From positions 2,684,001 through 2,748,000 of the forward strand of contig NZ_AP023366.1 of the NCBI RefSeq assembly GCF_015097055.1: a stretch of DNA of 64,000 nt. Direction: 5' to 3'. The notes beneath the pieces are model-generated. The model searched no databases, had not been told where the DNA came from, and saw only the letters and a list, made by a program, of their open reading frames with translations. This document shows positions 1 to 64,000 of the stretch, piece by piece; the first letter of the stretch is position 1, and each line of letters starts with the position of its first letter. This DNA comes from Effusibacillus dendaii. GTDB taxonomy: Bacteria; Bacillota; Bacilli; Tumebacillales; Effusibacillaceae. The translations under genes were made by a program, and so were the position numbers.

Positions 1-1
1 T

Positions 2-574
2 GTGTACGGCTCGAAAGATTTTGCTCTTGTCGTAAAGCATCTGGTTCATGACTGCCACCTGGATTTTGCAGGGTTTATCGACGATTATTATCCTGGCACC
101 CATGTAATAGGCACATTTGATGAAATTGCAAAACATTGTTCTCCTGATGAATATTCCATTGTGATTGCGATCGGATACAACAATTTGGAAGCAAGGTGGA
201 AGATTTACGAAAAAGTGGTGGCTCACGGTTTTGAGGTTCCAAAACTTGTTCATCCGACCGCGCTTATAAGTGGGTCCAGCCAGATACATAAGGGTGCAAT
301 CGTCATGATGGGGGCCATTGCGGACATGAATTCAGAGATCCATGAACTTGCGGTCCTATGGCCCGGAGTGGTTGTTAGTCATGACAGCGTGATACAAGAG
401 AATACGTTTCTTTCGCCCAACTCTACCGTTTGTGGTTTTGTAACTGTTGGTAAACATTCTTTCATTGGTGCCGGGGCGGTTATAGCGGATCACACGTTAG
501 TTCCGTCAAACTCTTTTATTAAAGCGAATTCAGTATTTCATAAAAAAAGTATCAAGTCTAGTGATGGGAGGTAA
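2..574 (+). CDS. NeuD/PglD-like sugar O- or N-acyltransferase, 5' end cut by window edge
   Basis: Acetyl-CoA-dependent acyltransferase of the left-handed beta-helix type, acting on a nucleotide sugar or nonulosonate in the cytoplasm. The N-terminal part (YGSKDFALVV) matches the interior of the family's Rossmann-like PglD N domain, so a few residues including the true start lie before the window. The C-terminal hexapeptide repeats run from about residue 85 to 175 (HPTALISGSSQIHKGAIVM, then VVVSHDSVI and FIGAGAVIADHT). It sits ahead of a dioxygenase and a methyltransferase on the same strand, which suggests a sugar-decorating set. The exact substrate cannot be read from sequence. Confidence 0.8.
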   Translation: MYGSKDFALVVKHLVHDCHLDFAGFIDDYYPGTHVIGTFDEIAKHCSPDEYSIVIAIGYNNLEARWKIYEKVVAHGFEVPKLVHPTALISGSSQIHKGAIVMMGAIADMNSEIHELAVLWPGVVVSHDSVIQENTFLSPNSTVCGFVTVGKHSFIGAGAVIADHTLVPSNSFIKANSVFHKKSIKSSDGR

Positions 575-582
575 CCACTATA

Positions 583-1386
583 ATTGACTTTACCCAATTT
601 CGTCAAATTTCGGAACTCGAAATCGATGAACATGTCTACAACATGGAGACAAGGGGTTACAGTTTGTTCCCCGATTTTCTCGACGCCAAGACCTGCGAAA
701 AACTAAAAGAATTGTTGGAAATTGCCTTGGCCAATTATAAACCCCTGGGTCCGGAAAGAAGTATTCTCGACAAATATCTTTTGCACGACTTGCTTTGCCA
801 GAATCTTATGTTCGGAAAGCTTCTCGAAGACCCCAGAATTCAGAGGATATTGTCTCCTTTGCTTGGTGACTATTGGATCATGTATGCTTTCACCTCATCC
901 TCACTTCCTCCGCACGGGACAAACTATGGAAGCCGTATCCATGTGGACAGTCCAAGATTTATACCGACTTACCCTACGAATATCGGGATTATCTGGGCTC
1001 TTGATGAATTTACCGCCGAAAATGGAGGCACGGAGCTGTTACCGGGCTCTCATCACAGTGCTGTGGTGCCAACACCGGAACTCTTTGAAAAGAACTGTGT
1101 GCAGATTACCTGTCAACTAGGCTCTATACTGGTCTTCAACGCGAGAGTGTGGCATCGGGCAGGAGTGAACAAGACTGAAAATTGGCGTCATTCACTAACA
1201 ATGAATGCTTGCCGCCCCTATATGAAACAAAGGTTAGATTGGGTTCGAATGATTCCTTCTGAGATATCGAATCAGTTAAACGATCAGGCAAGGCGCATCA
1301 TCGGTTTTGATACCCGTTTACCAACCAGTATGGAAGAGTTTTTTGCCGAAGATGATAAAAGGCTATATAAGTCGGGTCAAGAATAA
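583..1386 (+). CDS. Phytanoyl-CoA dioxygenase (PhyH) family Fe(II)/2-oxoglutarate oxygenase, probable ATT start
   Basis: Non-heme iron oxygenase of the PhyH type. The HxD pair is visible in RIHVDSPRF and the distal iron His in VWHRAGVN, with ELLPGSHH typical of the fold between them. The first ATG is at 643 but has no ribosome binding site and would cut off a helix. The frame stays open back to 565 with no ATG, GTG or TTG, and GGGAGG at 566-571 is spaced correctly for ATA at 580 or ATT at 583. I chose ATT, which adds about 20 residues (IDEHVYNMETRGYSLFPDFL) with the usual look of a PhyH N-terminus. In glycan clusters this family probably hydroxylates or trims a sugar or lipid; the substrate is unknown. 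Confidence 0.75.
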   Translation: MDFTQFRQISELEIDEHVYNMETRGYSLFPDFLDAKTCEKLKELLEIALANYKPLGPERSILDKYLLHDLLCQNLMFGKLLEDPRIQRILSPLLGDYWIMYAFTSSSLPPHGTNYGSRIHVDSPRFIPTYPTNIGIIWALDEFTAENGGTELLPGSHHSAVVPTPELFEKNCVQITCQLGSILVFNARVWHRAGVNKTENWRHSLTMNACRPYMKQRLDWVRMIPSEISNQLNDQARRIIGFDTRLPTSMEEFFAEDDKRLYKSGQE

Positions 1387-1426
1387 TCCTTTCCAACCAA
1401 AACTGCGTAATAAGGGAGTTATTAAA

Positions 1427-2254
1427 ATGCGTTCTGAAATTATAAAAGCAAACATTGAGGTTCACACCATTATGGCCTCGTCCTATAATAACGAGCCTCA
1501 TTTCAGGCCCGAAAACAAATCCAAAGTGCGCGACATGTTGTTAAAAATTAGAGAAAGAGGGGGATCAAAACTTCTCGATATCGGATGCGGCACCGGTTTT
1601 ATTATTGACTTGGCAAAAGATTTGTTTACAGAGATTCATGGGGTTGATGTAACCCAAGCTATGTTGGACCAAGTGGATATCTCAAATGGTTATATTACCT
1701 TGCATAATACTCCTGCGGAAAAACTTCCTTTTGATGATAATTTCTTCGATGTGGTAACTGCGTATTCATTTATTCACCACGTTGAGGATTACCGTGTGAT
1801 TTTAAAAGAAGCATTTCGCGTTCTAAAGCCGGGCGGAGTTTTTTATATAGATCTCGAACCAAATAAAATGTTTTGGCAAGCCATAAGTGAACTTGAAGCG
1901 AATATACAAATCAAAGAGGAAAATCTGTCCGATATCGTAAAGAGGGAAATTTCCTCCGTACTTCACACGGATTCAGTTGTTGAGCAAGAGTTTGGAATCG
2001 ATAAAGACACATTTAACAAAGCCGAATATATTAAATCGATCCTCGGAGGTATAGATCCGTATGAATTTGAAAATGAATGTTTCAAAACCGGTTATAGAGA
2101 ATGCGAAGTGAGTTTCCAATGGTTTTTGGGACAAGGAGCCGTCATGCATGGACAATCGTTTGAGGCAGCACAATCGATTGCGGAATACCTAAATAAAATT
2201 TCTCCGTTGGCCAACCATCTCTTCAAATACTTGCGATTTATTTTAGTCAAATAA
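1427..2254 (+). CDS. Class I SAM-dependent methyltransferase
   Basis: Methyltransferase of the Methyltransf_11/25 type. Motif I is LLDIGCGTGF, followed by the acidic end of strand 2 (IHGVDVTQAML), then FDVVTAYSFIHH and LKPGGVFYIDLEP. The frame opens earlier (1307), but AAGGGAG at 1412-1418 sits 8 bases before the ATG at 1427, which gives 275 residues and removes the overlap with the dioxygenase. Its neighbours suggest O- or N-methylation of a sugar made in the surface-glycan pathway. That role is inferred from context only. Confidence 0.8.
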   Translation: MRSEIIKANIEVHTIMASSYNNEPHFRPENKSKVRDMLLKIRERGGSKLLDIGCGTGFIIDLAKDLFTEIHGVDVTQAMLDQVDISNGYITLHNTPAEKLPFDDNFFDVVTAYSFIHHVEDYRVILKEAFRVLKPGGVFYIDLEPNKMFWQAISELEANIQIKEENLSDIVKREISSVLHTDSVVEQEFGIDKDTFNKAEYIKSILGGIDPYEFENECFKTGYRECEVSFQWFLGQGAVMHGQSFEAAQSIAEYLNKISPLANHLFKYLRFILVK

Positions 2255-2287
2255 GGCCGCAAAAAAGCGTAGGCTTGTACTTGTAAC

Positions 2288-4525
2288 CTACGCTTCTCCC
2301 TTTCGTTTCAAAAATTGTTCTTCCGCTTTTGCAAAAAAGTCGCGAAGTTCCTTCACTGTCTTCTCAAAACTGAATTCTTTGTGGAGACGCTCCTTCATCA
2401 ATTGCCCTCTGCTGGCATAATAAGTTTTATCTTTCTGCAATCGCTGCAATTCGTTCTTATATGCCTCCAAATCGCTGAAACTGTCCTCTTTGCCAACAAA
2501 CAGCGCAACATGACTTCCTTGCATCGTAAGCACTGGGATTCCCTCATTCATCGCCATGGCTCCGCTGTATCCTCCCCCTTGGCGGAGAGGATCCACATAA
2601 ACGTCGGAAATGCGATACAAGGCAGGCAGATCGTCTTCATATTCAATGAATATAATTTTCTTTTGGTCAAGCAATTCCTGATGGTCATCGTGTATTAATG
2701 GAAGCTCAGTCTGTCCGCAGATCACCCACTTTGCTTGTGCTTGCTCATACAGGTACCCCGTCAACATATCAATAAAATCTTGTCCGAGTTCGGTATTCAA
2801 CCGGTTTCCCACCGTTACCATAACAAAGTCCTGTTCTTCCAAACCATAATCTTTTCGTTCCTTATGCCCATACGATACGGGAAATACGGTGCCGACACTA
2901 TGCCTGCAATAGAGGCGCTCCTTATTAATTCCGTATCTCCTGTATTCAGTCTGGGTTTTTTCCGTATCAGCACCGCCCAGATACAGATCGGCATGTTCGG
3001 ACTGTGTGATGTCGCCAAGTGAAAGATGAATGATCGGGTAGTAGTTGTAAAGGATGTTCCCGGGCAGCGTTACCCCATTTCCGATCACCAGTAGGACTTC
3101 AGGTTCAAAGTCAATAATCGCTTCTATATCTTCACGTAATCTGTTTGTCCGATCTTTCGCGGGATCTGAGTAATAAATATCAACTCCGAATCCGTTTAAG
3201 AACTCTTGGTGCACGGATTCACACAGTTTGGATTGAAAAGAGTAATACATATGGGGAAAAATATACTCTTCATTACTGAACAGAAAAAAATCCTCGACAA
3301 ATATTTTTATCTCATATTCAGGGCAGTACTGCCGCAAGTGTGTTGCATAATTCAAAGTCAATAACGTTGGAGAGTGCAAACGTTCCAACAGTTGTCCGAC
3401 TAGAATTGCAATCCGTTTTGGCTTACGTGAAACGGATCCGGGTAGCATCAGACGATCGCGGTAATATTCGGTTAAGCGGTTCAATTCTTTAATCATATCT
3501 ACAATAAAGTTGTCATATGTACGTATATGATCCTTACTTTTGTAAAACAACAGATTGATCAGGAACGCATAATGGTAAGGCAGATATTCTTCATCCTTCA
3601 ATAATACGTTCATCATTTTCTCCAACAAATTGCTATCAAGATGTAACTTCACAAGCAGAGACATAAAGTATACTCGTTCGCCGAAATCCGAATTAGTTTC
3701 CAAGCATTCGGTAATTTGCCGGTAGACCTTCTCTTTCACTTCTGCATTCATGGTACAAATATGATCAAACAGTTGATGGATTACCTTTGTTTTTGTATTA
3801 ATGTCTACTCCGTCCATCCTGTAAATGAACAAACAAAAGTAAGCGGCAAACTCATGATTTGCATCAAGCAATTGAAAAAATCGTTCGTTTATTTCAAGCT
3901 TACTTTCTTGAAACTGCGCTGAAAATCTGACAGTTTCATAATTAGCCGGTTGGGGATGCAAAGAGCTTTCAAATGTAAACTCTTCAAATTGATACTGGTA
4001 CGTTTTACACACAAACGCTTTTGACGAAGAACTATGATACTCGAAATTCTCAAAATCACGAAAATAGATATAACGGTTGTTGCATAACAAATACGGTGCC
4101 ATCGCTCTGTAATTTGCAGAGGTCATGGTAAGATAAATTTTCCCACTTAGCTGCTCATTCTCAATACTGTTAAACATGTATAACTGTCTGTAAAACTGAC
4201 CATGCTCCATTTCTCTGACGCTTGAAAGAGGCGCTTCTTGATCAATAAAATAAACAAAATCATTTACCAACCCATTATAACAACGATACCACGCAAACAC
4301 GCATTCCCATATATTTGATAACAGAACGACACGAGTGGCAATCTCCTTTTCTTGTTCCAGAACATACTGGACAAGGGATGGTAGGATCGGGATTGACAAT
4401 TCATTTTTCTCATCATTAAACAAATGGATTGTATAATTCTTTTCTTCAAATCTTGACAAGATGTCTTGAAAATCATCCTGATTTCTGAGATCCGATATAA
4501 TAGCGATCACAATCTTTTTGCACAT
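2288..4525 (-). CDS. Large glycosyltransferase, GT-B type C-terminal domain
   Basis: A 745-residue protein. The last ~370 residues look like a GT-B glycosyltransferase: an acceptor-half start at ILVGQLLERLHSPTLL, then VMVTVGNRLN, WVICGQTELP, and the donor-side stretch DLPALYRISDVYVDPLRQGGGYSGAMAMNEGIPVLT. The N-terminal ~370 residues have no motif I recognise; they are rich in aromatic and acidic residues and may be an acceptor-binding or partner domain. Its ATG shares one base with the aminotransferase stop codon (TAATG), with AGGAG upstream, so the two genes are co-translated. Likely a cytoplasmic sugar transferase in surface-glycan assembly; donor and acceptor unknown. Confidence 0.75.
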   Translation of the reverse strand: MCKKIVIAIISDLRNQDDFQDILSRFEEKNYTIHLFNDEKNELSIPILPSLVQYVLEQEKEIATRVVLLSNIWECVFAWYRCYNGLVNDFVYFIDQEAPLSSVREMEHGQFYRQLYMFNSIENEQLSGKIYLTMTSANYRAMAPYLLCNNRYIYFRDFENFEYHSSSSKAFVCKTYQYQFEEFTFESSLHPQPANYETVRFSAQFQESKLEINERFFQLLDANHEFAAYFCLFIYRMDGVDINTKTKVIHQLFDHICTMNAEVKEKVYRQITECLETNSDFGERVYFMSLLVKLHLDSNLLEKMMNVLLKDEEYLPYHYAFLINLLFYKSKDHIRTYDNFIVDMIKELNRLTEYYRDRLMLPGSVSRKPKRIAILVGQLLERLHSPTLLTLNYATHLRQYCPEYEIKIFVEDFFLFSNEEYIFPHMYYSFQSKLCESVHQEFLNGFGVDIYYSDPAKDRTNRLREDIEAIIDFEPEVLLVIGNGVTLPGNILYNYYPIIHLSLGDITQSEHADLYLGGADTEKTQTEYRRYGINKERLYCRHSVGTVFPVSYGHKERKDYGLEEQDFVMVTVGNRLNTELGQDFIDMLTGYLYEQAQAKWVICGQTELPLIHDDHQELLDQKKIIFIEYEDDLPALYRISDVYVDPLRQGGGYSGAMAMNEGIPVLTMQGSHVALFVGKEDSFSDLEAYKNELQRLQKDKTYYASRGQLMKERLHKEFSFEKTVKELRDFFAKAEEQFLKRKGEA

Positions 4526-5661
4526 TATGATTCTCCTGTAAAAAATTGATAGATGATTTTTATGATATAAGAAACTTTCTCAGATTCTAAGTTATAAAAT
4601 AGAGGCAAGCGCAAGAGCCTCTCACTCTCTCTTGTCGTATACCGGTCTTCCCCGTGGAATCGGCCGAATTTAATTCCTGCATGGGTACTGTGCAAAGGCA
4701 CATAATGGAATACACTCTTGCAATTGTTCTTTAGGAGATAATCAATTAACGCCGTTCTTTCTTCCAGATTTTTTGCCTTGATATAGAACATATGTCCATT
4801 ATGTTCGCATCCTTCTGGAACAACAGGCAGATCTATATATCCTTGTTCTGCCAACGGGAGCAACCCCGTATAATATTGGTTCCACAAATCAAGTCTCTTC
4901 CGATTGATTTCCGAAGCCATTTCCAATTGAGCATACAAGTAAGCGGCATTCAGCTCACTGGGCAAATAGGACGAGCCTATGTCTACCCAACTGTACTTGT
5001 CGATCTCCCCTCTGAAAAACACTGTACGGTTTGTACCCTTTTCACGAAGTATTTCGGCCCTCTGTATGTATTCGTTATCGTGCAAAACAATGGCGCCGCC
5101 CTCCCCGCAATTATAGTTCTTCGTTTCATGGAAACTGTAACACCCCATGTCTCCAATTGTCCCTAAAGCTTTCCCTTTATATCTACTCATGACCGCTTGG
5201 GCCGCATCCTCAATCACAAGCAAACCATACCGCTTTGCAAGAGAGAGAATTGTGTCCATTTCACAGCTCACACCGGCGTAGTGTACAGGTACTATCGCTT
5301 TTGTCCTGTTTGTAATTGCGTCTTCTACGACTTTTTCATCCATGTTCATGGTGTCCGGGCGAATGTCGACAAACACAATTGTAGCACCTCGCAAGACAAA
5401 AGCATTAGCAGTAGATACGAAAGTATAGGAAGGCATTATGATTTCGTCACCTTCCCGTATATCCGCCAAAAGAGCGGCCATCTCCAGCGCATGCGTACAG
5501 GAAGTAGTAAGCAGGACTTTGGGACATTGAAACCTTTCCTCAAACCACTTGCTGCACTTTTGGGTAAACTCCCCATCACCCGATAATTTTTGGTTCTTTA
5601 CTGCTTCGGAAAGATAATCTGTTTCCCGTCCGGTTACAGCAGGCAGATTAAAAGGTATCAA
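4525..5661 (-). CDS. wecE: dTDP-4-amino-4,6-dideoxygalactose transaminase-like aminotransferase (WecE/RffA)
   Basis: PLP-dependent DegT/DnrJ/EryC1 sugar aminotransferase. The opening IPFNLPAVTG and the run KLSGDGEFT are characteristic of WecE/RffA, which converts dTDP-4-keto-6-deoxyglucose to the 4-amino sugar. The PLP-lysine region is CYSFHETKNYNCGEGG. An ATG exists at 5694, but a GGAGGG lies 7 bases before TTG at 5661, and starting there gives the exact family N-terminus (MIPFN), so TTG is preferred (378 residues). It is translationally coupled to the large glycosyltransferase downstream. No dTDP-glucose synthesis genes are in the window, so the donor must come from elsewhere. Confidence 0.85.
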   Translation of the reverse strand: MIPFNLPAVTGRETDYLSEAVKNQKLSGDGEFTQKCSKWFEERFQCPKVLLTTSCTHALEMAALLADIREGDEIIMPSYTFVSTANAFVLRGATIVFVDIRPDTMNMDEKVVEDAITNRTKAIVPVHYAGVSCEMDTILSLAKRYGLLVIEDAAQAVMSRYKGKALGTIGDMGCYSFHETKNYNCGEGGAIVLHDNEYIQRAEILREKGTNRTVFFRGEIDKYSWVDIGSSYLPSELNAAYLYAQLEMASEINRKRLDLWNQYYTGLLPLAEQGYIDLPVVPEGCEHNGHMFYIKAKNLEERTALIDYLLKNNCKSVFHYVPLHSTHAGIKFGRFHGEDRYTTRESERLLRLPLFYNLESEKVSYIIKIIYQFFTGES

Positions 5662-6026
5662 GTGAGTTCCCTCCGCTCCGATATCTCTCAGCATAATTCG
5701 ACATTAAAACTTTGGATGCCTGCAATCATTGACAAATAAAGCAAAAACTAACTCTAGCGCTATTTACACGAAAATACAGCTGAATATTATGAAAATATAT
5801 AGCCTGTGTTGGACTTTCACCAAACATTCCACCAAATGGTTTTCCTTCAAAAAAAGAGGAGTAAAACATATCCAAACGGACATACTTTACCCCAATTTTT
5901 ACATAATGTTGAACATTGTTAGCAAATTTTGCTCAGCATAGCCCTTTTATCGTTGTTCTTAGGGATCTAACTCACTGAGTAGAAACCATGCTCTTTTGTG
6001 TGATGATACATAGAAATTTTTTGAGA
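5662..6026. other. AT-rich gap between wecE-like gene and galU
   Basis: No gene supported here. The stretch is AT-rich, must contain the promoter for the minus-strand aminotransferase-glycosyltransferase pair and the 3' end of the galU transcript, but I could not identify a convincing -35/-10 pair or a terminator hairpin. A 70-codon open frame on the plus strand has low-complexity composition and no family resemblance. Confidence 0.5.
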
Positions 6027-6899
6027 TTACTTACCGGTTAGACGTTCCTGTAATGACAACAAATAGCTTTGCACTTGATCTGTCAGTTCTTCACGGTCTA
6101 AAGCGAATTCAATGTTAGCCTGCAGGTACCCAAACTTATCCCCAATATCGTAGCGGTTTCCTTCAATTGCGTATGCATACACCTGTTGAGAGTGAACCAG
6201 TGCATCAATCGCATCCGTTAATTGAATTTCCCCTCCTACACCCGGTTGCATTGTTTCTAGATAAGAGAAAATTTTCCAATCCAGTATATATCGGCCAATA
6301 ATGGCCAGGTTTGACGGGGGGTTGGAGATCGGTTTTTCCACTACATGTTGAACACGATAGGTTCTGTCTGTGATTTGCTCTGGCTGAATGATTCCATATC
6401 GCCTTGTTTCTTCCGGCTTTACCTGCTGAACGCCGAGTACACTGCCGCCGGTTTGATTGTACGTGTCGATCAATTGTCCGATAGCCGGTTTTTGATGTCT
6501 TACGATGTCATCACCCAGCAGAACGGCAAACGTTTCTTGTCCGATAAAGTTTTTCGCGCAAAGAATGGCATGGCCTAACCCAAGCGCTTCCTTTTGCCGG
6601 ATATAATGGATATTTGCCATGTCGGAAATTTGCCGAATCTCTTCCAGGAGGGATTGTTGATCCTTGTCTTCCAACAGAAGTTCCAATTCGATGGAACGGT
6701 CAAAATGGTCCTCAATGGCCCGTTTGTTGCGGCCCGTAATAATTAAAATGTCTTCAATACCGGCTGCCGCCGCTTCTTCAATAATGTATTGAATCGTCGG
6801 TTTATCGACAATCGGCAGCATTTCTTTCGGTTGTGCTTTCGTGGCGGGAAGAAAACGGGTTCCCAATCCTGCTGCCGGTATTACAGCTTTTCGAATCAT
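6027..6899 (-). CDS. galU: UTP-glucose-1-phosphate uridylyltransferase
   Basis: Makes UDP-glucose from glucose-1-phosphate and UTP in the cytoplasm, the precursor for wall, capsule and glycolipid sugars. The nucleotidyltransferase signature AAGLGTRFLPATKAQPKEMLP is at the N-terminus, with VVEKP and the VGGEIQLTDAI stretch further on. Length (290) is normal for GalU/GtaB. A TTG six bases upstream is in frame, but AAGGG is spaced properly only for the ATG at 6899. It stands alone on the minus strand. Confidence 0.95.
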   Translation of the reverse strand: MIRKAVIPAAGLGTRFLPATKAQPKEMLPIVDKPTIQYIIEEAAAAGIEDILIITGRNKRAIEDHFDRSIELELLLEDKDQQSLLEEIRQISDMANIHYIRQKEALGLGHAILCAKNFIGQETFAVLLGDDIVRHQKPAIGQLIDTYNQTGGSVLGVQQVKPEETRRYGIIQPEQITDRTYRVQHVVEKPISNPPSNLAIIGRYILDWKIFSYLETMQPGVGGEIQLTDAIDALVHSQQVYAYAIEGNRYDIGDKFGYLQANIEFALDREELTDQVQSYLLSLQERLTGK

Positions 6900-7183
6900 A
6901 ACCAAACACCCTTCACTATAAATTCAACTTCAACATATTCGATGAACATTACTAAAAATCCTGTTTTCCCTTCCCATTTTTAAGATACCACATCCGGTTC
7001 CGATAGACGGACTTCGAAACGAACTTTATTTTTGGGGGTGTGACTTTTGACACTTTAAGAAAAATAAATTCACTACTCGGGACCCATGATCGGAACAGCG
7101 GGTTGCGGTATATTGTAAAGGTACAAGCCTGTTCTTTTTAGATTTGGCGATTACCAAAAAAGTAATTAGGAAGGTGGACACAT

Positions 7184-8266
7184 ATGAAAAAACTTCTGGC
7201 TTGGGCCACAGGATTGGTCCTTGCAGCCTCCATCCCTGTAGTCAACAATGCAGCTTTTGCAAAAGAAAAATGGGGCGGGTTCAGGGAACGATCTGATCAA
7301 ACGGTGATTGATTCTTCGCTGAAGCAACATTCTCAACAAACCGAGTTTCCTTCTTTGGCAACGGAGCACTCAGATAATGAAGAGTCTGATCATGAAAATA
7401 ATGATCATAAAGATTTTAGTGATGAAGATCAGGGGCAGCAACAGTCTGATCAAACCGTTGCTCAGTCAGTGTATCGCAAACACGCAAAATCGAATCATGG
7501 AATTGAGCACGCCATTGAAAGTTTGCTGAAAGCTCGTCAGGATGGGAAGGGTGCAGCAAGCGACGATGCTTTGGATGCTGTTATCGAGAAACTGAAAGCT
7601 CGCCTGGTGGAAGATGGCGAAGCAAACACGAAAGAAGAGGCACAGCAGCAAGTGGAAGCTACGCTAGGCCAACAAGTGGACAATGGCACAGCGGATGAGC
7701 AGACTGTTGAGGTTCTTGTAACTGCCAAAATGCAGGATAATAAGTTGTCGGAAGCAAGGCATGATTTGGAAAAAGCCCTTCGCCACAATGCGCAATCCGA
7801 TAAGCTTTATAAATTGTTAAGCAAGGTATTGAAACAGCAAGGCGATACTCAGAACGCAAAAGTATATGTACAGGGTCAACCGCTGCAAACGGATGTAAAA
7901 CCGATTATTAAAGAAGGAAGAACTCTTGTGCCGGTTGCCGTGATCGTAAAATCGTTGGGGGCAAATGTGAACTGGGACCCGGACAGCAGGACGGTCACGA
8001 TCAACAAGGGAAATGTCAAAATTGAACTTCCGATTGGCGAACCGACAGTGACAGTCAACGGACAAAAGCAGACAATTGATACGGCGGCTGAAATTACGGA
8101 AGGCCGGACGGTGGTGCCGCTGCGCTTCTTATCCGAGATTTTAAAACAAAAAGTGGTATATGATCCGGAAACGAAGCTGATTACCGTAACCGATCCGAAT
8201 ACAACAACGGATAACACAACACAAACTTCAGCAGGCAGCAGTTCCACTGCATCTCAGGTACAGTAA
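7184..8266 (+). CDS. Secreted protein with copper amine oxidase-like stalk domain
   Basis: Begins with a Sec signal peptide (MKKLLAWATGLVLAASIP, cleavage after AAFA). Residues ~60-95 are very acidic and low in complexity (SDNEESDHENNDHKD), followed by a helical, charge-rich middle. The last ~130 residues hold a copper-amine-oxidase N-terminal-type domain: two beta repeats built around KEGRTLVPVAVIVKSLGA and ITEGRTVVPLRFLSEIL with TVTIN/LITVT strands. This domain is a non-catalytic wall or surface module in Bacilli. GGAAGG precedes the ATG by 8 bases. A strong terminator follows, so it is a single-gene unit. The specific function is unknown. Confidence 0.8.
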   Translation: MKKLLAWATGLVLAASIPVVNNAAFAKEKWGGFRERSDQTVIDSSLKQHSQQTEFPSLATEHSDNEESDHENNDHKDFSDEDQGQQQSDQTVAQSVYRKHAKSNHGIEHAIESLLKARQDGKGAASDDALDAVIEKLKARLVEDGEANTKEEAQQQVEATLGQQVDNGTADEQTVEVLVTAKMQDNKLSEARHDLEKALRHNAQSDKLYKLLSKVLKQQGDTQNAKVYVQGQPLQTDVKPIIKEGRTLVPVAVIVKSLGANVNWDPDSRTVTINKGNVKIELPIGEPTVTVNGQKQTIDTAAEITEGRTVVPLRFLSEILKQKVVYDPETKLITVTDPNTTTDNTTQTSAGSSSTASQVQ

Positions 8267-8274
8267 AAAGATAG

Positions 8275-8311
8275 CCGATACCCACCGTGATTGGATGGGT
8301 ATCGGTTTTTT
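8275..8311 (+). terminator. Rho-independent terminator after the stalk-domain protein
   Basis: Ten-base perfect stem CCGATACCCA/TGGGTATCGG with an 11-base loop and a run of six T. It lies between convergent genes and just past the 3' end of the phosphatase on the other strand. Confidence 0.9.
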
Positions 8312-8313
8312 CT

Positions 8314-8748
8314 TTACGCATCGGGAAACAGCTTTTTCAGGTCCCTCTTTAAAAGATCACTGACCGATACTTGTGGACGAATTGTCTGGATCATTTTTTC
8401 TGCCTCGTCTATCGTTCGGGCCTTGCCAAGTTTTAATAATACGCCGATCGCCACGCTGCCAGCGCGGTTTTTTCCGCCAGCTCAATGAAAGCCGATTTTT
8501 TTTCCGGATCGATTTGCGTCCACAATGGTATCGATTGCTCGCTTCAAAGACTCGGTTTGGTCTGTGGCTCCGTCTGTCAGTGGTATATGTACCCGCTGAA
8601 CATCCGAATCTGAAACAGTCAAAAAAGGAGCTTCTACGCGAAGATCTACGATCAGATCAACCTGTTCGTTTTCGACCATCGATTCGGTATCGAAAGCACC
8701 ACCGATAAAAATCCCGTGCAGCAGTTCCTGATACTCTTTCCTTCTCAT
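8314..8748 (-). CDS. Protein-tyrosine/dual-specificity phosphatase with in-frame TGA at the catalytic Cys codon
   Basis: Read with TGA as one residue, this is a 144-residue cysteine-dependent phosphatase. The N half gives LLHGIFIGGAFD, LIVDLR and the general-acid loop HIPLTDGATDQ. The P-loop should be HCxxGxxR: the sequence gives F-H-(TGA)-A-G-G-K-N-R-A-G-S-V-A. The TGA is at 8484-8482, exactly where Cys (TGT/TGC) belongs. The frame does not shift; 55 further codons follow with family-like content (LLKLGKARTIDEAEKMI, RPQVSVSDLL) to a TAA at 8316-8314. Either a selenocysteine codon, a nonsense mutation or a base-call error. A hairpin 14 bases past the TGA has SECIS-like geometry. If translation stops, the product is 88 residues and inactive. 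Confidence 0.8.
8451..8467 (-). promoter_or_regulatory. Hairpin downstream of the phosphatase TGA, SECIS-like geometry
   Basis: On the minus strand, 14 bases after the TGA, CCGCGCT pairs with AGCGTGG (7 bp, one G-T) around a GGC loop. The apical loop is 21 bases past the TGA and begins with G. Bacterial SECIS elements recognised by SelB usually sit in the reading frame right after UGA with the apical loop roughly 16-37 bases away. A competing GCGG/CCGC hairpin around six A overlaps the 5' side. Function is inference. Confidence 0.4.
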
Positions 8749-8925
8749 TCGTTTTTCTTCCTTCCCTTTGGATTCACGGCTATCTCTACTATATCAAAGA
8801 TGCGGTGCAATACGGGGGAGGAACTCGTAGGGGCACGTCGAATTCATTAGCAACAGAATAATCAGGCTGATCGTTTGTCTGATCTATGTCTGCAGTTCAC
8901 CGTTCTACAAAAAGGGGGAGAGAGC

Positions 8926-10458
8926 ATGGGGCAATCGCTTTCATCGAGAAGAGCTTGGGCTGCTGCGGTGATCATTGCCGTTACAGTTCCAATCGCAGGG
9001 GTATTGGAACCAGATGCCGCATTAGCGAAACAGCCAGATGGCCTACAGCAGCAGTTTCAAGTATCAGCGAACGAAGCCTCTTTGTTGCAGATATACGATC
9101 TTTTGCGCGATCAGCACTGGCCGCAACCAAATGAGAAAGATTTGTTAAATGGGGCTATCAAGGGAATGCTGGAAACGCTTGATGATCCGTATACCCAATA
9201 TATGACGGCGGAAGAGTATCAAAACTTTGTGCGTCAGGTCAACCAAAGTTATGACGGAATCGGTATCCGTGTAGGGGAAGGGACAAACGGTTTCCACGTG
9301 GAAGCTGTGTTTCCGTCCTCTCCTGCAGAATCTGCCGGTTTGCATGTGGGAGACCGGATTGTGGCGGTTAACGGCAAATCGACATTTGGATTGACAGTGG
9401 ACCAGGTGTCGGGTAATTTGCGGGGGGCGGCAGGATCGTCAATCACCTTGCAGGTGGAACGCGATGATAAGCCGTCCTTTACGGTAACCCTTACCCGAAA
9501 GCCGATTTCGTTGCCGACTCTGACGTCCCGGATTTTAGATCAAAAAACAGGCTATATACATCTTCTGACATTTGGTGGGAATGAAGACAAGGATTTTGGC
9601 AGTGCGCTAACCGATCTGCAGAAGAAGGGGATCGATTCCCTGATACTGGATCTCAGAGGCAACGGGGGAGGCCTGATTGATTCGGCGATACGGATCGCGG
9701 ACCGATTTTTGGATGGCGGATTGATTACCCGTATAAAAACCCGTATAGGAGAGGAAGAGATCACGGCTCAACCAGGAAGTCTTAAGATGCCTTTGGTCAT
9801 TCTTGTCGATGCGGATACAGCCAGCGCTTCGGAATTGTTGGCGGGAGCGCTACAAACGCAAAAACGTGCCAAATTGATTGGGCAAAAAACGTTTGGCAAA
9901 GGTGTGGTGCAAACGGTGGTTCCTACCGCAAACGGAGATGTTTTGAAGCTCACTTTTGCCCAGTATTACTTTGCTGACGGTTCGTCTCCAAACAAATTGG
10001 GTCTGCAGCCGGATGTGGTGGTTGCCAGTCCGGCGCTGCAATTGGTCACTGCTTTAGAAACGCTTCATCCGTCAAAAATCAGAAGTGTAAAATTCGATCT
10101 GGACAATCAGAAAACGTATGTGAACCATTGGGAAGTTCCCCAACAAACAGTTGTACAACGACCAGACGGTCAAGTCTTTCTGCCGCTTCGTTTTCTTGTG
10201 GAGGCGTTCGGTTCAGAAGTGAACTGGAAACCGGAAGGGGACGAATCCTTCCAATATAACAACCGTTATGTAGAATTGTCTGCGTCGGACGGTACGCTAA
10301 CTGTCAACGGACAGGTCATGGATTTGCCGCAACCGTTTCTCGCAAAAGATGGAATTACTTTTATTTCTCTGGATGCTGTAAAAGCCGTTCTGCAACCCGA
10401 TCAAGTCAGGCAAAGCGACCGCCTGATCGAGATGGAAGTCGGCGGAACCTCGTTATAA
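8926..10458 (+). CDS. S41 family C-terminal processing peptidase with PDZ and stalk domains
   Basis: Exported serine protease of the CtpA type. After the signal segment (WAAAVIIAVTVPIAGV) come an N-terminal helical domain, a PDZ domain around residues 90-180 (GIGIRVGEGTNGF, VGDRIVAVNGKS), and the S41 core. The nucleophile Ser is in DADTASASELLAGAL and the Lys in KTFGKGVVQT, the Ser-Lys dyad of the family. The C-terminal ~120 residues are a copper-amine-oxidase-like stalk domain (VFLPLRFLVEAFGS), unusual for a CtpA. An upstream in-frame start exists at 8875, but GGGGGAG sits before the ATG at 8926. Role: cleavage of exported proteins near their C-termini; target unknown. Confidence 0.9.
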   Translation: MGQSLSSRRAWAAAVIIAVTVPIAGVLEPDAALAKQPDGLQQQFQVSANEASLLQIYDLLRDQHWPQPNEKDLLNGAIKGMLETLDDPYTQYMTAEEYQNFVRQVNQSYDGIGIRVGEGTNGFHVEAVFPSSPAESAGLHVGDRIVAVNGKSTFGLTVDQVSGNLRGAAGSSITLQVERDDKPSFTVTLTRKPISLPTLTSRILDQKTGYIHLLTFGGNEDKDFGSALTDLQKKGIDSLILDLRGNGGGLIDSAIRIADRFLDGGLITRIKTRIGEEEITAQPGSLKMPLVILVDADTASASELLAGALQTQKRAKLIGQKTFGKGVVQTVVPTANGDVLKLTFAQYYFADGSSPNKLGLQPDVVVASPALQLVTALETLHPSKIRSVKFDLDNQKTYVNHWEVPQQTVVQRPDGQVFLPLRFLVEAFGSEVNWKPEGDESFQYNNRYVELSASDGTLTVNGQVMDLPQPFLAKDGITFISLDAVKAVLQPDQVRQSDRLIEMEVGGTSL

Positions 10459-10469
10459 TCTGATAAATT

Positions 10470-10895
10470 GGAAAGGGTTCGCGTTCACGCAAGAACCAGA
10501 AGCTCATTGAAGGTATGAAGCGGGTGGAAAGCCATCGGAAACCGCACTCAACCGCCATTTCGTGTAAGGCCGACAAGTGGTTTGTCAGTATCACGGTGGA
10601 CACCAGAGACGCGCCGCCAATGTGCGAAAGCCAGGCTATCGTCGGTGCGGATTTAGGTGTCAATCGTCTTGCCGCCTTATCGGACGGGACGAGGGTGTCG
10701 ATACGCGAGTGGACATGCTCTGAGTGCGGAACCCATCATGATCGGGACTTGAATGCTGCAAGGAATCTGATGAAATTGGCCGTGAGTTCCACGGTGACAG
10801 CCTGTGGAGAGGAAGGCTCTGGCATGTTCCAATCGGATCGTGTGAAACCGGCCTCTGCGAAGCAGGAACTCAATGTCAAAACTGCCTATGCGTAG
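10470..10895 (+). pseudogene. TnpB (IS200/IS605 family) remnant with internal deletion
   Basis: Degenerate piece of the RNA-guided nuclease TnpB. It keeps ADKWFVSITVD and the RuvC-I Asp motif (VGADLGVNRLAAL), then jumps directly to the zinc-finger/RuvC-III end (WTCSECGTHHDRDLNAARNL). The segment between, with the RuvC-II Glu and the first CxxC pair, is missing, as is most of the N-terminus. No TnpA is nearby. It lies between the protease and the flippase and cannot encode an active nuclease. The first ~20 codons look rearranged, so the 5' edge is approximate. Confidence 0.8.
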
Positions 10896-10968
10896 ATTTG
10901 AATAAGTTTGAAGGGACGGCCTGAAACTGTAGTATAGTGATAGCAGCAAAAGACATCTGGGAGGATTT

Positions 10969-12591
10969 ATGTCAACGCAAAGCCAAACGTTTGTAAAAGG
11001 CGCCTTTTTCATGGCACTGGCCGGATTAATCTCGAAATTTCTCGGGGTGATCTATGCGGTGCCGCTTTATAATATGATCGGAAGTTACGGAATGGGGCTT
11101 TATCAAATCGCCTATCCGTGGTACCTGACCATGTTGACGATCGCTACGGCCGGATTTCCTCTGGCGCTGTCAAAAGCGGTAGCAGAGCGGGTAGCCGTGG
11201 CGGATTATGATGGAGCGGACCGAATTTTCGGGCTGTCGCTTCGTCTCATGACGTTTACAGGAATTACCGCATTTCTCATTCTGTTTTTCGGAGCCCCATT
11301 ATTTGCCGCCATGGCGGGTAATTCGGAGGCCTCATTGGCTATCCGCGCGCTTTCTATCGCAATTCTGGTGGTGCCCCTGCTGGCTGCATTTCGCGGTTAT
11401 CTGCAGGGACATCAAAATATGGGTTGGTCCGGCACGTCACAGGTGATTGAACAGCTGGTGCGGGTGATCGTGATTCTGTCGGGGACCTATCTCGTTTTGA
11501 AGGCGGGGTATGGCGTCGCATATGGAGCGGCGGCTGCTACGTTTGGCGGCGCGGTGGGCGCGATTGCCAGTCTCTTGATCGTGGTTTACTTTGCTTTCAA
11601 AATGAGAAAACAACTTCAACATAAAATGACCGGTCAGAACCGGATCGATGTTTGGCCGATTTTAAAAAAACTGGTAAGTTATGCGATTCCCATATCACTT
11701 GCCGGTTTGGTGCTGCCCATTGCACAGCAGGTCGATACGAATACGGTTGTCAATTTGCTGAAGTGGAGCGGGGTAACCCGGGAGGCGGCGACCGAGGCGT
11801 TCGGGATTTTAACAAACGACGGATACCGGCTGATTCAGCTTCCCGTTTCGTTTGCCACCGCGATTGGTTATTCGCTCCTGCCCGCTGTTTCTGAAGCGAT
11901 CGCTTTAAAAAATCAAAGTTTGGTGCATGACCGCGTAACCATTTCGTTCCGATTAATCAGTCTGTTGATTTTGCCGTCGACGGCAGTGATGGTAGTATTG
12001 GCGGCTCCGATCGACCTCATGTTGTTCGGTCATACAAATGGGGCAAGAGTCATTCAGATCGTCTCGTTCATGGGAATTTTCATGTCGTTTGAACTGATCA
12101 CCACATTTATGCTGCAAGGGATCGGACAAATGTATCTGCCGGTGCGCAATATGCTCATCGGAACAGGATGCAAACTGATTTTGAACTTGCTGTTCATCCC
12201 TTTTCTGGGCATTACAGGGGCTGCCATTTCCGCCTCGCTCGCGTATGCCGTTTCATCCTGGCTGAATGTGCGAAGTGTATTTCGGTTAACAGGCGTCCGT
12301 TTGGAATGGGCTTTGATGCTGACACGTCCGTTAACCGCGTCGGTTCTGTTCGGAGGTTTTATATGGGGAAGCTACGCATTGCTGCACCGTTTCCTGAGTC
12401 ATATGTTTGCTTCGCCGCGCCTGCTGGTTACGCTGGAACTGATGATTGTACTGCTGGTTGGCGGTATATTCTACGTCATTGTAACGTTGTTAATCGGCAG
12501 CGTTTCCAAAACGGAGATCTCCTATATTCCAAAAATTGGCGGGCGGCTGGCACGGTTGTTGGAACGCTGGCCCCGATTGATAAAAAGTTGA
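10969..12591 (+). CDS. MATE/MVF-type polysaccharide or lipid II flippase (SpoVB/YtgP-like)
   Basis: A 540-residue integral membrane protein with about 14 hydrophobic segments, the size and layout of the MOP-superfamily flippases. The opening FVKGAFFMALAGLISKFLGVIY and the stretch GMGLYQIAYPWYLT are typical of the SpoVB/YtgP branch. YtgP acts as a MurJ for lipid II in Bacillus, while SpoVB acts in spore cortex synthesis; I cannot separate these from sequence. GGGAGG precedes the ATG. It is followed by the broken AIM24 gene on the same strand. Confidence 0.85.
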   Translation: MSTQSQTFVKGAFFMALAGLISKFLGVIYAVPLYNMIGSYGMGLYQIAYPWYLTMLTIATAGFPLALSKAVAERVAVADYDGADRIFGLSLRLMTFTGITAFLILFFGAPLFAAMAGNSEASLAIRALSIAILVVPLLAAFRGYLQGHQNMGWSGTSQVIEQLVRVIVILSGTYLVLKAGYGVAYGAAAATFGGAVGAIASLLIVVYFAFKMRKQLQHKMTGQNRIDVWPILKKLVSYAIPISLAGLVLPIAQQVDTNTVVNLLKWSGVTREAATEAFGILTNDGYRLIQLPVSFATAIGYSLLPAVSEAIALKNQSLVHDRVTISFRLISLLILPSTAVMVVLAAPIDLMLFGHTNGARVIQIVSFMGIFMSFELITTFMLQGIGQMYLPVRNMLIGTGCKLILNLLFIPFLGITGAAISASLAYAVSSWLNVRSVFRLTGVRLEWALMLTRPLTASVLFGGFIWGSYALLHRFLSHMFASPRLLVTLELMIVLLVGGIFYVIVTLLIGSVSKTEISYIPKIGGRLARLLERWPRLIKS

Positions 12592-12633
12592 TGAACGGAC
12601 AAGACAATGAACCATTCATATGGGAGGGCAAGC

Positions 12634-12848
12634 AATGAACGCACATGAAATTGATTATAAGATCCATGGCGATGACATGCAGTTTGTTTTTCGCCACATT
12701 GCGGGGACCAGGCAAAGTATGGGTGCAATCCTTGCCGTTTAGCCGTTTGGCGAGCCGGGTATTTGCGGCGGCACCGCAGACTGGCGGGCGTCGGTCAGAA
12801 GAGGGCAGCATTTTAGGCGAATTGGGAGATCTGTTTGACGAAGATTGA
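12634..12848 (+). pseudogene. AIM24 family protein gene, internally deleted
   Basis: GGGAGG and an ATG start the reading [18 protein letters not shown], the typical N-terminus of the AIM24 (TIGR00266) family. After about 18 codons the frame changes and the sequence continues as the family C-terminus: [20 protein letters not shown], then [24 protein letters not shown] and stop. AIM24 proteins are usually ~260 residues, so roughly 200 residues are missing and the junction is out of frame; the N-terminal frame stops at TAG (12738-12740). The product must be non-functional unless reading shifts. Confidence 0.8.
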
Positions 12849-12885
12849 TGAAAACGAATCAATCGAAAGGCCAACTAAGGTTCGC

Positions 12886-12912
12886 CTGCGCTTAGGCTTG
12901 GCGAAGCCTAGT
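12886..12912 (+). other. Hairpin between the AIM24 remnant and csaB
   Basis: TAGGCTT/AAGCCTA forms a 7-bp perfect stem around GGCG between two convergent genes. There is no good T-run on either side, so it may be a weak bidirectional terminator. Low confidence. Confidence 0.35.
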
Positions 12913-14041
12913 TTCCTTTACATCTTTTTTGCAAAAATCGGACAGCCAGTTCGCCGCTCTTTTCCGCTTCTTTCCGCAGGAGGGAGAGCGGTTCGCGAAT
13001 CTGTTGTTTAAATGGCTGCAAGTCGTTTTCAACCGCGCGAATTCGTTCGTTCAACTGTTCAAACGTGGTTTCCGTCACGCGTTCGGCCGGCGGCAAACCT
13101 AACCGATGGACAAATCGGTCGATTTTAGGGTCGTAGGAAACAGGCACAAAAGGGACTTCATGCAGAGCGGCCAGAATAAGCGAATGAAGGCGCATGCCGA
13201 CAATCATGTCAAAATTGGCAATCAGGCTTGAAATGTCACGGAATGAAAACTTCCGATCAAGAATCACAGCCGGCCGATTCATCAGGTTCACAACCTGCTG
13301 GGAAACCTCCACATCACCAGGATATTGCATCGGTAAAAAAAGGATTTGCCAACCGCGATCATACAGTGCATCGCAGGTTTGGGCAAGAATTTGCCGGTAA
13401 GGATGAGACGTATTCCATGCCCGCACGGCAATCCCGGCCAATTTTTTGCGAGTGCCCGTGTCGTTTGGCATAACGCCGAATTCCTGCAAAATCTGAGCTC
13501 CGTGCTGTTTGGAAAACAGGGAGGTATCGATAGCTAATGCCGGATCAGCCGTCACATGAATCGGCGGTTTCAAAACCCCTATTTTGCGCAAATCGTCATG
13601 CGATTTGTCGTCCCTCACCGTAATCAGGTCCACTTTGTTTACAATTCGGCGAATCAGATACTTGGAAAATGGGCGATGGACCGGTCCCACACCCTGTGCA
13701 TAAAACACCACCGGTTTTCGCATCCGTTTGGCAAGCTCAACAATCCCCAAATAATAAATCACACTGCGGGGACTGCTTACGTCCTGCAACAGCGACCCGC
13801 CTCCCATAAGCAGCAGATCGCAACGGGACAACTGACGGATAATTTCAATCGGGCTCCATCGGTTAAACGCGGGAATTTTAAACAACTCTTGTGTTCGTTC
13901 CGGTTGATTGGAAAGCACAACCGGTTCCGCGTCTGGCCGCAGTTTCTGAATGGCCGACAAGATGCCAAACAATACGGTATCATCTCCCAAATTATCAAAT
14001 CCGTAATAACCGGAGATGAGAATTCTTGGCAACTTGTCCAC
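12908..14041 (-). CDS. csaB: Polysaccharide pyruvyl transferase CsaB
   Basis: Adds a ketal pyruvate to the secondary cell wall polymer that anchors SLH-domain S-layer proteins. The family signature is clear: ILISGYYGFDNLGDD at the start, LLLMGGGSLLQD near residue 100, YAQGVGPV, then GMRLHSLILAAL in the C-terminal half. Length 377 is normal. The gene is divergent from the LCP-tagA pair, which makes and attaches wall polymers. Its presence implies an SLH-anchored surface layer in this organism. Confidence 0.92.
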   Translation of the reverse strand: MDKLPRILISGYYGFDNLGDDTVLFGILSAIQKLRPDAEPVVLSNQPERTQELFKIPAFNRWSPIEIIRQLSRCDLLLMGGGSLLQDVSSPRSVIYYLGIVELAKRMRKPVVFYAQGVGPVHRPFSKYLIRRIVNKVDLITVRDDKSHDDLRKIGVLKPPIHVTADPALAIDTSLFSKQHGAQILQEFGVMPNDTGTRKKLAGIAVRAWNTSHPYRQILAQTCDALYDRGWQILFLPMQYPGDVEVSQQVVNLMNRPAVILDRKFSFRDISSLIANFDMIVGMRLHSLILAALHEVPFVPVSYDPKIDRFVHRLGLPPAERVTETTFEQLNERIRAVENDLQPFKQQIREPLSLLRKEAEKSGELAVRFLQKRCKGN

Positions 14042-14210
14042 CCTCTTTCGACAAAAAAATACGAAAAAACACAGGATAAGTATATCAATTTCGTTTTCAT
14101 CTGGAAAGTTCGATTTGACGGAATAGGTAAATCATACATGGTAACTCCTGCGGAATGAAGGGAAAAATAAAGCAACCGATCCATTTTTTAAACGGCAGGG
14201 GGAGGAAAAA

Positions 14211-15236
14211 ATGAGGCTGCGCAACAGGATATGGTCTATCTGCCTGATGGCCGCAGGGCTGTCATTTTTCGTCCCCAATCAGCATTTGGAAAGCCGCTCT
14301 TCGATATATCGCACTGCCATACATTCGGAAGTTCACTCGGCGGATCCCATTCCCATTCCTCCGAATCAACTTCCTGCCGATAAGTTCCCTCAACAGGCTG
14401 CAGATGTCCCGCAGCAGCTGGACGCATCGCAAAAAGCTGACAATGTGTTTCCTTTGCAGTGGCTCCCCAATTTTGGCAAACCGTTTTCACTGTTGGTTGT
14501 TGGAATTGATTCCCGTGCAGGTGAACCGGCACGTTCCGACAGCCTGTTATTCTCCGTTGTAAACCCCGCTCGGGGTGAAGTGCGAATACTTCAGATACCG
14601 CGTGATACGTATGTACCCGTCAAAGGGCACGGTTATACCAAAATCAATCATGCGATGTCATACGGTCAAGTCCCCTTGCTGAAGCAAACGGTTGAAAACT
14701 GGTTGCAGACCGACATCGATCATACGGCTGTGATTGATTTTGATGGATTTCGCCAGCTGATTGATTTGCTGGGTGGCGTACCTGTGCGTATAGACAAAAA
14801 TATGGACTATGAAGATCCGACGGACGGCACATCCATTCACCTCAAAGCGGGTGAGCGAGTATTGAACGGCAAGCAGGCATTGGATTTTGTCCGTTATCGG
14901 CACGACGCGGAAGCCGATACCGGTAGAATGCGTCGGCAGCGGCAAGTGCTTTTCGCTCTGGGTGAGAAAAGCCTGTCGATCCACACTGTGCCAAAACTGC
15001 CCAAAATACAATCACTTCTTGGGAAACATCTGCAAACCTCCATGTCGATTGGAGAAGTCGCACAGTTGCTGCGAAGCGGGCTATCCATGGATGCAAAACA
15101 GACGCATGTGGAAACGATTAAAGGAGTGAATCGGGTAGCCCCGCAGGATGGAATATGGTATTTTTTTGTCGAGAAGGATGAACAAGAGCGTATCCGGAAA
15201 ATGGTGGCTCAATGGTTGCGGGGGAATTTGGATTGA
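14211..15236 (+). CDS. LytR-CpsA-Psr (LCP) family wall polymer ligase
   Basis: Transfers undecaprenyl-linked polymers to peptidoglycan outside the membrane. A short N-terminal membrane segment (IWSICLMAAGLSFF) is followed by a proline-rich linker and the LCP core: LLVVGIDSRAGEPARSDSLL, ILQIPRDTYVPV, KINHAMSYG, LDFVRYRHDAEADTGRMRRQ. The conserved Asp and Arg residues of the pyrophosphate pocket are all present. Length 341 is normal. Overlaps the next gene by four bases (TTGA), so they are co-translated. Confidence 0.92.
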   Translation: MRLRNRIWSICLMAAGLSFFVPNQHLESRSSIYRTAIHSEVHSADPIPIPPNQLPADKFPQQAADVPQQLDASQKADNVFPLQWLPNFGKPFSLLVVGIDSRAGEPARSDSLLFSVVNPARGEVRILQIPRDTYVPVKGHGYTKINHAMSYGQVPLLKQTVENWLQTDIDHTAVIDFDGFRQLIDLLGGVPVRIDKNMDYEDPTDGTSIHLKAGERVLNGKQALDFVRYRHDAEADTGRMRRQRQVLFALGEKSLSIHTVPKLPKIQSLLGKHLQTSMSIGEVAQLLRSGLSMDAKQTHVETIKGVNRVAPQDGIWYFFVEKDEQERIRKMVAQWLRGNLD

Positions 15237-15961
15237 AATCGGCGGTAAATATTTTAGGGGTACCTTTTAGCTCGCTTTCTTTTGATGAAACAATCGCTTT
15301 GATTCGAGACTGGATGGGGGGCAGCGAACCTCGCCAAATTGTAACGGCCAATCCGGAAATTGTGATGTTGGCGAGACGTGACCCCGATTTTTTGAAGCTT
15401 CTGCAGCAGGCAGATCTTGTGACGCCTGACGGAATCGGGATTGTATACGCGGCCAAAATTTTGGAAAAGGCATCTGTTGACCGGGTGACCGGAATTGATA
15501 TTTTGCCCTTCCTGTTTGAGACAGCCAATCAATCCAAATGGCCTGTATATCTGTTAGGCGCTTCTCCGGAATCGAACCGCCGGGCCATTGAAAACCTTTC
15601 CCGATTGTATCCGAATGCTTTATTTAAGGGCAGGGATGGATTTTTCAGCGATCAGGAAATCCCCTCCATATTGGAAGAGATACGGAGCTTTACCCCCCGG
15701 TTGTTGCTTGTCGGATTGGGGTTAGGCAAGCAGGAGAAATTTATTGCTCGTTATCTTAAACAATTGCATGTGCCGGTATCGATCGGTGTTGGCGGGTGCA
15801 TTGATATTTATGCCGGAACGGTCCGCAGGGCCCCGCTTGTATGGCGCAAATTGCAATTGGAATGGCTGTATCGGTTATTGAAGCAGCCGAGCCGTTGGAG
15901 GCGGCAACTGGTGCTTCCGCATTTTGCCTGGATTGTGATTCGAAAGCGATTGCGGCTGTGA
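15233..15961 (+). CDS. tagA: WecG/TagA/CpsF family glycosyltransferase
   Basis: Likely N-acetylmannosaminyltransferase acting on undecaprenyl-PP-GlcNAc, the committed step of a teichoic-acid-type linkage unit. Family motifs: VNILGVPFSSLSF, ADLVTPDGIGIVYAAK, LLGASPESN, LLLVGLGLGKQEKFI and VGVGGCIDIYAGTVRRAP. The frame opens with ATG at 15212, but GGGGGA stands 7 bases before TTG at 15233, giving a four-base overlap with the LCP gene; I prefer TTG (242 residues). A terminator follows, so LCP-tagA is a two-gene unit. Confidence 0.88.
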   Translation: MKSAVNILGVPFSSLSFDETIALIRDWMGGSEPRQIVTANPEIVMLARRDPDFLKLLQQADLVTPDGIGIVYAAKILEKASVDRVTGIDILPFLFETANQSKWPVYLLGASPESNRRAIENLSRLYPNALFKGRDGFFSDQEIPSILEEIRSFTPRLLLVGLGLGKQEKFIARYLKQLHVPVSIGVGGCIDIYAGTVRRAPLVWRKLQLEWLYRLLKQPSRWRRQLVLPHFAWIVIRKRLRL

Positions 15962-15987
15962 AGGAACAAACTACCATACCGAAGAGG

Positions 15988-16020
15988 GGGAGCCTTGCCG
16001 ATATCGTGGCTCCCTTTTCT
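15988..16020 (+). terminator. Terminator after tagA
   Basis: GGGAGCC/GGCTCCC stem with a 13-base loop followed by TTTTCT. Separates the wall-polymer pair from metK. Confidence 0.85.
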
Positions 16021-16076
16021 TTTGCGAATATCTTTTTGGCCAATGAAGAACGATAAATTTGCGATGCAAAGAACGA

Positions 16077-16105
16077 TTGACAGCCGGTAAAATTTAGGAT
16101 AACAT
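16077..16105 (+). promoter_or_regulatory. Sigma-A promoter of metK
   Basis: Perfect TTGACA, a 17-base spacer and TAACAT, 55 bases before the metK start. No SAM-riboswitch-like leader fits in the remaining space. Confidence 0.75.
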
Positions 16106-16159
16106 GATAAATCGACTTAAACCATTCTAATTTGACAGTATACAACAGGGGGGATTCCT

Positions 16160-17359
16160 GTGACGATACGTCGTTACTTATTTACATCCGAGTCTGTGAC
16201 GGAAGGACATCCGGATAAAATATGCGACCAAATTTCTGATTCCGTGCTGGATGCCATATTGTCGAAAGATCCTAACGCTCGGGTTGCCTGTGAAACCTCC
16301 GTTACTACAGGGTTGGTGCTGGTGGCTGGGGAAATCACCACAAGTACATATGTGGACATCCCAAAAGTGGTCCGCGAAACGATTCGTTCTATTGGATATA
16401 CGCGCGCCAAATACGGATTTGACGCAGATACCTGTGCGGTCATTACATCGATAGACGAGCAGTCCGCCGATATTGCCATGGGCGTCAATAAAGCGTTGGA
16501 AGCACGGGAAGGGCAGATGACAGAAGAAGAAATTGAAGCGATTGGTGCAGGCGACCAAGGCTTAATGTTCGGATTTGCTGTCAATGAGACGGAAGAATTG
16601 ATGCCGCTGCCGATTTCATTGGCGCATAAACTGGCTCGCCGTCTGTCAGAGGTACGTAAAAATGGAACCCTGGATTACCTGCGTCCGGACGGGAAGACGC
16701 AAGTATCGGTCGAGTATGAAGGCAACAAACCGGTTCGTATCGATACCATTGTAATCTCTACCCAGCATTCGGAAGAGATCAGCCAGGAACAGATCGACAA
16801 AGATCTGCACGAACATGTCATTCGACCGGTTGTTCCGGCGGATTTGTTGGATAATCAAACCAAATATTTTATCAATCCTACAGGCCGTTTCGTAATCGGC
16901 GGTCCGCAGGGGGATGCCGGTTTGACCGGACGGAAAATCATTGTCGACACATATGGCGGATACGCGCGTCATGGCGGCGGCGCGTTCTCGGGCAAAGATC
17001 CGACAAAAGTGGATCGCTCTGCTGCCTATGCAGCCCGTTATGTGGCTAAAAATATCGTGGCTGCCGGCCTAGCTGACAAATGCGAAGTGCAGCTCGCGTA
17101 TGCAATCGGCGTAGCGCGCCCTGTATCGATCATGGTTGACACGTTTGGGACGGGGAAAGTGGATGATGAACTGATCGTTGGCCTGATAAAGAATAACTTT
17201 GATTTGCGTCCGGCAGGCATCATTAAGGAGCTTGATTTGCGGCGTCCAATTTATCGTCAGACAGCCGCTTACGGTCATTTTGGCCGTTCCGATTTGGATC
17301 TGCCTTGGGAGCGTACAGATAAGGCGGCGACTCTCCGACAACAGGCGGGACTATCATAA
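16160..17359 (+). CDS. metK: S-adenosylmethionine synthetase
   Basis: Forms SAM from methionine and ATP; cytoplasmic and essential. GTG start with GGGGGGA upstream. Motifs: [16 protein letters not shown] at the N-terminus, [31 protein letters not shown] and [19 protein letters not shown]. Length 399 is standard. It has its own promoter and a strong terminator, so it is monocistronic. Confidence 0.97.
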
Positions 17360-17443
17360 ACGGATAAAATTTTTTTGGTGTCACCCCCAAAAACAAAATT
17401 GTCCACCGAATTTCTATAGCATATCACCCTTACCCCATTGCAC

Positions 17444-17482
17444 TGAGGGCATGGCATTTACGCCGTGCCCTCAGACTTTTTT
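17444..17482 (+). terminator. Terminator after metK
   Basis: Twelve-base stem TGAGGGCATGGC/GCCGTGCCCTCA (one T-G wobble) around ATTTAC, then GAC and six T. Confidence 0.9.
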
Positions 17483-17587
17483 CGACATTGTATGGTATTG
17501 GTTGACAAAAAACAGAACCAGATTGCAGGAAAATAGGTCTCTGGTATTGAATAAATAGGTCAAAAGAAGTAGAGGAGGTTTCGATAC

Positions 17588-18760
17588 GTGTCGCCACAAC
17601 TTGACACACGAATCCTCGACAACGCCATATCAGCGACTCTGCGTGCAATTGAACAGGGGAAGTACCAAATTTATGAAATCGCGGATGTATCGCGCAGTGA
17701 GTATCAAGCATTGGAACGGGATTTGGCCGCTGTTCAATTGCAGGTTTACGAGACGGTGAAAAACGTCGACCGACTGGAGAGCGCACTGCGGAAAGCACGG
17801 CAGCGATTGGCGCTTGTCAGTAAAAATCACGCGCAACACTCGGAAGAGCAGGTGCGAGAAGTTTATATAGAAGCAGAAAAAGTGCAACATGAACTTCTTG
17901 CTGCACAGGAAAAAGAAAAACGTCTTCGGCGGAGGAGAGATGAACTGTCGCTCCGGCTCAAAAACTTGGGGGATCTGGTTTCGAAAGCGGAGGAACTTGT
18001 GACCCAGCTTGGTGTTGCTTTTAACTACCTGTCGGGTGAACAAAAAGAGATCGACGTGATGCTGCAGACCGTTGAGGAAAAACAATACTTGGGCAGCCGG
18101 ATGATTCAGGCGCAAGAGGAAGAACGCCGGCGGTTGGCGCGGGAGATTCACGATGGGCCTGCCCAAATGATGGCGAATGTAGTGTTGCGTGCGGAATTAT
18201 GCGAGAAAGTGCTGGATCGGGACATTGACCGCGTCCGGGAAGAACTGCAAGATCTGAAACAGATGGTGCGGGACAGCCTGGCGGAAGTTCGGCAAACCAT
18301 TTTTGACTTGCGGCCCATGGAATTGGATGATTTGGGACTTGCCCCCACATTGCGCCGTTATCTGACGAAATTTCAGGAAAAATACGGGATCCAGACCGAT
18401 TTTGCCCTGGTCGGCAAAGAGCGAAGGCTGTCAGGGGCGTTTGAAGTGGCCATTTTTCGTTCTGTTCAGGAAGCCCTTAACAATATAGCGAAACATTCCG
18501 AAGCAACGCTCGCTTCCGTTAAGCTGGAGTTGGAAAATCCGGAGATTCTTGTGCACATCCTTGATAACGGCAAGGGATTTGATTTGAAAACATCGAGAGG
18601 CAAGAAAGAACAGGGTCATTACGGGTTGTTGGGGATGCAAGAGAGAATTCAACTGCTAGGGGGTAAGGTTGAGTTCCGAACCAGGATCGGAGAGGGAACC
18701 AAAGTGATTATTACTCTTCCGATAACGAATCAAGGAGGCGTTCAAGTTGACTCCCCATAG
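17588..18760 (+). CDS. degS: Sensor histidine kinase DegS
   Basis: Cytoplasmic sensor kinase paired with DegU. The N-terminal ~180 residues are a long coiled coil, as in Bacillus DegS. The phospho-acceptor His is in ERRRLAREIHDGPAQ (HisKA_3), and the HATPase part shows EALNNIAKHSEA, LDNGKGFD and GHYGLLGMQERI. GTG start after GAGGAGG. Overlaps degU by 14 bases. In Bacillus this pair controls exoenzymes, competence and motility; no transmembrane segment is present, as expected. Confidence 0.95.
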   Translation: MSPQLDTRILDNAISATLRAIEQGKYQIYEIADVSRSEYQALERDLAAVQLQVYETVKNVDRLESALRKARQRLALVSKNHAQHSEEQVREVYIEAEKVQHELLAAQEKEKRLRRRRDELSLRLKNLGDLVSKAEELVTQLGVAFNYLSGEQKEIDVMLQTVEEKQYLGSRMIQAQEEERRRLAREIHDGPAQMMANVVLRAELCEKVLDRDIDRVREELQDLKQMVRDSLAEVRQTIFDLRPMELDDLGLAPTLRRYLTKFQEKYGIQTDFALVGKERRLSGAFEVAIFRSVQEALNNIAKHSEATLASVKLELENPEILVHILDNGKGFDLKTSRGKKEQGHYGLLGMQERIQLLGGKVEFRTRIGEGTKVIITLPITNQGGVQVDSP

Positions 18761-19451
18761 TCCGATCAAAATTGTACTGGCGGATGACCATGCACTCTTT
18801 CGTCAGGGACTAAGAAGAATTTTTGAATTGGAAGACGATTTTACCATTTTGGGAGAAGCGGTAGACGGACAGCAGGCGGTGACGCTATCTGCCAACCTGC
18901 AGCCGGATGTTATCCTGATGGACATCAATATGCCCCAAAAAAGCGGCGTGGAAGCAACCAAGTTGATTAAGCAAGCCTACCCTGCCGTTAAAATTTTGAT
19001 ATTATCCATTCATGATGATGAGGCATATATTTTTGAATCCATTCGGGCCGGTGCCAACGGTTATCTTTTAAAAGATGTCGAATCGGAAGTGTTAGTAGAA
19101 GCTGTCCGGCAAGTTGCAAATGGAACAGCGTTCATTCACCCTCAGATTACCACCAAATTATTAAACGAGTTTAAACGTCTGAGCTACAACGCAACTGATC
19201 ACGCATCCGCTCATGAGGAGGCGGCGGCAGCCGTTGAACAGGAGACATGGCGGGAGCTTTTGACGATTCGAGAGATGGAAATCCTTCGTTTAATGGCGGA
19301 AGGAAAAAGCAACCGAATGATTGGTGAGGCGTTATTCATATCTGAAAAAACAGTGAAAAATCATGTCTCTTCTATTTTAGGTAAACTTAATGTAGACGAC
19401 CGCACGCAGGCGGTCATTGCAGCAGCCAGGAACGGTTGGGTAAGGTTATGA
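18747..19451 (+). CDS. degU: Response regulator DegU
   Basis: NarL/FixJ-type regulator. The receiver has DDHALFRQGL, the phospho-accepting Asp in VILMDINMP and the Lys in YLLKD. The C-terminal LuxR-type HTH reads TIREMEILRLMAEGKS, then ISEKTVKNHVSSILGKL. A TTG start with AAGGAGG overlapping the degS end gives translational coupling. Length 234 matches DegU. Confidence 0.95.
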   Translation: MTPHSPIKIVLADDHALFRQGLRRIFELEDDFTILGEAVDGQQAVTLSANLQPDVILMDINMPQKSGVEATKLIKQAYPAVKILILSIHDDEAYIFESIRAGANGYLLKDVESEVLVEAVRQVANGTAFIHPQITTKLLNEFKRLSYNATDHASAHEEAAAAVEQETWRELLTIREMEILRLMAEGKSNRMIGEALFISEKTVKNHVSSILGKLNVDDRTQAVIAAARNGWVRL

Positions 19452-19505
19452 CGAACGCCTAATAGAGGGCGCGCATATAGTGACACCACAAGGGAGGTGT
19501 TCGGT

Positions 19506-19940
19506 ATGCTCGCTCTTTTGATTTGGGCGTTCGCTGCTTACGGGATTGTCGCCGCGCTCTATCAGGTGGTTCGACTTTATGAATCCCCTTCGATCAGTGA
19601 AGGTCACAGGTTTACGTTAGTATTGGTGGTTCGCAACGGAGAAGCGTACGTGGAAGGTTTACTGCGTTTTTTGTTGGTGCGTTCGTTTTTCTTAAAAAAT
19701 GATCTTCATATCCTTGTGGTGGATACCGGCTCAGAGGATTCGACCCGGGAAATTGTCAGTCGTTTGCAGGAGAATTATTCAAGAATTGAATTGATCGGAA
19801 CTGACCGGGAATACGACGGGGGATTGCTGGAATCTGTGTGGTCATCAGCAGATCAGGATAGTCCTTTTGCCCTATATGATCTTCGGAGCTGGAAAAACAC
19901 CAAAAGAATTATCCCTTATTTTAAAAGGGTTTTCGGTTAA
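19506..19940 (+). CDS. Small membrane-anchored protein resembling the start of a GT2 glycosyltransferase
   Basis: 144 residues. An N-terminal membrane segment (LALLIWAFAAYGIVAALYQVV) is followed by FTLVLVVRNGEAYVEGLLRF and ILVVDTGSEDSTREIVSRLQ, which resemble the first half of a GT2 fold including its DxGSxD nucleotide-binding turn. The second half with the catalytic base is absent, so transfer activity is doubtful. A GTG at 19497 is in frame but lies in the GGGAGG itself; ATG at 19506 is correctly spaced. It follows degU by 54 bases and may be in the same transcript. No name is justified. Confidence 0.7.
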   Translation: MLALLIWAFAAYGIVAALYQVVRLYESPSISEGHRFTLVLVVRNGEAYVEGLLRFLLVRSFFLKNDLHILVVDTGSEDSTREIVSRLQENYSRIELIGTDREYDGGLLESVWSSADQDSPFALYDLRSWKNTKRIIPYFKRVFG

Positions 19941-20017
19941 TGAGGAATTTGTATAAAAATAGTCGTGCAGACCTATGTACTATTTTGTCGACACATGTAA
20001 AATTAAAGACAAGGAGC

Positions 20018-20116
20018 GAGTCAATCATCAAGGGCAAACCTCGTCGAAAGACAGGGACGCAAAGCCATGGGTCTAAAGCTTCCCCAAAGCAATGATAGCC
20101 AGGCTGCTGATTGTTC
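20018..20116 (+). ncRNA. Cyclic di-GMP-I riboswitch (GEMM-I)
   Basis: Matches the GEMM-I aptamer in order: CAATCA (20022-20027) pairs with TGATTG (20108-20113) as P1; AGGGCAAACC; a GTC-GAAA-GAC tetraloop hairpin; GGGACGCAAAGCC with the A-rich ligand pocket; GGGTCTAA; a variable stem; and AGCCAGGCTGC. Downstream come a small hairpin and a 19-bp terminator, then the PAP2 phosphatase gene, so it likely controls that gene by transcription termination or read-through. Which state terminates cannot be read with confidence. Confidence 0.92.
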
Positions 20117-20137
20117 CGGGTGAATTGCTCAATCCCC

Positions 20138-20166
20138 CAAAAGGTTTCCTCATTGACCCTTTTGGA
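20138..20166 (+). other. Hairpin between riboswitch and terminator
   Basis: CCAAAAGG/CCTTTTGG pair perfectly (8 bp) around about 13 bases. It is flanked on both sides by CCCCC runs and could be part of the riboswitch expression platform. Coordinates are approximate. Confidence 0.5.
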
Positions 20167-20181
20167 ATCCCCCTACCCCCC

Positions 20182-20239
20182 ACAAACTAAGAGGTTCCTT
20201 ATTCCAAGGAACCTCTTAGTTTGTGTTTTCGCTGTTTTT
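20182..20239 (+). terminator. Long perfect terminator downstream of the c-di-GMP riboswitch
   Basis: A 19-bp perfect stem (20182-20200 with 20206-20224) around ATTCC, followed by GTTTTCGCTGTTTTTG. It separates the aptamer from the PAP2 gene and is the probable switching or constitutive stop. Confidence 0.85.
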
Positions 20240-20326
20240 GTTTTTCATCACCCTTTCACACGATTTTTATAAAAACTTAATACTTTAATGCTATCCTTAT
20301 AGAAGAGAATTTTGAGGAGTGAAATT

Positions 20327-20842
20327 ATGCAGCGTATGGCTGAATGGATGGTCGGAAGAGACATCCGGGCGTTCCGCTGGATTAATGGCGCCTGCAAATG
20401 TTCGTTCTTTGAACAGTTGATGCCTGTAGTTACACATCTGGGTGGAACTGTTTTCTCGATTGGCATGTCGCTGGTTTTTTTGCTGCAGAGTGATCCGTAT
20501 TGGCGCTATGAAGGGGTTCATTTGGCGATCAGCCTGTTGTTTAGCCATCTGATTGTGGCCGCTTGTAAAAAGCTGCTGCCGCGCCATCGTCCCTATCAGG
20601 TTCTGGAGAATGTATTTACGGGACGAAAACTTCTGACAGATGCATCATTTCCATCTGGCCATTCAACAGCCGCCTTTTGCTCGGCGACTGTTTTGTCAAT
20701 TGCGTTTCCCGTCTTGTCTCCGGGTTTGTATGCACTTGCGGCTTTAACCGCCAGTTCACGTGTATATTTGGGACTGCACTATCCGTCAGATGTGGCGATC
20801 GGCGCTGTATTGGGGACAGCGGTCCCGCTTTGGCTGGCATGA
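20327..20842 (+). CDS. PAP2 family membrane phosphatase
   Basis: 171-residue membrane enzyme of the phosphatidic acid phosphatase 2 superfamily; in Bacilli such short members are often undecaprenyl-pyrophosphate or lipid phosphatases. The three active-site motifs are visible: KKLLPRHRP, FPSGHSTAAF and SRVYLGLHYPSDV. About five membrane segments. GAGGAG lies 7 bases before the ATG at 20327. It is the first gene downstream of the c-di-GMP riboswitch and terminator, so its expression probably follows c-di-GMP level. Confidence 0.88.
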   Translation: MQRMAEWMVGRDIRAFRWINGACKCSFFEQLMPVVTHLGGTVFSIGMSLVFLLQSDPYWRYEGVHLAISLLFSHLIVAACKKLLPRHRPYQVLENVFTGRKLLTDASFPSGHSTAAFCSATVLSIAFPVLSPGLYALAALTASSRVYLGLHYPSDVAIGAVLGTAVPLWLA

Positions 20843-20978
20843 CTGTGCCAAAGTTCTTCTATGACCGTACAATAAGGATTTTTACTTAAATTTACAAATA
20901 ATTAACCATTTAAATAAACTCCATCGGTATACTGATAAGACAAAATGTGGAATTTTGTCGAAGAGGGCGGAGAGAACG

Positions 20979-23159
20979 ATGGGGAATCGACAGAAGAGTA
21001 TTTTGTTGCTGGATGATAGTTTTATAAACGAAAGGTTTTTAAAACGATTGAATGGACAATTGAAAAAAGGTCAAGTGGGATTCATTTATCTGGACATCAA
21101 ACGATTTGGTGATGTGTACCAGACCCGTGGACAGCTATTTTGCAATCGTGTATTGCAGACGCTCAACCAGATCATTTTGAGGTTCGAACAGGAAAAATGG
21201 GAAGGATGTTTCTCCCGGCGAATGTTAGGGGATGATCTGTTTTTATTTTTTCTTTTGCCAGATCAAAAAGTGGATCTGTTTTCTGATTTTGCGTACCGAT
21301 TGCGGACCGAAGTGGAACAACAACTGAATGCGGAATTGAATCTTCCCGAAAAGGAACTGGAATTATATGTAGGAACATCGATCTTTCATTCCGTATCTTC
21401 GAAAAACATCTCAAACGAACTGTACCGCGGTTTGAAACAGGCGATGCAGGATGCGAAAAATGAAGCTCAACTGGAACAGATTGAGCGACGGAAGGAATTT
21501 TTCCGAATTCTTGAGCAAAAATTGATTCGAGCTGTCTATCAGCCGATTATATCGCTGTTAACCGGTGCGGTCTACGGATATGAAGCTTTGGCAAGAGGGC
21601 CGCAGGGAAGCGGTTTTGAAGCTCCGCTCGACATGTTTTCATATGCGGAACAGATGGACAGCTTGTATCATCTTGAAAAAGTTGCCCGGGAACAAGCGAT
21701 TTCCGGATTTCGGTGTGGGGAAACAAACAGTAAGCTGTTTATCAACCTAAACGCAAACGTGATCAATGATCCGTTTTTTACTGCGGGTGAAACGGCAAAG
21801 TTATTACGCAGAGTGAATTTGACACCACAGCAGATCGTTTTTGAAATCACGGAGCGACAATCAATCGAAGATTTTCCGTCATTCGTTAAAGCAATCAATT
21901 ATTACCGCAAACAGGGGTATCGGATCGCAATTGATGATGCGGGGGCGGGCTATTCCTCCTTACAAGCGATTGCGGAAATACGTCCCGACTATATCAAAAT
22001 CGACCGATCAATCATCCATCAGATTGACAGTCATCATGCCAAACGGATTCTGTTGGAGACACTGGTAACGTTTGCGACAAAAATGAACTGTAAAATTATT
22101 GCCGAAGGTATTGAAACCACACAGGAACTGAACACGGTTCTCAAAATCGGGGTTCATTGCGGTCAAGGATACCTGCTGGGCCGTCCGAAGGCGGGATTTG
22201 AGGAAGTTTCTGCTGAAATTGTCAAGCTGATCAAGCGAAATCAATATGTGCCGACAACGCAGGGATATTCCGGCGCTTTGAAAGATATTGTCCGTCCTGT
22301 CAAAACGTTTGAAGAGGGGACCGTGACGCAGGAGATCGTGTCCTACTTTAATCGCTTTGAAGACGAAAGTGGTGTCGTGATTGTTCGTGAAGGCCGGCCG
22401 ATCGGTTTAATCATGCGGGAAAAACTGTTTCAGGCGCTGGCCTCCCAATACGGCGTTCCGTTGTATTGGAAACGTCCTGTGTCAAAACTGATGGACGGAA
22501 ATCCGATTATCCTTGACGAAAATACAGGTGTGGAAGACGCATCCAGAATCGCCATGGTAAGGGATCATCAGCGAATCTATGATCTGTTGATTGTCACCCG
22601 GGAAGGCAACATTTTAGGCGTGGTGACGATTCACTCCATTTTGGATACGATTACAAACGCGAAACTTGAGTATGCAAGAGACATGAATCCGTTGACCGGA
22701 TTGCCCGGTAACCGATTGATAGAGATTGAATTGGATAAACGTATTCAACTTGGCCAGGATTTCTCTGTTATTTATGCCGACCTGGATCGATTTAAGGAAT
22801 TTAACGATCGATGTGGTTTTCGGGAGGGAGATCAGGTAATTCGTGGATTGGCCAACTTGTTGCTGAGCGTTTTGTCAAATGCTTCGGTGAAAGATGATTT
22901 TCTGGGCCATATTGGCGGCGATGATTTTATCATTATCACAAATCATCCGAGCCCGCAGGAAATTTGCCGCCAAATTATAGAACGTTTTGACAACGAACAA
23001 TCCGGACACGGCCCCACCATTTCACTGGCGCTCTTGCGCTGTTCGGGAAATGACCTGAAGGGGTTTTCCGCCGAACAGTTGTCGAACCAGGCGGTTCAAA
23101 TAAAGAAGATCGCAAAGAGCCAGGCTGGCAGCGCTTTTGTGGAAAGAGAAATGTCTTAG
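20979..23159 (+). CDS. c-di-GMP turnover protein: degenerate GGDEF, EAL, CBS pair, GGDEF
   Basis: 726 residues. Residues ~1-170 look like a GGDEF fold with a ruined active site (RRMLGDDLFLFF). Residues ~185-430 are an EAL phosphodiesterase with its metal and catalytic residues: YEALARG, INLNANV, FEITERQ, AIDDAGAGYSSL, IKIDRSII, IAEGIET. A CBS-type pair follows (VVIVREGRPIGLIMRE, DLLIVTREGNILGVVT), and the C-terminus is a GGDEF domain with IGGDDFIII, a GGDDF variant. So it likely degrades c-di-GMP and may also make it, gated by a CBS ligand. ATG at 20979 follows GGCGGAG; an earlier in-frame TTG has no good site. It abuts the convergent lipase gene with no gap. Confidence 0.9.
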   Translation: MGNRQKSILLLDDSFINERFLKRLNGQLKKGQVGFIYLDIKRFGDVYQTRGQLFCNRVLQTLNQIILRFEQEKWEGCFSRRMLGDDLFLFFLLPDQKVDLFSDFAYRLRTEVEQQLNAELNLPEKELELYVGTSIFHSVSSKNISNELYRGLKQAMQDAKNEAQLEQIERRKEFFRILEQKLIRAVYQPIISLLTGAVYGYEALARGPQGSGFEAPLDMFSYAEQMDSLYHLEKVAREQAISGFRCGETNSKLFINLNANVINDPFFTAGETAKLLRRVNLTPQQIVFEITERQSIEDFPSFVKAINYYRKQGYRIAIDDAGAGYSSLQAIAEIRPDYIKIDRSIIHQIDSHHAKRILLETLVTFATKMNCKIIAEGIETTQELNTVLKIGVHCGQGYLLGRPKAGFEEVSAEIVKLIKRNQYVPTTQGYSGALKDIVRPVKTFEEGTVTQEIVSYFNRFEDESGVVIVREGRPIGLIMREKLFQALASQYGVPLYWKRPVSKLMDGNPIILDENTGVEDASRIAMVRDHQRIYDLLIVTREGNILGVVTIHSILDTITNAKLEYARDMNPLTGLPGNRLIEIELDKRIQLGQDFSVIYADLDRFKEFNDRCGFREGDQVIRGLANLLLSVLSNASVKDDFLGHIGGDDFIIITNHPSPQEICRQIIERFDNEQSGHGPTISLALLRCSGNDLKGFSAEQLSNQAVQIKKIAKSQAGSAFVEREMS

Positions 23160-23999
23160 CTATGTGATAAGATTTTTAATTTCTGAAATCTGTTTTTGGG
23201 TATGTGTATAACCGATTTGGATGCAGAGTTCCAATTTTGAAAAGTCCAGAATGTCGATTGAATCTACTTCCGGGTGGAGCACAAAGTCTGCCTTTTTGCG
23301 GATTGACTTCGATTGGGTCGCCAGGTTGATGTTGATCACTCGGGTCATAAGCGAGGACAGCGAATCGAAGCGGGAGCGAACCGGATTGGCAAATACCAGA
23401 TTCACCGCAATCACCTTGTCAGCGCCTAACAAGCGTGCCGCGTCAACCGGACAGTTTTCCAGGAGGCCGCCATCCACAAACATTCTGTTGCGGTACATAA
23501 CAGGTTGGAATAGAATCGGTATCGAGAAACTTGCCTGCACGGCGTCAGCTAACAAGATGTCTGTCACGATGTCCCGAGCGGTGTCGTCCGTGTGCAATGG
23601 GCGCGAAGAGAATATGACAGGTTTGGCTTGTATAATGTCTGTTGCGAGAAATGCGACAGGCATTTTTAGTTGGGACATTGAAACGTTTCGGGTTTTCTTT
23701 GCGATCATATTGCGCAGCCGTTTTCCTTTAATTAAACCGGTAAATCGTGCCTGCCTCCCCATTGAGCGGAGAATGGACCAATAATCAAAATCCAGGTAAT
23801 GTTTTCCGATAGTAGGAATTAGCTTAATTAATTGGCTGCTTGTAATTCCATATGCATAAAGTGATGCGATAATCGCTCCGACGCTTGTTCCCGTCAAACA
23901 ATCGATCTGAACGTTTGCTTCTTCCAATGCAAGCAGGACTCCAAGGTGCGCGCCACCTGCCACGCCGCCTCCGCCTAATGCTAGTCCTATTTTTTTCAC
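23160..23999 (-). CDS. Patatin-like phospholipase (RssA/NTE-type)
   Basis: Acyl hydrolase with a Ser-Asp dyad. The oxyanion loop is LALGGGGVAGGAHLGVL, the nucleophile Ser is in LTGTSVGAII (GxSxG) and the Asp in MFVDGGLLENCPV (DGG). ATG at 24023 is in frame, but GGGAGGGG lies within that stretch and points to GTG at 23999, giving 279 residues starting VKKIGLALGG. The stop codon directly abuts that of the c-di-GMP protein. Probable soluble or membrane-surface lipase; substrate unknown. Confidence 0.85.
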   Translation of the reverse strand: MKKIGLALGGGGVAGGAHLGVLLALEEANVQIDCLTGTSVGAIIASLYAYGITSSQLIKLIPTIGKHYLDFDYWSILRSMGRQARFTGLIKGKRLRNMIAKKTRNVSMSQLKMPVAFLATDIIQAKPVIFSSRPLHTDDTARDIVTDILLADAVQASFSIPILFQPVMYRNRMFVDGGLLENCPVDAARLLGADKVIAVNLVFANPVRSRFDSLSSLMTRVININLATQSKSIRKKADFVLHPEVDSIDILDFSKLELCIQIGYTHTQKQISEIKNLIT

Positions 24000-24089
24000 G
24001 CCCGCCCCTCCCGAATATCTCATTTTCCTCTCCAGTTTTTGAAAAACGGTTCCTTTTTATCTACACTGCCGAGAAGATCCCTTCTTCAA

Positions 24090-24674
24090 TGAAGTAAGGA
24101 GGGGAGGAATCGGCATTTCTTCAAGAAGCAAAATGGTGCCCCGCGCTTTAAGAGCAAGAAAAATCCCACTCAATCCTACACAACCAAATTCACGAACGGG
24201 AATATTGAAGTCATCGGAAACCGGATGAAACTTCCGAAATTGGGTCTGGTCAAATTTTCCAAATCGCGCGAGGCGGAAGGACGTATCCTATCCGCTACGA
24301 TCCGCAGGAATCCAACAGGCAAGTATTTCATATCGATTCTTTGTGAAGTCGAGATTCAACCCTTACCCTCGCCAGATTCAGCGATTGGAATTGACCTTGG
24401 CATTACGCATTTTGCCACTCTCTCTATCGGAGACAAGATCGATAATCCCAAATATTTGCGCAAGTATGAAAAGCAACTTGCGAAATGGCAACGTATTTTG
24501 TCCCGTCGCCAGAAAGGGGGCAGCAATCGTGAGAAAGCACGTCTGAAAGTCGCACGGCTTCACGAAGCCATTCGGAATTGTCGTCATGATTTTCTGCATA
24601 AACTGTCTACTCGACTCGTTCAGGAAAACCAACTGATTGGGATCGAAAACTTGCAAGTAGAAAATATGATTTAA
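24090..24674 (+). pseudogene. TnpB (IS200/IS605 family) remnant, both ends lost
   Basis: The frame is open without a proper start: FFKKQNGAPRFKSKK, MKLPKLGLVKFSKSREAEG, then RuvC-I AIGIDLGITHFATLS, the linker QKGGSNREKARLKVARLH, and RuvC-II IGIENLQVENMI, where it stops. The N-terminal ~80 residues and the C-terminal zinc finger with RuvC-III are gone. Together with the remnant at 10.5 kb it shows two independent decayed TnpB copies that kept different parts. No TnpA or clear element ends were found. Confidence 0.8.
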
Positions 24675-24713
24675 ATATTGCTTAACAATTGCTCAACATT
24701 TCGATGCTACAAT
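24671..24713 (+). promoter_or_regulatory. PhoP-type boxes and -10 of the chemoreceptor gene
   Basis: Three hexamers on an exact 11-bp period: TTAAAT (24671), TTAACA (24682) and TCAACA (24693), both spacers being ATTGC. A TACAAT -10 is at 24708-24713 and there is no -35. This is the layout of Bacillus PhoP-activated promoters (TT[A/T/C]ACA repeats with 5-base gaps). Confidence 0.65.
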
Positions 24714-24757
24714 GATGTCACATTTTGCGATTTTCGGCACAACACGGGGGCGTGGCG

Positions 24758-26407
24758 ATGAAAAAGCAGAAAACGTTAAGCGGTCAAATTTCTTTGGCGG
24801 TAGCTGTCTGCGTGACGGCAGCCGTTTTACTCACGGCCGGATTAGTCTATTTTCAAGCGGAAAAAGTGATGCGGGCAATGGTCATAACCGATCTGCAACG
24901 TACGGGGATGATTATGAAAGAGAAAGTCACACTGCTCATTAGTTCGATTGATTCGGCCCAACTTCCGGGTCAAATGGAATTTGAGATGCTAAAAGAGTCC
25001 ACTCGAATGAATCAGAAAGGCTGGGAGCCAAAACAGTGGATGATTGATACAAATAGCGGGAAAACTGTCATTAATTTAGCGAAAGAAGAACCTGCACCCG
25101 ATTTGCTGAAACAAATCAGGGGCAGCCAAGAGGGAGTATTGCAAGTCAAAAGAAACGGTCAAAATCGGACCATTTTTTTTGAGGCCATTCCGGAAAAAGG
25201 ATGGTGCTATGTGCTTGACGTTTCACAAGATGGTTACTTGGCTCCTGTCCGCTATATCCGGACGGTCACATTATGTATAGGTGTCGCAGTATTGGCGGTG
25301 GCCGTACTGGCTATGATTTGGTTGATTCGGTTATGGATAAAGCCTTTGGCAAGGATCAGAAAAGTGATGGAACAAGTGGCGAATGGCGACTTGCGGGACC
25401 GAATGGATGAAACGAACGGTGTCAGAGAGATTACGGATGTGGCGAAAGGTTTAAATTTTATGTTGGAAAGCATTAATGAGATGGTGCAAGTACTGGAACA
25501 GGGAATTGATTCAGGGAAAAGGTCAGCAAACTCTATGTTGCAAGCGATTGATGAATTCGCTCAACAGTTCCGCTCGACTTCCGAATCGATGAATGTGATG
25601 GGGCAAGGGGCCAAACAGCAGGCCAGTGCCTTGGATACTTCTGTTTCATCAATGGAATCGATGAGTCGTCGGGTTGTTCAGTTGGTTGGTATTATGCAGG
25701 AGGGCAGCAGCATTACAACTCAAATGAAAGACGAGATTGAACAGGGATTGGTTGCTGTTGAAAAAAACACGGACCGTATGCAGCTGGTTTCCGATCTAAC
25801 GGAAGAAATCAATCAAACGGTACTGCGATTGGCGGATGGAATGAAGCAGATCAGGAACATTCTTGCGACCATCCAAGGGATTGCCGGACAAACCAACTTG
25901 TTGGCTTTAAACGCATCGATTGAAGCTGCCAGGGCAGGTGAAGCCGGGCGGGGATTTGCTGTGGTAGCGGAGGAGGTACGAGTGTTGGCTGATCAGAGCA
26001 AAGTGGCAGCGGAAGAAATTTTACAGTTTACACAATCGATTGAACGTGAAGCGGAACTGGCGGTAAAGAAGACTCTGGTCGGTAAGCAAGAGGCGGAACA
26101 AGGTGTTTCGGAGGCAGTTTATGCGAGGGACACTATGCAAAAAGTTTATAAGGGCATTGAATCGACACAAAAAATGGTGGCCGACACGGTGAGTGTAATG
26201 GAACAGTGGGCATCACAAGTCCAGGAAATTGAACAGACGTTATTTTCCGTGCGGCAGGTGTCGCACAATACATTATCCAGTTCTATGCAGATTGAGTCGA
26301 TCAGTGCCGAACAACTGGAAAAATCGAAACAGCTGCAGACCGGGGCAGAGGAATTGGTTGATGTAATGAATCGTTTAAATGATAAAGCCCGACAATTTGT
26401 CGTTTAG
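24758..26407 (+). CDS. Methyl-accepting chemotaxis protein, apparently phosphate-regulated
   Basis: 549-residue transmembrane chemoreceptor: TM1 ([22 protein letters not shown]), a ~150-residue external sensor with a single-Cache look ([34 protein letters not shown]), TM2 ([20 protein letters not shown]), HAMP, and the cytoplasmic signalling coil with the invariant hairpin tip [23 protein letters not shown] at 24758 follows GGGGGCG. The gene sits directly upstream of pstS and has PhoP-type boxes, so it may sense phosphate or be induced when phosphate is low. The ligand is not shown by sequence. Confidence 0.92.
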
Positions 26408-26413
26408 GGTGTA

Positions 26414-26454
26414 TTTACAATTTCTTAACAATACTGACATGGTTTGTTTACAAT
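26414..26454 (+). promoter_or_regulatory. PhoP-type boxes and -10 of pstS
   Basis: TTTACA (26414) and TTAACA (26425) are 11 bp apart; a further TTTACA at 26447 falls on the same grid and overlaps the TACAAT -10 (26449-26454). The middle position (26436) is degenerate. Located 50-90 bases before the pstS start. Confidence 0.65.
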
Positions 26455-26504
26455 GGGCAAGTACAATGAAGAGGAACTTAAGACTTGAAGGGGGATTTAA
26501 CTGG

Positions 26505-27386
26505 ATGTTAAGCGTATTGTCGAAAAGAGCGATTGGTTTTGCAATGGTTGCTACATTGGGTCTAGGTGTGTTGACCGGTTGTGGATCTTCGAACCAGCAG
26601 GGATCACCGGCACCGAGTCAAGGCGGCGGTGCTCAAGAGTTAACTGGTACAGTAACGGCTTCCGGTTCGACCGCATTGCAGCCGCTTGTTAACCAAGCTG
26701 CAAAAGACTTTATGGATAAAAACCCGAAAGTTACGGTCAATGTGACAGGTGGCGGCTCCGGTACGGGCCTTAAGCAGGTAGCTGACGGATCTGTGAACAT
26801 TGGGAACTCCGATGTCGCGGCAGGTCCGGAATTTAAGGATGCAAACCTGAAAGAGCATATTGTGGCGATTGCGCCGTTTGCCATCGTTGTAAATGAAGGA
26901 GTTACTGTGGATAACCTGACCAAAGATCAGGCGGCAAAAATCTTTGAAGGTCAAATTAAGAACTGGAAAGAAGTTGGTGGACAGGATGCTCCGATTACAA
27001 TTGTGCACCGTCCGGAAAGCTCCGGTTCCCGTAAACTGGTGCAACAGATTGTATTGGACGGCAAAGAGTTCACCAAAGAGGGTGTAACGCAAGATTCCAG
27101 CGGTGCTGTTGCAACAGCTGTAAAGAGCACCCCGAACTCGATTGGTTATGTGGATACGCCTTATCTGCAACAGGGCATCAAAGCTGTAAAGTTTGATGGT
27201 GTGGCATTCAGCAAAGACAACATTAAAAATGGCACTTACAAGCTGTTTGGATCAGAACGGATGTATACGAAAGGTGAACCTACAGGTGCTGTAAAGGCAT
27301 TCCTTGACTTCATTCTGTCGAACGATTTCCAAAACAATAGAGTAGAACAACTGAAGTTTCTGCCTGCCAATTTGCTCCAAAAGTAA
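26505..27386 (+). CDS. pstS: Phosphate ABC transporter substrate-binding lipoprotein
   Basis: High-affinity phosphate-binding protein tethered to the outer face of the membrane. Lipobox LTGC at residues ~20-23 after a hydrophobic signal; then TVTASGSTALQPLVN, VTGGGSGTGLKQV, HRPESSGSRKLVQQ and SIGYVDTPY, the phosphate-contact loops of PstS. The frame extends upstream into the chemoreceptor gene, but GGGGGA precedes ATG 26505, giving 293 residues. First gene of pstSCAB-phoU. Confidence 0.95.
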   Translation: MLSVLSKRAIGFAMVATLGLGVLTGCGSSNQQGSPAPSQGGGAQELTGTVTASGSTALQPLVNQAAKDFMDKNPKVTVNVTGGGSGTGLKQVADGSVNIGNSDVAAGPEFKDANLKEHIVAIAPFAIVVNEGVTVDNLTKDQAAKIFEGQIKNWKEVGGQDAPITIVHRPESSGSRKLVQQIVLDGKEFTKEGVTQDSSGAVATAVKSTPNSIGYVDTPYLQQGIKAVKFDGVAFSKDNIKNGTYKLFGSERMYTKGEPTGAVKAFLDFILSNDFQNNRVEQLKFLPANLLQK

Positions 27387-27423
27387 TTAAATAACTTTAA
27401 GCATACAGATTTATGGTAAACTG

Positions 27424-27446
27424 AGGGCGGTGATTTTCACCGTCCT
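27424..27446 (+). other. Intergenic hairpin between pstS and pstC
   Basis: AGGGCGGTG/CACCGTCCT pair over 9 bp (one G-T) around ATTTT. There is no T-run after it, so it may be a processing or stability element that keeps pstS RNA above the rest of the operon. Confidence 0.5.
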
Positions 27447-27482
27447 GCTGTCGTTTCAAAATTATTCAAGGGGGTCGTTCCA

Positions 27483-28406
27483 TTGGCTTCTATAGAGGCC
27501 GGAAGGGCAATGTTAGAAAGTTCTTCGTCCGACAAATGGTCCAGAAGACAATCGCGTACGGATCGGACCATGCACCGGATTTTTATTGGCAGTGCAGTGC
27601 TCGTATCTGCCGTGATTTTTTCAATTATCCTCTTTGTAGGATATCAAGGTCTCCAGACATTTCGGGATGTTTCACCGGGCACATTCTTTTTCTCGGCCGA
27701 TTGGACACCTGACCAGAATCGATTTGGAGCGTTTTCGTTTATTTTCGGAACGTTTGCGTTAACCGGTTTGTCAGTAATATTCTCAGTTCCGTTTGCTATA
27801 TCGGGTGCTATTTTTATGGCGAAAATCGCGCCTAATTGGATGCGGGAGATTTTAAGGCCTGCTACAGACCTGTTTGTTGGGATTCCGTCTGTCGTATACG
27901 GTTTTATAGGTCTGACAGTGCTTGTACCGTTTCTTGCCAAGTTGACCGGCACAATTGGTTATGGAATGCTGCCGGCTGCCATTATTCTGGCTGTTATGAT
28001 CCTTCCGACGATCTTGTCTGTGTCGGAAGATGCGTTGCGTTCTTTGCCGGAAAGTCTGGAGGAAGCTTCGCTCGCGCTGGGGGCGACACGTTGGCAAACG
28101 ATTTGGCGGGTACTGCTGCCGGCAGCCCGACCGGGTATTTTGACAGGGGTCATCCTTGGCATGGGACGCGCAATGGGAGAAACGCTGGCCGTTTTTATGG
28201 TATTAGGAAATTCGCCAAAGATGCCGAAATCATTGCTGGACTCTACGACTGTCCTGACGACGGCAATTGTGAAGGACATGCCGCATACGTTTTACGGCAC
28301 GGCTTGGAATAATACGTTGTACTTAATGGCGTTGATTCTGCTCCTGATTTCGATGCTCTTAATCCTGATTATCCGGCTTGTATCCAGAAGGAGTGAAGTG
28401 CAATGA
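27483..28406 (+). CDS. pstC: Phosphate ABC transporter permease PstC
   Basis: Inner-membrane permease with six helices; the EAA-type loop is EEASLALGATRWQTIWRVLLP, followed by GMGRAMGETLAVFMV. TTG start at 27483 with AAGGGGG 8 bases ahead; a later ATG at 27510 is possible but has a poorly spaced site. Overlaps pstA by four bases (ATGA). Confidence 0.95.
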   Translation: MASIEAGRAMLESSSSDKWSRRQSRTDRTMHRIFIGSAVLVSAVIFSIILFVGYQGLQTFRDVSPGTFFFSADWTPDQNRFGAFSFIFGTFALTGLSVIFSVPFAISGAIFMAKIAPNWMREILRPATDLFVGIPSVVYGFIGLTVLVPFLAKLTGTIGYGMLPAAIILAVMILPTILSVSEDALRSLPESLEEASLALGATRWQTIWRVLLPAARPGILTGVILGMGRAMGETLAVFMVLGNSPKMPKSLLDSTTVLTTAIVKDMPHTFYGTAWNNTLYLMALILLLISMLLILIIRLVSRRSEVQ

Positions 28407-29263
28407 AGGGTAAGTTAAGCGATCGTATTGCAACCGTCTATTTTTGGATACAAGGGTTATTGATTGTTGTGATCTTGGGCTGGTTCTTATACCGGATTTT
28501 GAGTACCGGATTGCCTCAATTATCCTGGAAATTTATTACCGGGCGTCCGGAAGAAATTTTGGCAGGCGGCGGTATTGGGCCACCGTTGTTCAACTCTTTT
28601 TACATTTTATTTTTATCGCTTTTGTTTTCGTTGCCAATTGGACTGGGAGCAGGCATTTATCTGGCCGAATTTTCGAAGAAAAATCGATTTACTGATTTCA
28701 TTCGGTTGTCAATAGATTCTCTATCTTCTGTCCCGTCCATTGTATTGGGATTATTCGGTGCATTGTTGTTCGTTAACCTGCTGAATTTGAAGTTTTCTAT
28801 TATAAGCGGTGCGTTGACTTTAGCATTGCTGAATCTGCCGGTTTTGGTCAGGGTGACAGAAGAATCGCTGCGTGTGGTGCCGTCGTCGTATCGGGAAGCA
28901 TCTCTTGCGTTAGGCTCAACCAAATGGCAAACGATTCGAAAAGTGTTGATTCCTGCTGCGCTGCCAGGTTTAATTACCGGTGTCACATTGGTTGCAGGCA
29001 GAGCGTTAGGGGAAACGGCTTTGCTGATCTATACAGCCGGTCTTTCCGTGTCACGCTATTTTCCCGATTTTAATCCAATGGCGATAGGGGAAACGTTGTC
29101 GGTTCATCTTTGGTACATTCAGTCGCAGGCGATTGTTCCTGATGCGAAAGAGATTGCGCAGGGGAGCGCGGCATTGCTCGTTATCGTAGTATTGATATTT
29201 AACCTGTTAATCGCGATTCCGAGCCGCTTGATCCAGAAACGACTGTCAGGGGGACGATCATGA
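28403..29263 (+). CDS. pstA: Phosphate ABC transporter permease PstA
   Basis: Second membrane subunit of the Pst importer. EAA loop [20 protein letters not shown] and [13 protein letters not shown] are diagnostic. 286 residues, six predicted membrane segments. Overlaps pstC and pstB by four bases each, so the three are translationally coupled. Confidence 0.95.
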
Positions 29264-30024
29264 ACGAGGTTACAGACAAAATCAGAGCCGACAAGCTAAA
29301 TCTTTTTTATGGTAAAAATCAGGCTCTTTATGATATTGATTTACGCGTCAAAAAAAATTCGGTTACCGCATTAATCGGCCCGTCCGGTTGCGGGAAATCC
29401 ACATTTTTACGAACATTGAATCGAATGAACGATTTGATTGAAGGTGTCACAATCACCGGTGATGTGATTGTTGATGGACAAAATATCTATTCGGATGGAA
29501 CGGATATTGTGTCGTTGCGCAAACGGGTGGGCATGGTATTTCAGCGTCCCAATCCGTTCCCGATGACGATTTACGACAATATCGCGTATGGACCGCGAAT
29601 TCATGGAACCAAGAAAAAATCGGTACTTGACGAGATTGTGGAACGCAGTCTGATGCAGGCCGCTCTCTGGGATGAAGTAAAGGACCGGTTGAACAAATCC
29701 GCTTTGGGACTGTCGGGAGGTCAACAGCAAAGGCTTTGTATTGCCCGGTTGTTAGCTGTCGAACCGGACGTATTATTGATGGATGAACCAACATCCGCAT
29801 TAGATCCAATCTCCACTCTGAAAGTAGAGGAACTGACGCAAACTCTAAAAGAGCGTTATACGATCATTATCGTGACGCATAATATGCAGCAAGCGGCAAG
29901 AATTTCCGATGTTACAGCGTTTTTCCTGAATGGTTATTTGGTGGAAACGGATGAAACGGATAAAATCTTCACTTCACCCACGGATCAAAGAACAGAGGAC
30001 TATATTACAGGTCGTTTCGGTTAA
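29260..30024 (+). CDS. pstB: Phosphate ABC transporter ATP-binding protein PstB
   Basis: ATPase of the Pst importer. Walker [11 protein letters not shown]-loop [15 protein letters not shown] (typical PstB), signature [16 protein letters not shown], Walker [14 protein letters not shown] and the switch His in [12 protein letters not shown]. 254 residues. Co-transcribed with pstA and phoU. Confidence 0.97.
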
Positions 30025-30035
30025 GGAGGAATAAA

Positions 30036-30695
30036 ATGGAAACGCGTTCAAATTTCCACCATTCTCTGGAAGAACTAAAAGCGGCTCTTTTGAAAATGGG
30101 GACACTTGTGGAAGAGGCGATTTATCAGGCGGTTAAGTCGTTGGCCAAATCGGACCTGAAATTGGCGCGGCAGACGATCGAACAGGATGATCAGATTGAT
30201 GAAATGATGATTAACATTGAGGCGATGTGCATGCGGTTAATCGCCTTGCAGCAGCCTATGGCCAGTGACCTTCGGATTATTGGAATGGCAATGAAGATTG
30301 TCACCGATTTGGAACGAATCGCTGACCATGCGGTTGATATTGCCAAGACCACTATACGCTTGTCGGGGGAGCCTCTTGTCAAACCGTTAATCGATATACC
30401 CAAAATGGCCGATCTTGCCAAAGAAATGCTGCGGGAAGCGTTGACTTCCTACGTGGAAAGAAATGAAGCGCGGGCAGAAGCGTTGGCGGCGAAGGATGAT
30501 GAAGTCGATAAGTTGTATACGGCTATTTTTGAAGAAATTGTTGGCATGATGGGGGAAAACCGATCTGCAAACCGTCAATTGACCCATTTGTTAATGGTGG
30601 CTCAATATTTGGAGAGGGTCGCGGACCATGCCACCAATATCGGTGAATGGGTGATCTTTATGATTTCCGGCAAAAGACAGGATCTTAATATATAG
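30036..30695 (+). CDS. phoU: Phosphate signalling protein PhoU
   Basis: All-helical protein of two three-helix bundles that links Pst transport state to the PhoR kinase. Both metal-binding repeats are present: DLERIADHAVDIA and YLERVADHATNIGEW. 219 residues. Eleven bases after pstB with AAGGAGG ahead of the ATG. Confidence 0.95.
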   Translation: METRSNFHHSLEELKAALLKMGTLVEEAIYQAVKSLAKSDLKLARQTIEQDDQIDEMMINIEAMCMRLIALQQPMASDLRIIGMAMKIVTDLERIADHAVDIAKTTIRLSGEPLVKPLIDIPKMADLAKEMLREALTSYVERNEARAEALAAKDDEVDKLYTAIFEEIVGMMGENRSANRQLTHLLMVAQYLERVADHATNIGEWVIFMISGKRQDLNI

Positions 30696-30727
30696 TCAGA
30701 GTCGCATTAAACCCCCTGCGAAAAAAC

Positions 30728-30783
30728 TTAACAAAAACTTTACAAAAACTTTTCAAAAACAAACTTGCAAAATCCATTATAAT
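30728..30783 (+). promoter_or_regulatory. PhoP-type box array and -10 before the DUF47-pit operon
   Basis: TTAACA (30728), TTTACA (30739) and TTTTCA (30750) on an exact 11-bp period with identical AAAAC spacers; a degenerate fourth position AAACTT at 30761. A perfect TATAAT lies at 30778-30783 with no -35. This is the clearest of the three Pho arrays in the window. Confidence 0.75.
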
Positions 30784-30829
30784 TACTTTGTTTTGACAAA
30801 GTTCTACTTTCTCGCAGGAGGGTGCGACC

Positions 30830-31441
30830 GTGTTTAAAAAACAGAACCAATTTTTCGATATGTTGCTGCAGGTAACGGAAAATATTTCAGCGGCAGCTGC
30901 GGCTTTTCAGAAGGGATTGAAAAATTACCAGAACGGAGAGCAGCTGTTCGCCGCAATCAAACCGTTCGAGGCTCAAGGGGATGAATATACACATCAAATT
31001 ATTCGGGCGCTCAATGCAACATATATGACACCGATTGATCGAGAGGATATTCTTGCTCTGGCGTCAAAGCTTGACGATGTTTTGGACGGGCTGGAGGCGG
31101 CTGCAAACCGTTTTGATCTGTTCCACATTTCGGCTGTGGATAACTTTATGCATGATTTTGCCGCTAACATTATGGACTGTGCAAATGAACTGGAACAGGC
31201 AATGAAAGCGTTGCATCGCAGGAAAATGTTAGAAATACGTCAATACACGGTTCGCATTAATGAGCTTGAAAATGTAGGGGACAAACTCATGCGTGATTCG
31301 ATCAAATCCCTGTTTGCCCGTACTTCAGACCCTGTGGATATTATTAAATACAAAGAGCTGTACGAATTGTTAGAAGGTATTTCGGACAGTTACGAAGACG
31401 TAGCGGACATTCTTGAATCGATTGTCATGACAAACGCGTAA
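30830..31441 (+). CDS. DUF47/PhoU-like Pit accessory protein
   Basis: 203-residue all-helical protein of the DUF47 (YkaA/PhoU-divergent) family. Typical elements: a start KKQNQFFDMLLQ, GDEYTHQIIRALNATYMTPIDREDI, and YELLEGISDSYEDVADILE. These proteins occur with Pit transporters and are thought to gate or regulate them. The gene precedes pit by 11 bases and carries the Pho-type promoter for both. Confidence 0.92.
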   Translation: MFKKQNQFFDMLLQVTENISAAAAAFQKGLKNYQNGEQLFAAIKPFEAQGDEYTHQIIRALNATYMTPIDREDILALASKLDDVLDGLEAAANRFDLFHISAVDNFMHDFAANIMDCANELEQAMKALHRRKMLEIRQYTVRINELENVGDKLMRDSIKSLFARTSDPVDIIKYKELYELLEGISDSYEDVADILESIVMTNA

Positions 31442-31452
31442 GGAGGATTGTC

Positions 31453-32439
31453 ATGACATTGATCTTTATCGTTGTACTGCTTGCTCTTGTGTTTGATTTC
31501 AGCAATGGTTTTCACGATACGGCCAATGCGATTGCCACTTCCGTCTCGACAAAAGCGCTTCCACCAAGAACTGCTGTGATCTATGCCGCTGTTCTGAATT
31601 TTGCAGGTGCCTTGGTGTTTACGGGTGTGGCCAAATCGATCGGAGGTAAGATCGCGGATCCAGCTCATATTCCGAACGGAATTCTGATTGTAATCGCGGC
31701 ATTGCTGGCCGCGATTGCCTGGAATCTGATTACTTGGTATTTCGGAATTCCTTCCTCTTCTTCTCACGCTTTGATCGGGGCTCTGACAGGTGCGGTAGTG
31801 ACAGGAGCCGGTTTGCACGGGGTGAACTGGACAGGGTTTTCCACCATTCTGGAGGCTTTAATTCTTTCGCCTATACTTGCATTTGTTACTGGTTATATCA
31901 TAATGACAATTTTAAAGTTACTGGTTCGAAATGCTTCGCCCCATTGGACTAATAAATGGTTTCGCGTTTTCCAAATCATTTCCGCTGGTATGCAGGCGTT
32001 TTCGCATGGTTCCAATGACGCTCAAAAATCGATGGGGATTATGGTGTTTGCATTAGTGGCAGGCGGGTTTCAAACAGAACTGGATGTCCCGCTTTGGGTA
32101 AAAATTTCAGCTGCACTCGCTATGGGGTTGGGGACTTCTGTCGGTGGCTGGCGAATTATCAAAACGATCGGGTCCAAAATCATCAAATTGGAACCAGTTA
32201 ACGGGTTTGCGGCTGATTTGACGTCGTCACTAGTCATTCAAGCAGCCACCGCACTTACTTTGCCGGTTTCGACGACTCACGTTGTGTCTTCTTCGGTGAT
32301 GGGGACCGGAGCAGCCAAACGGTTTCGCGCAGTTAAATGGGGAGTGGCCGGCAGGATCGTGCTGGCATGGATTATTACCATTCCGATTACGGCTGTACTG
32401 GCAGGCGGATGCTATCTGGTTTTAAACCTTTTCATGTAA
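31453..32439 (+). CDS. pit: Low-affinity inorganic phosphate transporter (PiT family)
   Basis: Ten-helix secondary transporter for metal-phosphate with proton or sodium. The inverted-repeat signatures are FDFSNGFHDTANAIATSVSTKAL at the N-terminus and SHGSNDAQKSMGIM in the middle; also SSSHALIGAL and STTHVVSSSVMG. 328 residues. Sits between the DUF47 gene and phoP-phoR. Confidence 0.95.
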   Translation: MTLIFIVVLLALVFDFSNGFHDTANAIATSVSTKALPPRTAVIYAAVLNFAGALVFTGVAKSIGGKIADPAHIPNGILIVIAALLAAIAWNLITWYFGIPSSSSHALIGALTGAVVTGAGLHGVNWTGFSTILEALILSPILAFVTGYIIMTILKLLVRNASPHWTNKWFRVFQIISAGMQAFSHGSNDAQKSMGIMVFALVAGGFQTELDVPLWVKISAALAMGLGTSVGGWRIIKTIGSKIIKLEPVNGFAADLTSSLVIQAATALTLPVSTTHVVSSSVMGTGAAKRFRAVKWGVAGRIVLAWIITIPITAVLAGGCYLVLNLFM

Positions 32440-32504
32440 AATACACTTGATAGGCAATTGAGCCGGAGGTTGGAAAACTTGTCGGCGCCGGGGGTGCAAG
32501 AAAG

Positions 32505-33197
32505 ATGTTCCGGATTTTGATTGTGGAAGATGAGGAATCGATTCGAAAACTGGTTCAGTATAATCTTGTACAAGCAGGCTATGAAATATTGGAAGCGGAT
32601 AATGGTCTGACAGCGATTGAAATGGTGAAAACGGAACGGCCGGATTTGGTGATCCTGGATGTGATGCTGCCAGGGCTGAATGGGGTTGAGGTCTGTCAGC
32701 AGATGCGGAGGCAAGGTCTATCCACCCCGATCATCATGCTGACCGCAAGAGATGATGAAGTAGACCGTATTCTTGGATTGGAAATGGGCGCGGACGATTA
32801 TGTAACCAAACCGTTTTCACCCAGAGAATTGGCTGCGCGCGTCAAAGCGGTACTGCGACGGAGCGGGGATGATGCTGCAGACACGGCGGGTGTATATCAG
32901 TGCGGGGATATTTCCGTTGACATTAACAAATATGAAGTGACCATTCGCGGTGAGAAAGTCGATCTTACGCCCCGCGAGTTTGAATTGCTTCATTATCTGA
33001 TGAAAAATAGGGGGCGTGTGTTGGCCAGGGACCAACTGTTGGACAAAGTCTGGGGATATGAATTTGCCGGCGACACTCGAATCGTAGATGTTCATATTTC
33101 CCATTTGCGGGATAAGTTAGAGAAAGAGCCAAAGAATCCCCGATATATCAAAACGATCCGCGGGGTCGGGTACAAATTGGTCGAAGGGGAGGCGTAA
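32505..33197 (+). CDS. phoP: Phosphate regulon response regulator PhoP
   Basis: OmpR/PhoB-type regulator, 230 residues. Receiver: acidic pair VEDEES, phospho-Asp in LVILDVMLPG, Lys in YVTKPFSPRELAARV. Winged helix: LTPREFELLHYLMKNRGRVL and RIVDVHISHLRDKLEKEPKNPRYIKTIRGVGYKL. One base separates its stop from the phoR GTG. Assigned as PhoP because of its place next to pst, pit and the PhoR-like kinase. Confidence 0.9.
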   Translation: MFRILIVEDEESIRKLVQYNLVQAGYEILEADNGLTAIEMVKTERPDLVILDVMLPGLNGVEVCQQMRRQGLSTPIIMLTARDDEVDRILGLEMGADDYVTKPFSPRELAARVKAVLRRSGDDAADTAGVYQCGDISVDINKYEVTIRGEKVDLTPREFELLHYLMKNRGRVLARDQLLDKVWGYEFAGDTRIVDVHISHLRDKLEKEPKNPRYIKTIRGVGYKLVEGEA

Positions 33198-33198
33198 A

Positions 33199-34977
33199 GT
33201 GAGAGGGATCCGCGGCAGAATCACGTTTACGTATCTGGTTTTGATCGTGTTGACGCTAGTGGTCGCCGGAATCTATACGCTGCAGTTTGTGGAACGTGTG
33301 TATATGGAAAACATACGCAAAACGTTAATCGATGAAGCAAAAATCGTGTCAAATTGGGTGGCGCCGTATATGGTGGCACCCCAATCTACTTTAATGATGA
33401 TTTCAGACGTGGCAACGGTGGTGAAAGACGCTACCGGTAAACGAATCTCCGTATTTGATCAAAAAGGGGCATTGGTTTTTGACTCGACATTCCGTACATC
33501 AGATATTAATACGCAACAAAAGGAAATCCAGGACGCGCTTCAGCATCAGGTAGGAACGGAGATTCGACCCGATCCGCAGATTGGTACAAACGTGATAAAT
33601 GTGGCAGTACCAGTAACCGGTGGTGACAACGTGTTAGGGGTTGTGCGAGTGAGTATGCCGCTATCCGAAACTTACAGGGAACTGCGGGGGATATGGGAAT
33701 CAATCGGAATTTTCCTCTTGCTGGTGGCGCTTATTTCATCTGTAGTCGGAATGTATTTCGCTTCAGGAATCGCCCGTCCCATTGAGGCAATCACCCGTGT
33801 CACGCGAAGAATTGCAAGTGGAGCTTTCCATGAACGGGTGCGTTACGGCAGCCAGGATGAACTTGGATTGCTCGGTCAATCGGTAAATCTGATGGCGGAG
33901 ACTTTGTCCAATCAAATTGAAGATTTGACGCAGGAGAAAAGCAAGCTGGAAGCGATTATCGCCAGTATGGAATCCGGGGTTATGGTAGTTGATCGGACGG
34001 GCCGGATTCTGGTTGTGAATAAGGCCACGGAGAATCTGCTTCAGCACACGGATAAAAATCTGCTTGGGAAGTGGCATTGGGAAGTCGGCCGCTCCTATGG
34101 ACTGTCTACATTGATTGATGAGGTGCTGTTGACAGGAGAATCCCGTCGAAAAGAGATTGTGCTTCCTACGGTGCCTGAAACAAACGTTGAGATTTATGGC
34201 GCCGCCGTCAAAGGGATTCATCAAACGGCAGTGGGCGCCGTTATTGTATTGCATGACGTTTCAAAATGGAGACGAGTAGAGCAAATGCGAACCGAGTTTG
34301 TGGCAAATGTATCGCATGAATTACGAACTCCGATTACGGCTGTTCGCGGTTTTGCAGAGACGCTGCTCGATGGAGCGGCAGATGATCCTCTCATGCGTCG
34401 GCAGTTTCTCTCCATCATTTACGAAGAATCAGGACGGCTTCATCGGCTGGTGAATGATCTGCTCGAACTGTCGAAAATTGAATCGGGTCATCTGACCTTT
34501 CAATTTTCCATGTGCGATTTGAATGAACTGGTGTCCCGTACAGTAGAAAAATTAACTCATCAAGCGGAGCAGCTCCATTTGCAAATTGATACGCGTTTGG
34601 CGCCGCAGCCTGTTTTTGCTGAAGTGGCGCGGGACCGTATTTCACAGGTGATTATCAATCTGGTGGGCAACGCCATGGCGTATACGCCGGAAGGCGGCAA
34701 AATAGAAGTGGTGGTGGAGGAGGCCGACGAACAGGTAACCATTCATGTGCGGGATACGGGAATTGGGATTCCGAAAGAAGATCTCCCGCGTTTGTTTGAA
34801 CGGTTCTATCGGGTCGACAAAGCCCGTGATCGCAGGTCAGGAGGCACCGGCCTGGGGCTGGCCATCGTCAAGCATATTGTGGAAGCGCACCAAGGAACTG
34901 TTTCTGTGAAAAGTGAGTTGGGGAAAGGGAGCGTTTTCTCGTTTATCATCCCTAAGCGACAAACCGGAAAGCAGTAA
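33199..34977 (+). CDS. phoR: Phosphate regulon sensor kinase PhoR
   Basis: 592-residue membrane kinase: TM1 (FTYLVLIVLTLVVAGIY), external domain ~30-165, TM2 (IGIFLLLVALISSVVGMYF), HAMP, PAS (ASMESGVMVVDRTGRILVVN), HisKA with the His in VANVSHELRTPITAV, and HATPase with NLVGNAMAYTPEGG, DTGIGIP and GTGLGLAIVKHIVE. GTG start after GGGGAGG. The architecture is that of Bacillus PhoR. Confidence 0.92.
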   Translation: MRGIRGRITFTYLVLIVLTLVVAGIYTLQFVERVYMENIRKTLIDEAKIVSNWVAPYMVAPQSTLMMISDVATVVKDATGKRISVFDQKGALVFDSTFRTSDINTQQKEIQDALQHQVGTEIRPDPQIGTNVINVAVPVTGGDNVLGVVRVSMPLSETYRELRGIWESIGIFLLLVALISSVVGMYFASGIARPIEAITRVTRRIASGAFHERVRYGSQDELGLLGQSVNLMAETLSNQIEDLTQEKSKLEAIIASMESGVMVVDRTGRILVVNKATENLLQHTDKNLLGKWHWEVGRSYGLSTLIDEVLLTGESRRKEIVLPTVPETNVEIYGAAVKGIHQTAVGAVIVLHDVSKWRRVEQMRTEFVANVSHELRTPITAVRGFAETLLDGAADDPLMRRQFLSIIYEESGRLHRLVNDLLELSKIESGHLTFQFSMCDLNELVSRTVEKLTHQAEQLHLQIDTRLAPQPVFAEVARDRISQVIINLVGNAMAYTPEGGKIEVVVEEADEQVTIHVRDTGIGIPKEDLPRLFERFYRVDKARDRRSGGTGLGLAIVKHIVEAHQGTVSVKSELGKGSVFSFIIPKRQTGKQ

Positions 34978-34981
34978 AGAA

Positions 34982-35025
34982 AACCAGGCTTTCGCCAAGC
35001 TGAAGGTTTTGGCGGAAGCCTGGTT
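34982..35025 (+). terminator. Long hairpin after phoR
   Basis: A 17-bp stem (34982-34998 with 35009-35025, one T-G) around 10 bases. The tail has few T, so it may be an RNA 3'-end protector as much as a true terminator. Confidence 0.55.
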
Positions 35026-35054
35026 AGACTTATACACAGTTCTGCGCGGTTTGC

Positions 35055-35060
35055 TATAAT
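35055..35060 (+). promoter_or_regulatory. Extended -10 promoter of degV
   Basis: TGCTATAAT, an extended -10 with perfect TATAAT, 31 bases before the degV start. No good -35 at the usual distance. Confidence 0.5.
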
Positions 35061-35090
35061 AAACCAGACGGATTTAAAGGAGGCGCTTTG

Positions 35091-35942
35091 ATGTCGAATA
35101 TCGCAATTGTGACGGATAGCACGGCCTATCTTTCGAGTGAATATATTGAAAAACACCAAATTAAGGTAGTTCCCTTATACGTGAACTTCGGGGATGAATC
35201 GAGGCGGGAAGGCGAGGATTTGTCGACACGCGAGTTCTGGAATCTGCTGCCTACCTTAAAATCGCTGCCCAAAACTTCACAGCCGTCTGTAGGCGAATTT
35301 GTGCAGGCGTTTGAAGAACTGTTGAAAACGCATGATTCGGTGATCGGAGTATTCCTTTCGGCTGCGTTATCCGGTACGTATAATTCGGCAAAAACGGCCG
35401 CTGGAATGGTGGAAGGCGATATTACGGTCATTGATTCCCGACTGACCAGTTATGTATTGGAATCGATGGTGAAAGAGGCAGTTGAAATGAGGGACGCAGG
35501 CAAAAGCAAGGACGAGATTGTGGCTCGATTGGATCATATCGTGTGGAACAGCAAAGCCTATTTTGTGCTCGATTCACTGGAGCATGTGCATAAGGGCGGC
35601 CGTATTTCGGGGGCTGCCGCGTTGCTGGGATCGCTTCTGCAGGTGAAACCGGTTTTGTTTATCAATTCAGAAGCCAAGCTGGATGTATTTGATAAAGTAC
35701 GGACCCGGCGCAAGGCATTGGACCGGATTGTCGATCTGTTCCGGGAAGACTGGCAAAAGGCGGCGGGCGCCCCTGTCCATCTGGCGGTCGTCTACGCGGA
35801 CAACCTTGCCGATGCAAAGCAGTTTCAGGAGCGTGTCATAAGTGAATTTCCTGATATCAATCCGGAACTTAGCGAACTGGGTTCGGTTATTGGAACCCAT
35901 GCGGGTCCCGGCGTCCTAGCGCTGGTTTATTACTTCGGATAG
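35091..35942 (+). CDS. degV: DegV family fatty-acid-binding protein
   Basis: Two-lobed cytoplasmic protein that holds a fatty acid; in Gram-positives the FakB members present it to the FakA kinase. Typical start IAIVTDSTAYLSSEY, then TSQPSVGEF, SLEHVHKGGRIS and GTHAGPGVLALVYY. AAGGAGG is 7 bases before ATG 35091. Followed by comFC, as in the Bacillus degV-comF order, but comFA and comFB are absent between them. Confidence 0.92.
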   Translation: MSNIAIVTDSTAYLSSEYIEKHQIKVVPLYVNFGDESRREGEDLSTREFWNLLPTLKSLPKTSQPSVGEFVQAFEELLKTHDSVIGVFLSAALSGTYNSAKTAAGMVEGDITVIDSRLTSYVLESMVKEAVEMRDAGKSKDEIVARLDHIVWNSKAYFVLDSLEHVHKGGRISGAAALLGSLLQVKPVLFINSEAKLDVFDKVRTRRKALDRIVDLFREDWQKAAGAPVHLAVVYADNLADAKQFQERVISEFPDINPELSELGSVIGTHAGPGVLALVYYFG

Positions 35943-35945
35943 GAT

Positions 35946-36737
35946 GTGGTTCACATTCATCGTAAGTGGACAGGTTTCTGGGAAGGGCTGCTGGATCTGC
36001 TATACCCGCCGGAAGAGGTATGCGTCTGTTGCCTCGGGAAAATACATACGGGAACGGAGAGTGATTATGGCCGGGCGGATAACTGGCAGGAACAAATTCA
36101 ATTGTGTTCCCGATGTTATGCAGAGCTTCGTCTAATCGATCCTCCTTATTGCATGCTATGCGGTCGACATATGGAACGACAAGGCGGGGAACAGTTGCCG
36201 TTGTTCTCACGTTGTCCCGAATGTATGCGTGAAACTTCCTTCCTGATGGCCCGCTCCTATGGAAAATACGAAGGCGTACTCCGGGATCTGCTGCACCGTT
36301 TTAAGTTTACCCGTGAACAGGAATTGATCTCTGTTTTGGGTCATTGCATCAACGAAGCATGGAATCGTCATTTTGCCGACCGCCAAATCGATTGGCTGGT
36401 GCCGGTTCCTGTGCATCCTGATCGATTGCGTGAACGGGGATACAACCAAGCTGAGATGCTGGCCCTCCATTTATCTTCCTATTCAAACATCCCCGTTTTG
36501 TCTGCTCTGCAACGCACTGCTCATTTAAAAGGACAAGTAACCCGTGACCGGCAGGAAAGACTGAAAGCGCTGCAATCCGCTTATGTATGCCATTCTATTC
36601 ATCAGAGTCAGGTACAGGAACAAAGAATATTGTTGGTAGATGACATATATACCACTGGCTCCACTTCAGAAGCGTGCGCCCGTGCTTTGCGGCTGGCCGG
36701 GGCAACAGAGGTATATGTGATAACCGTAGCGAGATAA
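35946..36737 (+). CDS. comFC: ComF family phosphoribosyltransferase-like protein (ComFC)
   Basis: Late competence protein needed for DNA uptake and processing. The N-terminus has a zinc-finger-like set of Cys pairs (CVCC, CSRCY, CMLCGRH, CPECM). The C-terminal PRTase part shows ERGYNQAEMLA and the PRPP loop LLVDDIYTTGST. GTG start three bases after degV; no strong ribosome site, so probably coupled. Length 263. Confidence 0.9.
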   Translation: MVHIHRKWTGFWEGLLDLLYPPEEVCVCCLGKIHTGTESDYGRADNWQEQIQLCSRCYAELRLIDPPYCMLCGRHMERQGGEQLPLFSRCPECMRETSFLMARSYGKYEGVLRDLLHRFKFTREQELISVLGHCINEAWNRHFADRQIDWLVPVPVHPDRLRERGYNQAEMLALHLSSYSNIPVLSALQRTAHLKGQVTRDRQERLKALQSAYVCHSIHQSQVQEQRILLVDDIYTTGSTSEACARALRLAGATEVYVITVAR

Positions 36738-36740
36738 AAG

Positions 36741-36770
36741 AAAGGTTTTTTCTAATACGCAAACCTTTTT
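36741..36770 (+). terminator. Terminator after comFC
   Basis: AAAGGTTT/AAACCTTT 8-bp stem around about 13 bases, ending in TTTTT. Divides degV-comFC from the flagellar genes. Confidence 0.7.
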
Positions 36771-36892
36771 AATCGTTGCTGGAACGCCGTTTGTCGAATT
36801 GTGTCTGGATGGTTGCCCGGTTTTGCCTTATAATGGGAAGTATCTATATAATAACGGAACTGTTTAAAGTTTCGCTGCAGGGGGGTCTCTTC

Positions 36893-37306
36893 ATGGCTCT
36901 GACTAACTGTAAGCAGTGCGGTCGTCTTTTTAATCGGACGATGAAAGATATATGCCCGGAATGTGTCAAACAAGACGATGAGGATTTCATGAAAGTCGGT
37001 CAATATTTACGGGCCAACCGGGGAGCGTCTCCGCAAGAGGTACACGAAGAAACGGAAGTCGCGTTGGAGAAGATCTTTCGTTTTATTCGCGAGGGACGAT
37101 TGATCGCGGAAAAGTACCCGGCCATGACCTTTCCCTGCGAACGTTGCGGACTGCCTATCCAATCCGGCCGTTTTTGCCGCTCTTGTTCGGATGAGTTAAA
37201 ACAGCAGTTTGATCGGGTGATGCATCAAGATTCCGAGCAATCGGGAAGCGCTTCATCAAGAAGTCGGGAAGAGTTCTACCTGAAGAAGAGATTTGAGAGA
37301 AAATAG
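36893..37306 (+). CDS. yvyF: Flagellar operon protein YvyF (TIGR03826)
   Basis: 137-residue zinc-finger-like protein at the head of the flgM operon in Bacilli. Two zinc-ribbon Cys sets: NCKQCGRLF/ICPECVKQ near the start and FPCERCGLPI/FCRSCSDEL near residues 80-105, with a helical HTH-like middle (EVHEETEVALEKIFRFIREG). The frame runs upstream, but GGGGGTC precedes ATG 36893. The exact role is not established; it is co-conserved with flagellar genes. Confidence 0.88.
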   Translation: MALTNCKQCGRLFNRTMKDICPECVKQDDEDFMKVGQYLRANRGASPQEVHEETEVALEKIFRFIREGRLIAEKYPAMTFPCERCGLPIQSGRFCRSCSDELKQQFDRVMHQDSEQSGSASSRSREEFYLKKRFERK

Positions 37307-37324
37307 ATTCAAAAAAGAGCAACT

Positions 37325-37381
37325 TAACAATTTTTCTTTTTTGCCGATACTAAGAGTAGAAGCTCAGAGTATCGGTTTTTT
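37325..37381 (+). promoter_or_regulatory. SigD promoter of flgM embedded in the yvyF terminator
   Basis: TAAC (37325-37328), a 14-base spacer and GCCGATAC (37343-37350) match the SigD consensus (TAAA-N15-GCCGATAT). The same GCCGATACT is the 5' arm of a hairpin with AGTATCGG (37368-37375) followed by six T. Transcripts from yvyF would terminate here; transcripts from the SigD site would start inside the loop and lack the 5' arm, so they would escape. Confidence 0.7.
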
Positions 37382-37396
37382 GCGAGGTGACTCGAT

Positions 37397-37666
37397 ATGA
37401 AGGTGAATGAGAACGGCGGAGTGAACTCTGTCCAACCCTACAAGAAAGCAACCGCCTATTCAAAAACAGAAAAATATGTTGCGGGTGATGGACGAACGGA
37501 TGAACTTTCGATTTCTTCCGAGGCGATGGAACTGTCACGTGACAGAACAAATGCCGTGGAGCGGGAGAGGGTCGAACAGATCAAACAGGCAGTGCAAAGT
37601 GGAACGTATACGATAGATGTACACAAAATTGCCGACAAAATGGCCCGCTATCTGTTGGGTGAGTAG
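37397..37666 (+). CDS. flgM: Anti-sigma-28 factor FlgM
   Basis: Binds SigD (FliA) and keeps late flagellar genes off until the hook is built, when FlgM is exported. 89 residues; unstructured N half, then DELSISSEAMELSR and the sigma-binding C-terminal helices VEQIKQAVQSGTYTIDVHKIADKM. GAGGTG before the ATG. Leads flgM-flgN-flgK-flgL-yviE. Confidence 0.92.
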   Translation: MKVNENGGVNSVQPYKKATAYSKTEKYVAGDGRTDELSISSEAMELSRDRTNAVERERVEQIKQAVQSGTYTIDVHKIADKMARYLLGE

Positions 37667-37678
37667 GAGAGATGCAGT

Positions 37679-38176
37679 TTGGATCCGATCGGACAATTAA
37701 TTCTTGTTGTGGAAGAACTGCTGCATGAACATGAAGCGTTTTTGCAGGTTGCGGAACGAAAAAAACAGACGCTGATTAAAGGAGACATCGACACGTTACA
37801 GGAGATCCTGAATGTGGAAGTCTCCTTTGTGCGAAAAATCGAAGCGTTGGAAGAAGAGCGGATGCGGCAGGGGCAACAGATTGCCGAACTGTATAACCTG
37901 CAGCTGGAAGAGTTGACTGCCACAAAACTGGCGGCCCTGATCGAAAACCCCGAACAGGTTGCCAAGCTTAAGCTGTTAACCGGTCGATTCGCGAAAGTCG
38001 TAGGGGATCTGCAGGCTGTGAACGATTTGAATGGTCAGCTGATTCGGCAATCTCTCGATTTAGTGCAGCGTACTATTGAGATGATCACGGATGTTCCTGG
38101 AGCGGGTCTCTATACGGGGAAAGGGGATACGGGTCAAGCGGCTGGGCAAAGAAGGTTTTTTGACACGCAAGCGTAG
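37679..38176 (+). CDS. flgN: FlgN-type export chaperone for hook-associated proteins
   Basis: 165-residue, mostly helical protein in the FlgN position between flgM and flgK. Heptad-like helices (LILVVEELLHEHEAFLQVAERKKQ onward), no catalytic motif. FlgN binds the C-termini of FlgK and FlgL and brings them to the export gate. TTG start at 37679 with AGGAGA 8 bases ahead. Confidence 0.85.
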   Translation: MDPIGQLILVVEELLHEHEAFLQVAERKKQTLIKGDIDTLQEILNVEVSFVRKIEALEEERMRQGQQIAELYNLQLEELTATKLAALIENPEQVAKLKLLTGRFAKVVGDLQAVNDLNGQLIRQSLDLVQRTIEMITDVPGAGLYTGKGDTGQAAGQRRFFDTQA

Positions 38177-38270
38177 AAGGAATTTCTTTCAAACGAAGGA
38201 AAACTATTGATATATATTTCGAAGATGTCTTAGGAATTGAAAGATTTAGCTATACAGATGGAGGTGCGCG

Positions 38271-39803
38271 ATGCGCTCAACGTTTCACGGGCTTGAAGTA
38301 GCCAAACGAGGGTTGTTTGCCCAGCAGACAGCACTCAATACAGTATCGCATAACGTAGCTAACGCCAATACCGAAGGGTACAGTCGTCAAGCGGTTGATA
38401 TGACGACGTTTGAGCCATTGCAGTATCCTGCTGTAACCAAAGGAACGGAAGCTGGACAGTTGGGACAAGGTGTCGATGTAGTTCAAATTCAACGCCTCCG
38501 GGACCGATTTCTTGATTCGCAGTATCGTCGGGAGAATAGTTCGCTTTCTGAATGGAACATTAAGAGCCAGACGCTTGATAAACTGCAAATTATTATGAAT
38601 GCGCCCTCAGATACCGGTTTGGCTACGGTTCTTACCAACTTTTTTAATGCTTGGCATGATCTGAGCGTTGCCCCAGACAATCCCACGTCACGGGAACTTG
38701 TGAAACAACGGGGCTTGGAATTGGTTGGAACTCTCAACCTGATGAATAATCAACTGTCAAACTTGGATACCGATCTGATTTCCAACATTAACACGGAAGT
38801 TAATCAAGTAAATTCGTTCTTGGGTCAAATCCAACAATTGAATAAACAAATTAATATGGTAGAGACGACAGGTACGGACAAAGCAAACGATTTGCGTGAC
38901 CGTAGAGACCTTTTGGTGGATCAGTTATCGAAATTTATGGATGTGCAAGTCACCGAAAGCGCAAACGGTATGTACTCGATTACAACTGGCGGTACTCCGG
39001 GAACTACGCTCCTAGATATCAATAATAATACTGCCAGTGTGGCGTACGATCCGGTTGCGAATGGCATCAATGTAACCGGTCCTGCAGCTGCGGGAACTAC
39101 TGCTGTCACTTTAGTCGGCGGAGAAATAAAGGGACTGATCGATTCCCGCACGACCTATGTTGCTTCTTACAAAAGGCAATTGGATGCGTTCGTGGAAGGT
39201 TTGGCTGAAGGTTCTTTCACTATTACCAAACCAGATGGCACCACTGCAACGTATGCAGGTGTCAATGGATTGCACCAGGCGGGCTACACTCTGCACGATC
39301 CAACCTTGACAGGAATACCGTTTTTCACAAAACCGGCTGGAGCCTCGACCTTTACTGCGGCCAACATTCAGGTAAACAGTCAAATCGTGAGTGATGTGAA
39401 ATATATAGCTGCCTCTGATTCATCTTATACGGATGCGTCGGGGACTCACGTGTATGTCGGGAACGGCACGAATGCTTTGCTGCTCGGACAAGTAGCCAAT
39501 CAGACGGTTGCATTTACGACTCCTGGCGCCACTGTACCCCAGGGAACACCGGGAGAATATCTTCGCTCATTAGTCGGAAAACTGGGCTTGCAAGCGCAGG
39601 AAGCGTCTCGCTATAAGGGAAATCAGGATACGGTGGTACAGCAGGTCAACAATCAGCGGCAATCGGTCAGCGGGGTCTCCATTGACGAGGAAATGGCGAA
39701 CATGATCAAATTTCAGCAGGCGTATAATGCTTCGGCCCGCATGGTTACCGTAATCGATTCGATTCTGGATCGTATCATCAACGGCATGGGATTGACACGC
39801 TAA
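38271..39803 (+). CDS. flgK: Flagellar hook-associated protein 1
   Basis: Joins hook and filament. The N-terminal FLG_bb_rod-like helix (STFHGLEVAKRGLFAQQTAL, NVANANTEGYSRQ) and the C-terminal SGVSIDEEMANMIKFQQAYNASARM are diagnostic. 510 residues, with a variable middle domain rich in Thr, Gly and Ala. GAGGTG before the ATG. Confidence 0.97.
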   Translation: MRSTFHGLEVAKRGLFAQQTALNTVSHNVANANTEGYSRQAVDMTTFEPLQYPAVTKGTEAGQLGQGVDVVQIQRLRDRFLDSQYRRENSSLSEWNIKSQTLDKLQIIMNAPSDTGLATVLTNFFNAWHDLSVAPDNPTSRELVKQRGLELVGTLNLMNNQLSNLDTDLISNINTEVNQVNSFLGQIQQLNKQINMVETTGTDKANDLRDRRDLLVDQLSKFMDVQVTESANGMYSITTGGTPGTTLLDINNNTASVAYDPVANGINVTGPAAAGTTAVTLVGGEIKGLIDSRTTYVASYKRQLDAFVEGLAEGSFTITKPDGTTATYAGVNGLHQAGYTLHDPTLTGIPFFTKPAGASTFTAANIQVNSQIVSDVKYIAASDSSYTDASGTHVYVGNGTNALLLGQVANQTVAFTTPGATVPQGTPGEYLRSLVGKLGLQAQEASRYKGNQDTVVQQVNNQRQSVSGVSIDEEMANMIKFQQAYNASARMVTVIDSILDRIINGMGLTR

Positions 39804-39819
39804 GAAAGGGTGACATACA

Positions 39820-40713
39820 GTGCGCGTTACACAATCAATGTTAAATAGCCAATTTGTGAAAAATGTGCAAATCAACAATAAAAACTTAGATATCTATCAA
39901 AGAATGCTTGAGACAGGAAAAAAGCTGAATAAACCGGAAGACGATCCCGTCGGAGTCGGATTTGCGATGCGGTATGAGGAAGGGCTTTCCCGCATTCAAC
40001 AATATCAGCGCAATTTGTCATCGCTCAAAAGTGATTTAGAAACTTATGATACGTATATTTCAAAAGTAAATGATCTGTTGCAGCGCGTTCGTCAGCTTGC
40101 CGTACAGGGAGCAAGCGATACGGTCCCGCAGGATGCCAGACAAGCAATGGCCAAAGAGGTTGACCAGATTTACAAAGAAATGGTGGATCTCGGCAATTCG
40201 CAATTTAACGGCAAATATATGTTTAATGGTCAAAAAACCGATCAGATTCCCTATTCAAATTTGGCGAACGCGGAAACACAAAATTCAGACACGAATCGGA
40301 CTATGATCACCATAAGCGACAATACGTATTTGCCGGGTAATATAACCGGACAAGCTGTGTTTGGCACTGCGGGGGCTTCTGATAATGCGTTTATGCTCTT
40401 AAAAAACCTCTCGAATGCTTTAAACACCAATAATACGACGGCGATCAGCCAAGCAATCGGTTTTGTCGATATCCGGATGTCAGCAGTCCACGCCGCCTGG
40501 TCCGAAGTAGGGGTCCTGATGAATCGCGTAGATTTGGTGGATAATCGGTTGAGAGATCAACAGCTGAATGTGACAAAAGTACTGTCAGATACGATGGATA
40601 CAGACATCCCAAAAACGATTACGGACTTAAAAATGGCGGAAACGGTGCAACGCGCTTCTCTCTCAGTAGGATCCCGGATCTTGCAGCCCTCGTTGGTTGA
40701 CTTTCTCCGCTAA
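39820..40713 (+). CDS. flgL: Flagellar hook-associated protein 3
   Basis: Second hook-filament junction protein, a flagellin homologue. N-terminal MRVTQSMLNSQFVKNVQ and GKKLNKPEDDPVGVGFAMRY; the C-terminal helix reads TITDLKMAETVQRASLSVGSRI. 297 residues, GTG start with AAAGGGTGA upstream. Confidence 0.96.
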   Translation: MRVTQSMLNSQFVKNVQINNKNLDIYQRMLETGKKLNKPEDDPVGVGFAMRYEEGLSRIQQYQRNLSSLKSDLETYDTYISKVNDLLQRVRQLAVQGASDTVPQDARQAMAKEVDQIYKEMVDLGNSQFNGKYMFNGQKTDQIPYSNLANAETQNSDTNRTMITISDNTYLPGNITGQAVFGTAGASDNAFMLLKNLSNALNTNNTTAISQAIGFVDIRMSAVHAAWSEVGVLMNRVDLVDNRLRDQQLNVTKVLSDTMDTDIPKTITDLKMAETVQRASLSVGSRILQPSLVDFLR

Positions 40714-40727
40714 GGCGGGTGTATAAG

Positions 40728-41306
40728 ATGAAAGTGCCAAGTTTTCGACTGGAAATTCATCAAATAACCGGGAAGGTTGGACTTGAAACAACTCCCTCCA
40801 CGTTTCAAATTGATCAGCGTCCGGCTGATTTGCAGATCAGGCAAATTCCGGCGGATTTAAAGATTCAGCGAACACCGGCGGTTCTGATCATTGATTATCG
40901 TCCGGCCAATACGGCTTACGGACAAAGAGGCATCGTTGATTTCATGACTCATGCGGGTGATCAGGCTCACCTGCAGGTATTGGACAATATTGGAAGCATT
41001 GCCCAGGACGGAGATCGAATGATGGATATTACGAATAAACAGGACGCTTTTGCGGATTTGGCGTTTCAACACCAATTTGACCAAAGTGTTATTCAAGATA
41101 CGGATCCTCCCTCGGCTAATCCTGTGCCGATTCGCGTAAATCCTTCCGTATTGGACGTTAAATGGCAAAAGAACGGGGTACAAATTCAAGCGAATTATTT
41201 TACACCGAAAATTACAGCAACTGCCGGGGCGCTAAAGGTGTATGTAAGGGAAGAGCCCAGTATTTCAGTGCACGCGGTCGGAGGTTATGTCGATACAGTC
41301 CGTTAG
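40728..41306 (+). CDS. yviE: DUF6470/YviE-like flagellar-locus protein
   Basis: 192 residues. The N-terminal ~75 residues hold three short internal repeats of a xIxQxPADLxI type (QIDQRPADLQI, QIRQIPADLKI, KIQRTPAVLII), then an acidic helical middle. It matches the position and look of Bacillus YviE between flgL and fliW. GGCGGGTG precedes ATG 40728. Function not established; no membrane segment or catalytic motif. Confidence 0.8.
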   Translation: MKVPSFRLEIHQITGKVGLETTPSTFQIDQRPADLQIRQIPADLKIQRTPAVLIIDYRPANTAYGQRGIVDFMTHAGDQAHLQVLDNIGSIAQDGDRMMDITNKQDAFADLAFQHQFDQSVIQDTDPPSANPVPIRVNPSVLDVKWQKNGVQIQANYFTPKITATAGALKVYVREEPSISVHAVGGYVDTVR

Positions 41307-41356
41307 CTTAAATCAGATGGTTACAGTAAACCTATTTAAGGGAGCAATGCAGAACG

Positions 41357-41761
41357 ATGAATGAAAACAAATATATCGTGAAGTTTCCGGAAGGTCTTCC
41401 AGGAATAGAGGCGGGACACGATTTTCAATTGTTTTTGCCTGATCCGGAAGGCCCTTTTTTTGAATTGAAATCTTTGAAAAATGAAGCGATTACATTGGTT
41501 TTGACCGATCCCAGGCCGTTTTTTCCGCACTATCGGGTGGAATTGCCGATTGCAGAGCTTGAAAGCATTGGGATAACAGATGAAAAAGCTGCGAGAATTC
41601 TGGTTGTCACCGTTCTCTCTGATGATGTTGCACGGATCACAGTGAATTTGCTGGCGCCTGTGGTAATCAATATAGAAAAAGGGCTGGGAAAGCAGGTGCT
41701 GCTTAACAATGCCGAGTACGGAGTGAGACATCCCCTGTTCTCCGGAACCGCATTTCGTTAG
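41357..41761 (+). CDS. fliW: Flagellar assembly factor FliW
   Basis: Binds either flagellin or CsrA; when flagellin is exported, FliW is freed and blocks CsrA, lifting repression of hag. 134 residues with typical FPEGLPGIE, LTDPRPFFPHYRVELP and NLLAPVVIN. Directly upstream of csrA. Confidence 0.95.
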   Translation: MNENKYIVKFPEGLPGIEAGHDFQLFLPDPEGPFFELKSLKNEAITLVLTDPRPFFPHYRVELPIAELESIGITDEKAARILVVTVLSDDVARITVNLLAPVVINIEKGLGKQVLLNNAEYGVRHPLFSGTAFR

Positions 41762-41773
41762 GAGGAATACGCA

Positions 41774-42043
41774 ATGCTGATATTATCGCGAAAACAGGGC
41801 GAAAGCATCATGCTTGGAGATGGGATCGAAGTTACGGTTGTGGAGGTGAAAGGGGATCAGGTTCGGATCGGGATTCAAGCACCTTCCGATGTATCGATTT
41901 TTCGGAAAGAGATTTATCTTGAAATTCAATCGGAAAACCGGCATGCTGTACAATCGGCCAGAGATATTGACAAATTAAACCAGGTATGGGAAACGCTGCG
42001 TGGGAAGCTCCCTGAACTAAAAAATTATAACGAGCAGAATTGA
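41774..42043 (+). CDS. csrA: Carbon storage / translational regulator CsrA
   Basis: RNA-binding dimer that blocks hag translation. [37 protein letters not shown] is split across residues 1-38; the Arg in the HRAV-type end appears as NRHAVQS. At 89 residues it has a longer C-terminal tail ([15 protein letters not shown]) than the usual 61-75. GGAGGA precedes the ATG. The tail could be where FliW binds. Confidence 0.95.
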
Positions 42044-42117
42044 GTTGAAAACAAAAGATAATCGCATGTTTTTCCGCAAAAACAAAAAAATACGGGAAAA
42101 TTGAAAGGATTTGCTGC

Positions 42118-42144
42118 TAAATAATTGCTGCTGTATGTACGATA
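42118..42144 (+). promoter_or_regulatory. SigD promoter of hag
   Basis: TAAA, a 15-base spacer, GTACGATA: close to the SigD consensus, 102 bases before the flagellin start, leaving a long 5' leader. Confidence 0.75.
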
Positions 42145-42200
42145 AATTATATGTAAGGAAGCCTCACTCAACAGCCGGCTAAAGAATGAGGGCTTTCAAA

Positions 42201-42240
42201 ACCAGGGCACGGATGCCATGGTCTCAATCCAAGGAGGATG
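42201..42240 (+). promoter_or_regulatory. Two CsrA binding sites in the hag leader
   Basis: A hairpin ACCAGGGCA-CGGA-TGCCATGGT (42201-42222, one G-A mismatch) presents GGA in its loop, followed by a second GGA site in CAAGGAGGAT (42230-42239), which is also the ribosome binding site. This copies the two-site CsrA control of Bacillus hag. fliW and csrA are just upstream. Confidence 0.7.
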
Positions 42241-42245
42241 AAAAG

Positions 42246-43082
42246 ATGATTATTCAGAACAACCTGTCCGCTTTATTTGCTCAAAATCGACTGAACTTCA
42301 ACCAAGCCAATCTTCAAAAGTCTCTTGAAAAGTTGTCGTCCGGTTACCGGATCAATCGTGCAGGTGACGATGCTGCAGGCTTGGGCATTTCGGAAAAGAT
42401 GCGCGGCCAAATCAACGGTTTGAACCAAGCTGTCCGCAATTCACAAGACGGCATTTCTATGATTCAGACAGCCGAAGGTGCGCTGAATGAATCGCAAAGC
42501 ATTCTGCAACGGATTCGTACTTTGGCGGTACAAGCTGTCAACGATACGAACACCACTGCAGACCGAGCAAATATTCAGGACGAATTGAAGCAGTTAAAGG
42601 CAGAGCTTGACCGGATTGCAACCACTACTCAATTCAACGGAAAAACACTGTTAAATGGTAAATTAACCGGAGCGGTATTCCAAGTAGGCGCAAACACCGG
42701 CCAGCGCATGACTGTTGCAATCAAGACAATGAATGCACAAGCGTTGTCCATTACTTCGGCTCGACTCAGTATTTCCGGCGGATCTGCGGCTAAACAGAAA
42801 TCAGTAGCGAATGCATTGATCGCTTTTGCAGACAATGGGATTAAGGCTGTTTCCAAACAGCGTTCTGCGCTTGGTGCTTACCAAAACCGTCTGGAGCATA
42901 CTATCAACAACCTCACCACCTCCGCTGAAAACCTGACTGCCGCAGAATCGCGTATTCGTGACGCGAACATGGCACAGGAGATGGTCGGATTCACCAAGAA
43001 TCAGATACTTACCCAGGCAGCTACAGCTATGTTGGCGCAAGCGAACCAGGCTCCGCAAACTGTTCTGCAGTTGCTTCGTTAA
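42246..43082 (+). CDS. hag: Flagellin
   Basis: Filament protein, 278 residues. N-terminal D0/D1: MIIQNNLSALFAQNRL, LSSGYRINRAGDDAAGLGIS; C-terminal: ESRIRDANMAQEMVGFTKNQILTQ split by LAQANQAPQTVLQLLR. The variable centre is short and rich in Ser and Thr, possible glycosylation sites for the Maf enzymes downstream. Translation is probably repressed by CsrA at the leader. Confidence 0.98.
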   Translation: MIIQNNLSALFAQNRLNFNQANLQKSLEKLSSGYRINRAGDDAAGLGISEKMRGQINGLNQAVRNSQDGISMIQTAEGALNESQSILQRIRTLAVQAVNDTNTTADRANIQDELKQLKAELDRIATTTQFNGKTLLNGKLTGAVFQVGANTGQRMTVAIKTMNAQALSITSARLSISGGSAAKQKSVANALIAFADNGIKAVSKQRSALGAYQNRLEHTINNLTTSAENLTAAESRIRDANMAQEMVGFTKNQILTQAATAMLAQANQAPQTVLQLLR

Positions 43083-43104
43083 TCTGTTTAATCACTTGAA
43101 ACTT

Positions 43105-43138
43105 GGCTGGCTGGCGTTTGCCGGCTGGCCCTGTTTTT
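43105..43138 (+). terminator. Terminator after hag
   Basis: An 11-bp stem, GGCTGGCTGGC/GCCGGCTGGCC (three wobbles), around GTTT, then CTG and TTTTT. Confidence 0.75.
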
Positions 43139-43154
43139 CAAGAGGAGGATTCCT

Positions 43155-43535
43155 ATGAAAGTGCCCGGTGTTGATGCGGTAGATTTGCGCACGAAAATGG
43201 CGTCTCAAACATTGACACCTGAAGCTTCTTTGCCGTCCGGGACTTTGATTGGTAATAATGCCGCCGGGTCTCCAGCCGATTCTTTCACGCAAGAAATGCA
43301 CCGTAAATCGAAGGAACAACAAGTTCGGCAAGCGATGGAACAGATAAACACGGCGCTGGAAGCGTTTCAGAGCAAAGTCCGGTACCAGCTGGAGTATAAA
43401 AACAATACTTATGTGATTCAACTGGTGGAAAAAGAAGGGGACCGGGTGCTGTACCAAATGCCTCCGGATGGTATTTTACAGGTTGCGGAAAAGCTGAAAG
43501 AAGCTTTAGGAATGATAATTGATTTGAAGGTTTAG
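43155..43535 (+). CDS. flaG: FlaG family protein
   Basis: 126 residues. The conserved FlaG part is the C-terminal half: LEAFQSKVRYQLEYKNNT, VQLV-like QLVEKEGDRVLYQMPPDGIL. Sits between hag and fliD as is usual; affects filament length in other bacteria. AGAGGAGG before the ATG. Confidence 0.9.
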   Translation: MKVPGVDAVDLRTKMASQTLTPEASLPSGTLIGNNAAGSPADSFTQEMHRKSKEQQVRQAMEQINTALEAFQSKVRYQLEYKNNTYVIQLVEKEGDRVLYQMPPDGILQVAEKLKEALGMIIDLKV

Positions 43536-43548
43536 GAGGTGACGGAAA

Positions 43549-45042
43549 ATGTCGATTTCAGGATTGGGCGGTCTCGGCGGTTTGATCTCGGGTATGGATA
43601 CCAAAACCATAATTAACCAATTAATGCAGCTCGAGGCTCAGCCGCTCTATCAAATGCAGCAAAGACAACATATTCAAGATCTGAAAAAAGGCCTTTACAA
43701 TGAGGTGAATTCAGCCCTGTTGGCGCTGCAGTCAAAAGTACAGGCGTTGACGGATCCGGCTGTTATGAACCAAAAAGCGGTCACTTCCGCTGATCAGACG
43801 ATTGTCACAGCGTCCGTAGCATCATCCGGCCAGCCGGTAGCCGGCACTTACAACATCACCGTTGGTAACCTGGCAACCAAATTTGACTGGCGGTCGGCAG
43901 CTCAAACGAGTGCAACCGCAGCATTGAATTTAAACGGGAGTTTCTCAGTGAATGTAGATGGAGTCACGTCGCAGGTGATCAATGTGACAGCCAGCGACTC
44001 CTTAACCAATATTGCTTCGAAAATCAATTCGGCCCTGGACACGTCGGGCAAACCGATGAAAGTATCGGCAACGGTGGTTAATACCACATTGATTATAAAC
44101 GCCACAGACACCGGAAGTACCCATACAGTTACAATTCCTGGACCCGGTCCGGGTACGCCAAACAGCATCGCCCAGTCTTTAGGGCTGGTTGACGCTAGTA
44201 ATAACCAATTAAATGTTACAAAAGGTGTCGATGCGAGTTTAACCGTGAATGGTATCACGATGACAAGATCCTCTAATACGAATTTGACAGATGTTGTTTC
44301 AGGGTTGTCTCTAAATCTCGTGAAAGCGGGAACAACAACGGTGACTGTTGCTCAGGATACTGACAAAGCCGTCAAGGCAGTTCACGATTTTGTCAATCAA
44401 TACAACAGTGTTCTCGATTTATTGAATACAAGGCTGACCGAAAAGACAATTCAGAATCCTACGACCGATGCGGAAACAAGAAAGGGTCTTTTAAATGCCG
44501 ATCCGACCCTGCTTTCGCTGCAAACCACTTTACGTAATAATGTTGCCAATATGTACTCTGGCAGTTCCGTATATAAAACCTTATATTCGATTGGAATTCA
44601 AATCGACGATTCAATAGATCGTGGGAAATCTGGAAAGTTAACTGTAGATGATACAAAATTGAGCGATGCTTTAAAGGCTAACCCGCAGGAAGTCATGAAG
44701 CTTTTCTTTACTGATACAAACGGAAACGGCCGGTTGGATCCGGCTGACACGGGAGCTGCTGCCGGTGTTGCCGCGACATTATACAATCAATTGGATAATG
44801 CCACCAACAGCAACACTCAACTTTATGGAGGCATCAGCGCAAGCAAAGGTCTGTTGCCGGCAATTATGAATTCGATCGACAGCATTATTAAGGATTATGA
44901 CAATCGAATCTCAGAATTCCAAACGCGATTGGACATGCGAAGACAAAGTTTGGAAAAACAATTCAGCAGTTTGGAAGTATTGCTGTCACAAAACCAATCG
45001 CAATTGAGTTACTTTACACAGGCGACAGCCCCTGCCAAGTAG
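43549..45042 (+). CDS. fliD: Flagellar filament cap protein FliD
   Basis: Cap that folds flagellin at the filament tip. The start GLGGLGGLISGMDTKTIINQLMQLEAQPL and C-terminal DYDNRISEFQTRLDMRRQSL with LEVLLSQNQSQLSYF are typical of FliD_N and FliD_C. 497 residues. GGAGGTGA before the ATG. A terminator follows. Confidence 0.96.
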   Translation: MSISGLGGLGGLISGMDTKTIINQLMQLEAQPLYQMQQRQHIQDLKKGLYNEVNSALLALQSKVQALTDPAVMNQKAVTSADQTIVTASVASSGQPVAGTYNITVGNLATKFDWRSAAQTSATAALNLNGSFSVNVDGVTSQVINVTASDSLTNIASKINSALDTSGKPMKVSATVVNTTLIINATDTGSTHTVTIPGPGPGTPNSIAQSLGLVDASNNQLNVTKGVDASLTVNGITMTRSSNTNLTDVVSGLSLNLVKAGTTTVTVAQDTDKAVKAVHDFVNQYNSVLDLLNTRLTEKTIQNPTTDAETRKGLLNADPTLLSLQTTLRNNVANMYSGSSVYKTLYSIGIQIDDSIDRGKSGKLTVDDTKLSDALKANPQEVMKLFFTDTNGNGRLDPADTGAAAGVAATLYNQLDNATNSNTQLYGGISASKGLLPAIMNSIDSIIKDYDNRISEFQTRLDMRRQSLEKQFSSLEVLLSQNQSQLSYFTQATAPAK

Positions 45043-45058
45043 ATTCCGAAATTAGTAC

Positions 45059-45090
45059 AAAAGACCTGTATGTTGAAACAGGTCTTTTTT
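45059..45090 (+). terminator. Terminator after fliD
   Basis: AAAAGACCTGT pairs with ACAGGTCTTTT around a short loop; ends in TTTTTT. It could work in both directions. Confidence 0.9.
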
Positions 45091-45130
45091 ATAAAATTTA
45101 ATTGTCGACTTGTGTCGGAAAGGAGCGGGT

Positions 45131-45340
45131 ATGAAGAAATTGACTCGATCTCCTATCTTACAAGAGATCTATCATTTTTTGCTTGAACAGCAGCCGACGT
45201 ACGGATGTCCGATTACTTCCGAAGTCATTAGCCAGCAGTTAAATTTGACCCCATCCTATGTAAGGGAACAAATGAAATGGTTGATAGAGGAACGCAAGAT
45301 TGCGGTGCGCAGGGGGCGAAAGGAGGGTACTATATTGTGA
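45131..45340 (+). CDS. Small winged-helix protein, LexA-N-terminus-like
   Basis: 69 residues, essentially one winged helix: ILQEIYHFLLEQQPTYGCPIT, VISQQLNLTPSYVREQMKWL and a basic wing IAVRRGRKEGT. The shape is like the LexA DNA-binding domain, with no effector domain. AAGGAG before ATG 45131. Its TGA overlaps the next gene's GTG (GTGA), so the pair is co-translated. Probably a local regulator or a structural adaptor; target unknown. Confidence 0.75.
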   Translation: MKKLTRSPILQEIYHFLLEQQPTYGCPITSEVISQQLNLTPSYVREQMKWLIEERKIAVRRGRKEGTIL

Positions 45341-45927
45341 AAAATGACCAAATCACCTTTGTGGTGGACGGGCAGGAAAAGTACTATCCGCTCGGTACGT
45401 TTGTTGAGACCTATCATCAATCTCTGCTGCAAATAGAAAAGGAACAAAAAGTAATAACCGCGCTGAATATTGATGGAGTACCTTTGAGAAATATTCAAGA
45501 TTATAACGGTTCTTGGTCTGACATATCAAAGATTGAAATTGATACGAAGCCGATTCAGGAATTAATTTCGGAAAGTATTCAAGATGCGCAAGAGTACCTG
45601 CCTAGGTTATATGAAGCTTTAATCAGTGTCAGCGATTCGATTCAAAGGGGTTTTGAAGGAGAAGCCATGATCGTGTTACAGCAAATCGTGGAGGGTCTGG
45701 AATGGTTCTCGGCTTATGTGCAGGGGATTACCCATTATGGAGCAAAGTACGGTGCAACTGTTGATCAAAGCGATACAATTCATGAATTGGTCAATATCTA
45801 CAACAACTTGACTGAAGCGATGGAGTCGCGGGATTTCGTCTGGATTGCCGATATTACCGCCTATGAACTGGCGCCGTTTGTTGAAAGATGGATAACCATT
45901 ACAGATCAGTTGCTAAATGTTGCATAA
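45337..45927 (+). CDS. Unknown acidic helical protein coupled to the Maf genes
   Basis: 196 residues that I do not recognise as a named family. The N-terminal ~60 residues look like small beta segments (QITFVVDGQEKYYPLGTF, ITALNIDGVPL), and the rest is acidic and helical (DAQEYLPRLYEALISVSDSIQ, VNIYNNLTEAMESRDFVWIADI). GTG start at 45337 after AAAGGAGGG. Its stop shares a base with the ATG of the first Maf gene (TAATG), and that gene has no ribosome site of its own. The tight coupling suggests a partner or chaperone for flagellin glycosylation. Confidence 0.75.
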   Translation: MKNDQITFVVDGQEKYYPLGTFVETYHQSLLQIEKEQKVITALNIDGVPLRNIQDYNGSWSDISKIEIDTKPIQELISESIQDAQEYLPRLYEALISVSDSIQRGFEGEAMIVLQQIVEGLEWFSAYVQGITHYGAKYGATVDQSDTIHELVNIYNNLTEAMESRDFVWIADITAYELAPFVERWITITDQLLNVA

Positions 45928-47345
45928 TGCGGAAACAGATTGACGAATATTGTACCCTGTTTGCGGAACGGCATGAGTGGCTGAAACAATTGACCAGCTC
46001 CAAGAATGATTCAGGAAGTATTGCTTCCAGAATAGAACCGGTTTATGGCAAGTCGGGAGCACTCACTTGGCGGATTGAGACTTATGACAACCGCAAGGTT
46101 TTTTTGCACAGTCAATACGATCCGGTTCAGGAAGCCAGAAAGTGGGCTGTTCAAGAAGGCATCACAACGGGAGATTCCGTTCTTACATTTGGGGTTGGAT
46201 TGGGGTATCACATTGCCGCGCTGCTGGACTGTGTTGGACCAACCGGTGAACTTTGGGTATTTGAAACAGACACTGCAATAATGAAACAGAGTTTGGAACA
46301 GAGAGATTGGGATTCGCTGCTGCAACACCCTGCATTGCATGTAATTCTGGAATCCAATCCGGTGAAACTGGCCATCCAGCTGGTTCAAAAGATTGATCAC
46401 GTCTTGGGGAGGGACGGAAGAATCGCAATCTTTCCTCCAATGCTCCGTGCAATCTCGCCCGAGCATGACAGTTTGCTTGAAGTGCTGGAACATTATCGTC
46501 TGCGTACTGCAACCATACAACGCAATGCCCCGAGACTTGTATCCCAGTTGCAACAAAATATGGATCTGGTTTTATCCGTGCCTTCCGCTGATTACTGGGA
46601 CGGACGATTAAAGAATATTCCTTGCACATTAATTTCTGCGGGCCCTTCATTGGAACTTGCGCTGCCCTACCTGAGCCAATTGCGGGAAAAATCATTATTG
46701 TTTGTTGTTGGTACGGCATTGCGTGTCTTGCTTGATGCGGGAGTTCAACCCGATTTTGTCATATTGGCTGACCCGGACAAACTTCTTATGAAACAGTTGC
46801 CTGCGGACTGTTCAAATCTGAAGCTGATCGCGTTACCCACCGTTCACCCGGAAGTTTTAGAACGATTTCCGAAAAAAATGTTTGCATGGCAACAGGGGAT
46901 CCCGGAATTGGAAGAGATGGCCGCCTGTTACGGAAAAAATTTATACCAGAGCGGAGGCTCCGTTTCCACATTGATGCTGGATATCGCGTTACGCTGGAAT
47001 GGGAATCCGTTAATTTTAATCGGACAGGATTTGGCTTTTTCACCGGAAGGTGCAACGCACAGTCGTGGGACTATGTACGATAACAGTTATGCAGACGTAA
47101 GCAGATCGATTCGAGTCGCAGGGGAAAACGGTGAGGAGGTTTATACGACTCATTCCTGGAAACTATTTCTGCGCTGGATTGAAAGACGATTGGAAAATGA
47201 AAAAAACGTTGATGTATGGAATACGAGCCTAAAGGGATCCCGAATTGTGGGCACTAAGAATCGCAAGATTGAGGACATAGTAAGGGAATTGCCCGGAAAC
47301 GGTGTGGTACAGGAATGGAGGATCAAACTGAATGAAAGTTGTTGA
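45927..47345 (+). CDS. Maf/DUF115 flagellin glycosyltransferase 1
   Basis: Motility-associated factor: transfers a CMP-activated nonulosonate to Ser/Thr of flagellin. Conserved DUF115 motifs: LHSQYDPVQEARKW, TLISAGPSLELALPYL, GTALRVLLDAGVQPDFV, SGGSVSTLMLDIALRWNGNPLILIGQDLAFS is split as SGGSVSTLML and ILIGQDLAFSPEGATHSRGT. ATG at 45927 overlaps the previous stop. 472 residues. Overlaps the second Maf gene by 14 bases. Confidence 0.88.
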   Translation: MRKQIDEYCTLFAERHEWLKQLTSSKNDSGSIASRIEPVYGKSGALTWRIETYDNRKVFLHSQYDPVQEARKWAVQEGITTGDSVLTFGVGLGYHIAALLDCVGPTGELWVFETDTAIMKQSLEQRDWDSLLQHPALHVILESNPVKLAIQLVQKIDHVLGRDGRIAIFPPMLRAISPEHDSLLEVLEHYRLRTATIQRNAPRLVSQLQQNMDLVLSVPSADYWDGRLKNIPCTLISAGPSLELALPYLSQLREKSLLFVVGTALRVLLDAGVQPDFVILADPDKLLMKQLPADCSNLKLIALPTVHPEVLERFPKKMFAWQQGIPELEEMAACYGKNLYQSGGSVSTLMLDIALRWNGNPLILIGQDLAFSPEGATHSRGTMYDNSYADVSRSIRVAGENGEEVYTTHSWKLFLRWIERRLENEKNVDVWNTSLKGSRIVGTKNRKIEDIVRELPGNGVVQEWRIKLNESC

Positions 47346-49215
47346 TTGTTTTGAAGAAAACATTCAGTTGCTCGAGCAGCATTTGTCAGATGTTGCACAA
47401 CGTTTGCGGGCATCAAGACAGGGGAACTCGGTCACCGTGATCACCGGGTCAAAAGGTTTTCCGACTTTAAAAGTTGTCGGAGAATCTTGTACAGGATTTC
47501 TGCACAGCCAATATGATCCGGTGCAAGAAGCGAGACGGTGGTGGCAACAGCAAAAGGAAAACAAAGATTGGAAAAGAACAAAACACGTATTTCTGTACGG
47601 ACTGGGGCTTGGCTTTCCTCTGACCGCTATTTTGGAAGATTTGCCCGAGGAGATTTCCGTTACAGTTGTGGAACCATCATATGAAATTTTTGCCCACTTT
47701 ATCAGTTTGTTCGACATATCGGATCTTTTGCAAAATCCAAGATTAAATCTGTTTGTAGCAGATGACCTGGTCCACATCGATGAAGAAATTGGCGATATTA
47801 TTAAACAATATGTATTGGATGTTGAGGTGGTAGAGTGGTCTCCGTATGCCAGGTTGTTTCCGGAGGCCGTACAACATTGGAGAAAGAGGTTTATTGAGCT
47901 TTCCACCTCTGTTCGCATTGAACAGAATACGTTGCTCTATTTTGCAGAACAATGGCCCAAAAACATCCTGCAAAATGCCGGCGCCATCAGTAAAAGTCCA
48001 AGTGTAAGGGAATTCATCGGCAAGTTCGAAAAAGTTCCAACTATTATCGTTTCCGCAGGACCGTCGTTGAATAAAAATATCCATTTGCTGAAAGATGCGA
48101 AGGGAAAAGCGCTTATTATCTGTGTGGATACCGCGTTGCGGGCAATGATAAAACATGATATTATGCCCGATTTTGTAGTGGCCATTGACGGTTCCGAATT
48201 GAATTACCGACATTTTGAAGGGCTTCCTAATCTTGATATTCCGCTCATTTTTATGCCTACAACACATCCTCGTATCATTTCCGAATTTGGTTCCCGTGCG
48301 ATTGTTTCATTAGGCGGGAATCAATTGCTTGTTTTTTTTCAAAAATTTTTTCCCGAAAAAGCCGGTTTATCCACCGGGGGATCCGTTGCAACTACAGCGT
48401 TTGAATTCGCTTATCTCGTCGGCGGGGATCCCATTATATTCATCGGCCAGGATCTCGCTTATCCGGATGGAAAATCGCATGCGGATGGGACTATTTTTGA
48501 AGAAATTCGGAAGAAGGAAACAGACAGGAACATGGTGTACGTGGAGGGAATTGACGGAAAACCGGTGTTAACCGATTTGACCTTGCGCATGTATCTTCAA
48601 TGGTTTGAAAACCGGATTGCCTCGATCAAAGTCGAGCGTGAAATCATTGACGCTACGGAAGGAGGAGCACTGATCCACGGCACTAAACTTCTTACTCTGT
48701 CGGATGTGCTGGCTGCTTATTGCAAAGAAGAAAGACCCATTGCGCCAACTATTGATGCAATTCTTACCAACTATGAACCAAAGGGAATCGATGAGTTTTT
48801 GCAAGGGATCAAACAGATTTGCAGAATGCTTCGCAGAATAAAACGTGCCGGATGGGTCGGATTGAAACGGTCCGAGTCTCTTCTTGCTTATTATCTGACG
48901 GAACAGTCAAGCAGATTACCTGTTCACGAAGTTTTACAAAGACTGGAGAGAATCGATCAATGGATTCAACAAGCGAATGAAGACGAAATGATTGATCAAA
49001 TCATGCAGCGAGTCCTGCTCAACGTTACCCGGGGCAAATATACGATTCAACCGGAAGGTGAAACGGAACAGGAAGAAGCAATTCGGATCTCCAAAAACTC
49101 CTGTTTGTTTTACCAAGGCGTAATGGAAGCAGCAGACACAATGCATAAATATATGCAGGATGCGGAAGAACAGGTGACAACCATCTTAAGAAATACATCA
49201 GCTGCAGAGGAGTGA
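47332..49215 (+). CDS. Maf/DUF115 flagellin glycosyltransferase 2
   Basis: Second Maf-type enzyme, 627 residues, clearly related to the one before (HSQYDPVQEARRWW, IIVSAGPSLNKNIHLL, DTALRAMIKHDIMPDFVVAIDG, STGGSVATTAFEFAYL, IFIGQDLAYPDGKSHADGT). It carries an extra ~160-residue C-terminal helical region that the first lacks. The two may modify different sites or act as a pair. Followed closely by fliS. Confidence 0.9.
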   Translation: MKVVDCFEENIQLLEQHLSDVAQRLRASRQGNSVTVITGSKGFPTLKVVGESCTGFLHSQYDPVQEARRWWQQQKENKDWKRTKHVFLYGLGLGFPLTAILEDLPEEISVTVVEPSYEIFAHFISLFDISDLLQNPRLNLFVADDLVHIDEEIGDIIKQYVLDVEVVEWSPYARLFPEAVQHWRKRFIELSTSVRIEQNTLLYFAEQWPKNILQNAGAISKSPSVREFIGKFEKVPTIIVSAGPSLNKNIHLLKDAKGKALIICVDTALRAMIKHDIMPDFVVAIDGSELNYRHFEGLPNLDIPLIFMPTTHPRIISEFGSRAIVSLGGNQLLVFFQKFFPEKAGLSTGGSVATTAFEFAYLVGGDPIIFIGQDLAYPDGKSHADGTIFEEIRKKETDRNMVYVEGIDGKPVLTDLTLRMYLQWFENRIASIKVEREIIDATEGGALIHGTKLLTLSDVLAAYCKEERPIAPTIDAILTNYEPKGIDEFLQGIKQICRMLRRIKRAGWVGLKRSESLLAYYLTEQSSRLPVHEVLQRLERIDQWIQQANEDEMIDQIMQRVLLNVTRGKYTIQPEGETEQEEAIRISKNSCLFYQGVMEAADTMHKYMQDAEEQVTTILRNTSAAEE

Positions 49216-49222
49216 GTGCGAG

Positions 49223-49597
49223 ATGATGAATCCCCAAAATGTTTATATGAATACGTCCATACAAACAGCCAGTCCGGAGCGTTTGCTGATTATGTTGTTC
49301 GATGGTGCGCTTCGTTTTTCAAAAGAGGCGATTTCAGCAATCGAACAGAAAAATTTTCCTCGGGTTCATGAGAAAATTCGCAGGACGCAGGATATTGTCA
49401 ATGAGTTGATTATTACGCTGGACCGTGACCGCGGTGGAGAAGTTGCCGAAAATTTACTCCGTTTGTACGGATATATAGATCGCAAGCTGATTGAAGCAAA
49501 CGTTTCGAAATCGGTCGAATGCCTGCTGGAAGTAATCAGCTTGCTGCAAGAGTTGCGTGAAGGTTTTCATGAGGCTGTCAAGCAACTGAAAAAATGA
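49223..49597 (+). CDS. fliS: Flagellin export chaperone FliS
   Basis: Binds the flagellin C-terminus before export. 124 residues, four-helix type: VYMNTSIQTASPERLLIMLFDGALRF at the start (YxxxxIxTASPExLixmLY pattern) and a C-terminal HEAVKQLKK. Starts ATGATG after GAGGAG. Here it lies after the Maf genes, not right after fliD. Confidence 0.95.
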   Translation: MMNPQNVYMNTSIQTASPERLLIMLFDGALRFSKEAISAIEQKNFPRVHEKIRRTQDIVNELIITLDRDRGGEVAENLLRLYGYIDRKLIEANVSKSVECLLEVISLLQELREGFHEAVKQLKK

Positions 49598-49624
49598 AAA
49601 ATTATTGAATCTGAAAATGGTGGA

Positions 49625-50047
49625 ATGATGATGGATACCGCTCTATTAAAAGAAAAGCTAATGCGGTTGGATGAATTGCAAGCAATAACGGATCAAATCG
49701 AAAATTTTCTGGGAACAGCTCAATGGGAACGCGTAAAAGATCTTTTGGATCAACGCGGAAAATTAATTGAGGATTGTGCGCGTTTGGATAAGTTATGGGA
49801 AGAAATATCGGCGTCATTTGAAGACGGATGGCAACAATCTGCTGAATATCTTGATTGTGCCGAATCCATGCAGGGCAAGATGAAGAGTCTTTATTCCCAA
49901 ATCAAGAAACATGATTCTTATTTTCGGGAGCGGCTCGCCGTAATTCATGAAATGAATCAGGAGCTGGAACAAATCAGCCTAGTCGCCTCCAAATACGCCA
50001 ATGTGAATCAAAACGTGGAATCCAGATTTTTTGATCGGAAAGAATAG
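49625..50047 (+). CDS. FliT-like helical flagellar chaperone
   Basis: 140 residues, almost all amphipathic helix (LMRLDELQAITDQIENFLG, MQGKMKSLYSQIKKHDSYFRERL, QELEQISLVASKY). Its size and position right after fliS fit FliT, the FliD chaperone, but sequence likeness is weak. Three ATG codons in a row begin at 49625 behind GGTGG; any could be the start. Confidence 0.65.
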   Translation: MMMDTALLKEKLMRLDELQAITDQIENFLGTAQWERVKDLLDQRGKLIEDCARLDKLWEEISASFEDGWQQSAEYLDCAESMQGKMKSLYSQIKKHDSYFRERLAVIHEMNQELEQISLVASKYANVNQNVESRFFDRKE

Positions 50048-50080
50048 GAAACATCGGCTTTTGCAAGAGGGGGAAGCAGT

Positions 50081-51091
50081 GTGAATCTGAAAAACCAAAA
50101 AATACTGGTGACTGGCTCCGATGGTTTTATCGGCTCCCATCTTACGGAGGAATTGATCAGGCAAGGGTGTGATGTTCGGGCTTTTGTACAATACAATTCT
50201 TTTAACTCTTGGGGATGGTTAGATCATTCTGAGCCGGAAATCCGAAGAAATCTGGATGTGTTTGCAGGTGATATCCGGGATCCGCATGGTGTAAAACAAG
50301 CAATGAAAGGCTGCGATGTGGTTTTTCATCTTGCAGCTCTGATTGCGATTCCATATTCCTATCATTCGCCGGACACGTATGTGGACACCAATGTGAAAGG
50401 CACGTTAAATGTTGTGCAGGCTGCCCGCGAATTGGAGATCTACAAAGTAGTCCATACATCTACCAGTGAGGTGTACGGGACGGCACAGTTTGTTCCAATA
50501 ACTGAAGATCATCCTCTGCAGGGTCAGTCTCCTTATTCTGCATCTAAAATCGGTGCCGATCAAATTGCCTTGTCGTTCAACAGGTCATTTGAAACACCGG
50601 TAGCAGTCATTCGTCCATTCAATACGTATGGGCCCCGTCAGTCTGCGCGGGCCATTATCCCTACCGTGATCACGCAAATCGCAAGCGGGAGGAAGAAATT
50701 AAAATTGGGTGCCCTGCATCCAACCCGTGATTTCAACTATATACAAGACACGGTAAATGGATTTATCGCGGTTGCTGAATCGGACCGTTCGATTGGTGAG
50801 GTTATCAATATCGGCAGCAACTATGAGGTCTCGATTGGTGAGACGGTACAAATGATTTCGGAAGTGATGGGGGTTCAAATCGAGATCGAAACGGAAGAAA
50901 TCCGTTTGCGGCCGGAAAAAAGCGAAGTTGAACGACTGTGGGCCGATAATTCCAAAGCCAAGCTATTGCTTGGTTGGGAACCTGTCTATGCGGGTCGAGA
51001 CGGTTTCAGAAGGGGGTTGGAGGAAACGGTGAAGTGGTTCACAAATCCCGATAATTTGAACCGCTACAAAGCCGATTTCTACAACATATGA
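50081..51091 (+). CDS. legB: Nucleotide-sugar 4,6-dehydratase LegB-like
   Basis: Short-chain dehydrogenase/reductase, 336 residues. NAD-binding ILVTGSDGFIGSHLTEEL, active-site Tyr/Lys in SPYSASKIGADQ, and STSEVYGTA. First step of legionaminic-type synthesis: GDP- or UDP-GlcNAc to the 4-keto-6-deoxy sugar. The stretch FNSWGWLDH is typical of the LegB group. GTG start behind AGAGGGGG. Heads a run of seven tightly joined genes. Confidence 0.9.
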   Translation: MNLKNQKILVTGSDGFIGSHLTEELIRQGCDVRAFVQYNSFNSWGWLDHSEPEIRRNLDVFAGDIRDPHGVKQAMKGCDVVFHLAALIAIPYSYHSPDTYVDTNVKGTLNVVQAARELEIYKVVHTSTSEVYGTAQFVPITEDHPLQGQSPYSASKIGADQIALSFNRSFETPVAVIRPFNTYGPRQSARAIIPTVITQIASGRKKLKLGALHPTRDFNYIQDTVNGFIAVAESDRSIGEVINIGSNYEVSIGETVQMISEVMGVQIEIETEEIRLRPEKSEVERLWADNSKAKLLLGWEPVYAGRDGFRRGLEETVKWFTNPDNLNRYKADFYNI

Positions 51092-52281
51092 GTACACCGT
51101 TTGAATTGGATGTTCAAAAAGTCGTGGCGGCCATCAAAAGTTGTTTGCCGCCGGATCGGGATTTTGTTGGTTTACATGAACCGTATTTTACGGGTAACGA
51201 GTGGAATTATGTGAAAGAGTGTCTTGATTCGGGGTGGGTATCATCGATAGGACAGTATGTTGAGAAGTTTGAGGAGATGTTGGCTGAGTTTACGGGAGTC
51301 AAACGGGCTGTTGCAGTCGTAAACGGAACAGCCGCTCTGCACGTTTGCCTCAAATTGGCAGGTGTCGAACAAGGGGATGAAGTGTTGATCCCCGCACTAA
51401 CATTTATTGCTACGGCAAATGCGGTGGTTTACTGCGGCGCCATTCCCCATTTTGTGGACAGCGAAGAGAAAACATTAGGAATGGACCCTTGCAAACTTGG
51501 CCATTACCTTTCGGACATTGCGGAAATCCGAGGTGGAAGCTGTTTTAATCGAATAACGGGGCGAAGGATGAAAGCGGTCGTGCCTATGCATACTTTTGGA
51601 CATCCGGTGGATTTGGAACCGCTTCTCGATGTATGCCAACGTTTTCATCTTGAGTTGGTTGAAGACGCGGCAGAGTCTTTAGGTTCTTTTTACAAAGGTC
51701 GGCATACGGGAAACTGGGGTCGGATGTCAGCTTTGAGCTTTAACGGAAATAAAGTGATAACAACCGGAGGCGGCGGGGCTATTTTGACCAACGATGAATC
51801 ATTAGGGAAGTTGGCGAAGCATTTAACAACAACTGCAAAGGTTCCACATAAATGGGAATTTTATCATGATCAAATTGGATATAATTATCGCCTTCCCAAT
51901 CTGAATGCTGCTTTGGGATGTGCACAATTGGAACAACTTCCCGCTTTTCTTGAAAAAAAGAGAGCTTTGGCTTTGCGTTATAGGGAAGTGTTTCAAAACA
52001 TTTCCGGCGTTAGATGGTTTGAAGAACCTGGGTTTGCACGCAGCAATTACTGGCTTAATGCACTCTTACTGGATAAAGATCATGTGCACGAAAGAGATGT
52101 TCTTTTGGAAATTTCGAATGTCCAGGGGATAATGACTCGGCCTGCATGGACTTTAATGCACAAACTGCCTATGTTTAAGGATTGTCCGGCAATGGATTTA
52201 GCAAGCGCCGAAAGTCTGGAGACACGTTTGATTAACATCCCCAGCAGTGTGTTTCTGGGAGGGACTTATGGCCAAACGTAA
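51088..52281 (+). CDS. legC: PLP-dependent sugar aminotransferase LegC-like
   Basis: DegT/DnrJ/EryC1 aminotransferase, 397 residues. PFEL, VGLHEPYFTGNEWNYVKECLDSGW (in parts), NGTAALHVCLKLAGV, EDAAESLGSFYKG and the PLP Lys in LSFNGNKVITTGGGG. Adds the 4-amino group to the LegB product. The start overlaps legB by four bases (ATGA). Confidence 0.9.
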   Translation: MSTPFELDVQKVVAAIKSCLPPDRDFVGLHEPYFTGNEWNYVKECLDSGWVSSIGQYVEKFEEMLAEFTGVKRAVAVVNGTAALHVCLKLAGVEQGDEVLIPALTFIATANAVVYCGAIPHFVDSEEKTLGMDPCKLGHYLSDIAEIRGGSCFNRITGRRMKAVVPMHTFGHPVDLEPLLDVCQRFHLELVEDAAESLGSFYKGRHTGNWGRMSALSFNGNKVITTGGGGAILTNDESLGKLAKHLTTTAKVPHKWEFYHDQIGYNYRLPNLNAALGCAQLEQLPAFLEKKRALALRYREVFQNISGVRWFEEPGFARSNYWLNALLLDKDHVHERDVLLEISNVQGIMTRPAWTLMHKLPMFKDCPAMDLASAESLETRLINIPSSVFLGGTYGQT

Positions 52282-53422
52282 AATTTGTGTTGTTACCGGT
52301 ACGCGAGCTGAATACGGGTTACTTTATTGGCTTATGCAGGGGATCAAGAAAGATAATGAATTGGTACTTCAGTTACTCGTTACAGGCATGCATTTGTCTC
52401 CGGAATTTGGGCTCACTTATCGGGATATAGAAGAAGATGGTTTTGTTATTGATGAAAAAATAGAAATGCTTTTATCCAGTGATACGTCAGTCGGTATCGC
52501 TAAGTCAATTGGCCTTGGAGTGATTGGATTCGCAGAGGCTTTCGCGAGATTGAAACCCGATATTCTGGTATTATTTGGCGATCGATATGAAATCCTGGCG
52601 GCGGCTCAAGCTGCAATGGTAGCGAAAATACCGATAGCCCATATTGCGGGTGGAGACACAACGGAAGGTGCTTATGATGAATCTATACGGCACAGTATAA
52701 CCAAAATGTCTCATATACATTTCGTGACAAACGAAGCTGCAGCAAAAAGAGTTCGACAAATGGGAGAGAACCCTTCCCATATTTACAGTGTAGGGAGTCC
52801 TGGAATCGATCAAATCAAACGTCTAAAACTGCTGAGTAGGCAAGAGTTGGAAGAACAGCTCAATTTTCATTTTAGAGTTCGAAATTTGCTAATTACTTTT
52901 CATCCCGTGACACTAGATATTGAGCCTGCACAGCAGCAGTTTCGGGAACTTTTGAATGCGTTGGAAGAACTGGGTGAAGATGTCGGGATTATTTTTACGA
53001 AACCCAACTCAGATAACGGCGGAAGAATTATTATTCAAATGATAGATGAGTATGTAGCGGCTCATGCCAATGCCAAATCCTATGCATCGCTTGGGCAGCT
53101 TCGATATCTCAGTACAGTTGCACAGGTCGATGCCGTGGTGGGAAATTCCTCCAGCGGACTTTATGAAGTACCTTCGTTTAAAAAACCTACTATTAATATT
53201 GGGGATCGACAAAAGGGGCGTTTGCAAGCGAGTTCCGTAATAAATTGCAAACCGATCGCGAGTGACATCATGGAAGCGATTCAATTAGGATTTGTCAAAG
53301 ATTGTTCAAATGCGGTCAACCCATATGGAGATGGAAACAGTTCAGAAAGGATTTTATCCGTACTAAAGGAGTTACCGAACCTAGAAGATTTGGTACGAAA
53401 ACATTTTTTTGAGGTGAACTGA
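52268..53422 (+). CDS. legG: Hydrolysing nucleotide-sugar 2-epimerase (NeuC/LegG)
   Basis: Releases the nucleotide and inverts C2 to give the free 2,4-diacetamido-trideoxy-mannose. GT-B-like fold: KICVVTGTRAEYGLLYWLM, LVLFGDRYEILAAAQAAM, HIAGGDTTEGAYDESIRHSITKMSH (in parts), VGNSSSGLYEVP. 384 residues. ATG 52268 follows GGGAGGG and overlaps legC by 14 bases. Confidence 0.92.
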   Translation: MAKRKICVVTGTRAEYGLLYWLMQGIKKDNELVLQLLVTGMHLSPEFGLTYRDIEEDGFVIDEKIEMLLSSDTSVGIAKSIGLGVIGFAEAFARLKPDILVLFGDRYEILAAAQAAMVAKIPIAHIAGGDTTEGAYDESIRHSITKMSHIHFVTNEAAAKRVRQMGENPSHIYSVGSPGIDQIKRLKLLSRQELEEQLNFHFRVRNLLITFHPVTLDIEPAQQQFRELLNALEELGEDVGIIFTKPNSDNGGRIIIQMIDEYVAAHANAKSYASLGQLRYLSTVAQVDAVVGNSSSGLYEVPSFKKPTINIGDRQKGRLQASSVINCKPIASDIMEAIQLGFVKDCSNAVNPYGDGNSSERILSVLKELPNLEDLVRKHFFEVN

Positions 53423-53426
53423 TAAG

Positions 53427-54512
53427 ATGCTCCGAACCGAAAGAGTCTATATTATTGCTGAAGCAGGAGTAAATCATAACGGTTCACTCGAGATCGCCAA
53501 GCAATTGATCGATGTTGCGTGTGAAGCCGGAGCGGACGCTATAAAATTTCAAACTTTTAAAGCAGAGAAACTTGTCGGTCAAAATGCCCCTAAAGCGGAG
53601 TATCAGACAAAAACCACTGACGTCTTCGAGTCCCAATTTGAAATGATCAAAAAGCTGGAGCTGGATGAAACGGCGCATCGTGTTCTTATCGACTACTGCC
53701 TTGAAAAGGGGATTCAGTTTCTATCAACTCCCTTTGATTTGGAAAGCGTGGATTTATTGGCAAACAGCTTCAATCTGCCTCGACTCAAAATATCTTCCGG
53801 TGAAATCACGAACGCTCCACTATTACTAAAAGCAGCCAGGTCAGGAAAACCTATTATCTTATCAACAGGAATGTCGACGTTAGGGGATGTGGAACAAGCG
53901 TTGGCTGTGTTGGCGTTTGGTTATACAAACGGATCCGCTATACCTTCAATCAATGCTTTTAATCAAGCGTATTGTTCAACAGAAGGGCAGCGCGCATTGC
54001 AAGAAAATGTGGTTTTGCTGCATTGTACAACTGAGTACCCCACTCCGTTTGAAGATGTAAATCTCAGTGTAATGGATACCTTATCTGCCGCTTTTGGTTT
54101 GCCTGTTGGATTTTCTGATCATACCCCAGGCATTGCAGTTCCGGCGGCAGCAGTAGCACGTGGCGCCGTTGTTATTGAGAAGCACTTCACTTTGGACAAG
54201 ACTCTGCCCGGACCAGACCACAAAGCTTCTTTGGAGCCTGATGAGCTATATAATATGATACAAGCCATTCGGCAGGTAGAGGCTGCGATAGGAAATCCTG
54301 TTAAATCTCCGGCACCGTCCGAATTAAAAAACTTATCTGTTGCCAGGAAAAGCTTGGTGGCTGCACGAGTCATTCAAAAAGGCGAAATATTTACGGAAGA
54401 GAATCTCACTGTCAAGCGTCCCGGTGGTGGTATTTCGCCCATGCTTTATTGGGAGTGGCTAGGGAAAAAAGCGGAGAAAAATTATGAGCCGGATGAAAAG
54501 GTGAGTACATGA
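53427..54512 (+). CDS. legI: Nonulosonate synthase (NeuB/LegI)
   Basis: Condenses the 6-carbon sugar with phosphoenolpyruvate to a nine-carbon acid. TIM barrel: IIAEAGVNHNGSLEIAKQLID, ADAIKFQTFKAEKLV, KISSGEITNAPLL, LHCTTEYPTPFEDVNL, FSDHTPGI, IEKHFTLDK. C-terminal SAF domain (LVAARVIQKGEIFTEENLTV, KRPGGGISP). 361 residues. Four bases after legG. Confidence 0.93.
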   Translation: MLRTERVYIIAEAGVNHNGSLEIAKQLIDVACEAGADAIKFQTFKAEKLVGQNAPKAEYQTKTTDVFESQFEMIKKLELDETAHRVLIDYCLEKGIQFLSTPFDLESVDLLANSFNLPRLKISSGEITNAPLLLKAARSGKPIILSTGMSTLGDVEQALAVLAFGYTNGSAIPSINAFNQAYCSTEGQRALQENVVLLHCTTEYPTPFEDVNLSVMDTLSAAFGLPVGFSDHTPGIAVPAAAVARGAVVIEKHFTLDKTLPGPDHKASLEPDELYNMIQAIRQVEAAIGNPVKSPAPSELKNLSVARKSLVAARVIQKGEIFTEENLTVKRPGGGISPMLYWEWLGKKAEKNYEPDEKVST

Positions 54513-55144
54513 AATTTCCGATCATCGTTCTGGGTGGAGGCGGACACGCCAGAGTACTGATTGATACATTATTGGAACTAAAACTGCCTTTATTAGGTTT
54601 TACGGTTCCAAATCCCGAATTATCAAATGCACTATTAGGGGTCCCGTGTATCGGCACCGATGATGCTGTCACAAATTATTTGCCAAGCGCAGTCGAATTG
54701 GTTAATGGATTGGGATCGGTGGGAGTACCGAATCAACGGAAACGGCTGTTTCAACAATTAAAAGAAAAAGGGTATCATTTTTCGAGCGTAATTCATCCTG
54801 CTGCGGTAATTGGACGGGAAGTTGAACTTTCCGAAGGTATACAGATTATGGCTGGCGCTATTGTTCAGACTGGAAGCTCAATCGGAAACAATACAATCGT
54901 TAATACAAGAGCTTCTGTTGATCATGATTGTGTAATTGGGGATCATGTTCATCTGGCTCCAGGGGTTACGCTTTCTGGCGGCGTAAAAGTGGGAGCGGAA
55001 GTACATATAGGTACAGGGGCTACCGTAATTCAAGGGGTTCGAATTGGTGCAAACAGCATAATAGGTGCAGGAGCATTGGTGCTAAAGGATGTGCCTGAAG
55101 GTGCCACAGTTTTCGGTGTACCTGCAAAGGAGGTTCAACTATGA
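54509..55144 (+). CDS. legH: NeuD/PglD-like acetyltransferase (LegH-like)
   Basis: 211 residues: N-terminal PglD domain (IIVLGGGGHARVLIDTLLEL) and hexapeptide left-handed helix (VIHPAAVIGREVELSEGIQI, VNTRASVDHDCVIGDHVHL) with the catalytic His in VDHDC. Expected to N-acetylate the 4-amino sugar using acetyl-CoA. Overlaps its neighbours by four bases on both sides. Confidence 0.88.
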   Translation: MKFPIIVLGGGGHARVLIDTLLELKLPLLGFTVPNPELSNALLGVPCIGTDDAVTNYLPSAVELVNGLGSVGVPNQRKRLFQQLKEKGYHFSSVIHPAAVIGREVELSEGIQIMAGAIVQTGSSIGNNTIVNTRASVDHDCVIGDHVHLAPGVTLSGGVKVGAEVHIGTGATVIQGVRIGANSIIGAGALVLKDVPEGATVFGVPAKEVQL

Positions 55145-56190
55145 CCCGTTGGAAAGAAATATTGATTTCCCCATCAACACCTATCTTAAAGGCAATAGAG
55201 ATTATAGACGCAGGAGCAATGAAAATTGCTTTGGTAGCTGATGAACAGAATCGTTTATTGGGTACAGTTACGGATGGAGACATTCGACGCGGGATCCTGA
55301 AAGGTATTTCATTAAATGAAGAAGTTCGAGTAGTAATGAACTCGAATCCTATAACAGCCAGGTCAACGGAAGCCAAAGAAACAGTTCTTGCCATAATGAA
55401 ATTAAAACGTCTTCACCAGATTCCGATTGTGAACGAGCAAGGGGTTGTGGTCGGAATTGAAATCCTGGACAATTTGTTAAAATCCAATTACAGGGACAAT
55501 TGGGTAGTGTTAATGGCAGGCGGACTGGGAACTCGCTTGCGACCTTTGACAGATGAGGCGCCCAAACCACTTCTGCGGGTGGGAAGCAAACCCATTCTTG
55601 AAACGATTATGGAAAATTTTATTGAATATGGGTTTCGGAAGTTTTATTTGTCAGTGAATTATAAGGCTGAAATGATTGAGGAGTATTTTGGTGACGGTTC
55701 CCGGTGGGGTGTTGAAATTCGCTATATCCGTGAGGACAAGCAGATGGGAACGGCTGGAGCGTTAGGCTTGCTGCCGGAAAAACCTTCGAATCCAATCGTG
55801 GTAATGAACGGTGACTTGCTTACAAAAGTGAATTTTCAACAGTTGCTTGATTTTCATCTTGAACACCATGCGCAGGCTACCATGTGTGTTCGTGAATATG
55901 ATTTTCAGGTCCCTTACGGCGTTGTTAAAGTTGATAAACTGAAACTCATAGGAATAGATGAAAAACCAATACACAAGTTTTTTGTCAATGCGGGTATCTA
56001 TGTATTGGATTCTGCCGCGCTGGAACTAATCCCCAAAGGCGAGTACTTTGATATGCCAAGTCTGTATGAAAAATTAATGGAGCTTAACTGTGAAACGGTT
56101 GTTTTTCCGATTCGGGAATATTGGATGGACATTGGCCGCAAGGATGATTTTGATCGGGCAAATGGGGAGTTTTGGGAGGTGTTCGGATGA
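55141..56190 (+). CDS. ptmE: CBS-domain sugar-1-phosphate nucleotidyltransferase (PtmE-like)
   Basis: 349 residues: a CBS pair at ~5-115 (KIALVADEQNRLLGTVTDGD, QIPIVNEQGVVVGIEILD) joined to a nucleotidyltransferase (VLMAGGLGTRLRPLTDEAPKPLL, VVMNGDLLTKV, DIGRKDDFDRAN). In Campylobacter PtmE makes the GDP-linked glucosamine precursor for legionaminic acid. Its presence argues for a GDP-based version of the pathway here. Confidence 0.88.
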   Translation: MTRWKEILISPSTPILKAIEIIDAGAMKIALVADEQNRLLGTVTDGDIRRGILKGISLNEEVRVVMNSNPITARSTEAKETVLAIMKLKRLHQIPIVNEQGVVVGIEILDNLLKSNYRDNWVVLMAGGLGTRLRPLTDEAPKPLLRVGSKPILETIMENFIEYGFRKFYLSVNYKAEMIEEYFGDGSRWGVEIRYIREDKQMGTAGALGLLPEKPSNPIVVMNGDLLTKVNFQQLLDFHLEHHAQATMCVREYDFQVPYGVVKVDKLKLIGIDEKPIHKFFVNAGIYVLDSAALELIPKGEYFDMPSLYEKLMELNCETVVFPIREYWMDIGRKDDFDRANGEFWEVFG

Positions 56191-56885
56191 TTGCAGGAAA
56201 AACGGTTTTAGCCATGATTCCTGCTCGCGGCGGTTCGAAGGCGGTACCACACAAAAATATTAGAGATGTGGGTGGGAAACCCCTCATTGCCTGGACGATT
56301 GAGGAAGCTAAAAAGTCAAAGTATATAGATCGGCTCATTCTCTCCTCTGATGATAACGAAATCATACGCGTGGCAAATCAATGGGGATGTGAGGTTCCTT
56401 TTGTTCGTCCATCAGAACTCGCACAAGATACAACACCGGGTATCGATCCTGTTTTACACGCAATGGAGACTCTTCCTGAAAAATACGATTATGTGGTGTT
56501 GTTGCAGCCTACTTCTCCATTGCGGACGGTGGATGATATTGATAGCTGCATAGAACGGTGTTTGGAAAAACAGGCAAATGCCTGCGTGACGGTTACCTGT
56601 CCGGATAAAAGTCCCTATTGGATGTATGAATTGGACAGGCAGGAACGGCTTGTGCCGATTTTGGACAAGGGTTCAGCCATTTCCAGAAGGCAGGATTTGC
56701 CCAGTGTATATGTGCTTAATGGGGCCGTTTATGTGGCGAATTGTGAGTGGTTGTTGAAAAATCGAACCTTTTTAAGCGGAGAAACGGTTGCCTGTTTGAT
56801 GCCAAAGGAACGGTCATGGGACATTGACAGTGAAACTGATTTGCAAATGGTGGGCTGGATGATCAGCAGACAAGTTGGGATGTAA
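56187..56885 (+). CDS. legF: CMP-nonulosonate synthetase (NeuA/LegF/PtmB)
   Basis: Activates the nine-carbon acid with CTP. AMIPARGGSKAVPHKNI, ILSSDDNEIIRVA, LLQPTSPLRTVDDID and IDSETDLQM are diagnostic. The frame opens at 56172, but GGGAGG 56174-56179 points to ATG 56187, which overlaps the previous stop (ATGA). 232 residues. Its product is the expected donor for the Maf enzymes. Confidence 0.92.
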   Translation: MIAGKTVLAMIPARGGSKAVPHKNIRDVGGKPLIAWTIEEAKKSKYIDRLILSSDDNEIIRVANQWGCEVPFVRPSELAQDTTPGIDPVLHAMETLPEKYDYVVLLQPTSPLRTVDDIDSCIERCLEKQANACVTVTCPDKSPYWMYELDRQERLVPILDKGSAISRRQDLPSVYVLNGAVYVANCEWLLKNRTFLSGETVACLMPKERSWDIDSETDLQMVGWMISRQVGM

Positions 56886-56917
56886 TATATTTCCAGAGGG
56901 GACCTCGACGCTTATAA

Positions 56918-56946
56918 TTGCAATTTCATTCCTCGCAGTGTATTTT
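56918..56946 (+). promoter_or_regulatory. Possible sigma-A promoter of the amino-acid transporter
   Basis: TTGCAA, a 17-base spacer, TATTTT; 77 bases before the substrate-binding-protein start. The -10 is imperfect. Confidence 0.45.
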
Positions 56947-57022
56947 AATTCATGTATTCTAATCTTGTATTCTGATGTACGATCAAAAGAAGAAAACCAT
57001 TTTTTATTGGAAAAGGGGAAAA

Positions 57023-57838
57023 ATGATGCAAATGAAAAGAGGATTTGCACTGACTGTAGCATCTTTACTGTTGGGAACAACGCTTACCGCCTGTGGTGGC
57101 GGAAATGTGGGACAGGCACCCGCTCCGAACAACGGTGGGGGTTCGGCACCGCAAGCGAAAGAATACGTGGTAGGTACCGATGCTGCCTACGCGCCGTTTG
57201 AATCGGAAACGGAAAAGAAGGAAATTGTCGGTTTTGATATTGATTTGTTGAAAGCGGTGGCAGACAAGGCTGGATTCAAAGTCAAGTTTGTCAATACGCC
57301 TTGGGAAGGGATTTTTACAGCATTGCAAAACGGTGAACGCGATATGCTGATTTCTGCCATTACGATTACGGATGACCGCAAAAAGGATATGGATTTCTCC
57401 GACCCTTATTTTGAAGCAAAGCAATTGATTGCGGTCTCCAAAGATTCGAAGATCGCCAAATTCGATGATCTGAAAGGGAAAAAAGTAGGCGTTCAAACAG
57501 GAACTACTGGTGATGAAGTTGTTACCAAACTGCTTGGCAAAGACAGCCCGGACATCAAGCGTTTTGAAAGTACGCCGCTCGCTTTGAAAGAATTGCAAAA
57601 CGGCGGGGTGGAAGCAGTTGTAGCTGACAACGGAGTTGTTATCAACTACGTCAAGAACAACACGGCACAAGGGTTCAAAATGGTGGATGATCCTGCGTTT
57701 GAGAAGGAATATTACGGAATTGCCGTTAAAAAAGGCAATACAGACGTGTTGAACAAAGTAAACGACGGTTTGAAGAAGATCAAATCGGACGGCACTTACG
57801 ACAAAATTTATGAGCAATACTTCGGCAAGAAACAGTAA
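57023..57838 (+). CDS. Amino-acid ABC transporter substrate-binding lipoprotein
   Basis: SBP_bac_3 protein tethered by lipid. Signal peptide with lipobox LTAC, a Gly/Pro/Asn-rich linker, then YVVGTDAAYAPFESE, GFDIDLLKAVADKAG, WEGIFTALQNGERDMLIS, GVQTGTTGDE and DGTYDKIYEQYFGKK. 271 residues from the ATG at 57023 (AAAAGGGG upstream). Polar amino acid, probably Gln, Arg or His; not decidable from sequence. Confidence 0.92.
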   Translation: MMQMKRGFALTVASLLLGTTLTACGGGNVGQAPAPNNGGGSAPQAKEYVVGTDAAYAPFESETEKKEIVGFDIDLLKAVADKAGFKVKFVNTPWEGIFTALQNGERDMLISAITITDDRKKDMDFSDPYFEAKQLIAVSKDSKIAKFDDLKGKKVGVQTGTTGDEVVTKLLGKDSPDIKRFESTPLALKELQNGGVEAVVADNGVVINYVKNNTAQGFKMVDDPAFEKEYYGIAVKKGNTDVLNKVNDGLKKIKSDGTYDKIYEQYFGKKQ

Positions 57839-57869
57839 GGATATTTGGCAAGAAACAGTAAGGATATTT
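57824..57869 (+). repeat. 23-bp perfect tandem duplication over the stop codon
   Basis: 57824-57846 is repeated exactly at 57847-57869. The first copy holds the last codons and the TAA of the binding-protein gene; the second is untranslated. Confidence 0.95.
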
Positions 57870-57906
57870 CGGTAACAAGGAATAAGGGGTTGTTTTATGC
57901 GTGAGA

Positions 57907-57944
57907 AGCGCGGCCTGTTTGTACAGCAAACGGTCGTGCTTTTT
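57907..57944 (+). terminator. Terminator between binding protein and permease genes
   Basis: AGCGCGGCC-T-GTTTG pairs with CAAACGGTCGTGCT (14 bp, one bulge, two wobbles) around TACAG, then five T. Likely a partial terminator giving more binding protein than permease. Confidence 0.8.
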
Positions 57945-57981
57945 CCATTTAATGAATTCTAGTAAGTTACCCTTTGATATG

Positions 57982-57987
57982 CTATAG
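57982..57987 (+). promoter_or_regulatory. Extended -10 before the permease gene
   Basis: TGCTATAGT, an extended -10 element 56 bases before the permease start. No clear -35. It would restore transcription after the terminator. Confidence 0.45.
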
Positions 57988-58042
57988 TAATTTCGAGTGT
58001 TTATGGGGAGATTTACTTTTTGCATAGCGAAGGGTGTGTAGG

Positions 58043-58789
58043 ATGCATTTTCGTTGGGAGATTATTGGTGAATATTGGCCGTTATTTGTAAAAGGTGCCG
58101 TAACCACCATTGAAGCGACGGTCATCGCTGTCGTATTGGGTACGATTATCGGTCTGTTTGCGGGAATCGGACGTTTGGCCTATGTAAAGCACGGAATTTG
58201 GAAGTATATCGTGACTTTGTTATTCCGTTGGCCGGCGATTGTTTATATAACGTTTTTTCGCGGCACACCGCTGTTCGTTCAGATTCTTATCGTTCATTTC
58301 GGCTTGATGCCGCTGCTGATCAACCAAACGGATGGGTGGATTATATCGGGTGATCTGGCCCGGACGATCAAACTGTCTGATTGGAACGTTTTTCTGTCAG
58401 CCATTGTGGCGTTGACGCTTAATTCCGGGGCCTATATTGCGGAAATTTTCCGTGCAGGCATCCAGTCGATTGACAAAGGACAAGCAGAAGCAGCTCGTTC
58501 CTTGGGATTATCTTACCCCAAGACGCTGCGTTATATTATTGTTCCGCAAGCGTTTCGCCGCATGCTCCCGCCGCTTGGGAATGAAGCGATCGCTCTGTTG
58601 AAGGATTCGTCGCTCGTGTCAGCGATTGGCTTGGGAGAATTGGCATATGCGGCAAGGACGGTGTTCGGTTCCACCACGCGTGTATGGGAACCTTATCTGA
58701 CCATTTCTGCTTTCTATCTGGTTATGACACTCGGACTGTCTTTGCTTGTTGCGTGGCTTGAAAGGAGGTACGGAGTTGATTCGCGTTAA
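58043..58789 (+). CDS. Amino-acid ABC transporter permease
   Basis: HisMQ-type permease, 248 residues. [19 protein letters not shown] at the start and the EAA loop [25 protein letters not shown] (in parts), [18 protein letters not shown] is 8 bases before ATG 58043. Overlaps the ATPase gene by 14 bases. Confidence 0.93.
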
Positions 58790-59498
58790 GGATCTCCGCA
58801 AGTCTTTTGGGAAACATGAAGTGTTGAAAGGTGTAACTTGTACGATTAAAGAGCGTGAAGTGGTGTGTGTGATTGGACCTTCCGGTTCAGGAAAAAGCAC
58901 ATTTTTACGGTGCCTGAACGGTCTTGAAGAGATTACATCCGGTCAAGTGGAAGTGGACGGGAAGGCCATTCATGATATGGGTACCAATATTAATAAAGTG
59001 CGGGAAGAATTGGGGATGGTGTTCCAGCGGTTCAATCTGTTTCCGCATATGACCGTGCTTGAGAATATCATGCTGGCTCCGCTGAAGGTCCGCAAGGTAT
59101 CGAAGCAGGAGGCTGAAAAACGGGCGCGCGATCTGCTTGCAAAAGTCGGTTTGTCCGATAAAGCGGAACAGCTTCCGAACCAACTGTCAGGCGGTCAGCA
59201 ACAGCGTGTGGCGATTGCGCGAGCATTGGCTATGCAGCCGAAAGTGATGCTGTTTGATGAACCTACCTCGGCGTTGGACCCGGAAATGGTGGGGGAAGTT
59301 CTTGATGTCATGAAGTCTCTGGCGCAAGAAGGCATGACGATGGTGGTGGTCACGCATGAGATGGGATTTGCCCGCGAAGTGGGTGATCGTGTGCTGTTTA
59401 TGGATCAGGGTGTGATTTTGGAGGATGCGGCGCCTGAGCAACTGTTTGGCAGTCCGCAGCACGAGCGCACGCGCGAATTTTTAAGCAAGGTGCTTTAG
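58776..59498 (+). CDS. Amino-acid ABC transporter ATP-binding protein
   Basis: GlnQ/HisP-type ATPase, 240 residues. Walker [11 protein letters not shown]-loop [17 protein letters not shown], signature [16 protein letters not shown], Walker [15 protein letters not shown], switch His [10 protein letters not shown]. The frame opens upstream, but AGGAGG is 7 bases before TTG 58776, giving the normal start [12 protein letters not shown]. Confidence 0.95.
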
Positions 59499-59513
59499 GT
59501 TTTTGGCAGAGAG

Positions 59514-59549
59514 GATCTCGGAATTAATTTGATTCCGAGGTCTTTTTTT
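59514..59549 (+). terminator. Terminator after the amino-acid transporter
   Basis: GATCTCGGAAT/ATTCCGAGGTC 11-bp stem (one T-G), 7-base loop, seven T. Confidence 0.92.
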
Positions 59550-59698
59550 GATTCGGTTCGGTAAAACTAGATGTGAGCACAAACCGGATTGTGAAAATTG
59601 TGAAAGGTATATGTTCTCGATGTGAAATTTCTGTTTCAGGAAGGTTTTTATGGGGCGCATCGAGAATAACAATAGAACAAGGGAAGGAGGAGTACCCT

Positions 59699-60247
59699 AT
59701 GAATATCCAATTGCGTGGGGAAAATCTTGATGTTACAGAGGCGTTGCGCAGCTATGTGGAAAAGAAGATTGGACGCTTGGAAAAGTACTTCGACACACCT
59801 CCCAAACAAGTGCAGGTAACCTTATCGGTGATTCGCGATTTGCACATCGTTGAGGTGACAATGCCACTGAATGGCATCATCATGCGAGCGGAAGAACGTT
59901 CGGATGACATGTACGCTTCCATAGATTTGGTGGCTGAAAAGCTGGAAGGTCAAATCCGGAAGCACAAAACAAAGTTGAATCGCCGTTTTCGGGAAGCGGG
60001 AATTCGAACGCTGTTTCAGGAAAATGGTGCGGGGCCGGCTGTGGCAGTGGAAGAAGACGACGAAACGGGCAGAATTGTTCGCGTCAAAAAATTTGCCTTT
60101 AAGCCAATGACGGCAGAGGAGGCGGTGCTGCAGATGGATTTGCTTGGCCACAGTTTCTTTGTATTCTCGAATGCAGAATCGAATGAAGTGAATGTCGTAT
60201 ACAGACGGGAAGACGGCAACTACGGTTTGATCGAACCCAGCTTTTGA
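59699..60247 (+). CDS. hpf: Ribosome hibernation promoting factor, long form
   Basis: Dimerises 70S ribosomes into inactive 100S particles in slow growth. N-terminal S30AE domain: MNIQLRGENLDVTEALRSYVEKKIGRLEKYF (in parts), VEVTMPLNGIIMRAEE; C-terminal dimerisation domain IVRVKKFAFKPMTAEEAVLQM, NVVYRREDGNYGLIEP. 182 residues. GGAAGGAGGA before ATG 59699; the longer open frame upstream is not needed. Confidence 0.96.
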   Translation: MNIQLRGENLDVTEALRSYVEKKIGRLEKYFDTPPKQVQVTLSVIRDLHIVEVTMPLNGIIMRAEERSDDMYASIDLVAEKLEGQIRKHKTKLNRRFREAGIRTLFQENGAGPAVAVEEDDETGRIVRVKKFAFKPMTAEEAVLQMDLLGHSFFVFSNAESNEVNVVYRREDGNYGLIEPSF

Positions 60248-60268
60248 ATAGAAAGATAAAGCGACAAG

Positions 60269-60294
60269 GGCCAGCCGAAAGGTTGGTCTTTTTG
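60269..60294 (+). terminator. Terminator after hpf
   Basis: GGCCAGCC-GAAA-GGTTGGTC (8 bp, GNRA loop) followed by TTTTT. Confidence 0.9.
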
Positions 60295-60349
60295 TATTAG
60301 GCACTAACCTATTCCCTCTTGCATACGATGGAGCAGGAGGTGAACGACA

Positions 60350-60607
60350 ATGTCGTTCGTTGTCGGTGCAGCCCAAGTCGTTGTTTTTCTTTTAGCAGTA
60401 AAAATGGCTCATATCCTCTATTGGAACCTAAAAAAGGTATATCCGATTCATTCCTGGTTGACCGAAACGATTCTTGCGATCTTGTTTGTGATTTTGGTAC
60501 ATTTCACATCTAATGTATGGGGACTGGTACTCAGTGTGTCTGTGATTGCAGGGGCCGTGCGGGGGGATCAGGAAGCAAGCGGGGCGACTGACAGGAAGTT
60601 TCGGTAG
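60350..60607 (+). CDS. Small two-helix membrane protein of unknown function
   Basis: 85 residues with two clear membrane segments ([20 protein letters not shown] and [14 protein letters not shown], then [15 protein letters not shown]) and a short charged C-terminal tail. A strong AGGAGGTGA precedes the ATG and a terminator follows, which supports a real gene. I do not recognise the family. Confidence 0.7.
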
Positions 60608-60636
60608 CGGGTAACCAGGTAGGCATGTTAAATTTC

Positions 60637-60658
60637 GGTGACATTGTCACCTTTTTTT
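60637..60658 (+). terminator. Terminator before secA
   Basis: GGTGAC-ATT-GTCACC stem with a run of seven T. Confidence 0.88.
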
Positions 60659-60661
60659 CTT

Positions 60662-60690
60662 TTGGACACACACGAAAAGGATGGTATACT
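60662..60690 (+). promoter_or_regulatory. Sigma-A promoter of secA
   Basis: TTGGAC, 17 bases, TATACT, starting just after the preceding terminator and 79 bases before the secA ATG. Confidence 0.8.
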
Positions 60691-60768
60691 AGACGTTGTA
60701 TAAAAGCTCAAAAATCCGGTTCATTCAATATAGATGAATTTAGAGAAGGAGAGGAGTGGAACCAAACT

Positions 60769-63142
60769 ATGATCGGACTCCTGAAGAAAATTGTTGGAGA
60801 CACAAACGAACGAGAAGTTAAAAAATTGTATAAAGTGGTGGAGATTATCAACCACTTGGAGCCCTCGGTGGCAGGATTATCAAACGAACAGTTGGCAGCC
60901 CGCACGATTGAATTTAAGGAGCGGCTTGCCAATGGGGAACCGCTTGATGATTTGCTGCCCGAAACATACGCTGTTGTAAGGGAGACGGCGAAACGTGTAC
61001 TTGGCAAACGCCATTATGATGTGCAGCTGTTGGGGGGGATTGTACTCCATCAAGGACGTATCGCGGAAATGCGTACCGGGGAAGGTAAGACGCTTGTCGC
61101 AACACTGCCTTCTTATCTGAACGCATTGACGGGTAAAGGCGTCCACGTCATTACGGTGAACGATTACCTGGCACGTCGTGACGCCGAGGAGATGGGACAA
61201 GTCCATCGTTTTCTCGGTTTGCAGGTCGGTCTGAACATTAACGGAATGGAACCCGCGCAAAAAAAAACAAGCGTACGCCTGTGACGTCACGTACGGAACC
61301 AACAATGAATTCGGATTTGATTATCTGCGTGACAATATGGTGGTGTCGCTTGATCAGATGGTGCAGCGTCCGCTTTACTATGCCATCGTGGACGAAGTGG
61401 ATTCGATTTTGATTGATGAAGCGCGAACTCCTTTGATTATTTCCGGTCAAGCGGAAGAATCGAATGAATTGTATGTGCGTGCCAATATTTTTGTCTCCAG
61501 TTTACGCGAGGCCGATTTTGCACATGATGAAAAAGCTCGCTCTGTGGTTCTGACGGAACAGGGTGTACAGAAGGCGGAACGGTTTTTCCATGTTGAAAAT
61601 CTGTTTGACCCTGAAAACACCGCGATCCATCATCATGTCACGCAGGCCTTGAAAGCCCATCATATGATGAAGCGGGATAAGGATTATGTCGTGCAGGGTG
61701 ATGAAATCATCATCGTTGACGAGTTCACAGGCCGTCTCATGCATGGACGCCGCTACAGCGAGGGGCTGCATCAGGCCATAGAAGCAAAGGAAAAAGTCAA
61801 GATTCAAAACGAAAGTAAAACACTGGCTACCATTACTTTGCAGAATTACTTCCGGATGTATGAAAAGTTATCCGGTATGACCGGTACTGCCAAAACGGAG
61901 GAAGAAGAATTCCGCTCCATTTATGGCATGGATGTAGTGGTGATCCCGACAAACAAACCCAACCAACGGATTGACCTGCAGGATGTAGTTTACAAAAATG
62001 TGCGGGGCAAGTTCAATGCGGTGGTTGAGGAGATTGTCCAGCGCCATGCGAAAGGGCAACCGATTTTGGTGGGTACCACTTCGATTGAAAAGTCGGAATA
62101 TCTGTCTGAGCTTTTGAAAAAACGTGGCGTCAAACATGAAGTGTTGAATGCGAAGCAGCATGAACGGGAAGCACAAATTATTGCGCTTGCCGGTCAACGG
62201 GGGGCTGTTACGATTGCAACCAATATGGCGGGGCGGGGGACTGACATCATTTTGGGAGATGGTGTGGCGGAACTCGGTGGACTGCATATTATTGGTACAG
62301 AACGTCATGAAAGCAGACGGATCGATAACCAGTTGAGGGGACGGGCGGGGCGCCAGGGCGATCCGGGCTCTTCCCAATTTTTCCTGTCGCTGGAAGATGA
62401 TCTGATGCGTTTGTTCGGATCAGAACGGATTATGAACATGATGGAGCGGTTGGGTCTGGAAGAAGATCAGCCAATTGAAGCCCGTTTGGTTACTTCCGCC
62501 ATTGAAAGTGCGCAAAAGAAGGTGGAAGGAAACAATTTTGATATTCGGAAGCACGTATTAAAATATGACGACGTCATGAATCAGCAACGGGAAGTCATGT
62601 ACAAACAGCGTCGCGAATTGTTGGAACGGGATGATCTGTCCGATGCTGTAAAAAGCATGGTCGAGGATCTGGTGCAATATGCGGTGGAAACCTATTGTTC
62701 AGCGGACACGATTCCGGAGGATTGGGATTTGAACGGTCTGCTTGCGTATATGGAGCGTCAGATCCTGTCCGATGGCAAAACCAATCTGGAGGAGTTGTCC
62801 CGACGAACGGATCCAGAGGAACTGCGTGAGTATTTGTTAGATCTTGCCATGCAGGAATACGAAGACCGGACTAACCGATTGGGCGTTTTCATGCGGGAGC
62901 TGCAAAAAATGGTACTGCTTCGGACGGTGGATGCAAAGTGGATGGACCACATCGACGCGATGGATCATCTCCGACAAGGGATTCATCTGCGTGCTTACGG
63001 TCAGCGTGATCCCCTGGTGGAATATAAGTTTGAGGGATACCGAATGTTTGACGAGATGATTCATAGCATCCGGGAAGAAGTGGTATTCTATATATTTAAG
63101 ACGAATATTTCGGTTCATGAGCAAGAACCACAAAACGCCTGA
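60769..63142 (+). CDS. secA: Preprotein translocase ATPase SecA, with a +1 frameshift at an A9 run and a shortened C-terminus
   Basis: Motor that drives proteins through SecYEG. GGAGAGGAG before ATG 60769. Frame 1 gives [16 protein letters not shown], Walker A MRTGEGKT and [14 protein letters not shown] to residue ~168, then reaches nine A at 61259-61267 and stops at 61284. One A fewer restores the normal reading ([20 protein letters not shown]), and the second frame continues with [27 protein letters not shown] and [16 protein letters not shown] to 63142. The C-terminal zinc-binding motif of most SecA proteins is missing. Since secA is essential, an assembly error or slippage at A9 is more likely than a dead gene. 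Confidence 0.9.
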
Positions 63143-63161
63143 AGCAGAACCACAAAACGCC
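63124..63161 (+). repeat. 22-bp-period duplication at the secA 3' end
   Basis: The 16 bases AGAACCACAAAACGCC at 63124 recur at 63146, a 22-base period. The duplication breaks frame and makes the TGA at 63140. Removing one unit would extend SecA by [11 protein letters not shown] to TAA at 63195. Confidence 0.85.
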
Positions 63162-63210
63162 AAATTTGAAGGGTCAGCGTTTGGAAACATTCAGTAAGAG
63201 GTGAAGGATT

Positions 63211-64000
63211 TTGGCAAGCAAAACAATGGGGGAACTTCGGCAAGAGTTGCAAAATACGGCCAAGCGGTTGGCTGATATTGGGAGGTCTCTTTGACCTGCC
63301 TGATAAAAAAGATCGGATAGCGGCTCTGGAGGAGCAGATGGCCCAGCCGAATTTTTGGGATGACCAGGATGCGGCACAAAAAGTAATTAATGAATCCAAT
63401 GCGATGAAATCGCTTGTTGATCGGATGGAAAAGCTATCGCGCCAGCAAGAGGATTTGGACGTTTTAATGGAACTGGCCCGTGAGGAAGGGGACGAAAGTC
63501 TCCTCGATGAAGTGGAGCAGGGAATTGAGAAACTCGGGGCGGAGATGGCCGATTTTGAATTGCAATTGTTGTTGAGCGAACCGTATGATCAAAACAATGC
63601 GATTCTGGAGGTTCATCCTGGTGCGGGCGGAACGGAGTCGCAGGATTGGGCGTCTATTTTGCTTCGCATGTATACCCGGTGGGCGGAAGATAAAGGGTAT
63701 AAGGTGGAGACTCTCGATTACCTGCCGGGTGAAGAAGCAGGAATCAAGAGTGTTACGTTATTAATTAAAGGATATAACGCTTATGGATACCTGAAAGCGG
63801 AACGGGGCGTGCACCGGCTGGTTCGCATTTCGCCGTTTGATGCATCGGGTAGACGGCATACATCATTTGCTTCAGTTGATGTGATGCCGGAAATGGATGA
63901 AAATGTGGATCTGGAAATCCGCGAAACAGATTTGAAGATTGATACCTATCGTTCTTCCGGGGCAGGGGGGCAGCATGTCAATACCACTGACTCGGCTGTT
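63211..64000 (+). CDS. prfB: Peptide chain release factor 2, partial, with programmed +1 frameshift
   Basis: Recognises UGA and UAA and releases the peptide. TTG start at 63211 with GAGGTG 7 bases ahead. The first 27 codons end at CTT-TGA (63289-63294); reading resumes in +1 at GAC 63293 ([18 protein letters not shown]). Further on: [15 protein letters not shown] and the GGQ loop [14 protein letters not shown] near the window end, where the gene is cut. The shift site makes synthesis depend on RF2 level. Confidence 0.95.
63280..63295 (+). promoter_or_regulatory. prfB: prfB programmed frameshift signal
   Basis: Internal SD-like GGGAGG (63280-63285), three bases, then CTT TGA C: the same parts and spacing as the classic prfB +1 shift site. 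Confidence 0.92.

Follow-up and report, generated by a model that had tools for sequence, protein, structure and literature searches.

Selenocysteine (Sec) is known mainly in oxidoreductases, and its occurrence at the P-loop nucleophile of a tyrosine phosphatase would pose the question of what a phosphatase gains from selenium. A gene of Effusibacillus dendaii raises this question, since an in-frame TGA stands in it exactly at the codon of the catalytic Cys. We analyzed the gene within a 64,000-nucleotide stretch of the genome (the window) and asked whether this TGA is a stop or a selenocysteine codon. Our reading, to which we give a probability of about 94 %, is that this is a genuine selenoprotein gene encoding an enzyme of the dual-specificity phosphatase (DSP) fold, with Sec in place of the nucleophilic Cys. 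Computation establishes the codon, the presence of the machinery genes, a conserved hairpin, the family, the fold and the P-loop; we infer that Sec is almost certainly inserted at codon 89, where its selenol may act as a nucleophile or as a redox centre.

The TGA occupies the nucleophile codon of a phosphatase-fold gene

The gene lies on the minus strand, where its frame reads MRRKEYQELLHGIFIGGAF...GKKIGFH-(TGA)-AGGKNRAGSVAIGVLL...LKKLFPDA-TAA; the plus-strand reading of the same interval contained several stops and was rejected as a gene. The initial annotation had described a frame that is unbroken on both sides of the TGA and ends cleanly, and translation of the minus strand bore this out, with 55 sense codons between codon 89 and the TAA. 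The window copy is a lone gene whose neighbours are unrelated to it. No Rfam match was found within positions 8200-8850 of the window, and PADLOC gave no match.

Table 1 Coordinates of the features discussed, in the window and in the other loci named.
Feature	Location	Strand	Basis or details
CDS of the predicted Sec-containing DSP-fold protein	8314..8748	minus	ATG 8748, TAA 8316-8314, 144 aa, predicted Sec at 89
In-frame TGA, putative Sec codon 89 (position of the HCx5R catalytic Cys)	8482..8484	minus	Translation and aligned column
P-loop coding region, H-Sec-A-G-G-K-N-R-A (as predicted), residues 88-96	8461..8487	minus	Invariant positions, 43 sequences
bSECIS-like hairpin ACCGCGC-UGGCA-GCGUGGC	8450..8468	minus	Loop UGGCA at 8461-8457, 20 nt after the UGA
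Terminator-like inverted repeat directly 3' of the gene, between convergent genes	8275..8305	minus	Consensus scan: 12 pairs, then a T run
selD with in-frame TGA	L022 5645-6700	minus	AGUGCKIGP motif
chrA-family gene near the predicted Sec-DSP gene	L037 2893-4083		
chrA-family gene near the predicted Sec-DSP gene	L054 712-1917		
chrA-family gene near the predicted Sec-DSP gene	L105 1044-2249		
chrA-family gene near the predicted Sec-DSP gene	L125 5776-6960		
chrA-family gene near the predicted Sec-DSP gene	L128 706-1908		
chrA-family gene near the predicted Sec-DSP gene	L023 6331-7575		
chrA-family gene near the predicted Sec-DSP gene	L184 8024-9208		

The read-through protein matched the DSPc family PF00782 (2.4e-13, 50.5 bits, cut-off 33.5), and NCBIfam held no fitting model at cut-off, the sole match being a very weak one to PRK12361, far below the cut-off. 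AlphaFold modelled the protein as a single confident domain (pLDDT 94.2, pTM 0.90), for which the nearest PDB structures found by Foldseek were DUSP14, DUSP16, DUSP1, MKP5 and an archaeal PTP, with TM-scores of ~0.8 at 14-22 % identity. Across 43 aligned sequences, H88, C/U89, G92, R95, G97, A100, R124 and L137 were invariant. The catalytic motif of the window protein is HUAGGKNRAG, so that the standard HCx5R motif with its Cys nucleophile is absent: the Hx6R frame is intact, and the Cys codon is TGA. Read in this way, the window protein is a predicted Sec variant of the DSP/PTP superfamily rather than a standard member of it.

The genome encodes a selenocysteine system

For the search of the Sec machinery, we used the whole E. 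dendaii genome (one contig, 3.45 Mb). It contains a tRNA-Sec with a UCA anticodon (66.4 bits), an intact 642-aa selB frame (401 bits, over the cut-off) and selA (610 bits), with selD directly downstream of selA. Because of an in-frame TGA of its own, selD is started by ORF callers downstream at a TTG; its frame runs upstream through this TGA and carries the motif AGUGCKIGPADL. This is the usual Sec site of SelD, catalogued as UxxK (PMC13188914). All four of selA, selB, selC and selD, for which the initial annotation had proposed a search, are thus found in the genome, and judged on this gene content the organism uses selenocysteine.

Related genes carry the TGA at the corresponding codon

A diverged paralogue in the own genome carries the TGA at exactly this codon, and so do genes in 17 other genomes, namely 12 named Bacillales species, one metagenome-assembled genome (MAG) of the same genus and 4 further Bacilli, giving 19 TGA genes in 18 genomes. 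The gene of the same-genus MAG is 51 % identical to the window gene, with the TGA at the identical codon, and identity to the window protein falls to ~26 % among the TGA genes. The named species, which came from a DNA-pattern scan of 84,980 species genomes followed by a family-profile filter, are Litchfieldia alkalitelluris, Halalkalibacterium ligniniphilum, Evansella halocellulosilytica, Evansella clarkii, Halalkalibacter wakoensis, Bacillus sp. MRMR6, Mesobacillus campisalis, Alkalicoccus saliphilus, Alkalicoccus chagannorensis, Salipaludibacillus keqinensis, Sinobaca qinghaiensis and Alkalihalobacillus bogoriensis. Most of the 112 DNA-pattern matches were due to chance, and a strong family-profile score was obtained in only 14.

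Since that scan was designed to find TGA, we took the unbiased figure from 400 genomes of the class, among which 6 carried TGA genes (G000, G003, G314, G155, G165 and G185) and 43 carried other family members only. The 25 genes read from those 43 genomes all encode Cys at the position in question; the aligned column holds TGA in 18 genes, TGC in 13 and TGT in 12, and neither TAA nor TAG occurred at codon 89 in any gene examined. The claim that the TGA sits at the catalytic Cys of the P-loop was thereby upheld, as TGA alternates with Cys at this codon. TAA or TAG codons had been flagged inside some relatives; those inspected (L180 and L183) turned out to be ordinary stops at the gene end, and two genomes flagged for TGA (L172 and L178) likewise had ordinary stops and Cys genes. 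With 18 other genes sharing the TGA at this position, chance is excluded, and the genes appear to form a real selenoprotein family within Bacilli.

The Sec machinery accompanies the codon. Both selA and selB scored over the curated cut-offs in all 17 other TGA genomes (18/18 with the source genome), and a tRNA-Sec was found in 17 of the 18; the exception without a tRNA-Sec above the cut-off is the fragmented 420-contig MAG G003, in which selA and selB are yet present. As background, tRNA-Sec occurs in 91 of the 400 class genomes. In this class sample it was present in 5/6 TGA genomes versus 6/43 Cys-only genomes (Fisher p = 0.0013), and with the named species included the same test gave p = 2.9e-9, both values being optimistic since related genomes are not independent. 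What had been proposed as a candidate selenocysteine gene is in this way supported by selA, selB, selC and selD, by the TGA/Cys alternation and by the fact that the gene is not an isolated case.

Several further observations concern the Sec system itself. Genome G185 contains two selA genes (C33:129093-130448 and C23:277393-278739) and two tRNA-Sec genes, one pair lying side by side on C23; this duplicate set may represent an additional or a mobile Sec system, or else contamination, which is given as 7. Mesobacillus campisalis (G066) has two tRNA-Sec genes of equal score (C2:11336-11428 and C14:128373-128465). In Salipaludibacillus keqinensis (L031, 1547-3478 and 7209-7637), the predicted Sec-DSP gene lies within ~4 kb of selB and tRNA-Sec. 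Two genomes of the same genus as the source (G001 and G002) carry a tRNA-Sec and lack this DSP family, so the Sec system there is retained for something other than the phosphatase.

A SECIS-like hairpin is conserved downstream of the TGA

In all 19 TGA genes, the RNA 3' of the UGA reads approximately UGA-AAA-GGn-GGn-AAA-AGC-CGC-ACA-GGU-AGU-GUG-GCA. Columns 17-23 pair with columns 29-35 and enclose a 5-nt loop, [A/U/C]GGnA, which starts 20 nt after the UGA. The stem has 6 bp in the window gene, where the outermost pair is A-C, and 7 bp in the 18 other TGA genes. At least 6 of the 7 pairs form in 19/19 TGA genes versus 0/25 Cys genes. Overall, 99.2 % of the cells were paired, and sliding the partner by 1 to 3 columns reduced this figure to 14-53 %. 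When the hairpin was imposed on every sequence, its free energy ranged from -8.0 to -12.2 kcal/mol in the TGA genes, with a median of +6.6 in the Cys genes.

The pairing is also visible in the choice of codons. The pair at columns 22-30 is A-U in 11 genes, G-C in 7 and G-U in 1; its 3' side falls on the third, synonymous position of the Ser98 codon, where the choice of AGU or AGC follows the first base of residue 96 (Thr ACN or Ala GCN; p 1.6e-4). Arg95 is encoded by CGC in 19/19 TGA genes versus 3/25 Cys genes, and Val99 by GUG in 18/19 versus 2/25. Residue 98 is Ser in all TGA genes and Thr, Ala or Val in all Cys genes, which would be expected were the protein sequence constrained by the RNA.

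The published bSECIS model requires a loop of 3-9 nt, a G in the first two loop positions and a spacing of 16-37 nt (PMC13188914), and the hairpin of the TGA genes fits it. Taken alone, the window hairpin is not unusually stable (z -0.73 and z -0.21), and the SECIS case therefore rests on the comparative evidence. In the mechanism that we propose, SelB together with tRNA-Sec would decode the UGA of codon 89 as selenocysteine, directed by this hairpin. The product would be a small DSP-fold enzyme whose HCx5R P-loop has a selenol instead of the nucleophilic thiol.

Catalytic residues and gene neighbourhood

The P-loop of such an enzyme would most likely handle phosphate or a phosphate-like oxyanion, and Sec could give it a better nucleophile together with an easily reversed oxidation. 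Whether hydrolysis of phosphoesters is the main activity we judge, from the sequences, to be an even question. D59, by its position the putative general acid, lies 30 positions before the nucleophile and is present in the window protein; residue 59 is acidic in 25/25 Cys proteins, and N, A or S in 6/18 TGA proteins. The description as a phosphatase is supported as far as the fold and the P-loop go; the presumed general-acid Asp is gone in those six. At the end of strand 2, 13 TGA proteins and 0/25 Cys proteins have a second Cys, at residue 16. In DSP folds this strand adjoins the one leading to the P-loop, and Cys16 is a candidate resolving residue.

A chromate transporter (PF02417) lies within 1.5 kb of 6/18 TGA genes, the own paralogue included, versus 0/25 Cys genes (p 0.003), and a seventh case was seen in G314 at ~1.7 kb. 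Several arrangements occur: the transporter adjoins the TGA gene on the same strand in L037, L054 and L128, a padR gene stands between the two in L125, and the own paralogue is divergent from padR-chrA. The PadR regulator accompanies the transporter in four loci. In Bacillus cereus SJ1, chrA shares an operon with chrI, a PadR gene induced by chromate (PMC2936356). For part of the family there is thus a physical link with the genes of chromate export, chrA and padR, which makes a function in chromate, oxyanion or oxidant stress plausible.

These features raise the alternative that the selenoprotein is not mainly a phosphatase: its P-loop would hold chromate, another oxyanion or a peroxide, which the selenol would reduce, so that the protein would serve in detoxification or redox chemistry. 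Reduction of this kind is carried out by some HCx5R arsenate reductases, and the transporter neighbours, the PadR genes, the altered residue 59 and Cys16 all agree with such a chemistry. However, the window gene itself lacks a chrA neighbour, retains D59 and encodes no Cys apart from the Sec codon, and hence no Cys16; the His, the Arg and the P-loop core are invariant, and gene adjacency does not identify a substrate. We regard this alternative as possible without favouring it. Its most specific form is a Sec-containing family of the PTP superfamily that has turned into an oxyanion or oxidant redox enzyme beside chromate export in alkaliphilic Bacilli, with a Cys16-Sec selenenyl-sulfide in most members, and this we put forward as speculation that is rather unlikely to hold in full.

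Selection after the TGA and possible decay of some copies

The remaining alternatives deny the selenoprotein reading itself. The first is a recent nonsense mutation, a pseudogene or a base-call error in the source strain. Decay may occur in this DSP family: the own paralogue (G000:C1:636031-636458; L015, L017, L023), which reads HUEGGKSRAG and keeps both the TGA at the same codon and the SECIS-like hairpin, is split by an upstream frame shift, and the A. bogoriensis copy has no intact N-terminus in frame, so that some copies are possibly decaying or affected by errors. Against this explanation stand the same TGA in 19 genes down to ~26 % identity, the lack of TAA and TAG, the conservation of the hairpin at synonymous sites and the presence of selA and selB in all carriers. 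The part of the gene behind the supposed stop is also maintained. In the C-terminal part beyond the SECIS, the five pairs listed gave pN of 0.17-0.25 versus pS of 0.83-0.97, as raw proportions since dS is near saturation, and pN well below pS indicates that this part is under protein-level selection. Scattered decay confined to this strain, which the initial annotation had considered, is refuted by related species that keep the open frame, the conserved C-terminus and the SECIS-like hairpin. Since the same TGA recurs in 18 genomes, we reject a mutation, pseudogene or base-call error and give this explanation hardly any weight.

Equally improbable is that the UGA is read as another amino acid such as Trp, or serves as a deliberate stop yielding an 88-residue product as a regulatory switch: a Sec-UGA terminates when selenium is short, so a truncated product must arise at times, but the position is that of the Cys nucleophile, where a Trp would destroy the P-loop, every carrier has selA and selB, the hairpin is SECIS-like, and by the model a protein ending at the UGA would be missing the Arg of the P-loop together with the three final helices.

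In a maximum-likelihood tree built from 42 proteins, all TGA genes are found on the same side of one branch (99 % bootstrap, 95 % SH-aLRT). By this topology, a single exchange between Cys and Sec would suffice; the tree is unrooted as to its direction.

Relation to known selenoproteins and phosphatases

A 2026 catalogue lists 119 prokaryotic selenoprotein families and subfamilies, most of them with a thioredoxin fold or a redox motif, and none of the 119 is a phosphatase (PMC13188914). In the other selenoproteome papers searched, the word phosphatase is likewise absent, save in one on a PP2C-like domain fused to a selenoprotein peroxiredoxin, which is a different family. Our search of the full-text literature, covering openly licensed papers, found no selenocysteine PTP, and an unseen report or an unpublished annotation is possible. 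The genes appear to represent a selenoprotein family not described before and, to the best of our knowledge, no earlier one belongs to the PTP superfamily. The family would add a selenium-dependent protein to the alkaliphilic Bacillaceae, possibly one tied to chromate resistance. Standard annotation is liable to truncate such genes or to call them pseudogenes. Since this small 144-residue enzyme exists in a Cys form and a predicted Sec form among related Bacilli, what selenium brings to it is open to direct testing.

With the bacterial bSECIS selenoproteins (PMC13188914), the family shares a UGA at a conserved Cys, Cys homologues, a GG-loop hairpin 16-37 nt downstream and, in the source genome, selABCD; it differs from them in that Sec would replace the nucleophile of a P-loop phosphatase. 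The catalogued Sec-containing arsenate reductase and rhodanese-like selenoproteins are similar in that Sec takes the place of a catalytic Cys in enzymes that handle anions or sulfur, whereas they have other folds and UxxS or UxxG motifs, not the Ux5R P-loop of a DSP. The DSPs of PF00782 (DUSP14, MKP5/DUSP10, PTPMT1 and Tk-PTP) have the same fold (TM-score ~0.8), the Hx6R P-loop and, like the window protein, an acidic residue 30 positions before the nucleophile, but here the nucleophile is predicted to be Sec, identity to solved structures is 14-22 %, and six TGA members have lost the putative general acid. The Cys DSPs of Bacilli (for example L012, L159 and L166) belong to the same family and align over the full length at ~33-54 % identity to the window protein; they differ in carrying TGC or TGT at the nucleophile codon, no SECIS hairpin, Thr, Ala or Val at residue 98, and no chrA within 1.5 kb.
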